A DNA stretch of 64,000 nt, from NCBI GenBank assembly GCA_030431455.1, contig JAUIJE010000006.1, positions 62,001 to 126,000 on the forward strand, given 5' to 3'. The translations under genes and the position numbers were made by a program. This DNA comes from a bacterium. Its GTDB lineage: Bacteria > Myxococcota > UBA727 > JAUIJE01. Positions 1-64,000 of this stretch are shown here, one piece after another (within the stretch, counting starts at the first letter, position 1; each line of letters begins with the position of its first letter). The notes beneath the pieces were generated by a model. That model saw only the letters and a program-made list of their open reading frames with translations. It ran no database searches and had not been told where the DNA came from.

Positions 1-677
1 TCTTTGTCGATGGGGCCCGCGTCCTCGACCAGCACCTCGTGCACACGCACGAAGGCGCCGCCCCGGATGACCACCTTGACGTCGACCTCGCTGCTCTCCT
101 GGCTCGACGCGGTCTCGATCTCGACCTCGGCCCCGTAGTAGCCCTTGCGCTCGAGGTAATCGATGATGCGGGCCCGCTGGCGGTCGCGCGCGCTCACCCC
201 CCGCGCGTCCCGGGTGTCGAGGGGGGTGCCCGGCCGCAAGAAGATTCGTTTTTCCAGGTCGGTGCGCAACAGCCGAATGGGCAGCCCCTCGATGTCCACC
301 GCGCGCACGATGCGGGCCCGGGCCACGCCGCAGCGCATGCGCCCCTCGTGGGCGGGGTCGCGCCAGAACCGGCAGTGGGCCGCCTGGTAGCGGTCGAGGC
401 GGAGCAGCCAGCGCTCGGCCTCGACCAAGGTCTTGGGCGTGGCCGGCCGGGTGATGAACGGGGTGAGGTAGGTGAGCAGCTCGGCCTCCTCCCCGGGGCG
501 CGGCCGGTCGACGGTGACCTGCACCCAGGTGACCTGTGGGTCGGGCTTGTCCGTCGGGGGCTCGAGGGTCGCGCGGATGCTCTCGAAGCGGGGCACGGTT
601 TCGGCCGCGGGCGGCTCGGCCCCCGCCGCGGACCCCGCGATGGCCAGCACCCCCAGGAACACGACCGCGCGGATCAA
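1..677 (-). CDS. POTRA-domain Omp85-family protein (TamA/BamA-like), N-terminal part
   Basis: The gene runs off the left edge, so only about 225 N-terminal residues are visible. The reading frame starts at a TTG at 677 whose bases overlap the TGA stop of the upstream tamB gene (a 4-base TTGA junction), which implies translational coupling. Residues 1-20 form a Sec signal peptide (basic MIR, hydrophobic VVFLGVLAIAG, then AAGA). The mature part carries POTRA-like sequence, including VDIEGLPIRLL and a segment with LERKGYYGAEVEIE, the usual repeat pattern of outer-membrane assembly factors. In the family these periplasmic repeats feed a C-terminal beta-barrel, here outside the window. Its pairing with tamB suggests the outer-membrane half of a translocation and assembly module. 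A BamA paralogue or another two-partner POTRA protein is the alternative. Confidence 0.72.
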   Translation of the reverse strand, partial: MIRAVVFLGVLAIAGSAAGAEPPAAETVPRFESIRATLEPPTDKPDPQVTWVQVTVDRPRPGEEAELLTYLTPFITRPATPKTLVEAERWLLRLDRYQAAHCRFWRDPAHEGRMRCGVARARIVRAVDIEGLPIRLLRTDLEKRIFLRPGTPLDTRDARGVSARDRQRARIIDYLERKGYYGAEVEIETASSQESSEVDVKVVIRGGAFVRVHEVLVEDAGPIDK

Positions 678-3600
678 AACTCGAACACCCGGTAGCTGAG
701 GCGCAGGTCGCTGCTGGCTTGGCTCCCGCTGGTGCCGACCCCGCTTTGCACCTCGCCCTGGAACGCGATCTCCTCGCCCACCCACCACGAGGGGAAATGG
801 TCGACGAGGAGCAGGCGCAGCCGGGCGTTGCTCCCGGTGCCGGTGGGTTGGCTGGGGTCGCCGTTTCCAGTGGCATTGGCTTGAACCCCGGTCTCGCCTT
901 CAAACTTGATGCGGTCCCCGAGCTGGTAGCGAACCCCGCCTTTGACCTGCCCGGCCTCGTAAAAAAGGCTGAACTGGATCTGGGTGCCGAACTGTTCGCG
1001 CACGGTCTCCTCGAGGTCGCGGGTGAAGGCGGCGGTGAGCTCGGTGGACACCGCCCGCAGGGCCGCTTCCCGGTCTTGGAAGTTGGCCCCCGACGACAGC
1101 GGGGTCCCGAAGACGATGAAGCGCAGAATCGTGCTCCGGTCGTAGTTGACCCGGGCGTCCTCGACCTCGAAGTTGAGGGTCATGCGGTCGAGGTTGCCGT
1201 CGACGGTCATGGTGCAGGGCAGCTCGGTCTCGAGTCCGCTCTTGGGGGGCTCGAGGTCGCCGCGGGCGAGCACAAAGATGTCCGGGCTGATGCGACCATC
1301 GGGCCGGCGGGGAAATTCGATCTCCGTCTGCTCGATGTCGAAGTTGGCGTACGGGAAGATGACGTTGCCCTCGCTGACCTCGATGAGCCCGGTGAGCTGG
1401 GGCACCCGCACCGAATCGCTGAGGGTGAGTTCGCCCCGCAAGGTGGAGTCGAGGCGAATGGTGGACACGTCGGCCCGGACCCGGAGGTCGCTGACCAACA
1501 GCTCGACGTCGAAGGTGAGGTTCTCCAGGCTCGCCGGGCGCAGTCGTTGGTAGAGCGGCTCGCTCGGCGCGGTGGTGTCCTTTTCGAGATAGAAGTTCTT
1601 GAGCTCGAAGCTGTCGCGCAGGGCGCCCTCGGTGATGCGGGCGGTGCCGGCCAGCACCGGTTCGCTCCGGGGGCCGGTGAGGCTCAACTCAAAGGAGGTG
1701 GTCGCGAACTGGCGGCCCACCGCGTACGACAAGTCCTCGCCCTCGGCCCGGAGGTTCCACTCCGCGAGGCTGATGTCCTCGTCGTCGAACAGGTGCTCGG
1801 CGTCCACCGAGCCATCCACGAACACCCAACCTTCGCCGGTGAGGGCGCGGAACTGCTCGGCCGAGAGCACATGGCGACCGGGCTTGTCCCGCGAGGTCTC
1901 GAGACACAGCGCGCCCCCGTCGAACACCACCGGCTGGCCCCAGGCCCGGGGCACGATCTGCGCGCCGGGGCTCGGCCGCACACACCCGTCGTAGCGGGGC
2001 CGGTCGAGGGGGCCGGCCACCACCAGCTGGGTCTCGGCCGTGCCCCGGGCCGAGCTGACCTCGTCGGTGAGCAGCCGCAGCAGGGCCAATGCCACTTGGC
2101 CTTGCACGCTGACCCCGAGCTCCTGGTCTTGGAAGTCGACGTGGCCGTTCACCGCCACGTCGCGGTCCCCGACGCTGAACAGGGCGGGGTGGACCAGCCG
2201 CACATCGTTCTCGCTGATCGCGACCTCGGCGGGCGCGCTGAGGTGCACCCGGGGGGCGCCGGGGGCGCTCACTTCCATCGTTTCGACATTCACAAAGCCA
2301 TCAACGTGAGTCTTGCCCGCCCCGTCGCGGCGGACGTCGAAGTTGGACATGACCTCGCCGTCGATGCCGAGCTCGGCCGCGGCCAACGCGGGCACAAACT
2401 GTGACCAGGTGTCGTCGGCCGCGGACAGGTCCACGTCGAGGGCGAAGGTCTTGTCGGGGATGCTCACCGGGCCCGACGCCACCGCCCACCACCGTTCGCC
2501 CGCGAGGCACGGCGAGACCGCGGACAGCCGCAGCACGTCGGGGAAGGCGCAGAGCTGGGCCTCGAGTTGGCCCCCCTCGAGGGTCGCGTCCACAAGCACC
2601 CGGCCGTAGGTCCGGTAGGCCGCGACCTCCTCGGAAAAGGCCCGGCCGTTGTCCCCCACCACCGCGTCGGGCCGGGTCGGGACCACCGTGATCGCCGGGG
2701 CCTCGCCGTGCACATAGAGGTCCGGGGACTTGACCGCCCCGCGCACCAATACGTCGACGTCGAACTCCCCGTCCACCACCGGGGCCTGGTCGCTGGCCTT
2801 GGCCACCCAGGGCCCGACGTCGACCCCGCGCACGTGGGCCTCGGCGTTGATCACCGCGCGATCGACGGCGTACGCGGCCCGGGCCCTGACCCGGCCGGTG
2901 CCCCCGCTGAGCCGCAGCGAGGCCTGGACCAACAGCTCGTCGTCGCCGTCGCGGGCGGGGGCCACGCGCACGTGCACGGGGCCGCGGCCGAGGTCGGTCC
3001 CCTCCACCACCAAATCCTTGAGGTCGACGTCGGCGAACACCTCGGGCCGGTCGAACGTCCCGCGCAACGCCACAAGGCCGGCCCCGGCCCCCGTGGCGTG
3101 GTAGTCGGCCACCGCCTGCACCTGGGCGACGTCGATGCGGCTGAGGGTGAGCCGTCCTTGCATGGTTTCGTCGTCGAGCTTGAACACCAAAAGCGGGCTT
3201 TTGGCGTCGAGCAATGGCCCGTGGACCTTGAGGTCTTGCACCAGCACGTTGGGGTCGCTGAAGGTGTACGCGGCGACGACGTGGCCGATGGTCTCGCCCT
3301 GGGTGGCGACGTCGTCGGCTTCGGCGGTGCCTTGCACCACCAGGGCGGCGAGGGTCCCGGAGATGCGCCCTTTGACGTGGGCGCGGCCGGCGACGGGCAA
3401 CGGCTTTCCGGGTTGGCCGGTGGTGATGCGTTCGAGCCGGGCCCGGTGCAGGGCAAATGTGCCGTCGATGTCGCGGTCCCCGAGGAGGGACAGCTCCACC
3501 GCGGCGGTGAGGGGGCCCTCGGCGGCGAGGGCGGTCAGGTTGTCGAGCACCACGCGGCGGCTGGTGGCCTCGACGTGGGTGCGCAGGTCTTTGATCGGCA

Positions 3601-5122
3601 CCCCGCTGGCGCGGGCGGTGGCCACAGTGACGTCGGCGCTCACCTGGGGCAGGTCAAAGGGTCCGGTGATGGTGCCGGCGGCGTCCACCGTGCCGACGGT
3701 CACCGTCTTCGGAATGTCACTGCGCAGCTGCGCGACCTTGGTGGCGTGGGCGGAGAACTCGAGGTTGAGCCTCTTGGCCTTGGTGGCGATGGCGCCCACC
3801 GCCTCCGCCTCGAGGCCGGCGCCCGCGAGGTGTCCGGCGGTGACCCGGACCTGCGACGACGTGACGAAGAGCCGGGCGTTGACCGAGGTGGTGGCGGGCA
3901 GGCTGGTGTCGTAGGCGCGGGCGTTGCGCAGGCGGAGGTCGGCGTCGACGGCGAGCTCTTGCTTGAGATCGAGGGGGCCTTGCAGCACCACGCCGCCGCT
4001 CACCGTGCCCTGGGGCGCGGGGTGGACGCGCCCCCCGGCGGCGTAGGCCAACGGCAGCCCGGCGAGGCCGAGGGTGAGCTTGCCCCGCCGGGTCTCGTGG
4101 ACCACGTTGCCTTCGACGGACACGGTGCTGCCCCCCGCCTTCACGTCGGCGCGCGTGATTTCCGTCTCGGCTTTGGTCACCAGGGCTTGGAACACCCCGC
4201 TTTGGATTTTGTACCCGTCGGCGGTGAACGCGCCGAAGCTGCCGTCGAGACGGACGTCGGGGTCCTCGGCGGGGCCGGTGACGTTGAAGTCGGTGCTGAC
4301 CTTGGGCAACGGAAAGGGCGGGTCGTCGAGGCGGGGGGGCCAGGTGCCGGCGGGCACGTCGACGTGCCCCGAGACGCGCAGGGGGAAATCGCCCTTGGCG
4401 GTGATTTTGCCGCCAGCGCTGAACGGCGCTTTCAGGGCCCGCCCGGTGGCGGACTTGATCTCGAGGGTCTTGCCCACCAACCGGCCTTGGAGCTGGACGT
4501 TGTCGAACGGCACGTCGAGCTGTTCGAGCTTGACCGTGCCCGAGGAGATCTTCGTCTGCGATATGGTGACGAGCGCGAGCTTCTGGGCCACGAACACCTC
4601 GGCCCGGCCCCGCCCCTCGATGCCGTCCGCGACCACCGAGAGTTTTTTGCCGTCCGCGAATCGAACCTGGGCCCGGGTCACCCGGATGTTCTCGATGCGC
4701 ACCTCGAGGTCGGGGGGCTTTTCCGACGAGGCCTGCTCTTTGACCAGGGCGGTGAGGAGGTTGAGCTTGCCACCTTTCATCGCCAGCAGCAGCTGCGGCT
4801 GGTCCACGTCGAGGCCGTCGAGAACGATGTTGCCCGACAGCAGGGCGGTGACCTGAACGTCGGCGGCGAGGCGGCCGATGCGGGCCACCGGGTCCCCCGC
4901 GGGGTCGAGCAGCAGCAGGTCTTCGAGCACCACCGTCGAGGGGGCTTCGAAGGTCACTTTCTTGGGCCGCAAGGTGCCGGGGATGATGTCGTTGACCAAG
5001 CCGATGAGTTTGCCGGGGATGGTGTCGGACAAATCGGCGAGGCGCACCAGGGGCGGGGTCGCGTCCGCCGGTGTCGGCGCGGCGGCGAGCAGCGTCAGCA
5101 GGCACAGGGCGGGGGACGACAC
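674..5122 (-). CDS. tamB: TamB-like translocation and assembly module inner protein
   Basis: This is a 1482-residue protein with an N-terminal hydrophobic signal/anchor (MSSPALCLLTLLAAAP), a long repetitive beta-rich body (AsmA/TamB type) and a typical TamB C-terminus. The C-terminal part contains the motif RFIVFGTPLSSG and ends in LRLSYRVFEF, as expected for DUF490. TamB-family proteins span the periplasm and help insert or supply outer-membrane material together with a POTRA-barrel partner. That partner appears to be the next gene downstream, joined by a 4-base overlap. The start is GTG at 5122. No strong Shine-Dalgarno is visible, so a slightly different start is possible. The length exceeds E. 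coli TamB (about 1260 residues), which is common in delta-type bacteria. The gene order, tamB before the POTRA gene, is the reverse of the E. coli order. Confidence 0.9.
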   Translation of the reverse strand: MSSPALCLLTLLAAAPTPADATPPLVRLADLSDTIPGKLIGLVNDIIPGTLRPKKVTFEAPSTVVLEDLLLLDPAGDPVARIGRLAADVQVTALLSGNIVLDGLDVDQPQLLLAMKGGKLNLLTALVKEQASSEKPPDLEVRIENIRVTRAQVRFADGKKLSVVADGIEGRGRAEVFVAQKLALVTISQTKISSGTVKLEQLDVPFDNVQLQGRLVGKTLEIKSATGRALKAPFSAGGKITAKGDFPLRVSGHVDVPAGTWPPRLDDPPFPLPKVSTDFNVTGPAEDPDVRLDGSFGAFTADGYKIQSGVFQALVTKAETEITRADVKAGGSTVSVEGNVVHETRRGKLTLGLAGLPLAYAAGGRVHPAPQGTVSGGVVLQGPLDLKQELAVDADLRLRNARAYDTSLPATTSVNARLFVTSSQVRVTAGHLAGAGLEAEAVGAIATKAKRLNLEFSAHATKVAQLRSDIPKTVTVGTVDAAGTITGPFDLPQVSADVTVATARASGVPIKDLRTHVEATSRRVVLDNLTALAAEGPLTAAVELSLLGDRDIDGTFALHRARLERITTGQPGKPLPVAGRAHVKGRISGTLAALVVQGTAEADDVATQGETIGHVVAAYTFSDPNVLVQDLKVHGPLLDAKSPLLVFKLDDETMQGRLTLSRIDVAQVQAVADYHATGAGAGLVALRGTFDRPEVFADVDLKDLVVEGTDLGRGPVHVRVAPARDGDDELLVQASLRLSGGTGRVRARAAYAVDRAVINAEAHVRGVDVGPWVAKASDQAPVVDGEFDVDVLVRGAVKSPDLYVHGEAPAITVVPTRPDAVVGDNGRAFSEEVAAYRTYGRVLVDATLEGGQLEAQLCAFPDVLRLSAVSPCLAGERWWAVASGPVSIPDKTFALDVDLSAADDTWSQFVPALAAAELGIDGEVMSNFDVRRDGAGKTHVDGFVNVETMEVSAPGAPRVHLSAPAEVAISENDVRLVHPALFSVGDRDVAVNGHVDFQDQELGVSVQGQVALALLRLLTDEVSSARGTAETQLVVAGPLDRPRYDGCVRPSPGAQIVPRAWGQPVVFDGGALCLETSRDKPGRHVLSAEQFRALTGEGWVFVDGSVDAEHLFDDEDISLAEWNLRAEGEDLSYAVGRQFATTSFELSLTGPRSEPVLAGTARITEGALRDSFELKNFYLEKDTTAPSEPLYQRLRPASLENLTFDVELLVSDLRVRADVSTIRLDSTLRGELTLSDSVRVPQLTGLIEVSEGNVIFPYANFDIEQTEIEFPRRPDGRISPDIFVLARGDLEPPKSGLETELPCTMTVDGNLDRMTLNFEVEDARVNYDRSTILRFIVFGTPLSSGANFQDREAALRAVSTELTAAFTRDLEETVREQFGTQIQFSLFYEAGQVKGGVRYQLGDRIKFEGETGVQANATGNGDPSQPTGTGSNARLRLLLVDHFPSWWVGEEIAFQGEVQSGVGTSGSQASSDLRLSYRVFEF

Positions 5123-5251
5123 CGGGGAAGCCTAGATCGATGCACACGTTTTGGCCGGTTTCGTGCTGCGGCAATTGGACTATGTTGCCGAGCGCAGCAC
5201 GGGGCGGAATCGGGGGGGCGACCGTCGCGTTGGGTGCGGACGAGGTGAGCG

Positions 5252-6319
5252 ATGAAGGTCGGTTTGATGTTTGGTGGGCGGTCGGCCGAGCACTTGGTCA
5301 GCGTGCGGTCGGCCAAGACGGTGGCCCAAGGGCTGGCCGCGGCCGGGCACGAGGTCGTGCCGCTCGGCATCGCCGAAAACGGCGTGATGGTCGACGTGCC
5401 CACCGCAGAGGACGTGCTCGCGCGCCGGGACCGGGTCGCGGCCCCCGCGGGCGGCGACATCCGCGCGTCCTATCGCACGCTCCTCGACGCCGACCTCGAG
5501 GTGGTGTTCCCCATCGTGCACGGGACGTACGGCGAGGACGGGACCTTGCAAGGGCTGCTGGCGATGCTCGACGTGCCCTGCGTCGGGGCCAGCGTGGTGA
5601 CCTCGTCGGTGTGTATGGACAAGGTCTTGACCAAACGCGTGCTCGACGCGGCCGGCATCGCGGTGGTGCCGTACACCACCATCGCGCGGGCGGCCCGGGA
5701 CACGGCGCTGCAGAAAGCCCGCGACCTGGGCGGGCCCTGGTTCGTCAAGCCCGCGGTGGGCGGCTCGTCGGTGGGCTGCACCGGGGCCCCCGACGAGGAC
5801 GCCCTGGTCCGGGCGGTGGACCTCGCGCTGCGCTTCGACGACGTGGTCCTGATCGAAAAGTCGGTCAAGGGCCGCGAGCTCGAGTGTGCGGTGCTCGGGC
5901 CCCGCGGCGACTTGTCCGCGTCGTGCATCGGCGAGATCGTGCCCGGCGGAGAGTTCTACGACTACGCGGACAAATACCTCAACGACACCGCGCAGCTGCA
6001 TGCCCCCGCGCCCCTGTCCGACGAGGACACCGCGCGGCTGTCACGGGCGGCGGTGCGCGCGTTCGACGCGGTTGCGGGCTCGGGCATGGCCCGGGTGGAT
6101 TTTTTCCTCACCGACGACGCGCTCTACGTCAACGAGATCAACACCCTGCCGGGCTTCACCAGCATTTCGATGTACCCCCGCCTGTGGGGCCTGTCCGGGC
6201 TCGCCTTGCCCGACCTCTGCGATCGGCTGTGCCGCATCGCCGTCGACGAGCACCGCGCCCACGCCGCCACCCAATCGGCCATCGCCGCGTTCATCGACGA
6301 GGTGGCGGGCGGCGGCTGA
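5252..6319 (+). CDS. ddl: D-alanine--D-alanine ligase
   Basis: This 355-residue ATP-grasp enzyme joins two D-alanines in the cytoplasm for peptidoglycan precursor synthesis. The N-terminus LMFGGRSAEHLVSVRSA matches the Ddl signature, and the Glu before His (the substrate-binding Glu of DdlB/VanA) is kept. The following position, usually Glu or Asp (EHEVS/EHDVS), is Leu here. The centre has WFVKPAVGGSSVGC (ATP-grasp) and KSVKGRELECAVLG. The C-terminus has EINTLPGFTSISMYP, the Mg-binding and oxyanion region. The ATG start follows a short spacer after the divergent tamB gene. The 3' end overlaps the convergent membrane-protein gene by 29 bases. It stands outside a dcw cluster here. The assignment is secure, but whether the product is a D-Ala-D-Ala or a variant depsipeptide ligase cannot be read from sequence alone. 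Confidence 0.95.
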   Translation: MKVGLMFGGRSAEHLVSVRSAKTVAQGLAAAGHEVVPLGIAENGVMVDVPTAEDVLARRDRVAAPAGGDIRASYRTLLDADLEVVFPIVHGTYGEDGTLQGLLAMLDVPCVGASVVTSSVCMDKVLTKRVLDAAGIAVVPYTTIARAARDTALQKARDLGGPWFVKPAVGGSSVGCTGAPDEDALVRAVDLALRFDDVVLIEKSVKGRELECAVLGPRGDLSASCIGEIVPGGEFYDYADKYLNDTAQLHAPAPLSDEDTARLSRAAVRAFDAVAGSGMARVDFFLTDDALYVNEINTLPGFTSISMYPRLWGLSGLALPDLCDRLCRIAVDEHRAHAATQSAIAAFIDEVAGGG

Positions 6320-7955
6320 GCGCCTCGAGCTCGGCCCGCACCGTGCGGTGGACCCAGCGCGCGGCCTCCGCCACCGCCGGCCCGGCGTCGTGCCCCTGCG
6401 CGACCAGCGCCTCGACCCGCAAGCGGTGGCCTTCGACCAAACCCGGGTCGAGGGCCAGCGCTTGTTCCGCCCGGGCCTGGGCCGCGGCCGCGTCGCCCCG
6501 CAACAGGGCATAGCGGCCGGCCAACACCCGCGCCGCGGGCACAGGCTCGTCGACGTCCAAGGCCGCTTGCAACGCGGTCTCGAGCTCGGCCCTGGCCGTG
6601 TCGCAGGCCGGCCCCGACCCGCACCGGGCCGCGGTGCGCAGCCGGTGCGCGGCCTCGGCCACGCGCACCTCGGGGTCTGTCCCCGCGTAGGGCGCAAACG
6701 CGTGCAGCCAGGCCCCGTCGTCGGCAAAACCCGCCAAGGCCGTGCCCCGGACGGACAACACCAGGGCGAGCACCGCCGCGCCCGCCGCCGCCGCGGCCAA
6801 GCCCCGCCGGGTCCACGCCGCCGCCGCGGGCCGCTCGCCCACCGCCGCGCCCACCGCGAGCGCGACCACCGCCGCGGTCTGGCCCACCTGCCCGTCGTAG
6901 TCGATGAACAACCGCCCCACCGCGCACAGGCCCGCGACCGCAAACAACCGGGCCCCGGTGCCCTCGGCCCGCCACACCGCGCGGGCGAGCCACAGCCCGA
7001 GAGCGACCAGCCCCACCCCGAGCACGAGGCCGCCGAGCCCGGCCTCGGCCGCGAGGGTGAGCGGGGTGCTGTGCGCGTAGAGCGTCTCGTTGCTCCCCGG
7101 TGGGCGCAATTGGGCATAGCCATAGGCGAACCGGCCGAGCCCCCAACCCGTGGCCGGCCGGGCCGCGAACAACGACAGCGCGGTCTGCCAGTTGGCCCAC
7201 CGCTCGCCGGCCGAGTGCAGCAGCGGGTCGAGGCCACGCCCGAGCAACACCGCGGTGGGCAAAGCCACGCCCAGGCCCATCACCCACCGGTTGCGGGTGT
7301 GCCCCACCGCGAACCACCACGCGCCCCCGGCGAGCAGCAAGATCACACCGTTGCTGCGCGCGACCACCAGCCCGAGCAGGCACAGCCCCGCCGCGGCCAG
7401 GGCCCCGGCGCGCGCCGCCCCCGCGCGGGGATGGGCAAAGGCCAGCCACCACAACCCCCCGAGCAGGCACAGGCCGCCCGCGAGGTCGGGGGACAGCGAC
7501 AGCCCCACCGGGCGCAGGGCAGAAAGCAGACTCATTGTGCTCGGGTCCGCCCCGTCGGGGGGCGCGGCCAAGGCCGCGGGCCAAGACACGAAGCGTTGGT
7601 AGAGCATGGTCGCGGCGTGTACGCACACCGCGCCGCCGGCGGCGGCGGCGAGCCAAGGATCGCGCCGGAGCCGTTGCCCGACGACAAAAAAGCCGAACCC
7701 CGACAGCACCGCCGGGACCGCGTACAGCGACAGTCGCGGGTGGCTCGAGGCCCCCACCGCGAGCACGAGCACCCCCGCGGTGGCGAGCAACGCGCGCCCA
7801 AGCCACACCGGTCCGCCCGCCCACCACGCCGCGAGCCCACAGGCCACCGCGGCGAGGCCAGCGTCGACGACATCGGGGCCATGGGCCACCAGCGCCACCC
7901 GGCCCACGACCAGAGCCGCGGCGAGGAGCGTGGCGAACCCGGGGGCACTCACCAA
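6291..7955 (-). CDS. O-antigen ligase/polymerase-like (Wzy/WaaL type) membrane protein
   Basis: A 554-residue integral membrane protein with about 10-12 hydrophobic segments rich in Ala, Leu and Val over roughly the first 390 residues. A loop reads TGWGLGRFAYGYAQ followed by ETLYAHSTPLTLAAEAG, which matches the O-antigen ligase/polymerase pattern (GxGxG-type turn, then a His-Ser motif and E-x-G) of PF04932-type proteins. The last 150 residues are soluble, Ala-rich and helical, resembling the TPR-like tails common in Wzy-C proteins. The family transfers or polymerises undecaprenyl-linked glycans at the periplasmic face of the inner membrane. Start is TTG at 7955 or GTG at 7952. No glycosyltransferases lie next to it, so the substrate is unknown. 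Confidence 0.72.
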   Translation of the reverse strand: MVSAPGFATLLAAALVVGRVALVAHGPDVVDAGLAAVACGLAAWWAGGPVWLGRALLATAGVLVLAVGASSHPRLSLYAVPAVLSGFGFFVVGQRLRRDPWLAAAAGGAVCVHAATMLYQRFVSWPAALAAPPDGADPSTMSLLSALRPVGLSLSPDLAGGLCLLGGLWWLAFAHPRAGAARAGALAAAGLCLLGLVVARSNGVILLLAGGAWWFAVGHTRNRWVMGLGVALPTAVLLGRGLDPLLHSAGERWANWQTALSLFAARPATGWGLGRFAYGYAQLRPPGSNETLYAHSTPLTLAAEAGLGGLVLGVGLVALGLWLARAVWRAEGTGARLFAVAGLCAVGRLFIDYDGQVGQTAAVVALAVGAAVGERPAAAAWTRRGLAAAAAGAAVLALVLSVRGTALAGFADDGAWLHAFAPYAGTDPEVRVAEAAHRLRTAARCGSGPACDTARAELETALQAALDVDEPVPAARVLAGRYALLRGDAAAAQARAEQALALDPGLVEGHRLRVEALVAQGHDAGPAVAEAARWVHRTVRAELEALSRRPPPRR

Positions 7956-7971
7956 TGAAACTGGATCAGGC

Positions 7972-7987
7972 CGCGCGCGCGCGCGCG
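7972..7987. repeat. Alternating CG dinucleotide run
   Basis: Sixteen bases of perfectly alternating C and G lie in the 36-base gap between the stop of the secreted-protein gene and the start of the O-antigen ligase-like gene. Such runs can adopt Z-DNA and are slippage-prone. No function is shown. Confidence 0.5.
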
Positions 7988-7991
7988 GGCA

Positions 7992-8972
7992 TCAAGGCGC
8001 GGCCTCTCCCCCGAGGGGACCGCAGGATTTGACTTTGCCGTTGGCGGCGACCACGACGTCGACGGTCAACTTGGGGGCCACATCGAGCTTGACCGTGGTG
8101 TCTGGCCGGCCCCGCTCCTTGGGGAACCGCCACCGCTTGATCTCGGTGCACACGCAGGACTCGGCCTTTTTCTTGTCCTTCACCCGCGCCGGGCCGACCC
8201 ATTTTTGCCGGCATCGTTTGAGGCCGACATCGCGGGCCTTCGCGTAGTCCTTGAACATCGCGTCGGCGGTGTTCTGGGCCGCGATCGCGCTCGCTTCCCC
8301 CTCGAAGGAGCTGCTGGGCCCGCCGCGTTTGGTGGCGATCTTGGACTTGTCCAAAAAGCAGCCCCTCGACGTGAGCGCGGACTGCAACGCGCCCTTTTCG
8401 GACTCGGACAGGTCGAGCGGTTGGGCGAGCACCACGGTGTCGCGGGCGCACTCACAGGCCGCTTGGAACAGGCCGCCGTCGCCCCGGAGCGCCTTGTCCG
8501 CCGCCGCCGCCACCGACGCGGGGGTGCCGGCGGGGAGCTTGTTGAGGCGGTCGTGCACGTCGAGAGCGACCTGGCAGGCGGCTTTGTGCGCGAGGTATTT
8601 GTTCTCGCCGTGGCCCTTCTTCTTTTTGACCGGGCTGTAGGTGGCGATGGATTGGGCGGTCTTGATCGCGTTCTGGGCCGCGTCGCGTTGACGCTCCACC
8701 GCGAGGGGATCGGTGATTGCCTCGTCGCGGTTGAGGTTGTTGTAGACCGCCAAGCGGCACCGCAGCCCGACGAGATCGCGGCTGTTGATCTGTGATTCGC
8801 AGTCGTCGGTGAGGCGGGCGGCCTTCAACCCGTCGGAGATCTTCGCTTTGGGCACCATCCGGGGGATGGCGCGGATCGATCCCGGTTCCTCGAGGGTGCG
8901 GTTGGCCGCGGCCGGGGCGGCCCACACGAGGGCGGCGACGGCAGCGCACATCGACAAGGTCGGTTTGATCAT
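7992..8972 (-). CDS. Secreted protein of unknown function with AgmX/PglI-like C-terminus
   Basis: A 326-residue protein with a clear Sec signal peptide (MIKPTLSMCAAVAALVWAAPAAA, cleavage before NRTLEE). The start is well supported: ATG at 8972 follows AAGGAGG at about 7 bases. The mature part contains several Cys (pairs such as CECA and CVCTE), a Lys-rich stretch (KKKKGHG) and helical Ala-rich segments. The end reads CTEIKRWRFPKERG, followed by a beta-rich VDVVVAANGKVKSC. The Cys/Ile/Trp-Arg-Phe-Pro pattern resembles the C-terminal domain of AgmX/PglI-type proteins, which in myxobacteria is linked to envelope and motility functions. This is a resemblance recalled from memory and not a search result. 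Expected location is the periplasm or outside. Confidence 0.6.
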   Translation of the reverse strand: MIKPTLSMCAAVAALVWAAPAAANRTLEEPGSIRAIPRMVPKAKISDGLKAARLTDDCESQINSRDLVGLRCRLAVYNNLNRDEAITDPLAVERQRDAAQNAIKTAQSIATYSPVKKKKGHGENKYLAHKAACQVALDVHDRLNKLPAGTPASVAAAADKALRGDGGLFQAACECARDTVVLAQPLDLSESEKGALQSALTSRGCFLDKSKIATKRGGPSSSFEGEASAIAAQNTADAMFKDYAKARDVGLKRCRQKWVGPARVKDKKKAESCVCTEIKRWRFPKERGRPDTTVKLDVAPKLTVDVVVAANGKVKSCGPLGGEAAP

Positions 8973-9171
8973 GCATTCCTCCTTGCGGAAGGGACGATTC
9001 GTCGGCGAGCGGCATTCGGCGCCGCCGCGCGTTCAAAGCGGCCAGCCGCAAACACTCATCGACACGGACCGGCCGTCGTCATACCACCCCCCTCGGGCCA
9101 GATGACAGCGCGGCTCCAAAACAGAGACACCACGGCGGATTTCAGCCGAATTTGAGGGGCACGGGTTAGAC

Positions 9172-9201
9172 TTGACCCAACTTAGAGCCGGTCCCTATCG
9201 T
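9172..9201 (+). promoter_or_regulatory. Candidate sigma70-type promoter for the TPR gene
   Basis: Within the 288-base divergent gap 8973-9260, TTGACC (9172-9177) and TATCGT (9196-9201) are separated by 18 bases, about 60 bases before the TTG start at 9261. The -10 match is modest. The rest of the gap shows nothing clear apart from the Shine-Dalgarno of the divergent gene. Confidence 0.35.
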
Positions 9202-9260
9202 CCTCGGAGCCCCCGAGGACCGGGGCCACGACCGCGCTGTGTGCGCATAGCGGAGCCCTT

Positions 9261-12200
9261 TTGGCGATCAATCGCGACAAGGTGAACGCTGCGGCGAGCA
9301 AGCTTCTCCAGCAGGGGAAGTACGATAAGGCCATCGCCGAGCTGAATCGTCTGGTCGATGACGATCCGAAGGACGTGCGCACGCTCCTCAAGCTCGGCGA
9401 CACCTACGTCAAGGTCGGCAAAAAGAATTCCGCGATCCAGTCGTACCAGCGGGTCGCGAACATCTACAGCGACCAGGGTTTCTACCTCAAGGCCGTCGCG
9501 GTGTTTAAGCAGATGCTCCGCGTCGACAGCAAGCTCCCCGAGGTGCATCTGCAGCTGGCCGAGATGTACCAGCAGCTCGGCCTGCACTCCGACAGCATGC
9601 AGCACTTCCAGCAGGTGGCGGTGTTCTACGAGCAGCAGGGGCGCTCCGACGAGGCCCTCGGGGTGCTCAAAAAGATGGTCGACCTCGACCCCGACAACCT
9701 CCCGAGCCGCATCAAGCTCGCCGAGCTCTTCGCCCAGCAGGGGCGCTCGGCCGAGGCGGTGCAGGAGTTCCGGTCGGCGGCCGACTACCTGAAGTCGCAA
9801 GAGCGCATGGACGATTTTGTGCGCGTGGCCGAGCGGCTCGTCTACTTCGACCCCTCGGCCATCGAGGTCACCCGCGAGCTCGCCGACATCTACCTCGAGC
9901 GCGGCGAGCACAAGCTCGCCCTCGGCAAGCTGCAGATTTGTTTCAAGGCCGACCCCCGCAACGTCGACACATTGGGTCTCATCGCCCAGGCGTTCATGGG
10001 CATGCAGCAGATCCCCAAGACCATCTCGGTGTACAAAGAGATGGCCCGCATCTACGAATCGCAAGGGCGCGTCGTCGACGCCGAGCAGTGTTGGCACCAG
10101 GTCAAGGCCCTGGCCCCCGACGACGCGGAGATGCTGCAAGCGCTCGGGCTGGCCGCCACCGCGGCCCCGTCCCCGTCGCCCGCGCCCACGCCCGCGCCCC
10201 GGGCCGCCGCCCCGGCCGCGCCCGCGGTGCCGCCCGGGCCGCCCCCCCATCCGGACGCCGACCAGATCGCGCGGTTGTTGACCGAGACCGACGTCTACCT
10301 GAAGTACGGCCTGAAGAACAAAGCCCTCGAGCACCTCCAAAAGGTCTTCGCCCTCGACCCCGACCACATCGACGCGCACGAGAAGCTGCGCGACGTGTAC
10401 CAGCAGCTCGGCGATCGCCAGGCCCTGATCCGGGAGCTGCGCGTGCTCGTCGAGCTCGGGGGCCAACAGGGCGATCCCCGCTTGCCGGGTTGGCAACAAG
10501 AGCTCGCCGGGCTCAACCAGCCGCCCCCCCTCGAGGCCGACGAGGAGGAGTTCGGGGGGGAGCTGCTCATCGACCCCATGGTCTCCGACGAGCCCCTCGA
10601 CGGGATGTCCCCCGGCTTGACCTTGCCCCCCGACGAGGGCCCCATCGGGATGGACGACGACGCCATCCAGCTCACCGACGAGGCGGTGAGCAGCGACCTC
10701 AGCGAAGAGTTCATCCTCGACGAGGACTCCGTGATCGAGATGGCCGAGATTCACGAGGTCGACGACGACGTACAGTCCATCGACTACGCGGCGGCGATTC
10801 CCTCTCGGCCCCCCACCGCCCCCCACACCAACATCAGCTACTCCGAGGACAGCCTCGACGACGAGCTCGCGGCCGCGGCCAGCGCGGCGGTGGAGGCGCT
10901 GGAGGGGGACTTCGAGTTCGCCGACGAGCTGTCCGCGGCCGAGGTCGAACCCGAGCCCGCCGTCGATCCCCCCGCGTCGCCGCGGGCGCCTTCACAGGCC
11001 GGGCTCGACCAGCTCCCCCCGGAGTTTTCCGCCCCCGACCTGCCCGACGGCGCCCAGCTCCCCGACGCCTACGCCGCCACCGAGATCATGAGCCTGTCGC
11101 CCACCGACCTCGAGGAGATGCGGGCGTTCGTGGCCGACGCCAAGCGGCGCGGGCCGTCCCCGGGGCCCAAGACCGAAGCCCCCCTCACCCCCGCCCAGCA
11201 GGTCCCGGCCGGGCTCGACCTCGCCGCCGACGAGGGATTTGGCGAGGCGACCTTGGCCATGGCCATGGAGGGCGGGTACCAGGCGAGCTCGGCGGCGGGG
11301 CCCGGGGCGCTGACCCCCGAGGAGGAGGCCGAGGCGGACGCGATTCTCGCCGAGGCCAGCGCCTTCGAGAACGGATTCTCCTACGCGGATAGATCCAGTG
11401 ACATGGGGGCTCCCCTGGAGTCGGCCAGCGGGGAGGCGGCGTCTCCCGCCGCCGAAATGTCACTGGACGATCACGCGGCCGGGTTCGAGGATGGCGACCC
11501 CCTCGAGCCCATGGGCGACGACGACCCCTTCGCCGGGGTTGGCGACGACGACCTCGACGCCATGCTTGACGGCGCCACCGTCGGGGCCGACCGCGTGGCC
11601 GCCTTCGAAGACGACCTGGGGGTCCCCGACCTCCCCGAACCCTTCCCCCCCGAAGAGGAGCCCGCCACCTCGGGGAGCGACCCGTTCGCCCCCCAGACCA
11701 CCGCGGCCCAGCCCATGGTCCCCGCCGACGAGTCCATGGCCCAGAAGCTCGGCACCACCGACGCGGCCCGGGGCTTCGAGGACGACATCGCGGCGAGCTT
11801 CTTCCCCGACGAACTCGAAGAGGCCGAATTCTTCATCAAGCAGGGCATCCTCGACGAGGCCAAAGAAATCCTCGACGAGATTGTCGACTCCCTCCCCGAT
11901 GAGTCCCCCCGGGTGTCCCACATGCTCGCCCGCATCGCGGCCCAAGAGGCGGGCGAGCCCGAGCCCCCGGCGCCGTGGGAGCAGGACCTCATCCAATCGG
12001 TCCAAGAAGAAATCGGCGACATGGACCTCGAGGCCTGGGGCGAGGAGATGTCCGCGGTCACCGAGCAGGTGTCCGTCGACGAGGTGCTCAGCCAGTTCAA
12101 AGAAGGGGTCAAAAAGCAGGTCGACGAGAACGACGCCGAGACCCACTACAGCCTGGGCATCGCCTACCGCGAAATGGGACTGTATGACGACGCGGTGGGG

Positions 12201-12584
12201 GAGTTCGAGATCGCCACTCGGGTGGCCCAGAAGGCCCCCGACGCGTTCCACCTCATCGGGCTGACCCGGGCCGACCAGGGCCGCCCCGACGAGGCGCTCG
12301 CCGCGTTTGACAATGCTCTTGAGTTCAATCATCTCGCCCCCAAGCCCCGCGCGGCCAACGAGTACCACCGCGGGCTGTGCCTGGCCCAGCTCGGGCGGCA
12401 CCACGACGCGCTGGAGGCCTTTACCCGGGCCCGCGACCTCGGCACCGACCTGCCCGATGTCGAGATGCACCTTCAGCAAGCCAAGGACCGCGCCGGGGCC
12501 AACGGGCACGGCGGTTCTTCCTCCCACCGGGCTCCGCTCTCCGACGAGAGCGAGCGCCGCAAAAAGAACATCGACTACCTGTAA
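9261..12584 (+). CDS. Large tetratricopeptide-repeat protein with acidic linker
   Basis: An 1107-residue cytoplasmic protein with no signal or membrane segment. Residues 1-300 hold consecutive TPR units (for example KYDKAIAELNRLVDDDPKD). One more unit follows a Pro/Ala linker at about 315-380 (NKALEHLQKVFALDPDHID). Residues 400-850 are a long, low-complexity Asp/Glu/Pro-rich region. A second TPR block fills about 860-1080, ending KKNIDYL. TPR arrays mediate protein assembly, and similar TPR-acidic-TPR proteins are common in myxobacteria. The start is TTG with a GGAG about 5 bases upstream. The next gene, 94 bases on, is an ExeA-like ATPase, so the two may form a unit. The specific role is unknown. 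Confidence 0.8.
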   Translation: MAINRDKVNAAASKLLQQGKYDKAIAELNRLVDDDPKDVRTLLKLGDTYVKVGKKNSAIQSYQRVANIYSDQGFYLKAVAVFKQMLRVDSKLPEVHLQLAEMYQQLGLHSDSMQHFQQVAVFYEQQGRSDEALGVLKKMVDLDPDNLPSRIKLAELFAQQGRSAEAVQEFRSAADYLKSQERMDDFVRVAERLVYFDPSAIEVTRELADIYLERGEHKLALGKLQICFKADPRNVDTLGLIAQAFMGMQQIPKTISVYKEMARIYESQGRVVDAEQCWHQVKALAPDDAEMLQALGLAATAAPSPSPAPTPAPRAAAPAAPAVPPGPPPHPDADQIARLLTETDVYLKYGLKNKALEHLQKVFALDPDHIDAHEKLRDVYQQLGDRQALIRELRVLVELGGQQGDPRLPGWQQELAGLNQPPPLEADEEEFGGELLIDPMVSDEPLDGMSPGLTLPPDEGPIGMDDDAIQLTDEAVSSDLSEEFILDEDSVIEMAEIHEVDDDVQSIDYAAAIPSRPPTAPHTNISYSEDSLDDELAAAASAAVEALEGDFEFADELSAAEVEPEPAVDPPASPRAPSQAGLDQLPPEFSAPDLPDGAQLPDAYAATEIMSLSPTDLEEMRAFVADAKRRGPSPGPKTEAPLTPAQQVPAGLDLAADEGFGEATLAMAMEGGYQASSAAGPGALTPEEEAEADAILAEASAFENGFSYADRSSDMGAPLESASGEAASPAAEMSLDDHAAGFEDGDPLEPMGDDDPFAGVGDDDLDAMLDGATVGADRVAAFEDDLGVPDLPEPFPPEEEPATSGSDPFAPQTTAAQPMVPADESMAQKLGTTDAARGFEDDIAASFFPDELEEAEFFIKQGILDEAKEILDEIVDSLPDESPRVSHMLARIAAQEAGEPEPPAPWEQDLIQSVQEEIGDMDLEAWGEEMSAVTEQVSVDEVLSQFKEGVKKQVDENDAETHYSLGIAYREMGLYDDAVGEFEIATRVAQKAPDAFHLIGLTRADQGRPDEALAAFDNALEFNHLAPKPRAANEYHRGLCLAQLGRHHDALEAFTRARDLGTDLPDVEMHLQQAKDRAGANGHGGSSSHRAPLSDESERRKKNIDYL

Positions 12585-12678
12585 TGACCCACCTGGATTC
12601 CCCCCTGTGCTTTGGTTTCGACCCCGGACGTGTCGATGGCGGGGCAGGGTGCATGGCCGGGCGACGTAGGGGCGACGG

Positions 12679-13638
12679 ATGAATTTTCTCGATTTCTACG
12701 GCATGGCCCAAGAGCCGTTCTCCAACGCGCCGGTGAGCCGTTTTTATTACAACAGCCGCCAGCACGCCGAGGCGCTCACCCGCCTCACCTACGCCGCGGA
12801 CAGCATGAAGGGCCTGGCCGTGCTCGTCGGCCAAATCGGCGCGGGCAAGACCACGTTGGCGCGGCGCATGCTCGACGCGCTCCCCGAGGACAAGTTCGAG
12901 GCGGCGCTGTTGGTGATCGTGCACAGCGGCATCACCGCCAACTGGCTCTTGCGCCGCATCGCCTTGCAGCTTGGGGTGCAAGCCCCCGCCACCGAGAAGC
13001 TCACCCTCCTCGGGCAGCTCTACCAGCGCCTGGTGCAAATCTATGAGCAGGGCAAAAAGGCCGTGGTCCTCATCGACGAAGCCCAGATGCTCCAGACCCG
13101 TGAGCTGATGGAAGAGTTCCGCGGGCTGCTCAACCTCGAGGTGCCCGAGCGCAAGCTGGTGTCGTTTGTGTTCTTTGGTCTGCCCGAGATCGAACAGAAC
13201 CTCACCCTCGACCCGCCGTTGGCCCAGCGCGTGGCGGTGCGGGTGCGGCTCGAGCCCTTCGACCGCGACGCGACCCAGGCCTACATCAAACACCGCCTGC
13301 GGTTGGCCGGGGCGTCGCGCATGTTGTTCGACGAGCCCGCCATCGACGTCATCCATCAATCGTCGGGGGGCATTCCCCGGGTGATCAACACCCTGTGCGA
13401 CAACGCCCTGCTCGAGGGATACCTCGGCCGCGCCGACGTCATCGATGGCCCCACGATGCAAAAGGTCGCCGAGAACCTCCAACTCACCACCGGCGCGGCC
13501 GCGGTCGCCACCGCCCACACCGCGGCTTATGTGCCCGGCGGCGACGAGGCCCGGCCCCGCCCGGTGATGCCCGCGCGTCGACGACGGCTGGACATGCGCG
13601 CCATCGACCAGATGCTCTCCGGCCTGTCCAAAAGCTGA
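12679..13638 (+). CDS. ExeA/GspA-like AAA ATPase
   Basis: A 319-residue ATPase. MNFLDFYGMAQEPFSNAP is the typical ExeA N-terminus. Walker A is GQIGAGKT (about 53-60) and Walker B is VVLIDEAQ (about 129-136). The C-terminal lid contains SGGIPRVINTLCDNALLEGY, a hallmark of the ExeA/GspA group. In type II secretion systems ExeA helps place the secretin through the cell wall, but those proteins carry a transmembrane and peptidoglycan-binding C-terminal part. This one ends soon after the ATPase core, so it resembles the short cytoplasmic ExeA-like ATPases that often accompany exopolysaccharide or secretion genes. It sits between the TPR gene and a polysaccharide deacetylase gene (2-base gap), consistent with an envelope-related operon. 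Confidence 0.85.
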   Translation: MNFLDFYGMAQEPFSNAPVSRFYYNSRQHAEALTRLTYAADSMKGLAVLVGQIGAGKTTLARRMLDALPEDKFEAALLVIVHSGITANWLLRRIALQLGVQAPATEKLTLLGQLYQRLVQIYEQGKKAVVLIDEAQMLQTRELMEEFRGLLNLEVPERKLVSFVFFGLPEIEQNLTLDPPLAQRVAVRVRLEPFDRDATQAYIKHRLRLAGASRMLFDEPAIDVIHQSSGGIPRVINTLCDNALLEGYLGRADVIDGPTMQKVAENLQLTTGAAAVATAHTAAYVPGGDEARPRPVMPARRRRLDMRAIDQMLSGLSKS

Positions 13639-13640
13639 TC

Positions 13641-14549
13641 GTGCTGCGTCGCGTCCTCGCGGAGGCCAAGGCCCAAGGGCTCGAACCCGTGGCCAACCGG
13701 CTGCCCCGGCGCCTCCTGCGCGGGGTGCTCGCCCAGGCCACCCGCGGGCTCTCGGTGGGGGTGTGTCTGCACCGCGTGCTGCCCGCGCCCCGTCCCTTCA
13801 TGTTGAGCCCGGGCCTGGCCCACACCGAACAAGAACTCGACGCGTTTTTGGACCTGTTCCGGGACATCCCCGAGCGGCTGTGCATGACCTTCGACGACGG
13901 GTACGACGACGCCCGCCGCTACATCGCGGCCCGGGCCCCGCGGCACCCGGCGGTGCGGTTCTTTTTTATGGTCTGCCCGGACAAGACCGAGCGCCGCTTC
14001 GGCTTCGCCTGGGACAGCTGGGTCACCGACGGCCAGGACCGGGACGAGGGGGCCTTTCAGCAACAGTGGAGAGCCAGCCTCGACCTCACCGCCGAGCACA
14101 GCGGCACCCGGGAAGGGGTGGGCGACCTCGACCACTACCGGCTCGCCACCGTCGACGACGTCCGGGCGCTGGGCGCGCTGCCCAATGTCGCGCTGGGCAA
14201 CCACACCGATCACCACATCCCCACCGCCTGGCTCACCGACGACGAACTCGCGCACGAGCTGCGGGCGTCCCAAGCCCGCTTCACCCGGTTGTTCGGGCCG
14301 CCGCGTCATTTTGCGTTCCCCTTCGGCACCGAGACCTACGTGCGGGCCCGCGACATCGACCTTGCCGTGACATTGTGCGCGGGCACGGTGTGGACGGTGG
14401 ACACCGCCCCCATCGACGGGGGCCGGGTGTGGGCGCGGTTCGCGTGGGCGTCGGACGAGTACTCCCCCGCGGCCATGGCCCTGTACATCGCCATGAAGTG
14501 TGTGCAGCACAAAGCGGGGGCGCGGCCCGACACCGCGTACCCCGCCTGA
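13641..14549 (+). CDS. Polysaccharide deacetylase (NodB-type) family protein
   Basis: A 302-residue protein with the NodB motif 1 MTFDDGYDD (catalytic base and metal Asp) and a downstream GNHTDHHIP that supplies the HxxxH-type metal ligands. The strand HFAFPFGTET matches motif 3. Carbohydrate esterase family 4 enzymes remove N-acetyl (or O-acetyl) groups from glycans in or outside the envelope. No clear signal peptide is visible, so it may act in the cytoplasm like some lipid-linked sugar deacetylases. GTG at 13641 is the chosen start because it lies 2 bases after the ATPase stop. Coupling with the ExeA-like gene supports an exopolysaccharide or cell-wall role. Substrate unknown. Confidence 0.82.
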   Translation: MLRRVLAEAKAQGLEPVANRLPRRLLRGVLAQATRGLSVGVCLHRVLPAPRPFMLSPGLAHTEQELDAFLDLFRDIPERLCMTFDDGYDDARRYIAARAPRHPAVRFFFMVCPDKTERRFGFAWDSWVTDGQDRDEGAFQQQWRASLDLTAEHSGTREGVGDLDHYRLATVDDVRALGALPNVALGNHTDHHIPTAWLTDDELAHELRASQARFTRLFGPPRHFAFPFGTETYVRARDIDLAVTLCAGTVWTVDTAPIDGGRVWARFAWASDEYSPAAMALYIAMKCVQHKAGARPDTAYPA

Positions 14550-14560
14550 GCCTGCGGTAA

Positions 14561-14584
14561 AAAGTTAGCCGTTCGGTAAACTTT
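14561..14584. promoter_or_regulatory. Inverted-repeat operator upstream of arsR-type gene
   Basis: Two 10-base arms (AAAGTTAGCC and GGTAAACTTT) match at 8 of 10 positions as an inverted repeat around a 4-base centre (GTTC). The half-site AGTTAGCC recurs at 14615-14622, overlapping the -10 region and reaching almost to the start codon. This layout fits autoregulation by the ArsR-family repressor encoded next. Confidence 0.6.
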
Positions 14585-14587
14585 GCC

Positions 14588-14616
14588 TTGACCCGCTGTT
14601 TCACGCGGTCTAATAG
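14588..14616 (+). promoter_or_regulatory. Sigma70-type promoter of the arsR/AHSA1 operon
   Basis: TTGACC (14588-14593) and TAATAG (14611-14616) are separated by exactly 17 bases, the best promoter match in the window. The -10 ends only 8 bases before the ATG at 14625, so transcription would start at or within a few bases of the start codon. No Shine-Dalgarno is present, which suggests a leaderless transcript. Confidence 0.65.
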
Positions 14617-14624
14617 TTAGCCAT

Positions 14625-14975
14625 ATGGAAAACCAAGCGTTGGGCCCGCCGGCCGACCTGGACGCGCTGTACCACGCGATGTCGGACCCGACCCGGCGCG
14701 CGGTGGTGGAGCAGCTGGTGGCGGGACCGGCCGCGGTGAGCGAACTCGCCGGGCCTTTGCCGATCTCGTTGCCCACCTTCCTCAAGCACCTCAAGGTGCT
14801 TGAGCGCAGTGGCATTGTACGCACCGAAAAGCAGGGCCGGGTCCGGACCTGCCACCTCCAACCCGAACGCCTCGGCCCCGCCGAGGACTGGTTCGCCTCG
14901 CAACGCCGGCGCATGGAGCGCCGCCTCGATCGCTTGGCCGACCTCGCCGAAGACCTCGAAAGGAACCCGCAATGA
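14625..14975 (+). CDS. ArsR-family winged-helix transcriptional regulator
   Basis: A 116-residue DNA-binding protein. ALYHAMSDPTRRAVVEQL is the family's N-terminal helix signature. The recognition helix region is SLPTFLKHLKVLERSGIV, followed by the wing (RTEKQGRVRTCHL). No Cys cluster for metal sensing is seen, so it belongs to the non-metal ArsR group usually paired with an AHSA1/START-type protein, which is exactly what follows with a 4-base ATGA overlap. It probably represses its own operon through the inverted repeat at 14561-14584. The ligand is unknown. Confidence 0.92.
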   Translation: MENQALGPPADLDALYHAMSDPTRRAVVEQLVAGPAAVSELAGPLPISLPTFLKHLKVLERSGIVRTEKQGRVRTCHLQPERLGPAEDWFASQRRRMERRLDRLADLAEDLERNPQ

Positions 14976-15433
14976 CCGTGCAACACGACAGCTTCACCCT
15001 CACCCGCGACATCGCCGCCTCCCCCGCCACCGTGTTCGCGGCGTGGGCAAAGCCAGCGCTCAAGCGCAAATGGTTCGTCGACACCGACGGACCCGGCTGG
15101 TCCACCGCGGAATACGCCCTCGACTTTTCGGTCGGAGGCCGCGAGGTCGGTCGCTTCGTGCGCGCCGAGGGGCCGGGCGCGGGCGAACACCAAAACGTGA
15201 GCACCTACCTCGACATCGTCGACGACGAGCGCATCGTGTACGCCTACACCATGGCCCAAGACGGCCGCGTACACTCCGCGTCGTTGGTCACGGTGCTGCT
15301 CGCGCCCAAGGACGGCGGCACCCGCCTGACCTTCATCGAACAGGGGGCGTACTTCGCGCCCACGGACGGGGCCGCGGGCCGCGCCGCGGGCTGGACGTCG
15401 CTGCTCGACCACCTCGTGCACACCGTGAGCTGA
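14972..15433 (+). CDS. SRPBCC/AHSA1 (START-like) domain protein
   Basis: A 153-residue single-domain protein. The start LTRDIAASPATVFAAWAKP and the KWFVDTDGPGW segment match the AHSA1 family, and GTRLTFIEQGAYF is the typical late strand. The fold is a helix-grip cavity that binds hydrophobic ligands. Family members next to ArsR regulators are common and are thought to respond to or modify small molecules. The gene overlaps arsR by 4 bases, so the two are translationally coupled and share the promoter at 14588. No enzyme activity can be assigned. Confidence 0.9.
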   Translation: MTVQHDSFTLTRDIAASPATVFAAWAKPALKRKWFVDTDGPGWSTAEYALDFSVGGREVGRFVRAEGPGAGEHQNVSTYLDIVDDERIVYAYTMAQDGRVHSASLVTVLLAPKDGGTRLTFIEQGAYFAPTDGAAGRAAGWTSLLDHLVHTVS

Positions 15434-15505
15434 CCCGCCGCGGATTTTGCACGAGGGGCGCGGGGGCCCGGCTATGCTCCGGGCCCCGTCCGCCCTGGAG
15501 CCCGC

Positions 15506-16597
15506 ATGCGCCCCCTCTTGTCCCTCTGGTTGTTCGCCGCGGCGTCGGCGCTCGCGCCGGCGTGCGCCACCTCGTCGGCCGCCGGGCCGGCCCCGTCCAC
15601 CGACGCGCCCCCGGCCGCCGCTGTCGACGACCCCGCGTCCCCCGCGGCCGCGCCCCCCGACGACCCCGCGCCGGCGCGGGCCTGGCCCGCGGGCCTGGCG
15701 TTCTGGCAGGCCGCGGATGGGGCGTGCGCCCTGATGCTCAGGCCCCACGACGGCGGCGAGACCCGGCCGCTGTTTGCCCTCGCGTCCTGTCCGCGCACGT
15801 ACGCCCTCGACGCGGTGGGCGGCCGCCTCTTGTCCCTCGACGACGAGGACACGGTGTGGTTGCGGACCCCAGGCGCGGACCCGGTGCCGCTCGGGACCGT
15901 GGCCGGGGCCCAGGACGTGTACTTCGCCAAAGGCAGCCGGACCCCCCGGGTCACGGCGTTGGCCACGGCCGGCATCGACTTTTCCCCGTCCCAGGGCGCG
16001 GACGAGATGACGGTCCACGTCGAGGTCACCGAAGGCGGGCACACCCAGGGCTACGACAATGTATTTGCACCGCCCTGGGGGGTGTGGGCCATGGCCCGGG
16101 CCTACGAAGCGCGCGCGGACGGCTTGGCCCTGTTGCAGGCGGTGCCCACCAAGACCGACGCCGGCGACACCCCCGGCCTGTCCGCGCTCGACGCCGCGCA
16201 CCTCGCGCGCGATGCCCAAAGCGCCCAAGGGGGCGATGCCCGGTGCGCTGACCCGTCGCCCGTGACCGAGGACGCCGCCGCGCGGTTTCGGGGGGCGATG
16301 AAGCTCGCGGCCGAGGCCGAAGTCGACGGGTGCGGCCTCGGGCCGAAGACGTTGATGTACGCGGTGGAGTGGGGCGACGCCCCGCACCCGTGGGCCCCGT
16401 TCGCGTTGTGTGACGAGGCCGGCTGTGCGCGGTTGCCGGTGGGCGAGGGGCAGTACGGGGTGCTCAGCGCGGGCGAATACGTGCTGTTTGCGCCGTCGTT
16501 GCCGTCGGACGAGACCTTGCTCTTCTCCGCGTCAGCCAAAAATCCGGCCCAAGCGATCTGGCGGGGCCAGGTCGAGAGCGCGACCCTGTTGCCCTGA
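15506..16597 (+). CDS. Putative lipoprotein of unknown function
   Basis: A 363-residue protein with a signal peptide (MRPLLSLWLFAAASALAPAC) whose Cys at about 20 could be lipidated, although the box APAC is not canonical. A Pro/Ala/Asp-rich linker (about 22-55) precedes the folded part. Residues 60-200 contain beta-strand patterns such as GRLLSLDDEDTVWLRTPG that resemble propeller repeats, but no family is recognised. Three or four Cys in the C-terminal half (for example CDEAGCARL) could form disulfides. It stands alone between the AHSA1 gene and a convergent amidase gene that ends 4 bases away. Confidence 0.6.
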   Translation: MRPLLSLWLFAAASALAPACATSSAAGPAPSTDAPPAAAVDDPASPAAAPPDDPAPARAWPAGLAFWQAADGACALMLRPHDGGETRPLFALASCPRTYALDAVGGRLLSLDDEDTVWLRTPGADPVPLGTVAGAQDVYFAKGSRTPRVTALATAGIDFSPSQGADEMTVHVEVTEGGHTQGYDNVFAPPWGVWAMARAYEARADGLALLQAVPTKTDAGDTPGLSALDAAHLARDAQSAQGGDARCADPSPVTEDAAARFRGAMKLAAEAEVDGCGLGPKTLMYAVEWGDAPHPWAPFALCDEAGCARLPVGEGQYGVLSAGEYVLFAPSLPSDETLLFSASAKNPAQAIWRGQVESATLLP

Positions 16598-16601
16598 GAG
16601 C

Positions 16602-18335
16602 TCAGGCGTCGCCCTCGTCCGCGAGGGCGTGGGCGATCTGCAGCAGCAACGCGTCGGCCCCGTCGTTGGCGGAAAATTGCAGGCCGATGGGCAAGCCCGC
16701 GTCCGACCAGCCCGCGGGCACCGAGATCGCCGGGTTGCCGGAGGCGTTCTGCAATGGGGTATAGCCGACGAGGTCGAGCAAACCCTCGATCATCTCCGCG
16801 TAGGTGTGATCGGCGGACAGCTCCCCGAGGCGCGGGGCGTCGCCGGTCACGGTGGGGTTGAGCATGAGGTCGAACTCCTCGAACACCTCGTCGTATTTGT
16901 CGTCGTGTTTGTGGTTGAGGCGGGTGGCGCTGAGGAGCTTGGCCCGGGCGACCTCGAGCAGGCTGAGATCGGCCAAGCCTTGGCTGAAGGTCTCGAGCTT
17001 GGTGTGGTCGGTGGCGTCGTTCTTGCGCAGCTTGCGCCGGGTGCCCCAGGCGATGAGGCGGTAGACGTTGAGGAAGTCGTTGACGAACTGTTGGGTGTAG
17101 GGCTGTTCGATCTCCTCGACGACGTGGCCCATGGCGCGGAGGCGATCGACCATCTCGAGGGTGGCCTTTTTGACCTCGGGCTCGGCTTGGCCCCCGATGG
17201 GATCGACGTAGTAGCCGATCTTGAGGGGGCGGGTGGGGGGCCCGTCGACGAGACCGAGGGGGGCCATGCCGTGGGCTTGGCCGCGGTCGAGGTACTGCAT
17301 GGCTTTGGCCATGTCCCGGACGTCCCGGGCCATCACCCCGGGGGTGTTGATCAACACCGGGAGGTCTTCGGCCCCGTCGAGGAGGGTGAGCCGGCGCCGG
17401 GTGGGTTTGATCCCGAGGATGCCGGTGAGCGACGCGGGCACCCGGCACGACCCGCCCCCGTCGGTGCCGTGGCCGAAGGGCACAACCCCCGCGGCCACCG
17501 CCACCGCGCTGCCCCCCGACGAGCCGCCCGCGGTGTACGCGGGGTTGTGCGGGTTGACGGTGGGCCGGCCGCCTTCGGGTTCGGTCACGCCGTTGAAGCC
17601 AAACTCGCTGCTGGTGGAGACGAAGATCGGAATGATGCCCAGGTCGAGGTAGTCCTGGACGTGGGGGGCGTTTTCTTTGGCCGGCACCCGGGGCACGGCG
17701 CGGCTGCCGTAGCTGGTGGGGGCACCTTTGAGTTTGGCGTTGGCCTTGATGGTCATGGGCACGCCGGCGAAGGGGGTGTCGAAGTCGCCGGCCGCGTCCA
17801 TCGCCGCGGCTTGGGCCAAAGCCTCGTCGAAGAGCGCGTGATCGATCATGCCGAGGTGCTCGCCGGCCTGCGCGCGGCGAATGGCCGAGGACACGACCTC
17901 GGTGACGGTGACCGCGCGGTCTTTGATCATCTGCGCGGTGTGGGTCGCGCTCCAGGTGCCGAGCTCGATGTCGCGCAGGCTGAGCATCTCGAGGCGCAGC
18001 GCGGCCATGCCCGGGACTTGTCGCAGCGCCGCCTGCACCGCGGGGTCGGCGAGGCGGGCGGCGCGGGTCACCGCGACCGCGCCGGTGCGCACCGCGAGCA
18101 CCGAGCCACCCCCCGCCGGGGCCGGGGCGCCCGGTTGGTGCGCGTCCACAAAGCCCCGGTGCGCGTCGTCCGACGGGGCCCAGCCCGGCGCGCCGGCCGG
18201 GGCGGGGGCCACCTCGGGGGCGGTCCCGCCGGGCCCAGGGACTGACGCGCCGGCCGGGGCACGGGGCGATCGCACGGGGGTCGAGGGGGTCGGGGGGATC
18301 GGCATCGCGTCTCCGGGGTGCGCCACATGCGCCAT
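16602..18335 (-). CDS. Amidase signature family protein
   Basis: A 577-residue amidase. The family signature GGSSGGSAVAVAAG with the following GTDGGGSCRVPAS provides the cis-Ser and catalytic Ser. The catalytic Lys lies in MTIKANAKLKGAP. These enzymes hydrolyse amide bonds of diverse small molecules, and some act as GatA-like subunits, but no GatB or GatC neighbour exists. The N-terminal 90 residues are Pro/Ala-rich and poorly conserved. ATG at 18335 or at 18305 (MPIPPTP) could be the start. C-terminal residues QNASGNPAISVPAGW are typical of amidases with broad substrates. The substrate is unknown. Confidence 0.9.
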   Translation of the reverse strand: MAHVAHPGDAMPIPPTPSTPVRSPRAPAGASVPGPGGTAPEVAPAPAGAPGWAPSDDAHRGFVDAHQPGAPAPAGGGSVLAVRTGAVAVTRAARLADPAVQAALRQVPGMAALRLEMLSLRDIELGTWSATHTAQMIKDRAVTVTEVVSSAIRRAQAGEHLGMIDHALFDEALAQAAAMDAAGDFDTPFAGVPMTIKANAKLKGAPTSYGSRAVPRVPAKENAPHVQDYLDLGIIPIFVSTSSEFGFNGVTEPEGGRPTVNPHNPAYTAGGSSGGSAVAVAAGVVPFGHGTDGGGSCRVPASLTGILGIKPTRRRLTLLDGAEDLPVLINTPGVMARDVRDMAKAMQYLDRGQAHGMAPLGLVDGPPTRPLKIGYYVDPIGGQAEPEVKKATLEMVDRLRAMGHVVEEIEQPYTQQFVNDFLNVYRLIAWGTRRKLRKNDATDHTKLETFSQGLADLSLLEVARAKLLSATRLNHKHDDKYDEVFEEFDLMLNPTVTGDAPRLGELSADHTYAEMIEGLLDLVGYTPLQNASGNPAISVPAGWSDAGLPIGLQFSANDGADALLLQIAHALADEGDA

Positions 18336-18584
18336 GAGGTGTCCCCCATCAGTACCCGGCCCGCGGGGGGGACGAAAGAGCGCGGGGCCCGTTTAGGCGG
18401 GGATTCAGCGTTGCGGGCGCTTTTGTCGCAAAATGCTAAACAATGCCAATGCACAACGGGCGGCGCTTTGGGCCGTTCGCGGGCCCGGCCGCCCCCAGCG
18501 CGCGCGCGGGCCCCCGGCCCCCGCGCGAGATCTGGACGCGGGCCCGGGCTGGCGCGGCCGTGTACCCGCTGGTACGATGCGCGG

Positions 18585-18932
18585 ATGCGGGTCTTGGTCG
18601 TGGATGACGATGCCGGGTACGCGGACATGCTCCGCCGCTACCTCGTCGCCCATGGCCACGATGTGTCCCTCCAGCCCGATTCGCAGCACGCCATCGCCGA
18701 CCTGGAGCAAGACCCGCCCGACGTGGCGGTGATCGACGCGCTGATGCCTGGACAAGACGGCGCGTCGTTGCTGCGCGAGCTCGCGGGGCACGATCGAGCC
18801 GCGCACATCCCGGTGGTGTTGCACAGTGCGGTACCGCACGATCTCGCCACCCTGCGCGAGCTTCATCCCCGCGCGCGGTTTGTGGAAAAGGGCAAGCTCA
18901 GCGACCTGTTGGCCGCTTTGCTCGACGCCTGA
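18585..18932 (+). CDS. Single-domain response regulator (receiver only)
   Basis: A 115-residue CheY-like receiver. The acidic pocket is VVDDDAG (Asp 7-9), the phospho-acceptor is Asp51 in VIDALMPG, and the conserved Ser and Lys lie in VLHSAVP and FVEKGK. No output domain is attached, so it would signal by protein contact. The ATG at 18585 is chosen because it starts the first beta strand directly. No histidine kinase is adjacent. The 249-base divergent gap before it contains one copy of the CAATGCCAATG motif (18441-18451) and no clear promoter. Confidence 0.9.
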   Translation: MRVLVVDDDAGYADMLRRYLVAHGHDVSLQPDSQHAIADLEQDPPDVAVIDALMPGQDGASLLRELAGHDRAAHIPVVLHSAVPHDLATLRELHPRARFVEKGKLSDLLAALLDA

Positions 18933-18942
18933 ACGCGCCGGG

Positions 18943-19887
18943 TCACACCACCCGGCGCTGCTCCCATTTGCGTTTTTCCGTGCGCAGGCGTTCGGTGAGC
19001 GCAGGCGCGGTCTTCGCGAGGAGGGCTTTGCCCCATCGGCGGACGTGTTGGCCCACCGCCCCCGGGATCGACACCGGTCCCGCGGTCCCGATGAACCGCA
19101 CGTGGGTGGCGTAGGTGAACTTGTAGGGTTCGTTCCCCTCCAAAAAGTCGAACACCCCATCGCCGGCCTCGTAGCTGGCCTGCATCATGTCCTCGATCAA
19201 CAATGTGCCTGGAGAGTGTTTGCGCAGGTCGGGGTCGTAGGCCGGGACCCAATAATAAAAGACCCCCGCATGGCGCACCCCGAGGTGCACCGCGAGCAAC
19301 GCCTCCCCCGCGCACAGGCTCGAGACCAGCAGCGCGCCCTCGTCGTAGAGGGCCCGGAACAGCTGGGGGGCCGCCCCTTGCATCACGTCGACAAAACCAG
19401 ACTCGACATACTGCGCGCTCTTCCAGGCAAAACACCGCTCGAGCAGGCCGGGGCGCGGGTCGTGGGCGAGGAAGGTCACCGCCGCCCCGAACTGTTTCTC
19501 CAAGGCGCGCCGTTTGCGCTTTTGGCGAAACGCAAAGTGACTGTGTGACTTGGCGTAGGCCTCGAACGCCGAAAAGTCATCGAACCCCGACCAGTCCACA
19601 TACGGCGCCACCGTGCGGTCGCGAAAATCTCCCGCCCGGTACAGCGCGGCGGAGAAGTGTCCCCGGTCCACCCGCGGCAACCGGCGCACGGGCCGCGCCG
19701 CTTGGTCGGCCTGCCCGGGCTCGAGCACATCGAGGAACGGCAGGTCGACCTGGGGCCGGCCCCGCCCATCGACGAGCACCCGGTAGTCGGCGCCGTCCAC
19801 CCGCACCCATCCCGGCCGCACGTCCCCGTCGGGGAAATACGCCCGGGCCGCGCACGACAAAAAAGCGTCGGAGGAAAAGAAGCTCAC
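18943..19887 (-). CDS. GNAT-fold acyltransferase, CelD/BcsL-like (Acetyltransf_6 type)
   Basis: About 314 residues from the GTG at 19887 (an in-frame TTG at 19920 would add 11). The central and C-terminal parts read LLVSSLCAGEALLAVHLGV, YYWVPAYDPDLRKHSPG and FLEGNEPYKFTYAT. These are the patterns of the CelD/BcsL-like GNAT group, with a long basic helix (FRQKRKRRALEKQFG) before them. Such enzymes transfer acyl groups, often in cell-surface polysaccharide or lipid pathways. The gene lies just downstream of the M16 peptidase gene on the same strand. The donor and acceptor are unknown. Confidence 0.75.
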   Translation of the reverse strand: MSFFSSDAFLSCAARAYFPDGDVRPGWVRVDGADYRVLVDGRGRPQVDLPFLDVLEPGQADQAARPVRRLPRVDRGHFSAALYRAGDFRDRTVAPYVDWSGFDDFSAFEAYAKSHSHFAFRQKRKRRALEKQFGAAVTFLAHDPRPGLLERCFAWKSAQYVESGFVDVMQGAAPQLFRALYDEGALLVSSLCAGEALLAVHLGVRHAGVFYYWVPAYDPDLRKHSPGTLLIEDMMQASYEAGDGVFDFLEGNEPYKFTYATHVRFIGTAGPVSIPGAVGQHVRRWGKALLAKTAPALTERLRTEKRKWEQRRVV

Positions 19888-19939
19888 GTCCCCGGCATAA
19901 CACGACCGGCGCGCGGACAACGCCGCCGTCCCGCCGCGA

Positions 19940-22639
19940 TCACACCAGGGGTTCGTCGATGGACAGGCCCTGCGGGTGGAACGTGGCCGCCGGGCCCCCG
20001 GTGTCGTCGGGGCCCACGATGGTCACGATGCGGTGCGCGGGGTCGAGCAAGCGTTGGGCGAGGTCGCGCACGTCGTGCTTGCTCGTGTTCTGGATGCGGT
20101 GGGCGTAGCGCAGGTGCTCGTCGAACCCGAGGCCGTACAGCTCCGCGAACACCATCGCGCTGGCCCGGGCCCCGAGGCGCTGCAGGCCGATGCCGTGGGT
20201 GCCGATGAGATACCGGCGGGCCCGCGCGAGCTCGGCGTCGGTGATGCCGTGGGCGCACACGTCGGCGAGAATCGCGTCGATGCCGGTCAGCCCCTCGTCG
20301 ACCTTGTGCGGGCTGGTGCCCATGTACACCCCGAAGGAACCGGGCTCGACCCCCTCGATGGAGAACGCGCTCACCGAGTAGCACAGGGATTTTTTGTCCC
20401 GCAGCTCGAGGAACAACCGGCCGGCTTGGCCGGACAGGCACGCGACCAACACCTCCAGGGCGGGGCGGGCGTCGTCCTCGAGGGCGAGCCCCCGGTGGCC
20501 GACCACGAGGTGGGCTTGGGCTTTGTCGCGGCAGAGGCGGCTGACCTCGGGCCGCGCGGGGGCGGGCTCGGCCGCGGGGGACCAGCGCTCGACGCGGTCG
20601 GGGGTCCAGGCGGTGGGGTACAAAAGGCGCTCGAACATGCCGCGGGCTTGGTCGGCTTTGACGTCGCCCACCACGGTGAAGACCGCGTTCTGGGGGGCGC
20701 AGCGGGACCGGAAATGGTCGCGCACGTTGTCGCGGGTGGCGGCGGACACGGTGGCCGCGCGCCCGAGCACGCTGCGCCGGTAGGGGTGCGAGGTCCACAG
20801 CGTCTTCATGAACAGCTCGAAGCAGAGCCCGGCGGCGTCGTCGCGTTTGGAGCGGATGTCGTCGAGGGTCACCTTCTTGATGCGCTCGACTTCGTCCTCG
20901 GCGAAGCCTGGCCCCCGCACACACTCGGCGAACAGCTCGAAGCCTTCCTCGAACGCGTCCTTCAAGAACGTGCCCCGCACCCCAATGCTGTTGCGCCCGG
21001 AAAAGCCCTCGAGCTCACCGGCCATGCTGTCGACCTGGGCCGACAATGCCTCTGCGCTGCGTTGCTCGGTGCCGCGGCACAAAAGCGAGCCCACCAGGTG
21101 GGCGTGGCCGAGGCTCTCCTCGCGCTCGCCCCGGGTGCCGCCCAGCCAGGCCGCCCGCACCGACACGATGGGGTGGGTGGGGTCCTCCTCGACGATGAGG
21201 GTGGCGCCGGAATCGAGGCGCATGTGTTCGCGCCGGGGGGCCCGGCGCAGCTCGGCCGGGGGGCGCGACGGGGACACCGCCTTGGGCCACGACGGGGGCG
21301 GAGCGGGCGCGGGGTGGGGCACGTCGGGGGCGCCGTCGACGAACGCGGTTCGCAACCGGTGGGTGAAGCTCTCGTCGGTGTCCTGGCCTTGGTGCGCTTC
21401 GGGGAGCAACACCACCCCGCGCAGGCGATCGCCCCCCAGGTAGGTGCGCACCACATCGCGGACCTGCTCGGCGGTGACCGCGGCCACCGCGTCGAGGTAG
21501 CGCCCCTCGAACGCCGGGTCGTCGGCGAGGGTGGCCCAGTACCCGATGCGGATGGCGAGGCCCTGCACCGTCTCCTGTTGAAAGGTGCACTCCGAGGCCA
21601 AGATCGTCCGGGCCTTTTCGATTTCGGCTTCATCGCACAAATCTGTGGAGAGCCGGTGCAGCTCCTGGGCGATGATGTCCAACGTGGGGGCGAGGTTGTC
21701 GGGCGACAGCTGCGCGCCGATGACGACGAGGCCGTCTTCGCGGGGGGAATAGGGATAGGCGTACACGCTCTGGACCAGACGCTGTTCGTGGCGGAGCTTG
21801 CGCGACAGCCGGGAGCTGTCGATCTGGCCCAGGAGCACACACAACACGTCGAGGGCGGCGGAGTCGGGGTGGGTGAGGGGCGGGCCTTTGAACCCCAGCC
21901 CGAGGTGGCACAGCTCGACCTCGTCGAACAGCACCCGGCCGCGCAGGCCCTGGGGCTCGGGCTCGGCGGGGCGGTCCTCGCGGGGGCGGGCCCCGGTGCG
22001 CAACGACGAGAACGCGTCGGTGACTTTTTGGATCACCTCTTGGGTGTCCACGTCGCCGGCCACGACGACACACGTGCGCTCTTTGCAGTAGTGGCCGTGG
22101 TAAAACGCGAGCACGTCGTCGCGGGAGAACTTCTCCACCACCTCTTTGTGCCCGATCACCGGCCGGCGGTAGGGGTGCACGTCGAAGGACAGCTCGAACA
22201 GCGCCCGCGCCACCCGGGAGCCGGGGTTGTCGTCGGAGCGCTTGATCTCTTCGAGGATGACCTCGAGCTCCCGGTCGAGCTCCTCTTTGTCGAACGCGCT
22301 GTGGCACAGGGCGTCGGCGAGGATGTCGAGCCCGGTGTCGAAAAACTCCGAGGCCATCACCACGTGGTAGACGGTGTGGTCGTACGAGGTCCAGGCGTTG
22401 ATGTCGCCGCCCGCGGCCTCGACCTGGCCCGCGATTTCGCCCACCCCCCGACGTGCGGTGCCCTTGAACAACATGTGTTCGTGCACGTGGGCCAGGCCCC
22501 CCTCGGCCTCGCTCTCGTCGGCCGAGCCCACGTCGATCCAGGCCTGGATCGCGACCACGGGGGCCCCGTGGGATTCGCAGACCACGATGCGCAGCCCGTC
22601 GTCGGTGTGGTGCAAGATGGGGGTGACGATGTTGTTCAA
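19940..22639 (-). CDS. M16 family zinc metallopeptidase, two-lobed
   Basis: An 899-residue pitrilysin-type peptidase. The inverted zinc motif is HVHEHMLFKGT (His51, Glu54, His55), and the downstream Glu region is ELEVILEEIKRSDDNP. The second half repeats the fold but has lost the motif (LGHAHLVGSLLCRGT), as in proteins where the C-terminal lobe is a catalytically dead partner. No signal peptide is seen, so a cytoplasmic location is likely unless it is exported by another route. Start is TTG at 22639. Family members degrade or process oligopeptides inside a closed chamber. Confidence 0.92.
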   Translation of the reverse strand: MNNIVTPILHHTDDGLRIVVCESHGAPVVAIQAWIDVGSADESEAEGGLAHVHEHMLFKGTARRGVGEIAGQVEAAGGDINAWTSYDHTVYHVVMASEFFDTGLDILADALCHSAFDKEELDRELEVILEEIKRSDDNPGSRVARALFELSFDVHPYRRPVIGHKEVVEKFSRDDVLAFYHGHYCKERTCVVVAGDVDTQEVIQKVTDAFSSLRTGARPREDRPAEPEPQGLRGRVLFDEVELCHLGLGFKGPPLTHPDSAALDVLCVLLGQIDSSRLSRKLRHEQRLVQSVYAYPYSPREDGLVVIGAQLSPDNLAPTLDIIAQELHRLSTDLCDEAEIEKARTILASECTFQQETVQGLAIRIGYWATLADDPAFEGRYLDAVAAVTAEQVRDVVRTYLGGDRLRGVVLLPEAHQGQDTDESFTHRLRTAFVDGAPDVPHPAPAPPPSWPKAVSPSRPPAELRRAPRREHMRLDSGATLIVEEDPTHPIVSVRAAWLGGTRGEREESLGHAHLVGSLLCRGTEQRSAEALSAQVDSMAGELEGFSGRNSIGVRGTFLKDAFEEGFELFAECVRGPGFAEDEVERIKKVTLDDIRSKRDDAAGLCFELFMKTLWTSHPYRRSVLGRAATVSAATRDNVRDHFRSRCAPQNAVFTVVGDVKADQARGMFERLLYPTAWTPDRVERWSPAAEPAPARPEVSRLCRDKAQAHLVVGHRGLALEDDARPALEVLVACLSGQAGRLFLELRDKKSLCYSVSAFSIEGVEPGSFGVYMGTSPHKVDEGLTGIDAILADVCAHGITDAELARARRYLIGTHGIGLQRLGARASAMVFAELYGLGFDEHLRYAHRIQNTSKHDVRDLAQRLLDPAHRIVTIVGPDDTGGPAATFHPQGLSIDEPLV

Positions 22640-22735
22640 ATCAATCCCGGTCGGCGCGAGGGCAAACCCCGGTTGTGCCCGAGGGGGCCTCCAGGGGCAA
22701 TAACATCTCTCCGGGACGAGGGCGCGTTTGCCGCC

Positions 22736-23530
22736 TCAGACGCGGGGGCGCTTTTCGGGGATGGGGCCGAGGCGGGCGGCGAGCCAGTTGATGGTGCGGG
22801 CCCAGGCGTAGGGCACCAGGTAGACGCGGGGGTAGACGACCCGCGGCTTCTTGCGCCGCACCGCGGCGAGGATGCGCCGGCACAACGTGGCCGGGGTGCC
22901 GATGAGGCCGGGGAGCTCGAAGCGGCCGAGGTTGAGCGCGTCGCTGGCTTGTTTGCTCATCGCGGTCTGGACCGGTCCCGGGTACACGGTGACGACGTGG
23001 ACGGGGTGACCGACCCGGCGGTGTTCGGCCGAGACCGACTCCGACGCGGCCGCGAGCCCGGCCTTGGTGGCGTTGTAGTACGCGTAAAAGGGAGCCCACA
23101 TGAAGGCCGCGGCCGAGGTGACGTTGACGACGGTGCCGCCGCGCCCGGCCATGGCGGACAGCGCCCAGCGTTGGATGAGCAAGGGGGCGCGGAAGTTCAC
23201 GTCGCAGATGGCGTCGATGGTGGCGGCGTCGATGTCCTCGGTGTGGTCGAGGGCGAGCATGCCCGCGTTGTTGACCACCAGGCTGGGCGGGCCGAAGCGC
23301 GCCACCGCCTCGTCGAGCACCGCGCTGCGCCGGGCGTCGTCGCGCACGTCGAGGGCGGCGGCGAAGGTGTGCTCTTCCCCGAGGTCGGCGGCGAGTTTGT
23401 CGAGGTGTTCCTTGCGCCGGGCGCACACCGTGACGGCATAGCCGGCCGCGCTGAGTTGGCGGGCGAGCTCTTCGCCGATGCCCGACGAGGCGCCGGTGAC
23501 GATGGCGTGCGGACGGGACGAGCCGGTCAT
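22736..23530 (-). CDS. Short-chain dehydrogenase/reductase
   Basis: A 264-residue NAD(P)-dependent oxidoreductase. The cofactor loop is TGASSGIG (12-19), NNAG follows at about 87-90, and the catalytic Ser139, Tyr152 and Lys156 are present (YxxxK in YNATK). The C-terminal tail is basic and Trp/Arg-rich (YAWARTINWLAARLG), as in many lipid-acting SDRs. ATG at 23530 is the start because it begins the Rossmann strand. The substrate is unknown. Confidence 0.9.
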   Translation of the reverse strand: MTGSSRPHAIVTGASSGIGEELARQLSAAGYAVTVCARRKEHLDKLAADLGEEHTFAAALDVRDDARRSAVLDEAVARFGPPSLVVNNAGMLALDHTEDIDAATIDAICDVNFRAPLLIQRWALSAMAGRGGTVVNVTSAAAFMWAPFYAYYNATKAGLAAASESVSAEHRRVGHPVHVVTVYPGPVQTAMSKQASDALNLGRFELPGLIGTPATLCRRILAAVRRKKPRVVYPRVYLVPYAWARTINWLAARLGPIPEKRPRV

Positions 23531-23775
23531 GCCCCACGCATAGCCCAGCTGTCGTCGGGCATGAACGCGGGGGGGCGGTGCCGTCGGCAACGGTCAGCGC
23601 GGGCCGCGGGCGGGCGACGTCGGGCCCGCGGCCGCGGCTTGGTGGCCAAAACCGCCTGTGCGGGGCGCGGGCCCGCGGGGTTTGTGGCCCGCTTCGCGTC
23701 GGTGGGCCGCATTCGGGGGACAAACGCCGGCCAAAGGGTTTGCGCTCGGTCCGCGCGGTGGGCAACATCCCCGGT

Positions 23776-24963
23776 ATGACGCGGGGTTGGGTTCGAATTC
23801 GGGTGGTCTCGTTGTTGGCGGTGGGCTTGTGGCTCGCGGCGTGTGGCGATGGCTGTGGTTGCGAACCCATGAGCCCCGATGCGGGGGTCGATGCCGGCAT
23901 CGACGCGGGCGTCGACGCGGGCTCGGATGCGGGGCTGGACGCGGGCGTCGGCGACGGCGGCGGGGCGCTCTGCGACGAGAACACCGACGGGTTCGGCGAT
24001 GCGTGCGCGGCGATGGAAGGCGACCCCGAGTGCGGGTTTTTCCTGTGCTGCGAAGACGGGATCCCCGGCTGCGTCGAGGGCCAGCTGCTGTTCTGCTACG
24101 ACCCCGGCCCCAACGATTGCGGCGGGTGCGGCGACCTCGACCAAAGCGAGGGGCGCATCGGCGATCCCTGCGGCGAGTTCGGTTGCGGCACCGTGATCTG
24201 CGGCGAGGACGGCACCGCCACGATGTGTGAAGGCGACCACCCGCGCAATGCTTGTGGAGGGTGCGGCGAGCTGCCCGCGGACATCGAGCCGGGCGACACG
24301 TGTTCGGAATGTATGACCGGGACCCAGCTGTGCACCCGGGACATGGACGACCTTGTGTGCTGGCTGGGCCGGGCCCCAGACAACCAGTGCGGCACCTGCG
24401 CGCGGTGCATCCTCGGCTGGGCGGACATGGACGACCGCTTCAGCGGCGGCTACATCAAGACCGGCACCCGGGCGATCATCGAGGACGTCGGGGGCGGGAC
24501 CCTGCAGCTTGTGTTCGATCCCCTGGTCGAGGGTCCGGGCGCCAACGCCTTGCCCTCCGCGATCGTGGTCCTGGCCAACAACGAGGACCCGAGCTTGCCC
24601 GAGGCCGCGCCCCTCACCGTGCTCTCGCCCGACTTCGCCAACGACACCGACGGGGTGGGCGCGGACCCGGTCCGGCAGTTCACGTTGCCGAGCGGGCTCG
24701 ACCTGCTGCAATACAGTCACGTTGTCATCTACGAGAACTTCCTGCTCGCCACCACCGTGAGCGCGGGCAAGCTCCAGCTCGGCGTGCCCCCCGACTACAA
24801 CGGCCCCGACGCGGGCCCGCCCCCCGACGCCGGCCTGGTGCTCGACGCGGGCCCGATCGTGGACGCGGCCATCGTGGACGCGGCCAACGGCATCGACGCG
24901 GGCGCCCCCGACGCGAGCGGTGGCGGCCCCGACGCGGGACTCGACGCGGGCGTCACCGACTGA
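23776..24963 (+). CDS. DAG-repeat-rich lipoprotein
   Basis: A 395-residue lipoprotein. The signal sequence ends in LWLAACGDGC with a good lipobox (LAAC). Two low-complexity Asp-Ala-Gly blocks flank the folded core: DAGVDAGIDAGVDAG and more at about 34-59, and a second at about 345-395, ending LDAGVTD. The core is Cys-rich (about 18 Cys in patterns such as CGGCGEL and CGTCARC) and then has a beta-rich stretch. Such DAG linkers are characteristic of Myxococcota surface lipoproteins. Function unknown. The last 21 coding bases and the next 4 are repeated exactly at 40301-40325. Confidence 0.8.
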   Translation: MTRGWVRIRVVSLLAVGLWLAACGDGCGCEPMSPDAGVDAGIDAGVDAGSDAGLDAGVGDGGGALCDENTDGFGDACAAMEGDPECGFFLCCEDGIPGCVEGQLLFCYDPGPNDCGGCGDLDQSEGRIGDPCGEFGCGTVICGEDGTATMCEGDHPRNACGGCGELPADIEPGDTCSECMTGTQLCTRDMDDLVCWLGRAPDNQCGTCARCILGWADMDDRFSGGYIKTGTRAIIEDVGGGTLQLVFDPLVEGPGANALPSAIVVLANNEDPSLPEAAPLTVLSPDFANDTDGVGADPVRQFTLPSGLDLLQYSHVVIYENFLLATTVSAGKLQLGVPPDYNGPDAGPPPDAGLVLDAGPIVDAAIVDAANGIDAGAPDASGGGPDAGLDAGVTD

Positions 24964-24967
24964 GCGA
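24943..24967 (+). repeat. 25-bp direct repeat, left copy
   Basis: This repeat covers the codons for DAGVTD, the stop and GCGA after the lipoprotein gene. It is identical over 25 bases to 40301-40325 and diverges immediately on both sides. The copies flank the rhs/ietAS block in direct orientation, 15,358 bases apart. Confidence 0.85.
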
Positions 24968-25084
24968 CCCGGAAACTGCACCGCGCCGGTGATGTTTCAG
25001 CCCTGAACAGATCTGGCCGCCTTGAACGCGCAATCCGCCACCGCGCCTTTCCTCGATCAAGTGGCGGTGCACACCGGACAACCA

Positions 25085-25104
25085 GCCATGGGTCGCCCAT
25101 AGCT
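25085..25104. terminator. Inverted repeat in the gap before rhs
   Basis: Nine-base arms (AGCCATGGG and CCCATAGCT, one mismatch) surround a 3-base loop, about 120 bases after the lipoprotein stop. There is no T-run, so a Rho-independent terminator is only possible. The whole gap 24968-25303 (336 bases) contains no gene and is less GC-rich than its left flank. Confidence 0.3.
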
Positions 25105-25207
25105 ACTGCTTTCCCTACGTAATCGGTGGTTTGTGCCGGCCCCATGCCCAATCCTGTTGGATGGCGACGCAATAAGTTACATAGGTGACTCATTTTTGGG
25201 ATGAGCC

Positions 25208-25229
25208 TTCCAATTTGGAATTCCCGGAA
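25208..25229. promoter_or_regulatory. Overlapping palindromes upstream of rhs
   Basis: Three perfect palindromes overlap in 22 bases: TTCCAATTTGGAA (25208-25220), GGAATTCC (25217-25224) and TTCCCGGAA (25221-25229). They lie about 75 bases before the rhs start, a typical operator position. A weak promoter (TTGGAT 25157-25162, TACATA 25178-25183, 15-base spacer) lies just upstream. Confidence 0.4.
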
Positions 25230-25303
25230 TCTATGGTGTGCGCCGCAACTGATCTGAAGTCCGCACGGATCTTTAGAAACGGTTGCAGTCTGGGGGTCCC
25301 AAT

Positions 25304-28300
25304 ATGGTCCGTTCGCACGGGTTCGCCCGGGGGGCATTCGCCCTCCTTTGCCTTGGTTTGTCTTCGGAACGCGCCGGCGCGGACTGTACAGAGGACTCCT
25401 ACCCGAACCCGAGCTCGTACTTCGAGTTCGAGGATGTCTCGAGCGGGTTCATTGAGGACACGGTGGGGACCCACATCGGCGTCCTGTACGGCAGCCCGGG
25501 CACGGACACCGGCATCGTCGGCGACGCTGTCGCCTGGGATGGCGTCAACGACTACGCGTTGCTGGATGAGTACGCTGAGTTGGAACAGGACATGACGTTC
25601 GCGACGTGGGTTCGCTACCACTCGCCGAACAACACCGGCGCCCTCATCTCGAAGTTCATGAGCCCCGCATACGCCTGGCAACTGGGGACCTATTCAGCGC
25701 CTCGGTACTTGCAGGCCTACGCCAAGCAAGAGGGCGCGGGTGGCATGAAATTCGTCTTCGGTCCAAACACGGATGGGATGTTCGATGTCTGGCACCACGT
25801 GGCGATGACGTACGACGGTCAGGTGCTTGCGCTCTATTTTGACGGAAGCCTCGTCGGATCGACGTCCTGGGCATCCTCGGAGCCGCTGCTGATCTCAGAC
25901 CTTTTGGTGCGCCTCGGGGCGCGGTACGGCGGTGGGACCCCCTTTGTCCACGCCGACATGGACGAGACGGCGCTGTGGAACGACGCTCTGAGCGCGGCCC
26001 AGCTGTCCGACGTCTATCTACGCGGAATCGGTGCCGCGAAGCTGTTTGAGGCTTCGTCTTGCCCGGCAACCCCAAGCGCCGATCTGTCGAATTTTGTCGT
26101 CGACAACGATGTCCACCTCCCGGCGGACGGCACGTCAACCTACACCGCGGCGGTCACCCTAAAACTTCGGAACGGACAACCCGCGGCGGGTGTGACCGTC
26201 GGGCTCGAGGTCACAGGGTCCGGCAACATCGTGTCAAATCCAGTGCAGACGGACGCAAACGGCGAAGCAACCCTGACCTTGGCGACTACTGTGGCCGAGA
26301 CAAAGACGCTCTCGATCGTCGCAGATCCGAACTGGGTGCCTATGTTGCTGGATGTGACGAGGGAGGTCACCTTTCAATCCCCCACGTGCACGGGCTACTT
26401 TCCTCCCCCCATCGCCTACTATCCCATGGACGACGTGAGCACCGGCACGGTCTCGGACGCAGTTGGCGTTCATCCTGGCATTGTCTACGGACCGCAAGCC
26501 ACCTCGGCAGGTCTCGTTGGGAACGCGCTCGATACCCACATCGGTGGCGATTGGGTTGAGTTGGACGAACTGAGTGAGGTCGGCGAAGCAATCACGTTTG
26601 GACTCTGGCTCTTCTACGAGTCCAACACCACCGGTGAGCTTGTTTCGAAGTGGAACAACAATCCCTACGACTCCTACGCCATGACCGTACGCGCAAGTTC
26701 GTCCTCGCGAAATGTTGCTGTTTGGGTTTCTGAAACAGGTGACTTCGATGGGAATCTGAGCCAGAACGGTACGTGGATCTCAGGACCCAACTTGGTGCCC
26801 TTGATAGGCGAGTGGCACCACCACGTCTACGTATACGACGGACAGACGCTCTCGCAGTATGTGGATGGCGCTCACACCTACAGTCGATCGTTTGCCAGCC
26901 CAGGGGATATTTGGACTTCCACGCTGCCTGTTCGCATCGGCCGCACCCACGCACCGACGACCAACTACATCGTCGATGGCCTCATCGACGAGGTCATCTT
27001 CTTCGACGAAGCGCTCGATGACGACCAGGTCGCCGCGCTCTACCACCGCGGCTATGCAGGGTTGACCGCGTACGACGTGAGCGGTTGCTTGCCAGAGGTG
27101 TCGGACACCAACAGCACGGTGGTCGCCTCGCCGACGATCGATATCTTGGCAGACGGCGAGGACGCATCGACGGTCACGGTGACTGTAAAGGACGATGGGG
27201 GTACGCCGCTCCCCGGTCGCTACGTGACTCTCTTTGCCGTTTCGGGGACAGACCCAGTCGTGACGCAACCGCTGGGGCCCACCGACGCGAACGGCGAAGT
27301 CATTGGTTTCCTCGGCTCGGACGTCGCGGAGAACGTCGAGATCGGCGCGATCGTTGACCCTGGGCCGGAGCAGGTGGTGCTCACAGACACCGCGACCGTG
27401 GCGTTCCTCGATCCGGGACCGCAGTGGTTCTATTCGCTGTGGCAGTTCCCCACGCTCGGCGGACAGCCTCTCCAGATTCAGGAGCGGAATGGCAACATTG
27501 GCGTCTTCGCAGGCAGTGGGGCACTCGACAATCTCGTGGAGGCACCTTCCGCGACCACGATCGAGAACTGGGTCCAGTCTTCGGCCGCCCTGCAACAGTG
27601 GCCCTACCTCGCGGGCCAGGTGCACACCGTCGGAGAGCTCACCGGCGGCACCGGCGCCATCTTTGAAAACCCGCTGGTGTTCTATGGCGAAGAGGTGAAC
27701 CCGGGAGCTTTGGCCGGTGGGAACTCGTCGATGTTTGGGCTGGCTCTGGGCCAATACTACCTCTCCGCGGCAGACACGGTGATCATGGGTTCGAGCGCAT
27801 GTTCGGGACCCGGGTGTTCGAGCAACTGTGTTGTGTTGTCGAACGCGACGATCTGTGTCGGCATGTCAGGGGGTGTTCCACCCCAGCCGAGCTGCGACTG
27901 TGGACCCAGTGCCATTGATCAATGTGGCACTCCTGGAACACCGGCCCCCGGCGAACCGCCGATTCCCGAACCTGTGTGCACGCCAGGTGAACCGTCCTGT
28001 GCTGTCGGCGACATCACGTACACGGACTTCGGCGAAGACGTGGACGGGGGTTCGACGTGCATGACCATTTGCCCGTTCGCAGATTGCGACCCCAGCGCGC
28101 CCGGTCCAGGTGGAGGCAACGGCGGGGGCACCCCGAGCGTGGGAATCGAGGCGCCGGGGCTGTGCATCGCGGAAAGCGGCCCGCCCCAGGTTGACCGGCA
28201 CTGCCAACAAGTGGCGGGGGGCAACAACTGCCCAGGCATGTGCTGGGGGCAAGAGACCGGTGACTGCTACTTCCTGGGAGACGATCCAACCGCAGGTCCT

Positions 28301-31300
28301 TATGAGGAGCCTGACTGTTATGTCGCCGAGTGCAACTACGGCGCCGGCGCGCCGGGTACATGCTGCAACCCCGCGTTCGACAAGATCGACGACTTCATCG
28401 AGGAGAAGGCGGAGCAGCTGCTCGCAAATGACGAGGTCTTTGGTGAGGAGCTCGAGCCGCAAGAGCAGTTCCTCGTCTGTGCCCGCAGTTCAGACTTTCA
28501 GGGGGGCGTGTGCGCGAAGGGCAACTGCGATCAGGGCGATGTGTGTCCTTGGGGCCTCATCGGTGCTGACATTGGCGATATCACCGATCCCGCCAACTCG
28601 GGTTTGCGATGCAAAGCGGGCCAGGGCGACGACGACATCTGCGCGGTATGTGGCGAGATCACGGCCTGGGGATGCGTCCCGACCACCGCGCTGCGCGACT
28701 CGCTGGTGGCGCGACCCGTCCTCACCGCGAATGAGGAGAATACAAAGGAGCCGGGCACCGAAGCTGAACAAGCGACTGAACCCCTCGGCGAGGCGGCGGA
28801 GGATCCCATCACCCTCGCCAGCGGAGAACTCGTTTTCTCGGCGACCGATCTTGCCTTCGAGGGCATCGGGCTCGACTTCGCGTTTTCACGTAACTACCGC
28901 TCGGGCGGCGCGGAGCACGGGATGTTCGGTCCTGGATTCCATCACTCCTTAGAAGAGCGCATCGAGCTTGTCGGGGACAAATACAACCGCCACAGTGCAC
29001 CCGCGTACTGTAACAGTGCATACCCGATCATTCGGTGCCTCTATCACTACGACGCGAACGGAGCACGAAGGCTCTACGTCTTCGACTACGAATCCGGTGT
29101 CTACTCAGGCCCGCCCGGGTCGTTCTCCACCATTCGTTTGGATGTCAAAGACGCGAGCATCGCCGAGCAGACCGGGCGCTTCGTGATGCTTCAGCCCGGC
29201 GGAACCACCCGCGAGTACGACGTTCTTGGCCACTTGCGCAAAGTTCGCGATGCCTACGGCAATGCCATCGAACTCGGGTACCGCATTCGAACCCTCGATG
29301 AAGTGAAGCGTGAGGGGAACGGCAATGGCTACAACGGAACACTCTATGACAACACCGAGATCGAAAAGTACGGTGTCTACTTTCCCGGGGCGGTGCAGCC
29401 TGACCCGAACGACGAGGGCCAGCTCCACACCAACACGACGTCTCGCAACGCCTTCTTCAACCAGGTTGAGCTGACCACCATCACCGACACCTACGGCCGG
29501 GTATTCACGGTCGAGTACAACACCTTTTCCGAGGCGGGGAACCTGGGCGCGAACCCCGCGGACCGTGCCGAAGGCGACAGTGCGACCCGTCGCCGGCGTC
29601 CCACCGCCATCACCTTCCGGGGCGAAACGGTGGTGAGCTACGACTACACCTGGTTCGCCCTCACCGACGACGCCTACCTCACAAAGATCACCCGCACGGG
29701 GTTCACCGATGGCGGAACGCACAGCGCCGAAACCCTCACCACGCACTACGAGTTCAACTTTGATGTCGTGACCGACCACTTCGTCTGGGAAACCGCCACC
29801 GACGAAGCGCCGTCGGCCACCACCGCGTTTGGCCAGGCCATCGCCACGGCGTTGCAGACAGTTCACCAAGACGTCAAATATTGCGGCCGTCGCATGATGC
29901 CCGACCCAGAGCAGGAGCTCGAGGCGGGCATGGACCCCGCGAGCGGGTGCAACTCACGGCCGTATTCGTACACGCAACTGCCGATCTCCGAAGGGGACAC
30001 CCTCGGCACGCGGCTGCGCAAGATTCTCGCGGACAATATCGTGCGTGTGTACACCGGGGACACCATCGCCGACCCGTCTCGACCGGACGTCGAGACATAT
30101 TTCGTCCCGAACCCCCTCTCCCCGGACTTCGACCGCGCGGTGAAGCAACGCTACGGCGCTGCCCCCTTGGCCGGCTCGCCGCTCAACACCACCGAGTCGG
30201 TGGGCTCGGACACGGTGTTCGTCTGGAAGAGCCAGCTTCCCGAAGCGAGCCTTGTACAAACGATATCCGGCCAGCCGGATGCGATGTTCTCGTCATCGAC
30301 CTTGTTCCCCACGCAGGAGGCGTCGTACTCGGGCGCACTCACCGCCGGCACCGGGTATCGCGATCCCGACACGCTCGAAATCATCACCGATCCCGACTTC
30401 TCGACCATCCAGCCCGTGGTGGTACCCAACAACGATCAAAACGGGCTTTGGCACAGCGCGGAGTTCAGCGTTGTCATCCCGCAACAGATTCTGAACGCCG
30501 TTCCCGTCGAGGGAGCCCTCACGGATGACAACGAACCCATGACGGACTTCTGTCGCCACCTGGACTCCATCGGACGGTTCCCGAAGTTCAAGCTGCGCGA
30601 CCCTGCCTTGAAGCGCAACGACACACCCACCAGCCTGGCGTCCGCACCGTTGCCCTCTATCCGGCGGTCTGAGTACTCGTGTGCTGCCATCGCCGCGCGG
30701 CACAACCGGGATGCGTTCGTCAACGAGAACGTTCGCTACTTTGATGACGACACCCTCGACGATCGGTATCCCGACCAGCGGCCCGAGGACGGCCTCCGCC
30801 GCATCGGTTACGAGTACGATCTTGCCCGTGTCTGCCGGTGGGTCAAGAACACCAACCGCGAAGGGGAAGAACAGTATTTCGGTCTGAACTTCTCGGGACA
30901 GACCATCGTGCACGCCAAGCCGGCCGCGGATGAATCCGGCGACTGGTCGATCACCAAGCGCGTATTCAACGCCGACGGCCTGCTCGTAAAAGAGACCCGA
31001 CCCGACGGGGGGGGCGTCGAAATCGAATACGCGATGCAGAACCCCGACGGCACCGATTTTGAGGCCGCGCCCGGCGGTATCGTCCTCTACCGGGCAAACC
31101 CCGTGAAGTTGACCGAATACGTTGCCGACACCGTGGCCAACCCGCACCTCGAGGACGCGACCGCGTACGCGGCCTCCGGCTCCGAGACCACGATTTCACA
31201 ACGCGAATGGAACTTTGTCTACGAGGCCCTCTTCCAGCAGCTCGGCTGGCTGGTGCCGCCCGACGGACAAGGCATCGCCTACTTCGCCTACCAGTATCAA

Positions 31301-34300
31301 GGCTTGCCCGAACCCACGCTCACACAGATGACGCCCGGCGAGTTCAACAATGGCATGCACGCAGGCATCCGCAACCTGGTGGCCAGCGGCGTCCCCGTCA
31401 CGTTCCTGCAGAACTTGCTCACCGCCCCCCAGGGGAACCACTTTTTCGAGTTCTACACCAACACGTTCGACGGCGGGGGCTACACCCTCAACGCGGGCAA
31501 CGGGCTGAGCGTGGAGTTCGTCAGCGACGTGCCCACCGGCAACGGCGCCGCCGTGGTCGATGTCGGGACCCGCTACATCCGCGACACAAAAGGTCGTGTG
31601 CGTCGCCAAGCGTCAATCAAAGACTGGGCCGACGACGTCTACGACACTGACGAGATCGTCTATGGCTACTACGACGACCTCGCGAGCGCGGAAGCTGCTT
31701 CGTTTGGCTCGTCGACGGTATGCGCCGATGACGAACCCAGCGGCATTGACGCCTCCACCATCCGTGGGCCGCTCGCCCGGGTGGTGACCAAGCAAACCCC
31801 CGGGGCGTCGCTGTGCAGCAATTCCGCATCTCACGTGACGTACGCGTACGATGCTCTCGGCGGCGTGCGTTTGGCCCGGGCCAACGGCGACCCCGACACC
31901 GACCAGGTCACCGAGCGCAACAGTCTGGGCCGCATCGTCGAGCGCAGCGACGCCTACGGCTATGCGGCACAGTACGTGTACAACGACCGATCGGAGATCG
32001 TGCAAGAGAGCCACCGCGATGGCTCCGCCTACGCCAGCCCCGATCAAGTCATCGTGCACGCCTACGGACTCGGTGACGTCAAATACGGCTCGTGCCAAGA
32101 GAGTGTCAGTGGCGCGTGCACCACATTCCCGACCCTGGCCGCGAATGTGGTCGCGGCGGTCCGCAATGGCACCGCGATGCCGGCGTTCCCCGCCGGGGCC
32201 CAGTGGTCAGTCCGGGTGCCCGATCTCGACGACCGCTTCCTCGCCGTGGTGGATTCCGGCGACGGCTACCGCAAGGTCACGCGCAACGCGACCGGACTGG
32301 TCAGCAGCAGCGACGACTGGGACTCGGCCACTGCGCCGAGCGCGCCTCTCTACCACCGCGAGTACGAATACGACCGAGACGGTCGGCTGTTGCGCACGCG
32401 GCTCGGCGATGTGGCCTCCCCCGACCCGTTCGTGACCTGGCACAAATACGACGCGCTCGGTCGCCGGGTCGCGACCCAGACCAAGGCGTTGGACGCGACA
32501 TTGGTGTACAGCGACGGCCACGGGCTGGTGCAGCGGGTCAAGTACGACGGCAAAGACCGCGTCACCGGGGCGTATACCTTTGGCGACGACGGCGACGGCA
32601 CGCGCCGGGTGTTTTCCTTCATGCGCCAGGAGCTCAATAGCATCGGTGAGCCCCTGTATGTGCACACCTTGGCCCAGCCGACGATGCCGACATCGATCAC
32701 CGGTACTTTCCCCACGGGGCCCGCGGGCGCGGATGTGTGGGCCACCGAGCGCTTCGAATACGATCACGTCATGCGCCCGGTGGAATACGAAGCCGAAGGC
32801 ATCGATCCCACCACCGCGGTGTACGACGGCTTTGGCCTCTCTATTGTGACAAGCCCCACGGTGCAGCGCTCCATCACCCGCTTCCCCCTCGACCGCGAGG
32901 TGATCACCGCCGTGCGGCAGTTCGGCAGTGATGTGAGCGTGGGGGACAAAGACGCGACCTACATCGATCACTACGACGGCGCGGGCCGGCTCACACTACA
33001 CGAGAGCATCGAGAACGAAATCCTCGGCTCCACCGGGAGCCTGACCACCGCCTACACGTACGATTCGTTTGGCCAAGCCGTGCGCACCCAGGGCGCGGAC
33101 AAACGCGCGGTCGACCGCCTCTTCGACGGGGCCGGGCGCATGGTGCAAATGGACGAACTCGATCGCACGTTCTTGTCCCACCGCACCACCAACTATGCCT
33201 ACGACCTCGCCGGCCGCCTGGCCCAGACGGTGACCTCGTCGGGACAAACCACCGATTGGACGTTCGACGCGGTCGGCCGGACCACGACCAAACAGGTCAC
33301 GTCGACCTCGGGCCTCGTCCCCGAAGGGTTCGAGTCCATCTACAACTACGACGACATCGGCCGCACCACCACCCACCTCGAGAGCAAACGGGTGTCGCCC
33401 CTCGACCACGTGACCTACAGCTACAGCTACGCCCAAGGGGAAACGGCCCCGGACACCATGAGCGTCGACGCTGCCTTGGCCAAAAGCTGGGTCCGCGACG
33501 ACCTCGGGCGCATCGTCGAAGCCACTGACGAAAATCTCCTGTTGCTCTACGCCGACAACACCGAGCTGCCGAGCGAAGCGCTCACCACATTCCTCGAATA
33601 CGACAGCATGGGCCGCCTGCTCGGCGAGGAGACGGCCAAGGGCACGGGCCTGAGCGAGGCGCTGGGCCGCATGGACTACGCCTACGGCGATGACTTCTTG
33701 GGCCGGAGCCAACGCACCTTTGACCCCGACCAGCTCGATGCCACCGCCGGATTTGACACCGACTTTTTCTACGACCCGGCCGGCAACCTCGACGAGATTC
33801 AGCGGCACCGACAGGGTTACGGCACCCGGCTTGCGGTGTCGCTCTCGCACCGCGGCGGCCTCTGGACCAAAGCCGACATCGGCCCCGTTGGGGGAAGCGC
33901 CCAATACACCCAGACCAAAGAGCGCGATGGGTTTGGCTGGGTGCGCAAGTCGGGCATGGGCCTCACCGGCAGTAGCCAGATGGCCCGCGAGGTCGCGTTG
34001 CTCGGCCCCACCGGCCGCGTGATGGCGAGTTTGCGCACGGGAGGCTTCTTTGGCTCGTCGGCCAAAGGCTACGAATACGACGCGCTCCGCCGACTGAGCC
34101 GGCATACCTTTTTGGACGACAGCACGCCGAACGTCGCCCCGACCGAAGCGCAGTTCGACAACGAGCGGGCCACCGCGCTGCTCGACGAAGAGAACATCTT
34201 CGCCCTCAGCAGCTTCATCGAGCCCCCCGATGTCGACGTCGCCACCAGCTTCAACCTCAACGACAACCTGCAGAGCGCCGCGGTCGACGAATACAACCGC

Positions 34301-36085
34301 ACCTTCGCCGCGAGCTTCAACACCGCCGCTGCAGGTTCGCCGCCGAGCGCGGTCAACGGCGGGACGGTTGTCCTCGATGACCTACACCGCATCTCCAGCG
34401 ACGGCGCCGCCGACTACACCCACGATGCCCTCGACCGTTTCCGGTCAATCTCTGTCGGCTCTGCCCTCGAGATGTCGGTGCTCTACGACGGCCTCGGCCG
34501 GCGCAAGATGGAGTGGCGCCGCACCGGCGACACCAGCGCCGACTACGAGCTCGCGGTGCTCCACTACGACGGGCCCAACGTGGTCGAGGAGACGGACTTC
34601 GAGGCCAGCACCCCGACGATCTTGACCCAGACCACCCACGCCCCGGGCATCGATGCGCCGGTGCTGTTCAACGCCACCTATGACGATGGCAACAGCTATG
34701 TGACCTACGCGCTTGGCACCAATGTGCGCGGAGACGTCATCGCCGCGGCGAGCTACGACGGCAACACCCTTCTCGAAAATGCCCAGCTGAGCCCCTGGGG
34801 TGAGCGCCACTTCAAAGACAAGAACGGCTCGTGTCTGGAGGGGACCGAGGCCAGTGGCACGACATCGTTGCCAGACAGCGCGTGCGCCGATCTTGTCGCC
34901 GGTCAGGGCGGCTACACCCCGGTGCTTCGGCGGTTCGGCATCGCCGGTGGCCGCGCGCACCCGCGCACCAAGCTGGTGGACATGCGCAACCGGGTGTACG
35001 CGCCGCATCTGAAAGGCTTCCTGGCCCGCGACCCGCTCGGTTCAGTGGATAGCCACGGTTTGTGGAACTACGTGGCGAACGACCCTGTGAACATGAGGGA
35101 CCCGTGGGGGCTGGACAGCGGGGCGACGGCCGATGACCCCGAACCAATGAACTTCGGTGATGACCTACCCGGTGGTGAGACAAGCGACATGAGAGGCGAG
35201 TGTGGTCGTGGCACGGCGGGTGCCAGTTGTGGTGGTAGCAAGTATGGCCCTCTCTTCGCATCCGAGGCTGCGAAGTTCCGTCGGTTCAACGAACAGAGTG
35301 AGGACCATGCGGGCCCGACCGGCCCCACGGGAGTGTGCTCCAGTTCGCCTGACGGCACGTGCTACGGCGACCCGGCTGTGGAACCGGATCTTCTTGGCGC
35401 ATTCGGAAGGGGCCTCAAACGAAACGTTCCGACTCTGGACGAAGTCACGGAGGGTTTGGCGCAGCAATATGGCTGCGCAACGTGCCGGGCGCTAGAGCAG
35501 GCCAAGAAGCCAAACGGCAACGACCGTTCAGCGGGTGAAATCGCTGATGAGATTGTGGAGGACGTCCTTCAAAACAATCCGATCGCACAACAGAACAACA
35601 ACGCCGCGGAAATCGCCGACGGCTGCGGAGGAGGTCTCGGAGAGGACTGTATGGAGGCGCTGGGCAACGAGACCGGGCAGTTCATCGCCATTCTCGTTGG
35701 GATTATGATGGGGACCGCGGTCGGAAAGATTGCGGGCGGCGGTACCGCAGGAAAAGGTGGTAAGCGAAGCAAGAATCGCGTGCCTGACAAGGTTCCTGGG
35801 CGCCCAAATCCCGAGCAGCAAGCCTTGATAGACATGGCGAAGAAGGACTCCAAGCGAGTTCCTCAGGGGAAAGGCCCGGTTTCAGCTGGTGACGCCGACG
35901 CATACGTCGAGCTAGGAAACCAAGCAGGCGTCCCGGTCCGGGCAAAACCGAACGACCTATCAGGTGCCCACGGGTATGGTCCGGTCCCCGCCGGGCCGGG
36001 AGCCGAGCACATACATGTCAACGGCGAACACATCCCTGTACCCGGAGGGTATACCCCACCCTCAGGAGGTAACATAATCAGATGA
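25304..36085 (+). CDS. Giant Sec-exported RHS/YD-repeat polymorphic toxin
   Basis: About 3593 residues. A signal peptide (MVRSHGFARGAFALLCLGL) precedes a LamG-like domain (about 32-250), an Ig-like Big-1 domain (256-359), a second LamG (364-596) and a second Big-1 (598-706), then a unique and Cys-rich part. DUF6531-like sequence (ITLASGELVFSATDLAFEG) begins at about 1167, followed by some 2000 residues of YD repeats. The RHS core includes DMRNRVYAPHLKGFLARD and ends NDPVNMRDPWGL near 3270, after which self-cleavage is expected. The final 323 residues are a distinct tip with a hydrophobic segment (FIAILVGIMMGTAVGKIAGG) and a His-rich end (HGYG, EHIHVNGEHIPV) reminiscent of small nuclease-like toxin tips. 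The shell is known to encapsulate the toxin, and its activity here is inference. ATG at 25304 is preferred over an in-frame TTG at 25283 because it starts the signal peptide. The stop overlaps the next gene. Confidence 0.88.
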   Translation: MVRSHGFARGAFALLCLGLSSERAGADCTEDSYPNPSSYFEFEDVSSGFIEDTVGTHIGVLYGSPGTDTGIVGDAVAWDGVNDYALLDEYAELEQDMTFATWVRYHSPNNTGALISKFMSPAYAWQLGTYSAPRYLQAYAKQEGAGGMKFVFGPNTDGMFDVWHHVAMTYDGQVLALYFDGSLVGSTSWASSEPLLISDLLVRLGARYGGGTPFVHADMDETALWNDALSAAQLSDVYLRGIGAAKLFEASSCPATPSADLSNFVVDNDVHLPADGTSTYTAAVTLKLRNGQPAAGVTVGLEVTGSGNIVSNPVQTDANGEATLTLATTVAETKTLSIVADPNWVPMLLDVTREVTFQSPTCTGYFPPPIAYYPMDDVSTGTVSDAVGVHPGIVYGPQATSAGLVGNALDTHIGGDWVELDELSEVGEAITFGLWLFYESNTTGELVSKWNNNPYDSYAMTVRASSSSRNVAVWVSETGDFDGNLSQNGTWISGPNLVPLIGEWHHHVYVYDGQTLSQYVDGAHTYSRSFASPGDIWTSTLPVRIGRTHAPTTNYIVDGLIDEVIFFDEALDDDQVAALYHRGYAGLTAYDVSGCLPEVSDTNSTVVASPTIDILADGEDASTVTVTVKDDGGTPLPGRYVTLFAVSGTDPVVTQPLGPTDANGEVIGFLGSDVAENVEIGAIVDPGPEQVVLTDTATVAFLDPGPQWFYSLWQFPTLGGQPLQIQERNGNIGVFAGSGALDNLVEAPSATTIENWVQSSAALQQWPYLAGQVHTVGELTGGTGAIFENPLVFYGEEVNPGALAGGNSSMFGLALGQYYLSAADTVIMGSSACSGPGCSSNCVVLSNATICVGMSGGVPPQPSCDCGPSAIDQCGTPGTPAPGEPPIPEPVCTPGEPSCAVGDITYTDFGEDVDGGSTCMTICPFADCDPSAPGPGGGNGGGTPSVGIEAPGLCIAESGPPQVDRHCQQVAGGNNCPGMCWGQETGDCYFLGDDPTAGPYEEPDCYVAECNYGAGAPGTCCNPAFDKIDDFIEEKAEQLLANDEVFGEELEPQEQFLVCARSSDFQGGVCAKGNCDQGDVCPWGLIGADIGDITDPANSGLRCKAGQGDDDICAVCGEITAWGCVPTTALRDSLVARPVLTANEENTKEPGTEAEQATEPLGEAAEDPITLASGELVFSATDLAFEGIGLDFAFSRNYRSGGAEHGMFGPGFHHSLEERIELVGDKYNRHSAPAYCNSAYPIIRCLYHYDANGARRLYVFDYESGVYSGPPGSFSTIRLDVKDASIAEQTGRFVMLQPGGTTREYDVLGHLRKVRDAYGNAIELGYRIRTLDEVKREGNGNGYNGTLYDNTEIEKYGVYFPGAVQPDPNDEGQLHTNTTSRNAFFNQVELTTITDTYGRVFTVEYNTFSEAGNLGANPADRAEGDSATRRRRPTAITFRGETVVSYDYTWFALTDDAYLTKITRTGFTDGGTHSAETLTTHYEFNFDVVTDHFVWETATDEAPSATTAFGQAIATALQTVHQDVKYCGRRMMPDPEQELEAGMDPASGCNSRPYSYTQLPISEGDTLGTRLRKILADNIVRVYTGDTIADPSRPDVETYFVPNPLSPDFDRAVKQRYGAAPLAGSPLNTTESVGSDTVFVWKSQLPEASLVQTISGQPDAMFSSSTLFPTQEASYSGALTAGTGYRDPDTLEIITDPDFSTIQPVVVPNNDQNGLWHSAEFSVVIPQQILNAVPVEGALTDDNEPMTDFCRHLDSIGRFPKFKLRDPALKRNDTPTSLASAPLPSIRRSEYSCAAIAARHNRDAFVNENVRYFDDDTLDDRYPDQRPEDGLRRIGYEYDLARVCRWVKNTNREGEEQYFGLNFSGQTIVHAKPAADESGDWSITKRVFNADGLLVKETRPDGGGVEIEYAMQNPDGTDFEAAPGGIVLYRANPVKLTEYVADTVANPHLEDATAYAASGSETTISQREWNFVYEALFQQLGWLVPPDGQGIAYFAYQYQGLPEPTLTQMTPGEFNNGMHAGIRNLVASGVPVTFLQNLLTAPQGNHFFEFYTNTFDGGGYTLNAGNGLSVEFVSDVPTGNGAAVVDVGTRYIRDTKGRVRRQASIKDWADDVYDTDEIVYGYYDDLASAEAASFGSSTVCADDEPSGIDASTIRGPLARVVTKQTPGASLCSNSASHVTYAYDALGGVRLARANGDPDTDQVTERNSLGRIVERSDAYGYAAQYVYNDRSEIVQESHRDGSAYASPDQVIVHAYGLGDVKYGSCQESVSGACTTFPTLAANVVAAVRNGTAMPAFPAGAQWSVRVPDLDDRFLAVVDSGDGYRKVTRNATGLVSSSDDWDSATAPSAPLYHREYEYDRDGRLLRTRLGDVASPDPFVTWHKYDALGRRVATQTKALDATLVYSDGHGLVQRVKYDGKDRVTGAYTFGDDGDGTRRVFSFMRQELNSIGEPLYVHTLAQPTMPTSITGTFPTGPAGADVWATERFEYDHVMRPVEYEAEGIDPTTAVYDGFGLSIVTSPTVQRSITRFPLDREVITAVRQFGSDVSVGDKDATYIDHYDGAGRLTLHESIENEILGSTGSLTTAYTYDSFGQAVRTQGADKRAVDRLFDGAGRMVQMDELDRTFLSHRTTNYAYDLAGRLAQTVTSSGQTTDWTFDAVGRTTTKQVTSTSGLVPEGFESIYNYDDIGRTTTHLESKRVSPLDHVTYSYSYAQGETAPDTMSVDAALAKSWVRDDLGRIVEATDENLLLLYADNTELPSEALTTFLEYDSMGRLLGEETAKGTGLSEALGRMDYAYGDDFLGRSQRTFDPDQLDATAGFDTDFFYDPAGNLDEIQRHRQGYGTRLAVSLSHRGGLWTKADIGPVGGSAQYTQTKERDGFGWVRKSGMGLTGSSQMAREVALLGPTGRVMASLRTGGFFGSSAKGYEYDALRRLSRHTFLDDSTPNVAPTEAQFDNERATALLDEENIFALSSFIEPPDVDVATSFNLNDNLQSAAVDEYNRTFAASFNTAAAGSPPSAVNGGTVVLDDLHRISSDGAADYTHDALDRFRSISVGSALEMSVLYDGLGRRKMEWRRTGDTSADYELAVLHYDGPNVVEETDFEASTPTILTQTTHAPGIDAPVLFNATYDDGNSYVTYALGTNVRGDVIAAASYDGNTLLENAQLSPWGERHFKDKNGSCLEGTEASGTTSLPDSACADLVAGQGGYTPVLRRFGIAGGRAHPRTKLVDMRNRVYAPHLKGFLARDPLGSVDSHGLWNYVANDPVNMRDPWGLDSGATADDPEPMNFGDDLPGGETSDMRGECGRGTAGASCGGSKYGPLFASEAAKFRRFNEQSEDHAGPTGPTGVCSSSPDGTCYGDPAVEPDLLGAFGRGLKRNVPTLDEVTEGLAQQYGCATCRALEQAKKPNGNDRSAGEIADEIVEDVLQNNPIAQQNNNAAEIADGCGGGLGEDCMEALGNETGQFIAILVGIMMGTAVGKIAGGGTAGKGGKRSKNRVPDKVPGRPNPEQQALIDMAKKDSKRVPQGKGPVSAGDADAYVELGNQAGVPVRAKPNDLSGAHGYGPVPAGPGAEHIHVNGEHIPVPGGYTPPSGGNIIR

Positions 36086-36579
36086 CCACAAGCTGGTATC
36101 TCGTGCGTCTAAGTTGGCCGTCCACGTCAGCACTCTGGCCGACCTACTGCGGACTCGGAGGCGACGTGTGGCCACTTGGCGAGCATGGATCAGCCCAAGC
36201 GATTGCAGTTCACGACGGGCTTATGTCGAGTCGGAGATACGTCCGAGTGGGTGACTACGAGGAGGCGGTTTGTATCGACCGGGACTTGGCCATAGGCTAC
36301 GCAGCTACGGCGACGGCGTTGGGGATAGCCGCGTCAGTGATTGAGTGCACGGAATCCCCTGACGCTTTTTGCGAGGGCTTCGACATAGGCAATCCAACGG
36401 GCGGCTATTCGCTGATTGAGTCTGAAATCCTGGTCCGTGATGATGCGCACCGAACACTCAATAGTCTAGGGCTCTTCCCGTCCCGGGGCGCTGCAGAACA
36501 GTACCTGGTGTTCCGCCGTGACGAAAACCTCGAGGAGGCAGATGACCTCTCAATTGTGGGAATTTCAAGAGTCGAGTAG
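36082..36579 (+). CDS. Putative immunity protein to the RHS toxin tip
   Basis: A 165-residue acidic soluble protein beginning MTTSWYLVRLSWPS. Its ATG overlaps the rhs stop in ATGA, and an AGGAGG lies about 12 bases upstream inside rhs. No family is recognised. A short hydrophobic Ala-rich segment (AIGYAATATALGIAASV) may be a buried helix. The position directly after a polymorphic toxin, the small size, the coupling and the lower GC shared with the toxin tip are the usual features of cognate immunity genes. Function is inferred from context only. The 73 bases after it contain the Shine-Dalgarno of the next gene. Confidence 0.65.
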   Translation: MTTSWYLVRLSWPSTSALWPTYCGLGGDVWPLGEHGSAQAIAVHDGLMSSRRYVRVGDYEEAVCIDRDLAIGYAATATALGIAASVIECTESPDAFCEGFDIGNPTGGYSLIESEILVRDDAHRTLNSLGLFPSRGAAEQYLVFRRDENLEEADDLSIVGISRVE

Positions 36580-36652
36580 CTGAACCGGACGTTTCGCTCG
36601 CTGCAGATTGTATCTTCGAAGCCGCCGTCGGCAGCAAAACCAACGAGGATCA

Positions 36653-37639
36653 GTGACCAAAGCGGACCACATCAAAGCCCTCATCCGCAGCCACGCCGAT
36701 GGCGACGATGAGCGCTTCTACGCCATCGCGATGCAGGTCGCGGCCAACGCGGCCCGGGCGGGCAAGACCAACTTCGCCCAGGAGCTGCGGGCGTTGGTGG
36801 ATGCGGTGAAACCGGCGCAGCGCCGGCCCGCGCGCGGGCCTGGCCCCGTGCCCCTCGCGCGCCCGCGGGGCGACTTGGCGGCCATTCTGACCGCTGGGTA
36901 CCCAGATGTGCGCCTGCACGACATGGCGCTGGAGCCGGAGCTGGCGGCGCGGCTGCACCGCGTGCTGCACGAGCAGCGCAAGCGCACCACGCTCGAACAG
37001 CATGGCCTCACCCCGATGCGCAAGCTGCTGCTCGTCGGCCCGCCCGGAACCGGCAAGACCATGACCGCGGCTGCGCTCGCGGGTGAGCTGCAGGTGCCGC
37101 TGTTCACCATTCAGCTCGATGGGCTGATCACCAAGTTCCTCGGGGAGACCGCGGCCAAGCTGCGCCTCGTCTTCGAAGCCATGGCCGAGACCCGCGGGGT
37201 CTACCTGTTCGACGAGTTCGACGCGCTCGGGGGCGAGCGCGGCCATCGACAAGACGTGGGCGAAATCCGCCGGGTGCTGAACTCGTTTTTGCAGTTCTTG
37301 GAGATGGACCGCTCAGACAGTCTCATTGTGGGTGCGACCAATCACGTGGCGTTGCTCGACCAAGCGCTGTTTCGCCGCTTCGACGCGGTCATCGCCTACG
37401 CGCCGCCCACCGATGAGGTCGCGGCCCGGTTGATGAAAGACCGGCTCGCGCTCCTCGACAGCCACGGCGTGGACTTCTCCGCCGCGGTGAAGGCGGCCTC
37501 TGGTCTCAGCCACGCGGAGATCGTGCGGGCCTGTGAACAAGCGGCCAAAGACGCGCTGCTCGACGACACCACCCGCATCTCAACCGACGGGCTCCTGCGG
37601 GCCTTGGCCGAGCGCCACACCCCCGCGAGGGCGGGATAG
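36653..37639 (+). CDS. ietA: AAA+ ATPase, IetA-like (antitoxin/defence ATPase)
   Basis: A 328-residue AAA+ ATPase starting at GTG 36653 with CGAGGA upstream. An N-terminal helical region with a Pro/Arg linker (about 60-75) precedes the ATPase. Walker A is GPPGTGKT (129-136), Walker B is YLFDEFDA (Asp187, Glu188), sensor 1 is in IVGATNH and the arginine finger in FRRFD. The next gene, 9 bases downstream, encodes a subtilisin-like protease. An ATPase of this size paired with such a protease is the architecture of IetA/IetS, described on the Ti plasmid as a stability (toxin-antitoxin) pair with IetA as antitoxin, and later reported as the anti-phage system ietAS. Membership is inferred from sizes, motifs and order. 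A generic FtsH/Cdc48-like ATPase is the alternative. Confidence 0.8.
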   Translation: MTKADHIKALIRSHADGDDERFYAIAMQVAANAARAGKTNFAQELRALVDAVKPAQRRPARGPGPVPLARPRGDLAAILTAGYPDVRLHDMALEPELAARLHRVLHEQRKRTTLEQHGLTPMRKLLLVGPPGTGKTMTAAALAGELQVPLFTIQLDGLITKFLGETAAKLRLVFEAMAETRGVYLFDEFDALGGERGHRQDVGEIRRVLNSFLQFLEMDRSDSLIVGATNHVALLDQALFRRFDAVIAYAPPTDEVAARLMKDRLALLDSHGVDFSAAVKAASGLSHAEIVRACEQAAKDALLDDTTRISTDGLLRALAERHTPARAG

Positions 37640-37648
37640 GCCCACCGC

Positions 37649-40156
37649 GTGCCAGGCCCGCGCGACCTGCCGCACATCCGGGTGCCCCCCGAACGATCTC
37701 GAACCGCCCAGGGCTATCGTGGCAAGCCAGGCCGTGGGTCGGGCAAACCGGGCCCGCCCCGCGGCGGCCGGCGCGCCCAGGGCGAGAGCCTCAAGCGCGC
37801 ATTCGAGGCGATGCGGCGGTTGCGCGCGCAACGCCAAGCACCCGCGGAGATCGAAGCCGCGGTCGGCGGCATCTACGTGACCGTGGATTCGCATGCCGAC
37901 ATCGAACTCAAGATCGAGAGCATGGCGCCGCAGCGGAAAAAGGACCCCCGGGAGCGGCCCGAGGTGGTGCGCGCCACCCGACGGCCGAAGGACCTCGGCG
38001 CGGGCAGTACCCAGCGCGCGGTTTTGTTTGTGCCCGACGGCCACATCGACACGTTCTTCGAACAGCTCGAGAAATACACCGGTGAGGTCGAGCGCGGTGC
38101 GGACACCTACGACCGGGTGGCCGCGCTCGCCCACGGAGTGATTGAGCACCTCTGGTCAGATGACCCCGCGCTCTTCCCGCAGTCGCCAGATGAGGTGCGG
38201 TGGTGGGAGGTGTGGCTCCGGCGCGTGGACGACGGCGGGCTGAAACGTTTTCAGCAGTTCGCGGCGCAGAAGGGATTTGACCTCGGGCCCCGCGTGCTCG
38301 TGTTCGCGGAGAGGATTGTGGTTCTTGCCCACACCAGCGCCGCCGTGCTCGGCGAAATGCTGCAGCAAAGTGGCGACATCGCCGAGTTGCAGGCGCCTCG
38401 CGATGGTTGTGTGTTCCTCGCTGAGCTGCCCGCGTTTGAGCAGGCGGAGTGGGCCAAGGCATTGGCGGCCCAGGTCGTCGCCCCGGGGACCGACGCGCCC
38501 GCGGTGTGTCTGCTCGACACCGGCACCACAAGAGCCCACCCGTTGCTGCAACCGGCGCTGCGGCCCGAAGACCTCCACACCGTCAACGCGCGGTGGGGTA
38601 CCGATGACAAGCACGGCCACGGCACCTTGATGTCGGGCCTGGCCATCTACGGGGACCTCGGCCCGGTGATGCAACAGACCGGCGCGGTCGAACCGTGGCA
38701 TCGATTGGAATCGGTCAAGCTTCTGCCCCGCAACGGGGCCAATGCACCTGTACTCTATGCCGCGTTGACCGCCGACGCGGTGGCGCGACCGGAGATCGAG
38801 GCGCCGCACCGTCGCCGGGTGTACGCCATGGCGGTCACCAGCGGTGATGGCCGCGACCATGGCGAGCCGACCTCCTGGTCGGCGGCAGTCGATGCCCTCG
38901 CCGCGGGCTTTGGCGTCGACGCGGACCCGGCCGGCTTGGTGTACCTCGACGAGGAGGCGCAACGTACGCCGCGGCTTTTTGTCGTGTCGGCCGGCAATGT
39001 GGACCCGGCCGCCCTGCAGACCAACCATCTCGACGTCAGCGACCTGGCGCCCGTCCAGGACCCTGCTCACGCGTGGAATGTGCTCACGGTCGGTGCATAT
39101 ACCGAACGTATCAGCATCACCGACCCCGATTTCAGCACCTACCAACCGGTCACCGCCAAAGGTGACCTCTCGCCGTGGAGCAGCACCGGCGTGCAGTTCC
39201 CCCCGCAATGGCCCAACAAGCCGGACGTGGTCATGGAAGGCGGCAATGTCGCTGTCGACCCCGGCGGCGTCATCGACACCCCCGGCGATCTGCAGGTGCT
39301 CACCACCGAACGAGGCCTCTCGCCCCTCGGCCTCGCCGCGGGAACGTCGGCCGCCACCGCACAGGTCGCCGCCATGGCCGCGGACCTGGCCGCGCTCTAT
39401 CCCGACGCCAGCCCCGAGTTGCTCCGCGCGCTGCTCGTTCATTCTGCGCGCTGGACCCCGCCGATGACGCAAGCGCTGGGCGAGGCTCGCCTTCTCGCCG
39501 ACCGCTGCAACCTGCTGCGTCGCTACGGCCACGGCGTGCCCGACCTCGAGCGCGCCGCCCGCAGCGGCCGCGACGCATTGGTGCTCACCGTCGAGGACAC
39601 GATTCGGCCCTTCGAATCCGGCAAGATGCGCGAGATGCACTTTCACGCCCTGCCGTGGCCCGCCGAGGCTCTTTTGGCCCTCGGCGAAACCGAGGTCACG
39701 GTGCGGGTCACCCTGTCACATTTCATCATGCCGAACCCCGGACGACGGAGCTGGCAAAAGCGCCACCGCTACCAATCACACGGCCTGCGCTTCGACCTGC
39801 GGCTGCCCACCGAAACCCAAGCCGCGTTCGAACAACGGCTCAACCACGCCGCGCGCGACGAGGCGTACGAACAGAGCGCAAGTGGAGCCGGGCGCTGGTT
39901 TTTCGGCGAAGCCGTCCGGCACCGTGGATCGCTGCATTCCGACATCTTGCGCGCCACCGCCGCCGACGTCGCCGCGTGTGGTGCCATCGGTGTCTTTCCC
40001 GTGTCCGGTTGGTGGTACGAACAGCCCAAACGCGACCGCAGCGCCGACGGCGTGCGCTACGCGCTGGTGGTGTCGATCGAAACCGACGCGATCGACGTCG
40101 ACCTCTACACCCCGGTGCAGCTCCAGCTCGATGTGCCGGTCGCGATCGAAACCTAG
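37649..40156 (+). CDS. ietS: Subtilisin-like serine protease, IetS-like
   Basis: An 835-residue S8-family protease. The catalytic Asp290 is in CLLDTGT, His324 in KHGHGTLMSGL and Ser567 in AAGTSAATAQ, so the triad is complete. About 280 residues precede the protease domain: a basic Pro/Gly/Arg-rich start, then an alpha/beta region that may recognise targets or the ATPase. A beta-rich C-terminal part (about 640-835) follows. No signal peptide is seen, so it should act in the cytoplasm, unlike ordinary secreted subtilases. This fits IetS, the toxin or effector of the ietAS pair, restrained by the neighbouring AAA+ ATPase. GTG at 37649, 9 bases after the ATPase stop, is the start. Confidence 0.82.
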   Translation: MPGPRDLPHIRVPPERSRTAQGYRGKPGRGSGKPGPPRGGRRAQGESLKRAFEAMRRLRAQRQAPAEIEAAVGGIYVTVDSHADIELKIESMAPQRKKDPRERPEVVRATRRPKDLGAGSTQRAVLFVPDGHIDTFFEQLEKYTGEVERGADTYDRVAALAHGVIEHLWSDDPALFPQSPDEVRWWEVWLRRVDDGGLKRFQQFAAQKGFDLGPRVLVFAERIVVLAHTSAAVLGEMLQQSGDIAELQAPRDGCVFLAELPAFEQAEWAKALAAQVVAPGTDAPAVCLLDTGTTRAHPLLQPALRPEDLHTVNARWGTDDKHGHGTLMSGLAIYGDLGPVMQQTGAVEPWHRLESVKLLPRNGANAPVLYAALTADAVARPEIEAPHRRRVYAMAVTSGDGRDHGEPTSWSAAVDALAAGFGVDADPAGLVYLDEEAQRTPRLFVVSAGNVDPAALQTNHLDVSDLAPVQDPAHAWNVLTVGAYTERISITDPDFSTYQPVTAKGDLSPWSSTGVQFPPQWPNKPDVVMEGGNVAVDPGGVIDTPGDLQVLTTERGLSPLGLAAGTSAATAQVAAMAADLAALYPDASPELLRALLVHSARWTPPMTQALGEARLLADRCNLLRRYGHGVPDLERAARSGRDALVLTVEDTIRPFESGKMREMHFHALPWPAEALLALGETEVTVRVTLSHFIMPNPGRRSWQKRHRYQSHGLRFDLRLPTETQAAFEQRLNHAARDEAYEQSASGAGRWFFGEAVRHRGSLHSDILRATAADVAACGAIGVFPVSGWWYEQPKRDRSADGVRYALVVSIETDAIDVDLYTPVQLQLDVPVAIET

Positions 40157-40234
40157 ACGCTGCGCGACTCACGAGCATTGTGGGCGCTTTGCTCCATCTC
40201 GCGTGTGGGGCATGATGCGACCAAAGGATCGTAC

Positions 40235-40321
40235 ATGCCAAAAATCGCTCGAAGCGTCTGGGCCTCCGCGCCCCTCCTGCTCACCCTCGCCTGCACCGGC
40301 GACGCGGGCGTCACCGACTGA
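40235..40321 (+). CDS. 28-aa lipoprotein-like small frame ending at the right repeat
   Basis: The frame encodes a basic N-terminus (MPKIARS), a hydrophobic core (VWASAPLLLTLAC) and only TGDAGVTD after the Cys. AAAGGA sits about 8 bases before the ATG, a good Shine-Dalgarno. A weak promoter (TTGCTC 40189-40194, CATGAT 40211-40216) lies upstream. The last 21 coding bases are the right copy of the 25-bp repeat and equal the end of the DAG lipoprotein at 24963. It may be a remnant in which the body of a lipoprotein gene was lost, or a genuine tiny lipoprotein. The box TLAC is not ideal. Confidence 0.4.
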   Translation: MPKIARSVWASAPLLLTLACTGDAGVTD

Positions 40322-40325
40322 GCGA
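40301..40325 (+). repeat. 25-bp direct repeat, right copy
   Basis: Identical to 24943-24967, in the same orientation. It covers the DAGVTD codons, stop and GCGA of the 28-aa frame. No integrase gene or tRNA lies at either copy. Confidence 0.85.
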
Positions 40326-40450
40326 GCGCCGGCTCACAATGTGTGTGCACCTCAGCGCGCGATGTGCCGGGCGCGGGACATGAGCTTTGTCCAGGTTTAC
40401 TCCCCCGCGTCACGTTGGAGCCACCCCGGCCGGCCTGATACCCTGGCCCC

Positions 40451-42362
40451 ATGATGAGCGCGGTGCGCCATGCAGTTCGCCCCCTTGGCCAGTTGGCCCT
40501 CCTCGGCCTGGGGCTTTCCACCGGCTGTTCCCTATTTGCCGCCCCCATCCAAGGCGGTCCCGACGCAGCCGCTGACCCCGGCCTCGACGCGGGCCGCCCC
40601 GCCCCCGACGCCGGCGGTCCCGACGCCGGTCGTCCCGACGCGGGCCTCGACGCGGGGGCGCCCGATGCGAATGGACCCGACGCGGGGGTGAGCCTCATCG
40701 CGCCCCCCACCGGGTGGTTCACCCTGCACACCGAAGCGGGCGGGGACGACAGCTGCCTCGACGTGGGCGACGGCGCCACCGGGGCGGCGATGGTCGCGGA
40801 CTGCACCGCCACCGGGCCGGGTGAGCTTTTGCGGGCCGAGCCGCTGGCCGCCGATCGCTACGCGCTCAAAGCGCGCCGAAGCGGTGATTGGTGTCTCGAC
40901 GCCAACGCCAATCCCCCCGTGGGCCCGTTCGCCGACCAGGCGTTTTTGACCCCGTGCGACGGGGCCGCGGCCCAGCGCTGGCGGTTCGAGCTCGACGGGG
41001 AGACGGTGCGCATCAAGTCCGATGGCCAGGCCAGCGACCGCTGCTGGCAGGGCGATCTCTCGGCCGGCGGGGGCGCGCGGTTTGTGCCCTGCGCCCCGGC
41101 CGCGGCCCAACAATGGAACTTCATCGCCCGGCCCGACGCGGGCTGCAGCCACGACGACGACTGCGGGCCGCAGTTTTGTGATCTGTACGCCGGGCAGTGC
41201 GTGGAGACGCCCCGCGAACAACACTGCGAAGACGGCGCCGACGACGACGGGGACCTGCTCGCGGACTGCGCCGATCCCGATTGCCTGTCCCGCCCGGGGC
41301 TGTGCGAATGGGACATCCCCATCGACAACCACTCGTTCGAACAAGGCCCCCACGGCGAGCCCGCGCCCGGCTGGAGCGACACCGGCGGGGGCACCCACGA
41401 CATCATCGCGCTTGGCACCAATGGCATGCCGACCTTCACCGCCGCCGCCGACGGGGTGCAGTACTTTGTCCTCAACGAGACCTCAGACGCGTTCGGCGCG
41501 ACCACGTCGGATGGGCGTGGCCGGCCCCGGCCGCTTTACCCTGATCGTGGCCATCGGCCGCCGGCAAGACGGCCACACCACGTCGGGCACGGTGGGCATC
41601 GAGCTGCGGGCGGGCGGGGTGGTGATCGCGTCCACCGTGCTCGAGGACCCCGCGGCGGCCATCGCCCCCGACAGCTGGTTCGACCTCGTGGCGGTGGGGT
41701 CGGTGGGACCGGGCGACCTCGCCCTCGGCGCCGCGCTCGAGGTGCGGCTGACCATGACCGGATCGCCCCAGGCGCAGTTCGACGACGTGCGCTTGCGCTA
41801 TGCCCCATTGCAGCCGCTCACCGTGCCCAACGCGTCGTTCGAAAACCCCGTCGTGCCCCCCTGGACCTTCACCACCGCCAACAACTGGCAGACCTCGGGC
41901 CCGGCCAACTCCGGCGGGGTCAGCGCCGGCACCATCGGGTTTGACGCCGCCTTGGACGGCGACCAGTACCTCTTCCTCAACCTCGCGGGCTTCTCCGGGG
42001 TCAGCCCGCACCTGGCCACCTCGGTGCCGTTCACCATCGGCGCGGTCCACCCCGGGATGTACCACCTCACCGTCGCGGTCGGTCGCCGCACCAATGCCAA
42101 TGGGGCCACCGACGGCCTCATCGAGGTCGACCTCGTCGCCGACGGCACCGTCATCGCCCACGCCGAGGTGCAAAACCCCCGCGACACCTACGCGCCCGGC
42201 ACCTGGAACGACCTCACCGCCAGCGGGGTGGTGGAGCCCGGCTCCCCCCTGGTGGGCGAGGACCTCACCGTGCGGCTCACCGCCGACGAGGACACGAGCA
42301 GCACCCAAGCCCAGTTCGACCTGGTCCGGCTGCGGTGGGTCAGCTACGGCCCCGCCCCCTGA
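40451..42362 (+). pseudogene. Frameshifted ricin-lectin DAG lipoprotein
   Basis: One gene is split over two frames. The first frame starts MMSAVRHAVRPLGQLALLGL with lipobox LSTGC, then a DAG-rich linker (about 36-78), a ricin-type lectin domain (Q-W repeats such as AAAQRWRFEL and AAAQQWNFIA) and a Cys-rich DGADDDGDLLADCADPDC segment. Near 41508 the similarity moves to the +1 frame, which continues to 42362. Across the junction lie two tandem beta-sandwich domains: one starts IPIDNHSFEQGPHG and contains RFTLIVAIGRRQDG, the other starts LTVPNASFENPVVPPW and contains HLTVAVGRRTNANG. A single-base indel, real or a sequencing error, explains this. If repaired, it is a surface glycan-binding lipoprotein of about 636 residues. 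Confidence 0.7.
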
Positions 42363-42669
42363 GCGGCGGCCCCCGTCGGGGCCCTCGGATCTTCGCCGAG
42401 AGGCCGTTCGGCCCGCCGCGCGTGTCTTGGCGGTCGGCTCCGTCCGCGCGCGGCTGGATCCGCGCGTGACCGGGACCCTGCCCGGGTGGGGATCCGCCGG
42501 GGGCACACCCCGGAAAAATGTATGTTTTTCAATGACTTGGCGGGACTTACCGCCACCCCTCTCCGGGCCCCGGGGCGGGGGCCCAAAAACGCGCGGGGGC
42601 GCGCCAAACGGCGCTAAATTCGCATAGATAAGGCGCGGCGCCGCGACATGGGCCCGCCAGGAGCATCAG
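42363..42669. other. Intergenic gap before the EF-hand genes
   Basis: No gene is seen in 307 bases. It holds an AT-rich patch (about 42510-42530), a small hairpin GGCGG/CCGCC (about 42538-42553) and GGGCCCC/GGGGCCC arms at about 42568-42587. None has a T-run, and no promoter matches well. AGGAG at about 42660 serves the next gene. Confidence 0.4.
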
Positions 42670-43875
42670 ATGAAGGGTATCGGCATCAGCCAGCTCAGCC
42701 ACGCCGGGATGCGGCGCCTGGCCGAGCAGCTCGACAAACAATCCGGGGTCGGCGACGCCAACGGGACCATCACCACCGGTGAGCTCGACAAGGCCATCGC
42801 CGCGGCCGAGGCCAACCCCGCCAGCGGGCCCGATCTCGGCGAGCTGCGGTCCCTGCGCACGTTCTTGCAGCACTTCGGCAGCGACGACGGTTCGCTCCGC
42901 AGCAACGTGGCCCTCTCCGGCGGGGGCTACAGCCCGGTCGCGATGCGGGCGAGCCACATGTCCGGCGACGCCACCCTGGCCCAAGAGCCGATTCACCTCG
43001 GCGAAGGCTCGCGCATCGACGGCACCGCCCGGGTGTTCAACCACCGGGCGAACATTCAGGATCGCCAGAGCCTGGTGTTCCCGCTCGACGAGGGCTCGCT
43101 CCACCTCGTCGAGGTGCGGTACCAAGACACCCGGACGCTGAAGGACCTCGAGTTCAACATGCGCCAAAAGGGCGAACACGGCTGGACCACGTTCCGCGGC
43201 GATCAGTATTTCGAGATGAAGCGCAAAGAGGACGCGGGCGAGATCGAAATCAAGCGCGAGCCCGACCACAACGGCCCCTGGGTGAACAACCCGGTGCGGG
43301 TCAAGGTCGAGGTGCTCTACCCCGACGGGCGCATCCACGACATGGGCAAGAAGTTCATCGACTTCCACGTGCACGACGCCCGCAGCGTGAACGGCTCGGG
43401 GGTGCCCGAGACCGACAACATCTACAAGCGCATGCCCCACGGCGAGCTGCCCGCGGGCACGATGATGCGGCTCACCCCCTACTTCGAGAACAAGAAGCCC
43501 TGGGAAAAAGACCGCGACGTCGCCTGTGAATTCCATTGGGTGAAGCCGGTGATCGTGCCCAAACACAAAGAGAAGGTGCGCATCGCCTCGGGCTACAAAT
43601 ACGAGACCCCGCCGCGGGGGGGGTACGACGTCGACCCCAACCGGAAGATCGCCGCGGTGTTGGTCAACTGGACCGACAACGGCGGGACCTCGCGGGGCTC
43701 GGTGTCCATCGAGACCGACCGCGGGACCAAGCGGTCGCAGCCCTACAACGTGGGGTCGGGCGAGACCGAGCTCATCCCCGTCGACGGCTACGCCAAAGAC
43801 GGCAAGCTCAAGGTCCACACCCACGGGCACAAATCCGTCGACGTGCGCAACCTCGACGTCCTCTACGCTGAGTAA
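42670..43875 (+). CDS. EF-hand-like N-terminal protein with novel beta-rich C-terminus
   Basis: A 401-residue protein starting MKGIGISQLSHAGMRRLAEQ. Residues 20-40 hold a degenerate calcium-loop pattern (VGDANGTITTGEL), placed like the perfect loop of the next gene's product. Residues 95-401 are hydrophilic and beta-rich, with Lys/Glu/Asp and many Trp/Tyr (for example PHGELPAGTMMRLTPYF and VLVNWTDNGGTSRGS). No family is recognised. There is no signal peptide. AGGAG lies about 7 bases before the ATG. The gene is 24 bases before the next one and probably co-transcribed. The shared N-terminal layout suggests that the two proteins use the same module for targeting or calcium switching. Confidence 0.72.
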   Translation: MKGIGISQLSHAGMRRLAEQLDKQSGVGDANGTITTGELDKAIAAAEANPASGPDLGELRSLRTFLQHFGSDDGSLRSNVALSGGGYSPVAMRASHMSGDATLAQEPIHLGEGSRIDGTARVFNHRANIQDRQSLVFPLDEGSLHLVEVRYQDTRTLKDLEFNMRQKGEHGWTTFRGDQYFEMKRKEDAGEIEIKREPDHNGPWVNNPVRVKVEVLYPDGRIHDMGKKFIDFHVHDARSVNGSGVPETDNIYKRMPHGELPAGTMMRLTPYFENKKPWEKDRDVACEFHWVKPVIVPKHKEKVRIASGYKYETPPRGGYDVDPNRKIAAVLVNWTDNGGTSRGSVSIETDRGTKRSQPYNVGSGETELIPVDGYAKDGKLKVHTHGHKSVDVRNLDVLYAE

Positions 43876-43899
43876 GCAGACGATCAGAAAGGGCGGAAC

Positions 43900-45102
43900 A
43901 TGGCGATTTCGCTGAACAAGCTGGGCGCGAACCCGCGGCTCCACACCGTCGGGAAGCTCCTCGACAAAAACAACAACGGCCAGATCACCAAGGCCGAGCT
44001 CGCCGAGGCCAAAAAGGCGATCGACGCGGGCACGGACAACTTCACCCCGGCCCAACGCAAAGCCATTGTCGAGCTCGACGTGATCATGGCCGGCGACAAG
44101 CCGCCCCCCGGTCCCGCCACCGCCGCGCCCACCGCGGGCGCGTCCCCGCTCGGCGTGCGCCTCGGGGGCGCGGCCTTGATCGATCCCAGCGGCAACCTCA
44201 ACCGGCTCAACGACACCCAGCGCGCGGTGCTCACCGACGTCAAAGCCAAGGCCAAAGAGCGCTCGGACGGGGCCCGGGCCGACCTGCTCGCGGTGGCCAA
44301 ACGCAATGGTTTCTCCGAGGCCGACGTCGACAAGTGCCTGGCCTACATCGCCAACGAGGCGCCGGTCACGGTCAACTTCCACCCCGACAAGGCGTTGCGC
44401 CAGCAGACCCGGCCCGGGGGGTATGGCCGGAGCAGCGGCGCGGCCGCGGAGATGAAGTACGAGGTCGCGGTGGATCGCGAGACCTCCAAGCTCATCGACG
44501 CGTTTATGGTCGACCGGCACTACAAAAACCAGTTCGAGACCGGCATCACCTCGGGCTCGTCCTCGGCCTACCCCGGCGGGTCGCGGGACCGGTGGGAAGA
44601 GACCATCTTCGAAAAGGGCTACCACGGCCACACCCTGATCCCCGCCGAGCGGCCCAAATACGGCGCGATGAACGCCGCCAACAATGCCAATGGACCGGCC
44701 TCGCAGTACGGGACCTGCTTTTTCGAGCTCAAGCCCCGCATCAAAGAGCGCACCACCTTCACCCCCAAGAACTCCTCGGGGTGTCAGGCCAAACACGTGG
44801 GCACCGCCGACAACTTCATGCACGTCCTCAAGGACGCGCGGAACTTCAAGGCGATCATGGACGTGGCCCTGGGCAAGAGCGAAGGCGAGACCGGGCGGGC
44901 GTGGGGGTATCTCGAGGCCCAGGTGCACGGGCCCCTGGAGTTCGATCGCGACGTGGCCGCGGTGGTGGTGCTGAAGAAGTACGAGGGCACCGAGTACGAG
45001 ACCAAGATCCGCCAGTTCGCCGAGAGCAATGGCATTGAGGTCAAGTGGTCGGACGGCAAGCAGATTTTCACCGATGACGAGTGGGCCGCGAGGGGCAGCT
45101 GA
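43900..45102 (+). CDS. EF-hand plus DUF3626-like domain protein, possible toxin
   Basis: A 400-residue protein. A perfect EF-hand loop, DKNNNGQITKAE, lies at about 22-33, followed by a Pro/Ala linker (about 67-85). The C-terminal part matches the DUF3626 pattern as I know it: VTVNFHPDK, then YKNQFETGITSG, YPGGSRDRWEETIF, AERPKYGAMN, GTCFFELKPRIKERTTFTP. The conserved Arg, Glu and His residues suggest an enzyme, but the family's activity is not established. No signal peptide is visible. The downstream 100-codon gene overlaps by one base, as in toxin-immunity pairs. Start is ATG after AAAGGGCGG. Confidence 0.78.
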   Translation: MAISLNKLGANPRLHTVGKLLDKNNNGQITKAELAEAKKAIDAGTDNFTPAQRKAIVELDVIMAGDKPPPGPATAAPTAGASPLGVRLGGAALIDPSGNLNRLNDTQRAVLTDVKAKAKERSDGARADLLAVAKRNGFSEADVDKCLAYIANEAPVTVNFHPDKALRQQTRPGGYGRSSGAAAEMKYEVAVDRETSKLIDAFMVDRHYKNQFETGITSGSSSAYPGGSRDRWEETIFEKGYHGHTLIPAERPKYGAMNAANNANGPASQYGTCFFELKPRIKERTTFTPKNSSGCQAKHVGTADNFMHVLKDARNFKAIMDVALGKSEGETGRAWGYLEAQVHGPLEFDRDVAAVVVLKKYEGTEYETKIRQFAESNGIEVKWSDGKQIFTDDEWAARGS

Positions 45103-45404
45103 TGTTGAAGATCGTGAGTGTGGCGTTTCTCGACTACGAGACCTTGGGCGCAGACCAGTTCTTCGTCCAGATCAACGACTCCGAGGTCATGCTCTACGAG
45201 GCCAACCAAAAGACGGGCACGGTGGAGCCGGTGATCGACGAGCCCACCGAGCTGCGGTTCGTGACCGCGAGCATAGAGAAGTTCAACAACATGTACCGGG
45301 TGGACCAGCCGGTGGACTTGGCCAAGCTCGAGGAGCTGCCCGATTGGATCGGCAAGTTCGAAATCACGTCGGACACGAGCTGCACGGTGAAGGCCGGGGC
45401 CTGA
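45102..45404 (+). CDS. Small acidic protein, putative partner/immunity of the DUF3626 protein
   Basis: A 100-residue acidic protein (MLKIVSVAFLDYETLGADQF to KAGA). No family is recognised. The predicted pattern is mixed beta with one helix (VDLAKLEELPDWIGKF). The ATG at 45102 shares its first base with the upstream stop (TGATG), so translation is coupled. Size, charge and coupling fit an immunity protein or chaperone for the preceding product, but this is inference only. Confidence 0.62.
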   Translation: MLKIVSVAFLDYETLGADQFFVQINDSEVMLYEANQKTGTVEPVIDEPTELRFVTASIEKFNNMYRVDQPVDLAKLEELPDWIGKFEITSDTSCTVKAGA

Positions 45405-45418
45405 CCACCCCCCGCGGG

Positions 45419-46768
45419 CTAGCGCATCGCGTGGACCGTCCAGCAGGCCTCGTGGCCCGGGCAGGGCCAGGTGGCGTCGTCCCCCACCCGGAACCCGGCC
45501 AGCTCCACCCCGCGGGCCGCGGCGAACAGTTCGCCGGTCTTGTCCTGGGGTGGAAAACACGTGCGCGAGGCCCGGCCGAGCAAATGCATCTGCAACGCCC
45601 CCGCGGGGCCGAGCAACGGCACGTCGTGGGCATCGAGCAGGCGCACCGCCAGTTCGATCCGGCGTTGCCGGTACCCCGCGGCCTGCACGCACAGCACCGG
45701 GGGCCGGTCCGCTTCGCGCTGCAACGTCACCTCCACGCAGGGCAGGGCGGTGCCGTGGCCGTCGTCGCAGGCGGTGCCCTCGGGGCCGAGGTCCCGGTGG
45801 GCGGCGCGCCGCGCCCGCGGATGCAGTCGCATTTCTTTTTGGGTGGGGGACAGCACCGTGCGGGTGGCCGCGAGCACGTCCATGCCGAGCAGGCCGTCCT
45901 TGCGCCCGGGCAACGACCGGGTCCAGACCCGGACCTGCCCCGCGTTGTGGGGCCCCAGGGTGAGCGGCCGCAGCACAAACTGGCCCCGGCTTTCCACCGA
46001 GCCGAGCATGCCCTCGAGGTCGGTGGTGTAGGACACGTCGGCCTCGAAGCGGGCGAGCAGGCCGGTGCGGGTGTCGATCACCGAGCCGTTGGCCCCGGTG
46101 TCGACGATGAACGGCAATGTCACAGGACCCGTCTTGCCGGGGGCTTGGCCGGTGACGCGCAGGCGGCCCCGGGCCGGCTCGAGGGACAGCGGCACCACCG
46201 TCTCGCCGGGGATGCGGGGGGCTTTGCCCGCGGGGAACAACCCGACCAAAAAGGCGTCGGGCGCCAGGAACAGGTCAAAGCGTTGCAGCACGTCGAGACC
46301 GACGAGCAAACCGGAGAGCCGGGTGTGGTTGGTGGCGAGCACCTCGAGGTTCTGCAATGTCACTGAGCCGAAGCGGAGGGTGTCGATCATCCCGGTGATG
46401 TGGGCGGTGCGTTGGCCGGTGGCGTCCTCGAGGTCGCCGGCTTTCTTGCCGGTGGGGCGCACCCCGAGCTCGCCGGCGAGGCCCAGGTCGATGCTGGTGT
46501 GGGTGGCCCCGGTGTCGAGGAGCGCGGGCACCGGGCGCTGGTTGACGAACACCGTGACCTCGAGCCGCTGGGGGTTGAGGCTCCGGTAGGGCAGCCACAC
46601 CGCGCCGGGGAACACCTCGGGGAGCGTGCTCGCGTCGCTGCCGCTGCGGGCCACCGCGGGGGCGGCGGGCCGGGCGTCGGGGATCACGTAGGCCGGGCGG
46701 GAGGCGCAGGACCAGAAGACAAACGCGGCGGCACCGAGCGCGGCGACAGAGGGGGCCCGCCGCCTCAC
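45419..46768 (-). CDS. Retropepsin-like aspartic protease lipoprotein, two domains
   Basis: A 449-residue protein starting at GTG 46768 (VRRRAPSVAALG) with a signal peptide and a lipobox-like FWSC at about 17-20. Two aspartic protease domains follow in tandem. The first has PALLDTGATHTSID and then GLLVGLDVLQRFDLF. The second has PFIVDTGANGSVID and KDGLLGMDVLAAT. Each has the DTGA loop, so a pair could form one bilobed active site as in pepsins. The C-terminal 130 residues are a Cys-containing beta-rich domain. It would be anchored in the envelope. It lies 25 bases after the MshEN/HEAT gene on the same strand and may be co-transcribed. Confidence 0.82.
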   Translation of the reverse strand: MRRRAPSVAALGAAAFVFWSCASRPAYVIPDARPAAPAVARSGSDASTLPEVFPGAVWLPYRSLNPQRLEVTVFVNQRPVPALLDTGATHTSIDLGLAGELGVRPTGKKAGDLEDATGQRTAHITGMIDTLRFGSVTLQNLEVLATNHTRLSGLLVGLDVLQRFDLFLAPDAFLVGLFPAGKAPRIPGETVVPLSLEPARGRLRVTGQAPGKTGPVTLPFIVDTGANGSVIDTRTGLLARFEADVSYTTDLEGMLGSVESRGQFVLRPLTLGPHNAGQVRVWTRSLPGRKDGLLGMDVLAATRTVLSPTQKEMRLHPRARRAAHRDLGPEGTACDDGHGTALPCVEVTLQREADRPPVLCVQAAGYRQRRIELAVRLLDAHDVPLLGPAGALQMHLLGRASRTCFPPQDKTGELFAAARGVELAGFRVGDDATWPCPGHEACWTVHAMR

Positions 46769-46793
46769 GCCACGCTGCCGGCCAGACCCAATG

Positions 46794-49700
46794 TCACGCC
46801 ATGCCTCGTTGGGCCTTCTCGTTGGCCCACCACTGCTCGTACTTGAGCGCGGCGCTTTCCCGCTGGCGCTTGGCCTCGTCGGCCCGGTAGCCGAAGTCGA
46901 CCCCGGTGAGGGCCATGAGATCGTTGCTGGCCACAAACCGCACGTTCTCGTCGCGGGAGCGCAGCCCGTCGAGCAGCCACTCGATGCGGTTGTGTTTGCG
47001 GGCTTTGTCCCACCACTTGATCCAGTTCTTCTTTTTGGTCCCGAAGTCCTGGAGGGTGATTTCGAACAGCGCGGCCCGGACCGCCCGGGGCACCCGCGAG
47101 CCCTTTTGTTCGAGCATTTTGATCAACGTCGGCACCGAGCCCACGTCGCGGAAGTTGCCGAGCAGGGTCACCGCCCGCTCCCGCACGTCCTCGACCGGGG
47201 AGGTGAGGCGTTTGCGCAGGTGGTTGAGCACGTGCACGAACTTGGGGTGCGCGATGAAGTAGGACAGCGCGGCGGTGGCCATCTGCCGGATGCGCGGCTC
47301 GGTGTCGTGCAGGCGCGGGCGCACCAAATCGATGGCCCGCTCGTCGGGGACGAGCACGAACAAGAACGTGGCCGCGTACCGATCGATGGGCCGGTGGGCC
47401 TCGAGGTGCGCGATGGCCACGTCGAGCCCGCGGGGGCCCATGTTCTCGAGCAGCTCGATCATCGGGCCGAGCTCGGCCGCGGTCTGGATGAGCTCGCCCC
47501 CGTCGAGGGGGTCTTTGACCAGCCGGCCGGGGAACGCCTCTTTCAGGGCGGGCACCACCTCGTCGGCGGGCCGGTCGAGGAGCTGCCGGGTGGCCTCTTT
47601 GATGCGCCGTTCGTGCAGGCTGCTGAGCATGCCCACCAGGTCCGCGACCTCGAGGGGGCGGGCGGGTTCGACCGGTTCGATGTCGATGGCGTCGGCGTCG
47701 TCGTCGGCTTCGAGCTCGATGTCCGCGTCGGCCACGACCTCGTCGGGAACGGCCGCGGCCGGGGTCGGGGTCTGCGAGCCGGTGTGGGTCAACTCCGCGG
47801 CGTGGGCGGCGTCGAGCACCACGTCTTCCCAGCCGTCGTCGGAGGCGAGCACGGGGATCTCGTCGGCGCCGGCGTCGGCGGACTCGACCACGTCGATGGC
47901 CGCGACCTTGAGGTCGGGGCGCGCGTCGGCGATGAGGGACGGGTCGACCGTCTGCCGGGCTTCGTCGTCCCCCGGGAGCAGGCTTTTGAAGCCGCCGGTC
48001 TCGTCTTCCCACAGGCCGCGCTCGGCGTCGGACACGTCCTCGTCGAGGGCGGGGGGCGCGGGCACATCATCCTCGAACGACCCGAGGGCGATGTCGCCCG
48101 CGACCTGGGGGGGCGCGGTGAGCACTTCTTGGGCCGCGGACGGACCTGGGCCGGGCAGGGCCACGCGCCCACCGGCGGCGGCGGGCTCGTCGACCACCGC
48201 GTCGCCCCAATCGCGCAACGAGGCCGGGGCGCCGGCGTCGCCGGGGGCGGTGTCCATCACGAGGTTCCAGGCGCCGCTGTCGTCCATGTTCATGGAGAGC
48301 TTGGCCGGCGCGGGGGCGGGCACCTCGCGGGGCGGCGCCGGGCTGGTCCGGGTGTAGGTCTTGGCGAAGGGGGACGTGCCGTCTTTGGCGGGGGCTTTTT
48401 TGGAGCGCTGCACCGGGGTGAGGTCGTCGTCGGCCAGCTCCTCCATCAGCTTGTCGGCCGCGGCGTTGGCCGCGAGGGGCGCGGGCTTTTGCGGGAGGGG
48501 GGCGACCTCGATGGGCGCCGGCTCCTCTTTGATCTCGTAATCCGCGGTCGTCTCTTCGGGCACCGCGTGCACCACCGGCAACGGGGCCGCGGGCAACGGC
48601 ACGGGGTCGGCAAAGCGCGGGGGCGCGGGGATGGGCGTGAGCAGGTCCCCGTGGGCTTGGTGCCGGGCCCGCAACAAGGCTTCGAACGCGGGGCCCAAGC
48701 GGGCCGCGAACGACACCAGGTCGGACAGCTCGTCGGCGCGCCGCACGCGCACGCCCCCGTCGGCGTAGAGAATGCCGACGGTGCGCCGGGCGACGACGAT
48801 GGGCACCAACAGCGCGGTCAACGGCCGGCGGCGGCCGAGCCACCCGAGCAGCGCGGTGTTGCCGTCGTTGATCGCGGGCCGGCCGACCAGCGGCGACGGC
48901 GAGTCGAGCACCTGTTGCACCACCGAATCGATGGGGATGGGCAGGCTTTGCCCCATAAACTGCGGGCCGTCGGCGGGGCCGTCGCGGTGCCAGCCGACCA
49001 TGCGCCCGTTGCGCACGCCGAACACCGCGGCGAAGGGCAGCGATTGGCGCGCGTACCGCACCGCGACCTCGGCGATGCCCTCGCGGTTGTCCTGCGCGGC
49101 GAGGTTGGCCAAGGCCTCGACCAAATCCCACTCTTGGCGGGCGGTGGTGGAAAACGGGGCCAAGGCCTCCGCGCTCTCGGGAAAAGAAAACGACTCGGGG
49201 GGCGCGGGCACGTGGTCGGATTCGAGCAGCTGGAGCAACGACGCGTAGCGCTCCTCGAGGGGCACGCCGTACACGCGGTGCAGGGCCTCTTGCAGGCGGA
49301 CCTCGGGGATGACCCGGGGCACGAGCGGCCGCCGCACCAAGGTGCCGATCTCGGTGAGCAGGCCGCGGTCGACCGGCGCGGTGCACAGGACGTGCAGGCT
49401 GTCGTCGTCGATCTTGAGCGGACACAGCGACAGGGAGACCGCGATGCGTTCGGGGAGGTGGGCGGCGACCTCGGGGCCCAGCCGGTCGATGTCCGCGGCG
49501 CCGACGTCGGCGGTGTCCCAGGCCCGGGAGAGGGCCGCGGTGAGGGGGCCGGCCTCGACCAAGCCCAGCTCGAGCAGCAGGGTGTCGAGCGCGCCCCCGT
49601 GGATCACTTGTTGTTGGACCGCCTGCTCCAGCTCGCGCTTCGCGATCAAGCCCTCGTCGAGCAGAACGCGGGACAGATTGGAATCCAAGGCCGCGGTCAA
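46794..49700 (-). CDS. MshEN-GAF-HEAT multidomain protein
   Basis: A 968-residue cytoplasmic protein. Residues 1-150 match the MshEN/GspE N-terminal fold (LSRVLLDEGLIAKRELEQAV and ALHRVYGVP), which in relatives can bind c-di-GMP. Residues about 190-350 look like a GAF domain (FAAVFGVRNGRMVGWHRDG, RTVGILYADGG). A Pro/Ala/Asp-rich linker (about 360-640) follows, then HEAT-like repeats (about 660-930, for example RIRQMATAALSYFIAHP). It has no kinase or ATPase domain. It may be a scaffold that senses a small molecule. TTG at 49700 is the start, with GGAGG 6 bases upstream. The divergent gene is the AglZ-like protein. Confidence 0.78.
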   Translation of the reverse strand: MTAALDSNLSRVLLDEGLIAKRELEQAVQQQVIHGGALDTLLLELGLVEAGPLTAALSRAWDTADVGAADIDRLGPEVAAHLPERIAVSLSLCPLKIDDDSLHVLCTAPVDRGLLTEIGTLVRRPLVPRVIPEVRLQEALHRVYGVPLEERYASLLQLLESDHVPAPPESFSFPESAEALAPFSTTARQEWDLVEALANLAAQDNREGIAEVAVRYARQSLPFAAVFGVRNGRMVGWHRDGPADGPQFMGQSLPIPIDSVVQQVLDSPSPLVGRPAINDGNTALLGWLGRRRPLTALLVPIVVARRTVGILYADGGVRVRRADELSDLVSFAARLGPAFEALLRARHQAHGDLLTPIPAPPRFADPVPLPAAPLPVVHAVPEETTADYEIKEEPAPIEVAPLPQKPAPLAANAAADKLMEELADDDLTPVQRSKKAPAKDGTSPFAKTYTRTSPAPPREVPAPAPAKLSMNMDDSGAWNLVMDTAPGDAGAPASLRDWGDAVVDEPAAAGGRVALPGPGPSAAQEVLTAPPQVAGDIALGSFEDDVPAPPALDEDVSDAERGLWEDETGGFKSLLPGDDEARQTVDPSLIADARPDLKVAAIDVVESADAGADEIPVLASDDGWEDVVLDAAHAAELTHTGSQTPTPAAAVPDEVVADADIELEADDDADAIDIEPVEPARPLEVADLVGMLSSLHERRIKEATRQLLDRPADEVVPALKEAFPGRLVKDPLDGGELIQTAAELGPMIELLENMGPRGLDVAIAHLEAHRPIDRYAATFLFVLVPDERAIDLVRPRLHDTEPRIRQMATAALSYFIAHPKFVHVLNHLRKRLTSPVEDVRERAVTLLGNFRDVGSVPTLIKMLEQKGSRVPRAVRAALFEITLQDFGTKKKNWIKWWDKARKHNRIEWLLDGLRSRDENVRFVASNDLMALTGVDFGYRADEAKRQRESAALKYEQWWANEKAQRGMA

Positions 49701-49735
49701 ACCGCCTCCAGGCTGAGGGCTCGAATGCGCGAAAC

Positions 49736-49773
49736 CTTATACCCGTTGTGGCCCGTTCGTCACGAGAGTGACG
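49736..49773 (-). promoter_or_regulatory. Candidate promoter and operator of the MshEN gene
   Basis: On the minus strand GTGACG and TATAAG (plus 49736-49741) are 16 bases apart, giving a leader of about 30 bases. A perfect inverted repeat CGTCAC-GAGA-GTGACG (49758-49773) overlaps the -35. The divergent gap is 239 bases. For the plus-strand gene only a weak TTGGCT/TGTAGT pair near 49882-49910 is seen. Confidence 0.4.
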
Positions 49774-49939
49774 CCACCTGGTGGCCGCTTTTGTGAACGA
49801 CCCCGGACGCCCCGGTCGGGTTGTTCGTCGCCACCGGGGGCAGGGTGTCGCCGGTGGGGGCCTGTCTCTGCCCGACGCTCCTTGGCTGGCGCCCCGACAA
49901 TTGGTGTAGTGTGCGCCGAGGAGGTCAGCGGGCATATCT

Positions 49940-52900
49940 ATGGCGAAGCGGGCCCTCATCGCTGAACCCGACGAGGCGGAAGCAAGAAAGCAAGCAGCCA
50001 TTCTCAATGAGGCGGGCTGGAATGCGTCGATCTTCGAGGAGGGTGACCTGCTCGGGGTGATCGCCCAAGATCCCCCCGACGTCGTGTTTCTGCGGCACGA
50101 ACGTCGAGGACAGAGCGGCTTGGCCCTGATCGGCCGCATCAAAAAACAACGCATCGCCCCCGGCACCGCCTTGGTGTTGACCACCTCCGACCTCGCCAGC
50201 GAGGCGATCGAAAAACACAAAAAGCGCGGGTCGAGCGCCGACCACTACATCCGGTTGCCCCTGTCGCGGCAGGACCTGGTCAACGCCGCCAGCGCCGTGC
50301 CCCAGGTGCACGAGGTCGACGACATCGAGGCCGAGGTCGAGGTGAGCAAACCGTCGGTGGGCGCGCCGCCGCCGCTCCCGCCCAAACGCCGCCGCGGCCG
50401 CATCCCCGCCAGCCCGGGCAACGTCGAGCTCACCGACGAGGACATCAAGTTCGTCGACAGCGTGTTCAAGTCGATTCAACACGTGAACCCCGAAGGCGCG
50501 TCGGGGGCCAACCCGGTGGCCAAAAACCTCACCGGCCTCGACCGCAAGGTCGCGGTGCTGCGCAAGTCGCTCGGCGACCGCGAACGCGAGCTCGCCCGCT
50601 TGTCCAACCTGTGGCGGCAGCGTGAAGAGCAGCTGCGCAAAGCTGGCGAGGTGTTCGAGCAAAAAGACATCGAGGTCGAAGGCCTCAAGCTCAAGGTGCA
50701 AGAGCTCAACAAAGAGCTCGACGACAGCCGCCAAGAGCTGGCGGACAAGATCTCGGAGTTCGGCAAGGAGCGCCGCGACTCCTACGACGAGGGTGCGCTC
50801 CGCGAGGCCAGTCTCATCCAAGAGGTGGCCAAAAAAGAAAACGAGCTGAACAAGCTCCGCCGCACGTTGCGCAAGACCGAGGAGTCGGCCGAGCAAGAGC
50901 GCAACGAACTCACCGAGCGCATCTTCGAATGGGAACGCGCCTACCGGCAGTTCGAGACCCACCACGCCGACGTCAACCAAGCCGGCCGGCGCGAACTCGA
51001 TCGCCTCGAAGCGCAAATCGTGTCCCGGGAAGACGACAAGCGCGCGTTGCGCGACGCGCTGCACGGCCGGGAAGAACAGATCGCGCGCATGCGGCAGCTG
51101 CTCGACGAGACCCGCTGGATGTTGTTCGCCACCTCGCACGTGGCGCGCGAGGAGCAGCTCGCGCTCTACCGAGAAGGCGACCTGCTTTACTTCACCGAGC
51201 GGCAGGCCCGTCACGAGGCCGAAGAGGACCGCGCGGCGTTGTCGCTGCGGGTGTTCGACACCGAAGAGGGCTGGTTCCGCACCCACCGCTTGCTCGCCCA
51301 CCGCGAAAACGCGCACGCCGAGGACGCGCGCAGCTTGACCCAAATGATCGTCGACGCCGAGGCGGACATCGTGCGGCTCACCGCCGAGCGCAAACATTTC
51401 TTGAGCGAGGCGAGCCTGTTGCAGCGGGTGCTCTATGAAGAGCGGGCCCTGGGCCAAGCCGCGGTTCATCATCTGCTCACCACCTCGGATCGCGAACGGC
51501 TCGAGGCCCGGCTGCAGATCCCCGCGCGCGACGAGCGCATCTTCGAGCTCGAGGCCGACACCGAACGGCTCTCGTCCCAGATCGAAGACCTCACCGCCCG
51601 GCTGTCCAACGAGGAGCTGGAGCACGCCACCCAGCGCGCCCGCGCCGACGAGCTCGACAAGACCTTGGCCGACACCGAGCGCGACGCCCGGGAGCGCATC
51701 GAGCGGCTCACCACCACCCTCGAGGAGACCACGGCCGAGCGCGATCGCCTGCGCCAAGACCTCGACCGCACCGAGAACGACCTCGCCGAGACCCAACAGA
51801 AGCTCGAAGAGACCCTGACCACCCTGCACGACGACCGCCAGCGCCTCGGCCTCGAGCTCGCCCAGCGCCAAAACGAACTCAAAGACCGCGCCGCCCGCCT
51901 CGTCGAGTTCGAGCGGGACCTCGAGGTCGCGCGCACCGATCTCAGCGCCGCCCGGGACACCGTGTCCGCCCGCGACGATCGCATCAGCGAGCTGTTGGCC
52001 AAGCTGCGCGACGCCGACGCGTTGACCGTGCGCCTCGAGTCCCAGACCGAGCGCTTGACCACCCAGGTCGCGGAGCTGTCCGCGGACACCGCGGCCAAGG
52101 CCGAGGCCATCGCCTCGTTGCAACAAAAGCTCGACGAGGAAGGCGACGCCAACGACGCGCTCCAACTCGAAAAACAAAAGCTGCAACAAACCCAGGCCGC
52201 CCTCGAGGCGGAGATCGAACGCCAACGCGCCGAGCACGAAAAGCTCACCGGCCAACTCGACGCGCTGCGCGACGATAAGGTCGCGGTCGAGGAGGCGGCC
52301 CGCACGGTGCGCGGCGAGCTCGAGGCCGCGCGCGAAAAACAGACCCGCACCGACGCGGTGTTGGCCGAGGCCCGGGTGCAGATCGATTCCGGGGCCGCGC
52401 TCATCGAGCAACTCGAGAGCCAGCTCGAGGAGACCGAGACCGGGCGAACCCAAATTCGGCTCGAGCTGGACCAGACCAAGACCACCCTCGGGGAGACCCA
52501 GGGCGAGCTGTCGCGGGTGCGCAACCTCCTCGAGGAGCGCCAAACCACATTGGCCAACACCGAGGCCGAGCTGCAAAGCCAGCGCGCCCTCGGCCAAGAC
52601 CTCGGCCAGCGGCTCGCGGCCGAGACCCAACGCGCGAAGGGGGCCGAAGGCGAGCGCGACCAAGCACAGAACCTCATCGCGGGGCTTGAAAAAGAGCTCG
52701 GCCAGGCGGGGGCCAAGAGCCGCCACCTCGAGAGCACCCTGCAAGAGCGGGACGCGGCCATCGCCGAGCTGCGCGCCGATCTCGAGGCCCTGCGCGACGA
52801 GAAGGACACCCTGCAGCGCGAAAAAGAAGCCGTGCAGCAGGAAAAAGCCACCGTGCAGCAGGAAAAGGAGCGGGTGGTGGCGCGCGCCCAGGAGCTCGGG

Positions 52901-54085
52901 GTCAGCCTCGAGGTCGAGCGCCAGGAGCGCGCCGACGTCGACGAGCAGCTCAAGGCCGAGCGCGACCGGGCCAACCGCTTGGCGGACAAGTCCAGCGCCC
53001 TCGAGGAGCAGGCCCGGGAGCTACAACGCCAATTGTCCGCGAGCGAATCCGAGGTGCTCAACCAAAACGACGCCCTCGGGCAGGTGCGCGACGCCCACAC
53101 CGCGGCCGAGCAACGCGCGAGCGTGGCCGAGCAGCGGGTGCAGGAGCTCACCGCCGACCTCGACGAGCTGCGCGCTTCCCTCGACGACAAACAAGTGGAG
53201 ATCGAGGAGCGCAAACGTTGGGTGAGCGCCCGGGACGCCAAGATTCGCGAGCTCGAACAAAAACTCACCGCCCAGACCCAGCAGGGCCAAGAGGCCCAGG
53301 CTCTCGACGAGGAACACCGGGCGCAGATCGCCCGCCTGACCGAACAGCTGTCGACCGAGCGCAAAGAGACCGAGCAGCTGCAGAAAAAGAGCCGCGAAGA
53401 GCTCGCGATGGTCCAGATCGACCTCGAGCAACAGCGCAGCGATCACCAGGCGGTGCAGCAACAGCTCGCGGCCTTGCAGCAACAGTTGGCGCAACGACAG
53501 CAGCAGCTCGACGGGTTGCAGAACGCCTCGAGCGAGGCCGAGCACTACCGCCAGCAGGTGCAGACCCTGACCCAGGCCGAGCAGGCCGCGCAGCAAAAAG
53601 CCGCCCAGGCCGTCCAGCAGCTCGAGGAGGTCAAGCGGCGCCTGACCATGTCCGAGCAGGAGCGGCACCGGTTGTCCGAGGCGGTGGAGCAGGCGGAGTC
53701 GGCCGCGGCCGAGCGCACGTCGGCAAAGGCCCACGAGGAACAAGCCCAGCGGGCGCAGATCGAAGCGTTGCAGGGGCGCGCGGCCGAGCTCGAGGACAAG
53801 CTCAAAAAAGCCCAGGGCATGTTGGCCCGCTCGCTCACCGCGCACGACGCACAAAAACGACGCGCGGACGAGCTGGAGATTTCGGTGCAGGCCCAGCGCA
53901 CCGAGACCGAAGAGGCCAAGACCCGCGTCGACGGCGAGGTCGCGCGGCTCAAGGCCACGCTGCAACAAAAACAAAAAGAGCTGCGCGACGCGGTCAGCGC
54001 GGCCAAACAAGCCCGGGCCGAGCGCGACCAAATCAAGGCGCTGGCCGAACGCAAAATCCGCGAACTGGCCTCGCGCCGGGGCTGA
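49940..54085 (+). CDS. AglZ-like pseudo-receiver with long coiled coil
   Basis: A 1381-residue protein. Residues 1-125 resemble a receiver domain (MAKRALIAEPDEAEARKQAA) but the phospho-acceptor site reads VVFLRHERRGQSG, with no Asp, so it is a pseudo-receiver. A linker with PPPLPPKRRRGR follows, then a coiled coil from about 190 to the end. The coil has heptads of Glu/Arg/Gln/Leu, including exact 21-base tandem units. The size, pseudo-receiver and coil match AglZ of Myxococcus xanthus (about 1395 residues), a filament-forming polarity protein of gliding motility. FrzS is much shorter. ATG 49940 is preceded by CGAGGAGG. Whether the organism glides is not known. Confidence 0.82.
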   Translation: MAKRALIAEPDEAEARKQAAILNEAGWNASIFEEGDLLGVIAQDPPDVVFLRHERRGQSGLALIGRIKKQRIAPGTALVLTTSDLASEAIEKHKKRGSSADHYIRLPLSRQDLVNAASAVPQVHEVDDIEAEVEVSKPSVGAPPPLPPKRRRGRIPASPGNVELTDEDIKFVDSVFKSIQHVNPEGASGANPVAKNLTGLDRKVAVLRKSLGDRERELARLSNLWRQREEQLRKAGEVFEQKDIEVEGLKLKVQELNKELDDSRQELADKISEFGKERRDSYDEGALREASLIQEVAKKENELNKLRRTLRKTEESAEQERNELTERIFEWERAYRQFETHHADVNQAGRRELDRLEAQIVSREDDKRALRDALHGREEQIARMRQLLDETRWMLFATSHVAREEQLALYREGDLLYFTERQARHEAEEDRAALSLRVFDTEEGWFRTHRLLAHRENAHAEDARSLTQMIVDAEADIVRLTAERKHFLSEASLLQRVLYEERALGQAAVHHLLTTSDRERLEARLQIPARDERIFELEADTERLSSQIEDLTARLSNEELEHATQRARADELDKTLADTERDARERIERLTTTLEETTAERDRLRQDLDRTENDLAETQQKLEETLTTLHDDRQRLGLELAQRQNELKDRAARLVEFERDLEVARTDLSAARDTVSARDDRISELLAKLRDADALTVRLESQTERLTTQVAELSADTAAKAEAIASLQQKLDEEGDANDALQLEKQKLQQTQAALEAEIERQRAEHEKLTGQLDALRDDKVAVEEAARTVRGELEAAREKQTRTDAVLAEARVQIDSGAALIEQLESQLEETETGRTQIRLELDQTKTTLGETQGELSRVRNLLEERQTTLANTEAELQSQRALGQDLGQRLAAETQRAKGAEGERDQAQNLIAGLEKELGQAGAKSRHLESTLQERDAAIAELRADLEALRDEKDTLQREKEAVQQEKATVQQEKERVVARAQELGVSLEVERQERADVDEQLKAERDRANRLADKSSALEEQARELQRQLSASESEVLNQNDALGQVRDAHTAAEQRASVAEQRVQELTADLDELRASLDDKQVEIEERKRWVSARDAKIRELEQKLTAQTQQGQEAQALDEEHRAQIARLTEQLSTERKETEQLQKKSREELAMVQIDLEQQRSDHQAVQQQLAALQQQLAQRQQQLDGLQNASSEAEHYRQQVQTLTQAEQAAQQKAAQAVQQLEEVKRRLTMSEQERHRLSEAVEQAESAAAERTSAKAHEEQAQRAQIEALQGRAAELEDKLKKAQGMLARSLTAHDAQKRRADELEISVQAQRTETEEAKTRVDGEVARLKATLQQKQKELRDAVSAAKQARAERDQIKALAERKIRELASRRG
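52811..52873 (+). repeat. Three 21-bp tandem units in the coiled-coil gene
   Basis: Units at 52811, 52832 and 52853 encode LQREKEA, VQQEKAT and VQQEKER, one heptad each. This is recent duplication inside the coil. Confidence 0.75.
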
Positions 54086-54255
54086 GACGCACCGGCGGCG
54101 CGGTCGGGTGTGTAGTCAAATGTGGTTGCTCGCGGGGCGAGATGGGACGCTGGTCACGCGATTTGTGTCCAAACACGCCCCGTCACCGGCGGGTGTCGGT
54201 GGGGGGCCTTTTCTCTCGGCGGACATGCATGTAAAAACGCCGGGCGGGAGGCGGT

Positions 54256-54885
54256 GTGGCGACAGCGCGGGAGCAACTGTACGAAGAGATCGTCGCGTTG
54301 ACGAAGGACAAGGCGGGAGACAACGCCGTCCAGACCATCGACGACATCATGATGCGGTACCGCGTGCAAACCAAGCCGGGGGTCAAGAACGACGCCGGCA
54401 AGACCGCACGCGATACCCTGGCGGCCCGGTTGGTGGAGTTGTGGCGCACGATGCCCGACGACGTGGACAGCCAGATCGGGACCGAAATCGACAAGTTCCG
54501 GATGCAGGCCAAGGCCAAAAAATCCGGCGGGGCCAAAAAGAAGGCGGCCCCCGCGTCGAGCCCGTCGTCTTCGGCGGCGGCCGCGCCCAAGCCCCGGGCG
54601 GCCGAGGGGGTGCCGGTGGAGCCACCGCCCCCGCAGCGCAAAGCCCCGGCCCCGCCCCCTGACCTGCGGCGGCCGCAACCGGTGGCGGGGGGACCGCGGC
54701 GGCGGGGCAAGACCCGCAGCGAGTGCCCCAAATGCCATTCCATGGGGGTGGTGTTGGCCCGGTCCTATTCTGGCGACGAGTACTTCAGCTGCATCTATTG
54801 CGGGTGGCAGGCGTACAAGCCGGCGGATGATTTGTCGTCGACGGCCTCGTTGGCCGGGCGCCTGCTTGGGCGCAGCGGCGATTGA
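54256..54885 (+). CDS. Zinc-ribbon protein of unknown function
   Basis: A 209-residue protein. The N-terminal 75 residues are helical (QLYEEIVALTKDKAG, MRYRVQTKPGVKNDAG), followed by a Lys/Ala/Pro-rich linker (about 85-150). The C-terminal zinc ribbon has CPKC and CIYC about 20 residues apart. GTG at 54256 with GGAGG about 5 bases upstream is the start. It sits between the AglZ-like gene and the kinase-fold gene on the same strand. Zinc ribbons of this type often bind nucleic acid or scaffold proteins. Function unknown. Confidence 0.72.
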   Translation: MATAREQLYEEIVALTKDKAGDNAVQTIDDIMMRYRVQTKPGVKNDAGKTARDTLAARLVELWRTMPDDVDSQIGTEIDKFRMQAKAKKSGGAKKKAAPASSPSSSAAAAPKPRAAEGVPVEPPPPQRKAPAPPPDLRRPQPVAGGPRRRGKTRSECPKCHSMGVVLARSYSGDEYFSCIYCGWQAYKPADDLSSTASLAGRLLGRSGD

Positions 54886-54931
54886 TCACGCGGCGGCCGC
54901 GGACAGGGGCCGAGGGCCGGGCTGACGGAAC

Positions 54932-56296
54932 GTGCTGACGAGAAATGGGACTGCCGTGAAAACCGTGACCGGGGAAGTGCTCGAGCAAGAGGTTCGCTTT
55001 TTGCTCAAGACCTTGATGCGCGACGACTTGTTCGGCGATGAAATTACATTGCCGGAGGCGGAGCGGCTCCTGGACAGTTCGCTCACGTTGCCCTTCGCCG
55101 AGTACTGCGCGTTTTTGACCAAGAACAATTTCATTGGGGTGGAGCGCACCCGCAACCTGGTGTTGGTGCTGGAGGGCGGTGAGCGTTTGGCCCGGGGCGA
55201 GGACGACGATGTCCTCCGCCAAGCCCTGCAGCAGTTCTTTACCCACCGCATCACCGCGTCCAATCCCAGCGCGTCCTCGTCGACGTCGATGCCGGCGTCG
55301 GGCGCGGACAAGAGCCCGGGGGGCAAGGTGCCCACCACCCAGTTCATCAACCTCGAGCGGCACGATCGCTACACCAAAAAGAACCTCATCGGCGAGGGCA
55401 CGGTGGGCCATGTCTTTCATGGCTTCGACGCGATCTTGCAGCGGCCGGTGGTGCTCAAGGTGATGGACCACATCTTCGCCTTCGTGACCTACATCGACCA
55501 GGACGAGCTGCGGGGCCGGCTGCGCAAGGCCACGCTGTCACAAGCACAACTCCGGCACCCCCACGTGTTGCCGGTGATCGATTTCGATTTTGAGCAGGAG
55601 TCCCCCGAGGTGGTGTTCGCCGCGTCCGAGGGAGGCTCATTGCGCGACCGCATGGGCAAGACCCCGGTCGACGTGGCGTTGGTGTGGGTGGCGCAGATCG
55701 CGCACGCCTTGGGCCACGCCCACGAGCGCGGGGTGGTGCACGGCGGGGTCAAACCCGAGAACGTGCTCTTCGACGCGTACGGCAACGTGCAGCTCACCGA
55801 CTTCGGGCTGTCCGCGGTGTCGGAGAAGGGGACCGAGACCGGGCCCCCGGTGTACGTCGGCACCGGCAACACCTCGTACATGGCCCCCGAGCAGCTGCGG
55901 GGGGGCGGGCCGAGCCCCGCGTCCGATGTCTATGCATTGGGCCTGCTGCTGTATGAGCTGTTGTGCGGCGAGCTCCCGGGGCGGCGCTCGCCCCTGCCCA
56001 GCGAGGTCAACGACAAGGTGCCGGCCGCGGTGGACGCGATCTTTGACCAAATGTGTATGGACAAAGTCGAGCAGCGCTATGCCCATGGTCGCGACGTGGC
56101 CCAGGCCTTGGTCGACGCGGTGGACGGCATGGACCAAGACCGGTTTGTGCTGTTCTCCAAAGACCCCGTGCCCCCGGCCGCCCCCTCGCTCCCCGCCGCC
56201 GATGCCCCGGACGCGACCGGCGCCAATGGGAAGAGCGACCCGTCCGGGGACGATCAGTTCGACCCGGGGGCGGGCGAAGCCCCCGGCCCGGCCTAG
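54932..56296 (+). CDS. Ser/Thr kinase-fold protein lacking the HRD aspartate (pseudokinase)
   Basis: Residues are counted from GTG 54932; an in-frame GTG at 54956 is equally plausible. The N-terminal 110 residues are helical (VRFLLKTLMRDDLFGDE). The kinase domain has glycine loop GEGTVGHVF (154-162), Lys176 in VLKVMD, DFG (Asp290) and MAPEQL. The catalytic loop reads VVHGGVKPENVLF, so the usual HRD Asp is Gly272, while Lys274 and Asn277 are kept. Catalysis is expected to be weak or absent. A Pro/Asp-rich tail follows the kinase domain. Such proteins may act as scaffolds or nucleotide-binding sensors. The stop shares a CTAG palindrome with the convergent gene. Confidence 0.85.
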   Translation: MLTRNGTAVKTVTGEVLEQEVRFLLKTLMRDDLFGDEITLPEAERLLDSSLTLPFAEYCAFLTKNNFIGVERTRNLVLVLEGGERLARGEDDDVLRQALQQFFTHRITASNPSASSSTSMPASGADKSPGGKVPTTQFINLERHDRYTKKNLIGEGTVGHVFHGFDAILQRPVVLKVMDHIFAFVTYIDQDELRGRLRKATLSQAQLRHPHVLPVIDFDFEQESPEVVFAASEGGSLRDRMGKTPVDVALVWVAQIAHALGHAHERGVVHGGVKPENVLFDAYGNVQLTDFGLSAVSEKGTETGPPVYVGTGNTSYMAPEQLRGGGPSPASDVYALGLLLYELLCGELPGRRSPLPSEVNDKVPAAVDAIFDQMCMDKVEQRYAHGRDVAQALVDAVDGMDQDRFVLFSKDPVPPAAPSLPAADAPDATGANGKSDPSGDDQFDPGAGEAPGPA

Positions 56297-57048
56297 CCGG
56301 CCCCGGGGCGGCGGGCCATCACCCGGCGCGCCTCGTCGACCAGCGCGCGGTAGAGGGCCTGGTGGCGCTCAGCCGGCATCGCCTCCGGATGCCACTGCAC
56401 CCCGATCATCCAGCCCGCGGCGGGGTCCTCAAAGGCCTCGACGATGCCGTCGGGCGCCCGCGCGCTGCACACCAAATCGTCGGGGAGGGTGCGCACCGCC
56501 TGGTGGTGGGTGCTGTTGACCCCCAATGTCTCTGGACCGACAATCGACGCAAAAAGGGTGTCGGCCACCACCGTGACCTCGTGACCGGCGGCGGCCTTGG
56601 GCGGGTCCTGTTCGTGGGGCACGGTGGTGTCGGTCTGGGTCCAGATGTCTTGCCACAAGGTCCCGCCCCGCAGGGCACAAACCAACTGCATGCCGCCGCA
56701 CACCGCGAGCACCGGCCGATCGAGGGCGCGGGCCCGTCGATACACCGCGGACTCGAACGCGGTGCGCCGCGGCTTGAGGGTGCCGAGCTTCTCGTGGGGG
56801 GCTTCGCCGAACAACCCGGGGTCGATGTCGAACGCGCCCCCGGTGAGCACCACCCCGTCCACCCGGGCCATGACCTCGTCGAGCACCGCGTCGTCGGTGG
56901 TGTAGGGCATCACCCAGGGCAGGCCCCCGGCGTCGAGCACGGCCTGGCCGTAGGACTTTTCAATGTGGTGGTGCGGGACCGGGCCGCGCCGGGTGTCGTG
57001 CTCGTTCTCGTCGGGGGTGAGCAGAATCAACGGCCGCCGGTCGGTCAT
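56293..57048 (-). CDS. Class I glutamine amidotransferase (peptidase C26, gamma-Glu-GABA hydrolase-like)
   Basis: A 251-residue enzyme. The nucleophile Cys117 lies in LAVCGGMQLV, and the catalytic His in GVQWHPEAM. The N-terminus LILLTPDENEHD and the VVLTGGAFDIDPGLFGE segment are typical of the C26/PuuD group, which cleaves gamma-glutamyl amides. ATG at 57048 overlaps the stop of thiE (ATGA), with AGGAG about 6 bases upstream. Coupling with thiE may be chance or may reflect a shared cofactor pathway. The substrate is not clear. Confidence 0.85.
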   Translation of the reverse strand: MTDRRPLILLTPDENEHDTRRGPVPHHHIEKSYGQAVLDAGGLPWVMPYTTDDAVLDEVMARVDGVVLTGGAFDIDPGLFGEAPHEKLGTLKPRRTAFESAVYRRARALDRPVLAVCGGMQLVCALRGGTLWQDIWTQTDTTVPHEQDPPKAAAGHEVTVVADTLFASIVGPETLGVNSTHHQAVRTLPDDLVCSARAPDGIVEAFEDPAAGWMIGVQWHPEAMPAERHQALYRALVDEARRVMARRPGAG

Positions 57049-57860
57049 CGCGCGTCTCCTCGACGGCAAAGCCCGGCGCAGGCCGCGAGCTGCATCGCCA
57101 CCGCGGCGCGCGCCCCCGCGGGCCCGGGCCGGTAGGCGCTCACCACCGCGACGAGGTCGGCCCCGGCCGCGACCACGTCGGCCACGCGGTCCTCGTCGGT
57201 GATGCCCCCGATGGCGCACACCGGGACCGGGCTGTCCGCGGCCACCTGCCGCAAGGTGTGAAGACCGACCACCTCGGCGTGGCCTTGTTTGGTCGGGGAC
57301 AAAAACACCGGACCCAGCGCGCAGTAATCGAGCCGGGCCGCGCCCACCTCGTCGTCAAACTGCGCTTTTTGGTGCGAGCTGGCGCCCACCACCCGGTCGG
57401 GGCCGACGAGGTCACGCACCGCGGCCGCGGGCAGGTCGGTGCGGCCGACGTGCACCCCGTCGGCGGAGACGGTGCGCGCGATGTCGGCCCGGTCGTTGAT
57501 GACCAGGCGCGTGGTGCACATCTCGCGGGCGAGCCGGGCCCGGGCCAGGGTGGTGCGGTCGTCGAGCCCTTTGCTGCGGAGCTGACACAGGGCCGCCCCC
57601 ACCCGGCCCGCTTGGGCGAACAGGCCGGGGAGCACGCTCTCGTCGCCGGCGTCGATGACCGGGTAGAGACCAAACAAGCCGTGAACGGGGAGCGGCACCG
57701 CGAGGGTGGCCGCGATCTCCGCGAGGTGGGCGCGGCCGTCGACGTCCGCCCCGGCCGCGGCCTGTTCTGCCCAGGCGGCGGCCAACCCGGCGGCGAGGCC
57801 CGCGCGGGTCTCGTCGAGGGTGGGGCACAGCCGCGACAAGAGTTGACCAAAGACGTCCAC
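57045..57860 (-). CDS. thiE: Thiamine-phosphate synthase with N-terminal extension
   Basis: A 271-residue protein if started at GTG 57860 (GAGGAG 3 bases upstream). The ThiE core begins near residue 62 with FGLYPVIDAG, then CQLRSKGLDD (pyrophosphate and pyrimidine binding), RLVINDRADIA, DGVHVGRTDLP, GASSHQKAQF, LGPVFLSPTKQG and VCAIGGITD. It joins the thiazole phosphate and pyrimidine pyrophosphate in the cytoplasm. The 60-residue extension (VDVFGQLLSRLCPTLDETRA) is helical and not typical of ThiE, which is about 210 residues. Other thi genes are not nearby. Confidence 0.88.
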   Translation of the reverse strand: MDVFGQLLSRLCPTLDETRAGLAAGLAAAWAEQAAAGADVDGRAHLAEIAATLAVPLPVHGLFGLYPVIDAGDESVLPGLFAQAGRVGAALCQLRSKGLDDRTTLARARLAREMCTTRLVINDRADIARTVSADGVHVGRTDLPAAAVRDLVGPDRVVGASSHQKAQFDDEVGAARLDYCALGPVFLSPTKQGHAEVVGLHTLRQVAADSPVPVCAIGGITDEDRVADVVAAGADLVAVVSAYRPGPAGARAAVAMQLAACAGLCRRGDAR

Positions 57861-57938
57861 GGGCTCCTCACGGGAATCGTGCGGCAACGGTACCGGTTGC
57901 CCTCGAACGACTATAGCCTTGGCCCCGTGAGGAGAACC

Positions 57939-59681
57939 ATGGACAAACGATTGGCGCGCGTGCTTCTTTCCGTCGTGGTCGCCGCGCTCACCCTCGGCGG
58001 GGCCTGTCCCAAAAAGGCCACCCGCGACGCGCCCGAAGGCGGCGATTCGCCCGCGGCCGGCCCCGCCCCCGACGAGCGGGCGCACAAAGCGCCGCCCCCC
58101 CCGCGGTTTGGCGACGCGGCGGGGGAGCGCACGGTCACCGTTCTCTACACCGCCAGCGTCGAGGGCTACGTCGAGCCATGTGGCTGCACGGCCGAACCTC
58201 TCGGGGGCGTGGCCCGCTACGTGGCCGCGGTGGACGAGGCCAAACGGGTGCGCGGGGCCGACCACGTGCTGCTGCTCGACGGGGGCGACCTGTTGTTCGA
58301 ACGGCCCGACGACAACCTCCCCGCCGACGCGTGCCAGACCAAGGCCCGGCACGAGCTGCTGCTCGACACCTACCGCAAGGCCGGGCTCGCCTACACCGTG
58401 CTCGGCCCCACCGACGACGCGCGCGGCGCGGGCTACCGCGACCAGCTCCTCGCCGCCCACGGGCTGACCACCCTGCACGCGGGCTTGCCCCCCCGGGACA
58501 TCCCCGGGGCGCAGCCCGCGGCCCTCGTCGAGCGCGGCGGGGTTAAGGTCGGGCTGGTGGGCTTGACCGGGACCGCGCTGGACGTCGACCAGGCCCGGGC
58601 CGCGTTGGCCGCACAGGCCAAGCAGTTACATGGGCAGGGCGCGGCGGTGGTGATCGCGCTGATGCAGACCCCGGTCCCCGAGAGCAAAGCCATCGGCCGG
58701 GACCTGCGCGGGGTGGACGTGATGATCCAGGGCCGTGACCCCGGTGAGCGCCCCCGCACCCCCGAGCGCTTGGGCGCCGACGGCCCGGTGTTGGTGGGGG
58801 CGGGGCCGCAGGCGCAATACCTGGGCGTGCTCGAGTTCGTGCTCGACGGGCACACCCCCGGCGCCCCGCTCCCCCTCGACGACCGGGGCGCGAAAGCCGA
58901 GAGCCGCAAAAAGGTGCTCGACGCCCGCATCGAGCAGCTGCGGGGCCGGCTCGCGGAGGTGCCCCCCGGCAGTCCCAAGGCGACCTTTTTCGAGCAGAAG
59001 CTCATCGCCGCCCAGGACGAGCGCGCGGGCTTGGACCGGCCTGCCGCGCGGTTGAGCGGCCCGCACCTGTTGGCCCGGGCCATCGAGCTGGATCGCAAAA
59101 GCCCGGTGGACACGGCCGCGGAGAAAGCGTTGGCCGCCTACGAAAAAGCGGTGCCCGACCTCGTGGCCCAATGCGAAGCGAACATCACCTGCGAACCCGC
59201 GCCCGCGGGCGCGGCCACCTACGTGGGGGTGCAGGCGTGTTTTGCCTGCCACCAGGACGCGGTCGCGTTCTGGCAGAAGGCCCGGCGCGAGGTCGCGGCC
59301 ACCGACGACGACGGGAACAAAACCACCCGCGAGGTCGGCCACAGCAAAGCCTGGGAGACCCTCGTCCAAGAGGGCAAACACAAAGACCGCACCTGCGTGG
59401 GGTGTCACAGCATTGGGTTCAACCAGCCGGGGGGATACTGCAAAGTCAGTGACATTGATTTCCGCACCGATGTGCAATGCGAGGCCTGTCACGGACCGGG
59501 CAGCTTGCACGCCCAAGGCGCCGGGGACAAAAGCCTGCTCACGGTGAAGTCGGTCGACGAGGCGGTGTGCCGGGGTTGCCACAAGGTGCCGCACATCCCC
59601 ACCACCGAGAGCTTTGTGTTTGCCGACAAGCTCCAGTACATCTTGGGCCCGGGGCACGGCGAGCCGCTGAAGAGCCCCTGA
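57939..59681 (+). CDS. Tetraheme cytochrome lipoprotein with 5'-nucleotidase-like N-domain
   Basis: A 580-residue lipoprotein (signal ending LTLGGAC) started by GAGGAG 5 bases before ATG 57939. The N-terminal half resembles metallophosphatases (UshA type): VLYTASVEGYVEPCGC, LLLDGGDLLF. The C-terminal half has four CxxCH heme sites: ACFACH, TCVGCH, QCEACH and VCRGCH, in a c554-like arrangement. Such two-part proteins are known in delta-type bacteria and would sit at the outer face of the inner or outer membrane, but the electron partner is unknown. It is followed 11 bases later by moeA, which may indicate a link to molybdenum redox enzymes. Confidence 0.8.
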   Translation: MDKRLARVLLSVVVAALTLGGACPKKATRDAPEGGDSPAAGPAPDERAHKAPPPPRFGDAAGERTVTVLYTASVEGYVEPCGCTAEPLGGVARYVAAVDEAKRVRGADHVLLLDGGDLLFERPDDNLPADACQTKARHELLLDTYRKAGLAYTVLGPTDDARGAGYRDQLLAAHGLTTLHAGLPPRDIPGAQPAALVERGGVKVGLVGLTGTALDVDQARAALAAQAKQLHGQGAAVVIALMQTPVPESKAIGRDLRGVDVMIQGRDPGERPRTPERLGADGPVLVGAGPQAQYLGVLEFVLDGHTPGAPLPLDDRGAKAESRKKVLDARIEQLRGRLAEVPPGSPKATFFEQKLIAAQDERAGLDRPAARLSGPHLLARAIELDRKSPVDTAAEKALAAYEKAVPDLVAQCEANITCEPAPAGAATYVGVQACFACHQDAVAFWQKARREVAATDDDGNKTTREVGHSKAWETLVQEGKHKDRTCVGCHSIGFNQPGGYCKVSDIDFRTDVQCEACHGPGSLHAQGAGDKSLLTVKSVDEAVCRGCHKVPHIPTTESFVFADKLQYILGPGHGEPLKSP

Positions 59682-59691
59682 GGAGGAGCGC

Positions 59692-60951
59692 ATGCAGCCG
59701 GTCGACGTCGCCCAGCGCACGATTTTGCAGAGCACCCCCGCGTTGACCGCGGAGACGGTGTTCTTGGCCGCGGCCGCGGGCCGGGTGGTGGCCGACGACG
59801 TCAAGAGCCGGCGCAACCTGCCCCCCCGGGACAACTCGGCGATGGACGGCTACGGGCTTATGTCCAGTGACATTGTGAAGGCCGGGCCCGACCACCCGGT
59901 GCCGCTCTCGGTGGTGGGGCGGGTGCTGGCCGGCGACAACGTCGAGGGCCGAGCGCCGCTGACGCCGGGCCAGGCGGTGCGCATCATGACCGGGGCCCAG
60001 ATCCCCCCCGGGGTCGACTGCGTGGTGATGCGGGAGAACACCGACGAGGCCGGGGTCGAGGAGGCCACCGGCACGGTCCAGATCCACAAGGCCGAGCCCC
60101 CGGGGTGTGCCATCCGCCGGCGGGGTGAGGACGTCACCGCGGGCACGGTGGTGGTGCGGGCCGGGGAAGTGATGACCCCCGCGCGCATCAACCTCGTGGC
60201 CCAGGCCGGCCACGCCACGGTGCGGGTGAAGCGCCGGCCGGTGGTGGCGATCTTGGCCTCAGGGGATGAGTTGCTCGAGGTGGGCCAGCCCGCGTCCGAC
60301 GACGACATCGTGAACAGCAATGCGCATGCATTGGCGGCGATGGTGCGGGAAGCGGGGGGCGAGCCCCACCTGGTGGGCATCGCCCAGGACACCCTCGAAG
60401 ACCACGTGGCCAAGATCGACGGGGCCCAGGCCGCGGACGTGCTGTTGACCATCGGGGGGGTGTCGATGGGCACCCACGACTTTGTGCGCCCCGCGTTCGA
60501 GCAGCTCGGGGTCGAGCTTTCGTTCTGGAAGGTCGCGATGCGGCCGGGCAAGCCCTTGGCCTTCGGGCGGCGGGGGCACCAGATGGTGTTCGGCCTGCCG
60601 GGCAACCCGGTCTCGAGCCAGGTCAGCTTTGAGCTGTTCGTGCGTCCCGCGTTGCGGCGGATGTTGGGCCGGGCCGACGTGATCCGGCGCCCGGTCCGGG
60701 CCCAGCTGGTGGCGGGGAACAAGAAGAAACGCCCGGGGGTGGCCTTTTACGCCCGGGCCCAGGCATCGCTCCGCCCGGCGGGGTTCGAGGTCAGGCTCGA
60801 CGACAAGCAATCGTCAGGGCAGATTTCAGGTTTGGCCCGGTCCAACGCGCTGGTGGTGATCGGCGCGGACCAGGCTGGGGTCGCCACCGGGGATGAGGTG
60901 GATGTGCTGTTGTTGGACGACAGCGTGTTTTTTGGGGAGGTCGAATCATGA
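59692..60951 (+). CDS. moeA: Molybdopterin molybdenumtransferase
   Basis: A 419-residue MoeA. The active-site segment is PPRDNSAMDGYGL. GAQIPPGVDCVVM, VAILASGDELLEVGQ, LLTIGGVSMGTHDFV and VFGLPGNPVSSQVSFELF are the family blocks. It inserts molybdate into adenylated molybdopterin in the cytoplasm. An AGGAGGAG stretch lies about 5 bases before the ATG. The next gene overlaps the stop in ATGA. Confidence 0.95.
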   Translation: MQPVDVAQRTILQSTPALTAETVFLAAAAGRVVADDVKSRRNLPPRDNSAMDGYGLMSSDIVKAGPDHPVPLSVVGRVLAGDNVEGRAPLTPGQAVRIMTGAQIPPGVDCVVMRENTDEAGVEEATGTVQIHKAEPPGCAIRRRGEDVTAGTVVVRAGEVMTPARINLVAQAGHATVRVKRRPVVAILASGDELLEVGQPASDDDIVNSNAHALAAMVREAGGEPHLVGIAQDTLEDHVAKIDGAQAADVLLTIGGVSMGTHDFVRPAFEQLGVELSFWKVAMRPGKPLAFGRRGHQMVFGLPGNPVSSQVSFELFVRPALRRMLGRADVIRRPVRAQLVAGNKKKRPGVAFYARAQASLRPAGFEVRLDDKQSSGQISGLARSNALVVIGADQAGVATGDEVDVLLLDDSVFFGEVES

Positions 60952-61256
60952 ACAGCCCGAGCGACGATTTTCCTTTGTGGGCGGTCACCGCCGACGACTT
61001 TTTTGAACAGAAGGCGACCGAGCCGTTGCGCGACGGGGCGTTGGGTCTGTTGGTGTTCTCCCGCGCGTTCGACGACCCCCACGCGATGGTGCAGGTGGTG
61101 CAGCGCTACCACTGCCCCACCATGCTCGCGATGGGCAACTACTCGGGCCTGAACGTGCTCGACGCGTTGCCCGCCCACGTCGAGGTGGGACGGGACAACG
61201 AGCCCTACGCGATGGTGCGCTGGCGCCTGCGCCGCTCGAAGTCGCGGCTCGGGTAG
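60948..61256 (+). CDS. Small conserved-looking protein coupled to moeA
   Basis: A 102-residue soluble protein (MNSPSDDFPLWAVTADDFF to SRLG). Its ATG overlaps the moeA stop by 4 bases. No family is recognised. Alternating hydrophobic residues (GALGLLVFSRAF, HCPTMLAMGNY) suggest a small alpha/beta fold. A role near molybdenum cofactor use is only inferred from coupling. Confidence 0.65.
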   Translation: MNSPSDDFPLWAVTADDFFEQKATEPLRDGALGLLVFSRAFDDPHAMVQVVQRYHCPTMLAMGNYSGLNVLDALPAHVEVGRDNEPYAMVRWRLRRSKSRLG

Positions 61257-61268
61257 CGCGGCCGTCGC

Positions 61269-62027
61269 TCAGCGGGGGGCCATCCGGATGGCGCCGTCGA
61301 GGCGCACGACCTCACCGTTGAGCATTTCGTTCTCGATCATGTGCCCCATCAGGGCGGCGTATTCCGCGGGCCGCCCGAGGCGCGAGGGGAACGGCACCTG
61401 CGCGCCCAGCGATTGCCGGGCCGCTTCGGGGAGCGAGGCGAGCATGGGGGTGTCGAAGATGCCCGGGGCGATGGTGCACACCCGGATGCCGAGGCTGGCG
61501 AGCTCGCGCGCGATGGGAAGGGTCATGCCCACCACCCCGCCTTTGCTCGCCGAGTAGGCGGCTTGGCCGATCTGTCCGTCGAACGCCGCCACCGACGCGG
61601 TGTTGACGATCACCCCGCGCTCGCCCGCGGGGTTGGGCTCGTTCTCGCTCATCTGGGCCGCGGCCAGGCGGATCATGTTGAACGTGCCCGCGAGGTTCAC
61701 CGCCAGCACTTTGGAAAACAGGTCGAGCCCGTGGATGCCCTTTTTGCCCAGCACCTTGCCCGCAATGCCAATGCCTGCGCAGTTGACCAGGCCGCTCAAG
61801 GGGGCCAAGGACTGCGCCTTGTCGATGGCGGCCTGCGCGTCGGCCTCGCTGGTGACGTCGGTCTTCACAAACACCGCGCCGGTCTCTTGGGCCCAGCCTT
61901 CGCCGATCTCTTGGTTGACGTCGGCGATCACCGCGCGGCCACCCTTTTGTTGGATGTGCTGCACACACGCCGCGCCCAAGCCCGAGCTGCCCCCGGTCAC
62001 CACAAACGAACGATTCTCAAACTGCAC
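61269..62027 (-). CDS. 3-hydroxyacyl-CoA dehydrogenase type-2 (HSD10-like SDR)
   Basis: A 252-residue SDR enzyme. TGGSSGLG (11-18), Ser145, Tyr158 and Lys162 (YSASK) are present. [20 protein letters not shown] and [13 protein letters not shown] are characteristic of the HSD17B10/FadB2-like group, which oxidises 3-hydroxyacyl-CoA with NAD. GTG at 62027 follows AAGGAGG by 5 bases, so it is the start. Convergent to the moeA unit. Confidence 0.9.
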
Positions 62028-62139
62028 AAACGCCTCCTTGGTTCTCGGCGGGGAGAGACCGCGGCCAGCCCGGATGGTCAACCGCGCCCCTCGGGTGACG
62101 CGGAATTGATTTACAAAGCAGGACAATAGCGCTCGGAAC

Positions 62140-63270
62140 ATGCTGATTTACCGGACCCCGGGGCCCTGGCACAACGTCACCATGCCCCGGACGGCCCGTG
62201 TCCTGTTTTCTCTGATCGGCTGTATCTGCCTGACTTTGCTCATGTTTGAGGCAGGCGCGCGGCTGCTCTGGGGGTCTGCCCGCGAGGTCCTGGCCATCTA
62301 CCAGCCCGACGCCGCGCTGGGGGTCCGGCTCCGGCCGCTGGCCACCGCCACCCTGCGCACGCGCACCGGGCGGCAGAGCGAGGTGCACACCGGGCCGGAC
62401 GGGTTCCGGCGGGGGCCGGACTGCGCGACCCCCACCGGGCGGTCCCGGGTCTTGCTGCTCGGCGACTCGCAGGTGTTCGGCTACCACATGGACGAAGCAG
62501 AGACATTGGCGGCGCAGCTCGGCCGCGCCCTCGGGCCGCGGCATGAGGTGAAGAGCCTGGCCGTGCCCACCTACGGACCCTTCGAGTACGTGGCGGTGCT
62601 GCGCGCGCACCTGGCCACGTGCCAGCCCGGCGCGGTGTGGTGGGTGGTCAACGAGGCCAACGATCACCACGAAGCGACGTCGCGCAACCGCGACCGGGTC
62701 ACCGCCGAGGCCGGCTACGCCCGGCGGGCGGGGGCCGCGGAGAAGACCGGTCTGTCCGCGGCGCTCATGTCCTTGAGCGGCCACTCCGCCGCCGCCTACC
62801 GGGGGTGGCGGGCCTTGTCCGCGGCCCGGGCGCTGCTCGCCGGGCCCAATGCTGTGGCATTGTCGTTCGCGGCCTCGCGGCCGGATGCCGAAGTGGACGC
62901 CAGCACCGACGCGACCTTGGCCCACATCGAGACCGCCCGGGCCCTGTGCCGGGCCGCGGGATGCACGCTCTACGTGGCGATCTTGCCCCCCGACGTGCTC
63001 GTCGACGAGGGCGAGGCGCACAAGTACGCCCGCCCGCCCCAGGCCACGGGCCTGTCCCGCTACAGCCGCGCCCTCGGCGAGAAGCTCGCCGGCCGCGGTC
63101 CGGTGATTCACCTCGGGGACACCCTGCGCGCGCACAGCCCGGGGGCGTTTTTGCCCGATGACCCCCACCTGTCCCCCGCGGGCCAGCGCGCGGTGGCCGA
63201 GGCCATGGCCCGGGCCATGGCCGGGCACCAGCATCGAACAGTGACATTGTCCAAGGAGGGACAAGGATGA
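62140..63270 (+). CDS. SGNH/GDSL hydrolase-like membrane-anchored protein
   Basis: A 376-residue protein with one N-terminal transmembrane segment ([20 protein letters not shown]). The start is ATG 62140 or 62182. The nucleophile Ser lies in [13 protein letters not shown], and the C-terminal block [15 protein letters not shown] supplies Asp and His. The oxyanion blocks are less clear. Such periplasmic SGNH proteins often deacetylate or acylate surface glycans. The stop overlaps the next start (ATGA). Confidence 0.82.
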
Positions 63271-64000
63271 TCGACACCTCCCGCACCTTGCCCTGGGTGG
63301 TCCGGCTGGTCGCCCCGCTGGTCTACGCCTCCCGCGCCCGCCGGGCCCAGAAGCTGCTGGGCTTTGCCTCCACCGAGGCCGGCTCGGCCCTGGACATGCT
63401 CAAAGCGGCCGAGCTCGAGATCTGTCCCGAGCTGCGCCGGCTGTTTTTTCAGCACGCCCTCGACGAGGCCCGGCACGCGCAGATGTTCGAGCAGGCCGCG
63501 CACGAGATCGACCCCGCGGTGCAGCTGTCGCCCTACGCCCGGGCCCACGCGGACCGGCAAAGCCTGTACCAGACCATGCCCCTGGCCGAGTTCCTCGCGT
63601 TTTGCGTGATGGCCGAGCGCGCGGGGCAGTCACATTTCGCGGCCCTCGCCCGGCATTTCGGGGCCGGGAGCCGGCTCGGCGCGATGTTCTTGCGGATCGA
63701 AAAGGACGAGCGCTTTCACGTCCGCTACGCGCAAAAACAACTGCGAAAGCGGTTGCGTCCCGAGCAGGCCCGGCGGGCGATGGCCAAGGTCCGGCTCAGC
63801 GCCCTGTGGCAAGGCTGGCGCCGGCTCGGCCGCCGGCTCGGCGACGTCATGGCCAAGGGCGTGCTCGCGATCTTCTACGTCACGGTGTTCGCCCCGTTTG
63901 CGCTGTTGGTCCGCGCGCGCCCCGCGCCGGGGTGGACCCCGCCCGCGGCCGGCGACGGCGAACCCACCGATCCCCGCGTCAGCCTGACGCGGCAGTTCTG
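63267..64000 (+). CDS. Ferritin-like diiron protein, right-truncated
   Basis: About 244 residues to the window edge, where only the first two bases of the next codon (TG) are visible, so the stop may be the very next codon. [15 protein letters not shown] starts the frame, with AAGGAGGG about 10 bases before the ATG. Helices carry iron-ligand patterns: ELEICPELRRLFFQHALDEA with HAQMF, then AERAGQ and KDERFHVRYAQK. The pattern fits the ferritin-like superfamily (oxygenase or oxidase). A hydrophobic segment (VLAIFYVTVFAPFALLVRA) near the end suggests membrane association. Coupled to the SGNH gene, so both may modify one surface or lipid product. Confidence 0.75.
   Translation, partial: MIDTSRTLPWVVRLVAPLVYASRARRAQKLLGFASTEAGSALDMLKAAELEICPELRRLFFQHALDEARHAQMFEQAAHEIDPAVQLSPYARAHADRQSLYQTMPLAEFLAFCVMAERAGQSHFAALARHFGAGSRLGAMFLRIEKDERFHVRYAQKQLRKRLRPEQARRAMAKVRLSALWQGWRRLGRRLGDVMAKGVLAIFYVTVFAPFALLVRARPAPGWTPPAAGDGEPTDPRVSLTRQF

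What the first reader, a model, noticed from the sequence alone, without database searches (positions are those of the whole stretch)
35114..36579. Unassigned RHS toxin tip and coupled immunity candidate
After the RHS core (ends near 35113) there is a unique 323-residue tip with a hydrophobic segment and a His-rich end (HGYG, EHIHVNGEHIPV). A 165-residue gene overlaps its stop. The tip recalls toxin-37-like polymorphic toxin ends, but I cannot confirm this. The immunity protein matches no family I know.
Basis: partly seen in the sequence, partly recalled or inferred. Interest (0 to 1): 0.65.

Follow-up and report, generated by a model that had tools for sequence, protein, structure and literature searches.

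The report
Unnamed RHS toxin tip with immunity gene
A giant bacterial surface protein ends in a small swapped-in domain that very probably poisons rival bacteria and is followed at once by its likely antidote gene; the domain belongs to a widespread toxin family that the main family databases have not named.

Summary
The RHS core ends at residue 3277 (35113), a 323-residue tip follows, and a 165-codon gene starts inside the tip's stop (ATGA) behind a perfect Shine-Dalgarno. GC3 drops from 0.83 to 0.62-0.68 at the core/tip border and recovers to 0.87 after the 165-aa gene, so tip and gene look like one foreign cassette. The toxin-37 (Ntox37) reading fails, and so does Ntox30. Instead, the last ~80 residues belong to an RHS-tip family found here in nine places (Rhizobium, Methylocystis, Leptospira, Gemmatimonadota, Planctomycetes, Zetaproteobacteria, Deltaproteobacteria), with no match in Pfam, NCBIfam or the PDB. 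A relative's fold is predicted confidently (pLDDT 94, ααβββ) and matches no solved fold. Lys, Arg, HxH and His are invariant, which suggests a small nuclease, probably an RNase (inference). The downstream gene is the third immunity family (here ImmC) seen behind this tip: kin to the gene behind the Methylocystis tip through an intermediate, which lies in one polyimmunity array with the other two families, ImmA and ImmB. Toxicity and protection are untested.

The parts
25283..35113 (+). [quoted passage not shown]
35114..35806 (+). Pre-toxin linker of the tip
   Evidence: GC3 step at its start
35681..35737 (+). Hydrophobic Gly-rich segment FIAILVGIMMGTAVGKIAG; six of the eight other members also have a hydrophobic stretch before the toxin domain
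35807..36043 (+). Toxin domain of the unnamed family (profile region). Low-confidence predicted elements: alpha1 35810-35854, alpha2 35885-35926, beta1 35936-35947, beta2 36002-36019, beta3 36026-36052
   Evidence: profile; fold
35840..36031 (+). Candidate active residues: Lys 35840-35842, Arg 35939-35941, loop His 35969-35971, His 36008-36010, His 36014-36016, His 36029-36031
   Evidence: invariant K, R, HxH, H in 9 of 9; coordinates
36064..36070 (+). Shine-Dalgarno AGGAGGT inside the last tip codons
36082..36579 (+). Immunity candidate, 165 aa, ImmC family; ATGA overlap with the tip's stop

Best explanation
The tip and the 165-aa gene are one horizontally exchanged toxin-immunity cassette on a Sec-exported RHS polymorphic toxin. 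The RHS shell carries the tip; autoproteolysis after DPWGL (35113) would free it; the hydrophobic segment may help it cross the target's inner membrane; and the last ~80 residues act in the cytoplasm as a small enzyme of an unnamed alpha-alpha-beta-beta-beta family whose invariant Lys, Arg, HxH and His form the active site. The likeliest activity is an RNase that needs no metal (my estimate 35%), next a metal-dependent nuclease (20%). The downstream protein binds the toxin in the producing cell and blocks it. Shown by computation: cassette borders, translational coupling signals, family membership of the tip, kinship of the immunity gene, predicted fold of a relative. Inferred: toxicity, target, cleavage, translocation, protection. 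The confidence below is for the toxin-immunity cassette reading, not for the RNase step.
For: The core/tip border at 35113 coincides with the autoprotease motif pair and a GC3 step. A profile built without the window finds the window tip at 33 bits versus 8 for the best of 2000 shuffles. All nine members are ends of RHS-type proteins in unrelated lineages, each followed by a small gene. Downstream genes fall into three families: ImmA (4 loci), ImmB (3), ImmC (Methylocystis L012 and the window). Among 72,556 plasmids, ImmA-like and ImmB-like genes were found only in plasmids that carry this tip, in the Rhizobium and Leptospira loci beside it. Contig G017:C187 holds ImmA, two ImmB and an ImmC relative in one array behind a HINT-type tip. 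The window protein aligns to that ImmC at z = 8.9 (0 of 5000 shuffles), as does L012's at z = 17. The fold model of the L020 tip has pLDDT 94.2, pTM 0.78, with the invariant residues on helix 1 and the three strands.
Against: The window tip is among the most divergent of the nine: it lacks the GPExHP motif that seven members share (L012 also lacks it) and carries insertions; its own model is poor (pLDDT 60). No sequence or fold match gives a catalytic precedent, so the RNase step rests on residue chemistry alone. The direct window-L012 immunity match is weak (88 of 5000 shuffles reach it), and a profile of the two relatives puts the window protein only slightly above shuffles (9.1 versus 6.8 bits). 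ImmC-like genes also occur behind other toxins, so pairing with this toxin is not exclusive.
Confidence: 0.72

Rival explanations
1. Same cassette, but the HxH/His/loop-His cluster binds a metal ion and the toxin is a metal-dependent nuclease or other metalloenzyme.
For: Three invariant His on adjacent strands plus a loop His after the Arg in all nine members. His-based metal DNase tips are common (e.g. Tde5, PMC13392607).
Against: No HNH or beta-beta-alpha-metal arrangement (predicted order is alpha-alpha-beta-beta-beta); no Pfam HNH or REase hit; the acidic residue of GPExH is missing in the window and L012.
Confidence: 0.2
2. The tip kills at the membrane: the hydrophobic segment forms the lesion and the C-terminal domain is a carrier.
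For: Hydrophobic 19-mer in the window tip and in six of the other members.
Against: L011 and L012 have the domain almost directly after the core without such a segment, while the polar ~80-residue domain is what is conserved.
Confidence: 0.08
3. The window tip is a decayed or non-toxic end: a displaced tip that has lost GPExHP, kept with a harmless downstream gene.
For: Loss of the GPExHP motif and insertions compared with seven members.
Against: Open frame, intact coupling and SD, all K/R/HxH/H residues kept, and the immunity candidate also intact. L012 lacks the same motif and is also paired with ImmC.
Confidence: 0.12
4. The 165-aa gene is not the immunity gene but an unrelated downstream gene.
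For: No direct test; weak one-to-one similarity to L012's gene.
Against: ATGA overlap with SD, shared foreign composition, ImmC kin behind a related tip and in immunity arrays.
Confidence: 0.1

Closest known systems
RHS polymorphic toxin-immunity cassettes (PMC3482391; PMC8636562)
   Same: RHS core, DPLG/DPWGL end motif, unique tip, overlapping small gene, cassette-like foreign composition
   Different: Tip family and immunity family are unnamed; the N-terminus has an export signal with LamG/Big_1 rather than PAAR or WXG parts
Ntox37 (PF15535)
   Same: C-terminal RHS-type toxin domain with conserved His
   Different: No sequence, profile or motif match; described as all-beta with E, [KR], Hx[DH] (PMC3482391), while this family is predicted alpha-alpha-beta-beta-beta
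Ntox30 (PF15532)
   Same: Listed as a predicted RNase with two conserved His (PMC3482391); ends in HIP, as this family does
   Different: Motif order differs (RxH, then about 60 residues, then HIP, versus HxHVGPVxHIPV); no Pfam hit; hhalign probability 0.3% against one member
[quoted passage not shown]
   Same: Helical N-terminus followed by an antiparallel sheet; His/Lys/Arg chemistry
   Different: Three predicted strands instead of a four-stranded meander; no Foldseek match to any BECR structure
Tde5 with two unrelated immunity proteins (PMC13392607)
   Same: One toxin associated with more than one unrelated immunity fold
   Different: There both immunities sit in one locus; here different loci carry ImmA, ImmB or ImmC

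Membership tests
RHS polymorphic toxin with exchangeable tip | RHS core followed by a unique C-terminal tip | tested here: met
   TIGR03696 to residue 3277, DUF6531, YD repeat
RHS polymorphic toxin with exchangeable tip | Autoprotease DPxG motif pair before the tip | tested here: met
   RDPLGS, 18 residues, DPWGL
RHS polymorphic toxin with exchangeable tip | Tip and immunity gene form a displaced cassette | tested here: met
   GC3 0.83 -> 0.62-0.68 -> 0.87
RHS polymorphic toxin with exchangeable tip | Tip toxic and neutralised by the downstream protein | not testable with these tools
   needs expression in a laboratory strain
Unnamed RHS tip family (profile A4) | Profile match above background | tested here: met
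   33.4 bits versus 8.3 best shuffle, window left out of the model
Unnamed RHS tip family (profile A4) | Invariant K, R, HxH, HxPV | tested here: met
Unnamed RHS tip family (profile A4) | GPExHP motif (present in 7 of 9 members, so not defining for all; L010 has GPExHE) | tested here: not met
   window has AKPNDLSGAHGYG; L012 lacks it too
Ntox37 PF15535 | Profile match; E, [KR], Hx[DH] | tested here: not met
Ntox30 PF15532 | Profile match; RxH, R, THIP | tested here: not met
   (hhalign against one member only)
BECR-fold RNase | N-terminal helix plus four-stranded meander | tested here: inconclusive
   relative's model has two helices and three strands; no Foldseek match, but small domains are matched poorly
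ImmC immunity family (named here) | Homology to the gene behind the L012 tip and to array genes | tested here: met
   z = 8.9 to the G017 member, which has z = 17 to L012; direct window-L012 match not significant

The most novel reading that the evidence does not exclude
The tip domain defines a new small toxin enzyme family with a fold not yet solved, spread over at least five phyla and countered by three unrelated immunity families, so that toxin subtype (GPExH or not) goes with the immunity family carried.
Probability: 0.4. Interest if true: 0.6.

Novelty: new variant of a known kind. Interest (0 to 1): 0.45.

Why it matters
It gives a name-worthy toxin family with a confidently predicted ~70-residue fold, clear candidate catalytic residues and three candidate antidote families, all small enough for immediate expression and structure work. 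It would also show one toxin family countered by unrelated immunity folds, a case reported as rare (PMC13392607).

Tried and rejected
Ntox37 and Ntox30 (no profile match). Plasmid hits H11/H12 to the window tip and phylum hits L003-L006: other proteins or frames, chance. A first regex scan of RHS loci failed and was redone. Direct window-L012 immunity similarity alone was judged not significant until the G017 intermediate was found. L7/L12 hits in the PDB scan are helix similarity only. Viral-contig scans found no relatives; the phage-genome scan with the L002 tip found none. Motif letters were not found in the paper library.

Full report
Observation. The ORF 25283..36085 (3600 aa) and the ORF 36082..36579 (165 aa) overlap by ATGA. 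The RHS core model ends at residue 3277, i.e. 35113, and the two DP[LW]G motifs of RHS autoproteases stand just before it (RDPLGS, 18 residues, DPWGL; motif as in PMC8636562). The tip has 323 residues. A perfect AGGAGGT lies 11 nt before the second gene's ATG, inside the last tip codons.

Cassette. GC3 in 60-codon windows is 0.80-0.93 over the last 1.3 kb of the core, 0.60-0.68 throughout the tip, 0.58-0.67 in the 165-aa gene, and 0.87 in the following IetA-like gene. The step falls at the core/tip border. This is what exchange of a tip-immunity cassette would leave, although single windows elsewhere in the RHS protein also fall as low as 0.58.

Not toxin 37. Neither the tip nor any of eight relatives hits PF15535. 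True PF15535 members from the same phylum look entirely different. PF15532 (Ntox30), whose THIP motif recalled HIPV, was tested in the same way and fails.

The real family. A relatives search with the last 100 residues found one convincing RHS tip (L002 = L018, 47% identity). From it, plasmid, phylum and genome-collection searches gave L010 (Leptospira plasmid), L011 (Rhizobium jaguaris), L012 (Methylocystis iwaonis), L017, L019 (Gemmatimonadota), L020 (Planctomycetaceae) and L021 (Zetaproteobacteria). Nine members align with invariant K, R, HxH, H, P, V. A profile built from the eight others scores the window tip at 33.4 bits; the best of 2000 shuffled tips reaches 8.3. The family has no model in Pfam or NCBIfam and no sequence relative in the PDB; the window tip also has none in PHROGs.

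Fold. The window tip alone is modelled poorly (pLDDT 60; alpha-alpha-beta-beta-beta). With L020 first in the same set, the model is confident (pLDDT 94.2, pTM 0.78): helices 5-20 and 25-38, strands 42-46, 58-61, 64-69, with K15 on helix 1, R43 on strand 1, H58/H60 on strand 2 and H66 on strand 3. Foldseek finds no significant match in the PDB or among viral models; for 70 residues this is weak evidence of a new fold. Seven members carry RGPExH after strand 1; the window and L012 do not, but each has a His in that loop.

Immunity genes. Downstream genes fall into three unrelated families: ImmA (L011, L018, L019, L020), ImmB (L010, L017, L021), ImmC (L012, window). Pfam has none of them. In the plasmid collection, ImmA-like and ImmB-like genes occur only in plasmids that carry this tip, in the Rhizobium and Leptospira loci beside it. 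The window protein's direct match to L012's is not significant (88 of 5000 shuffles), but a profile of the two finds an ORF at G017:C187:2530-3105 that matches the window protein at z = 8.9 and L012's at z = 17, no shuffle of 5000 reaching either. That contig is an immunity array behind a HINT-type tip and also contains ImmA and two ImmB genes. A further ImmC relative sits in an immunity array behind another polymorphic toxin in G013. The window gene is therefore best read as an immunity gene. That ImmC goes with the tips lacking GPExH rests on two loci only.

Mechanism. Export: MVRSHGFARGAFALLCLGLSSERAGA looks like a Sec signal (inference from sequence), and LamG/Big_1 domains suggest surface display. 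Release after DPWGL, uptake with help of the hydrophobic segment, and cytoplasmic nucleic-acid cleavage are inferred. Metal-independent RNase is my first choice because small domains with conserved His/Lys/Arg and no conserved acidic metal-binding set are typical of such toxins (PMC3482391); its probability is about 0.35.

Limits. Member counts are lower bounds (one strict genome-collection scan, no full protein database). A name for this family may exist in sources not held here. No toxicity, target or protection has been shown.

Noticed in passing
window 36608-40156: AAA ATPase and subtilase pair directly downstream matches the IetAS anti-phage defence system in PADLOC (228 and 135 bits).
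   Followed up: partly
L074 (G017:C187:1-9754): Polyimmunity array behind a HINT-type tip, with ImmA, two ImmB and an ImmC relative but no tip of this family.
   Followed up: partly
L078 (G013:C24:10500-17500): Immunity array behind another polymorphic toxin end: duplicated zinc-ribbon-like gene and an ImmC relative.
   Followed up: no
L010: The same tip family and ImmB are carried on several Leptospira interrogans/kirschneri plasmids, most from human blood isolates.
   Followed up: no
G000 contigs C8, C16, C18 (L028, L029, L030, L032): The window's genome has three further RHS core matches above the cut-off and one weak match; a tip was read for only one of the three (L028) and it differs.
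   Followed up: no
window 25283-28700: RHS N-terminus carries two LamG and two Big_1 domains, an unusual adhesin-like delivery part.
   Followed up: no
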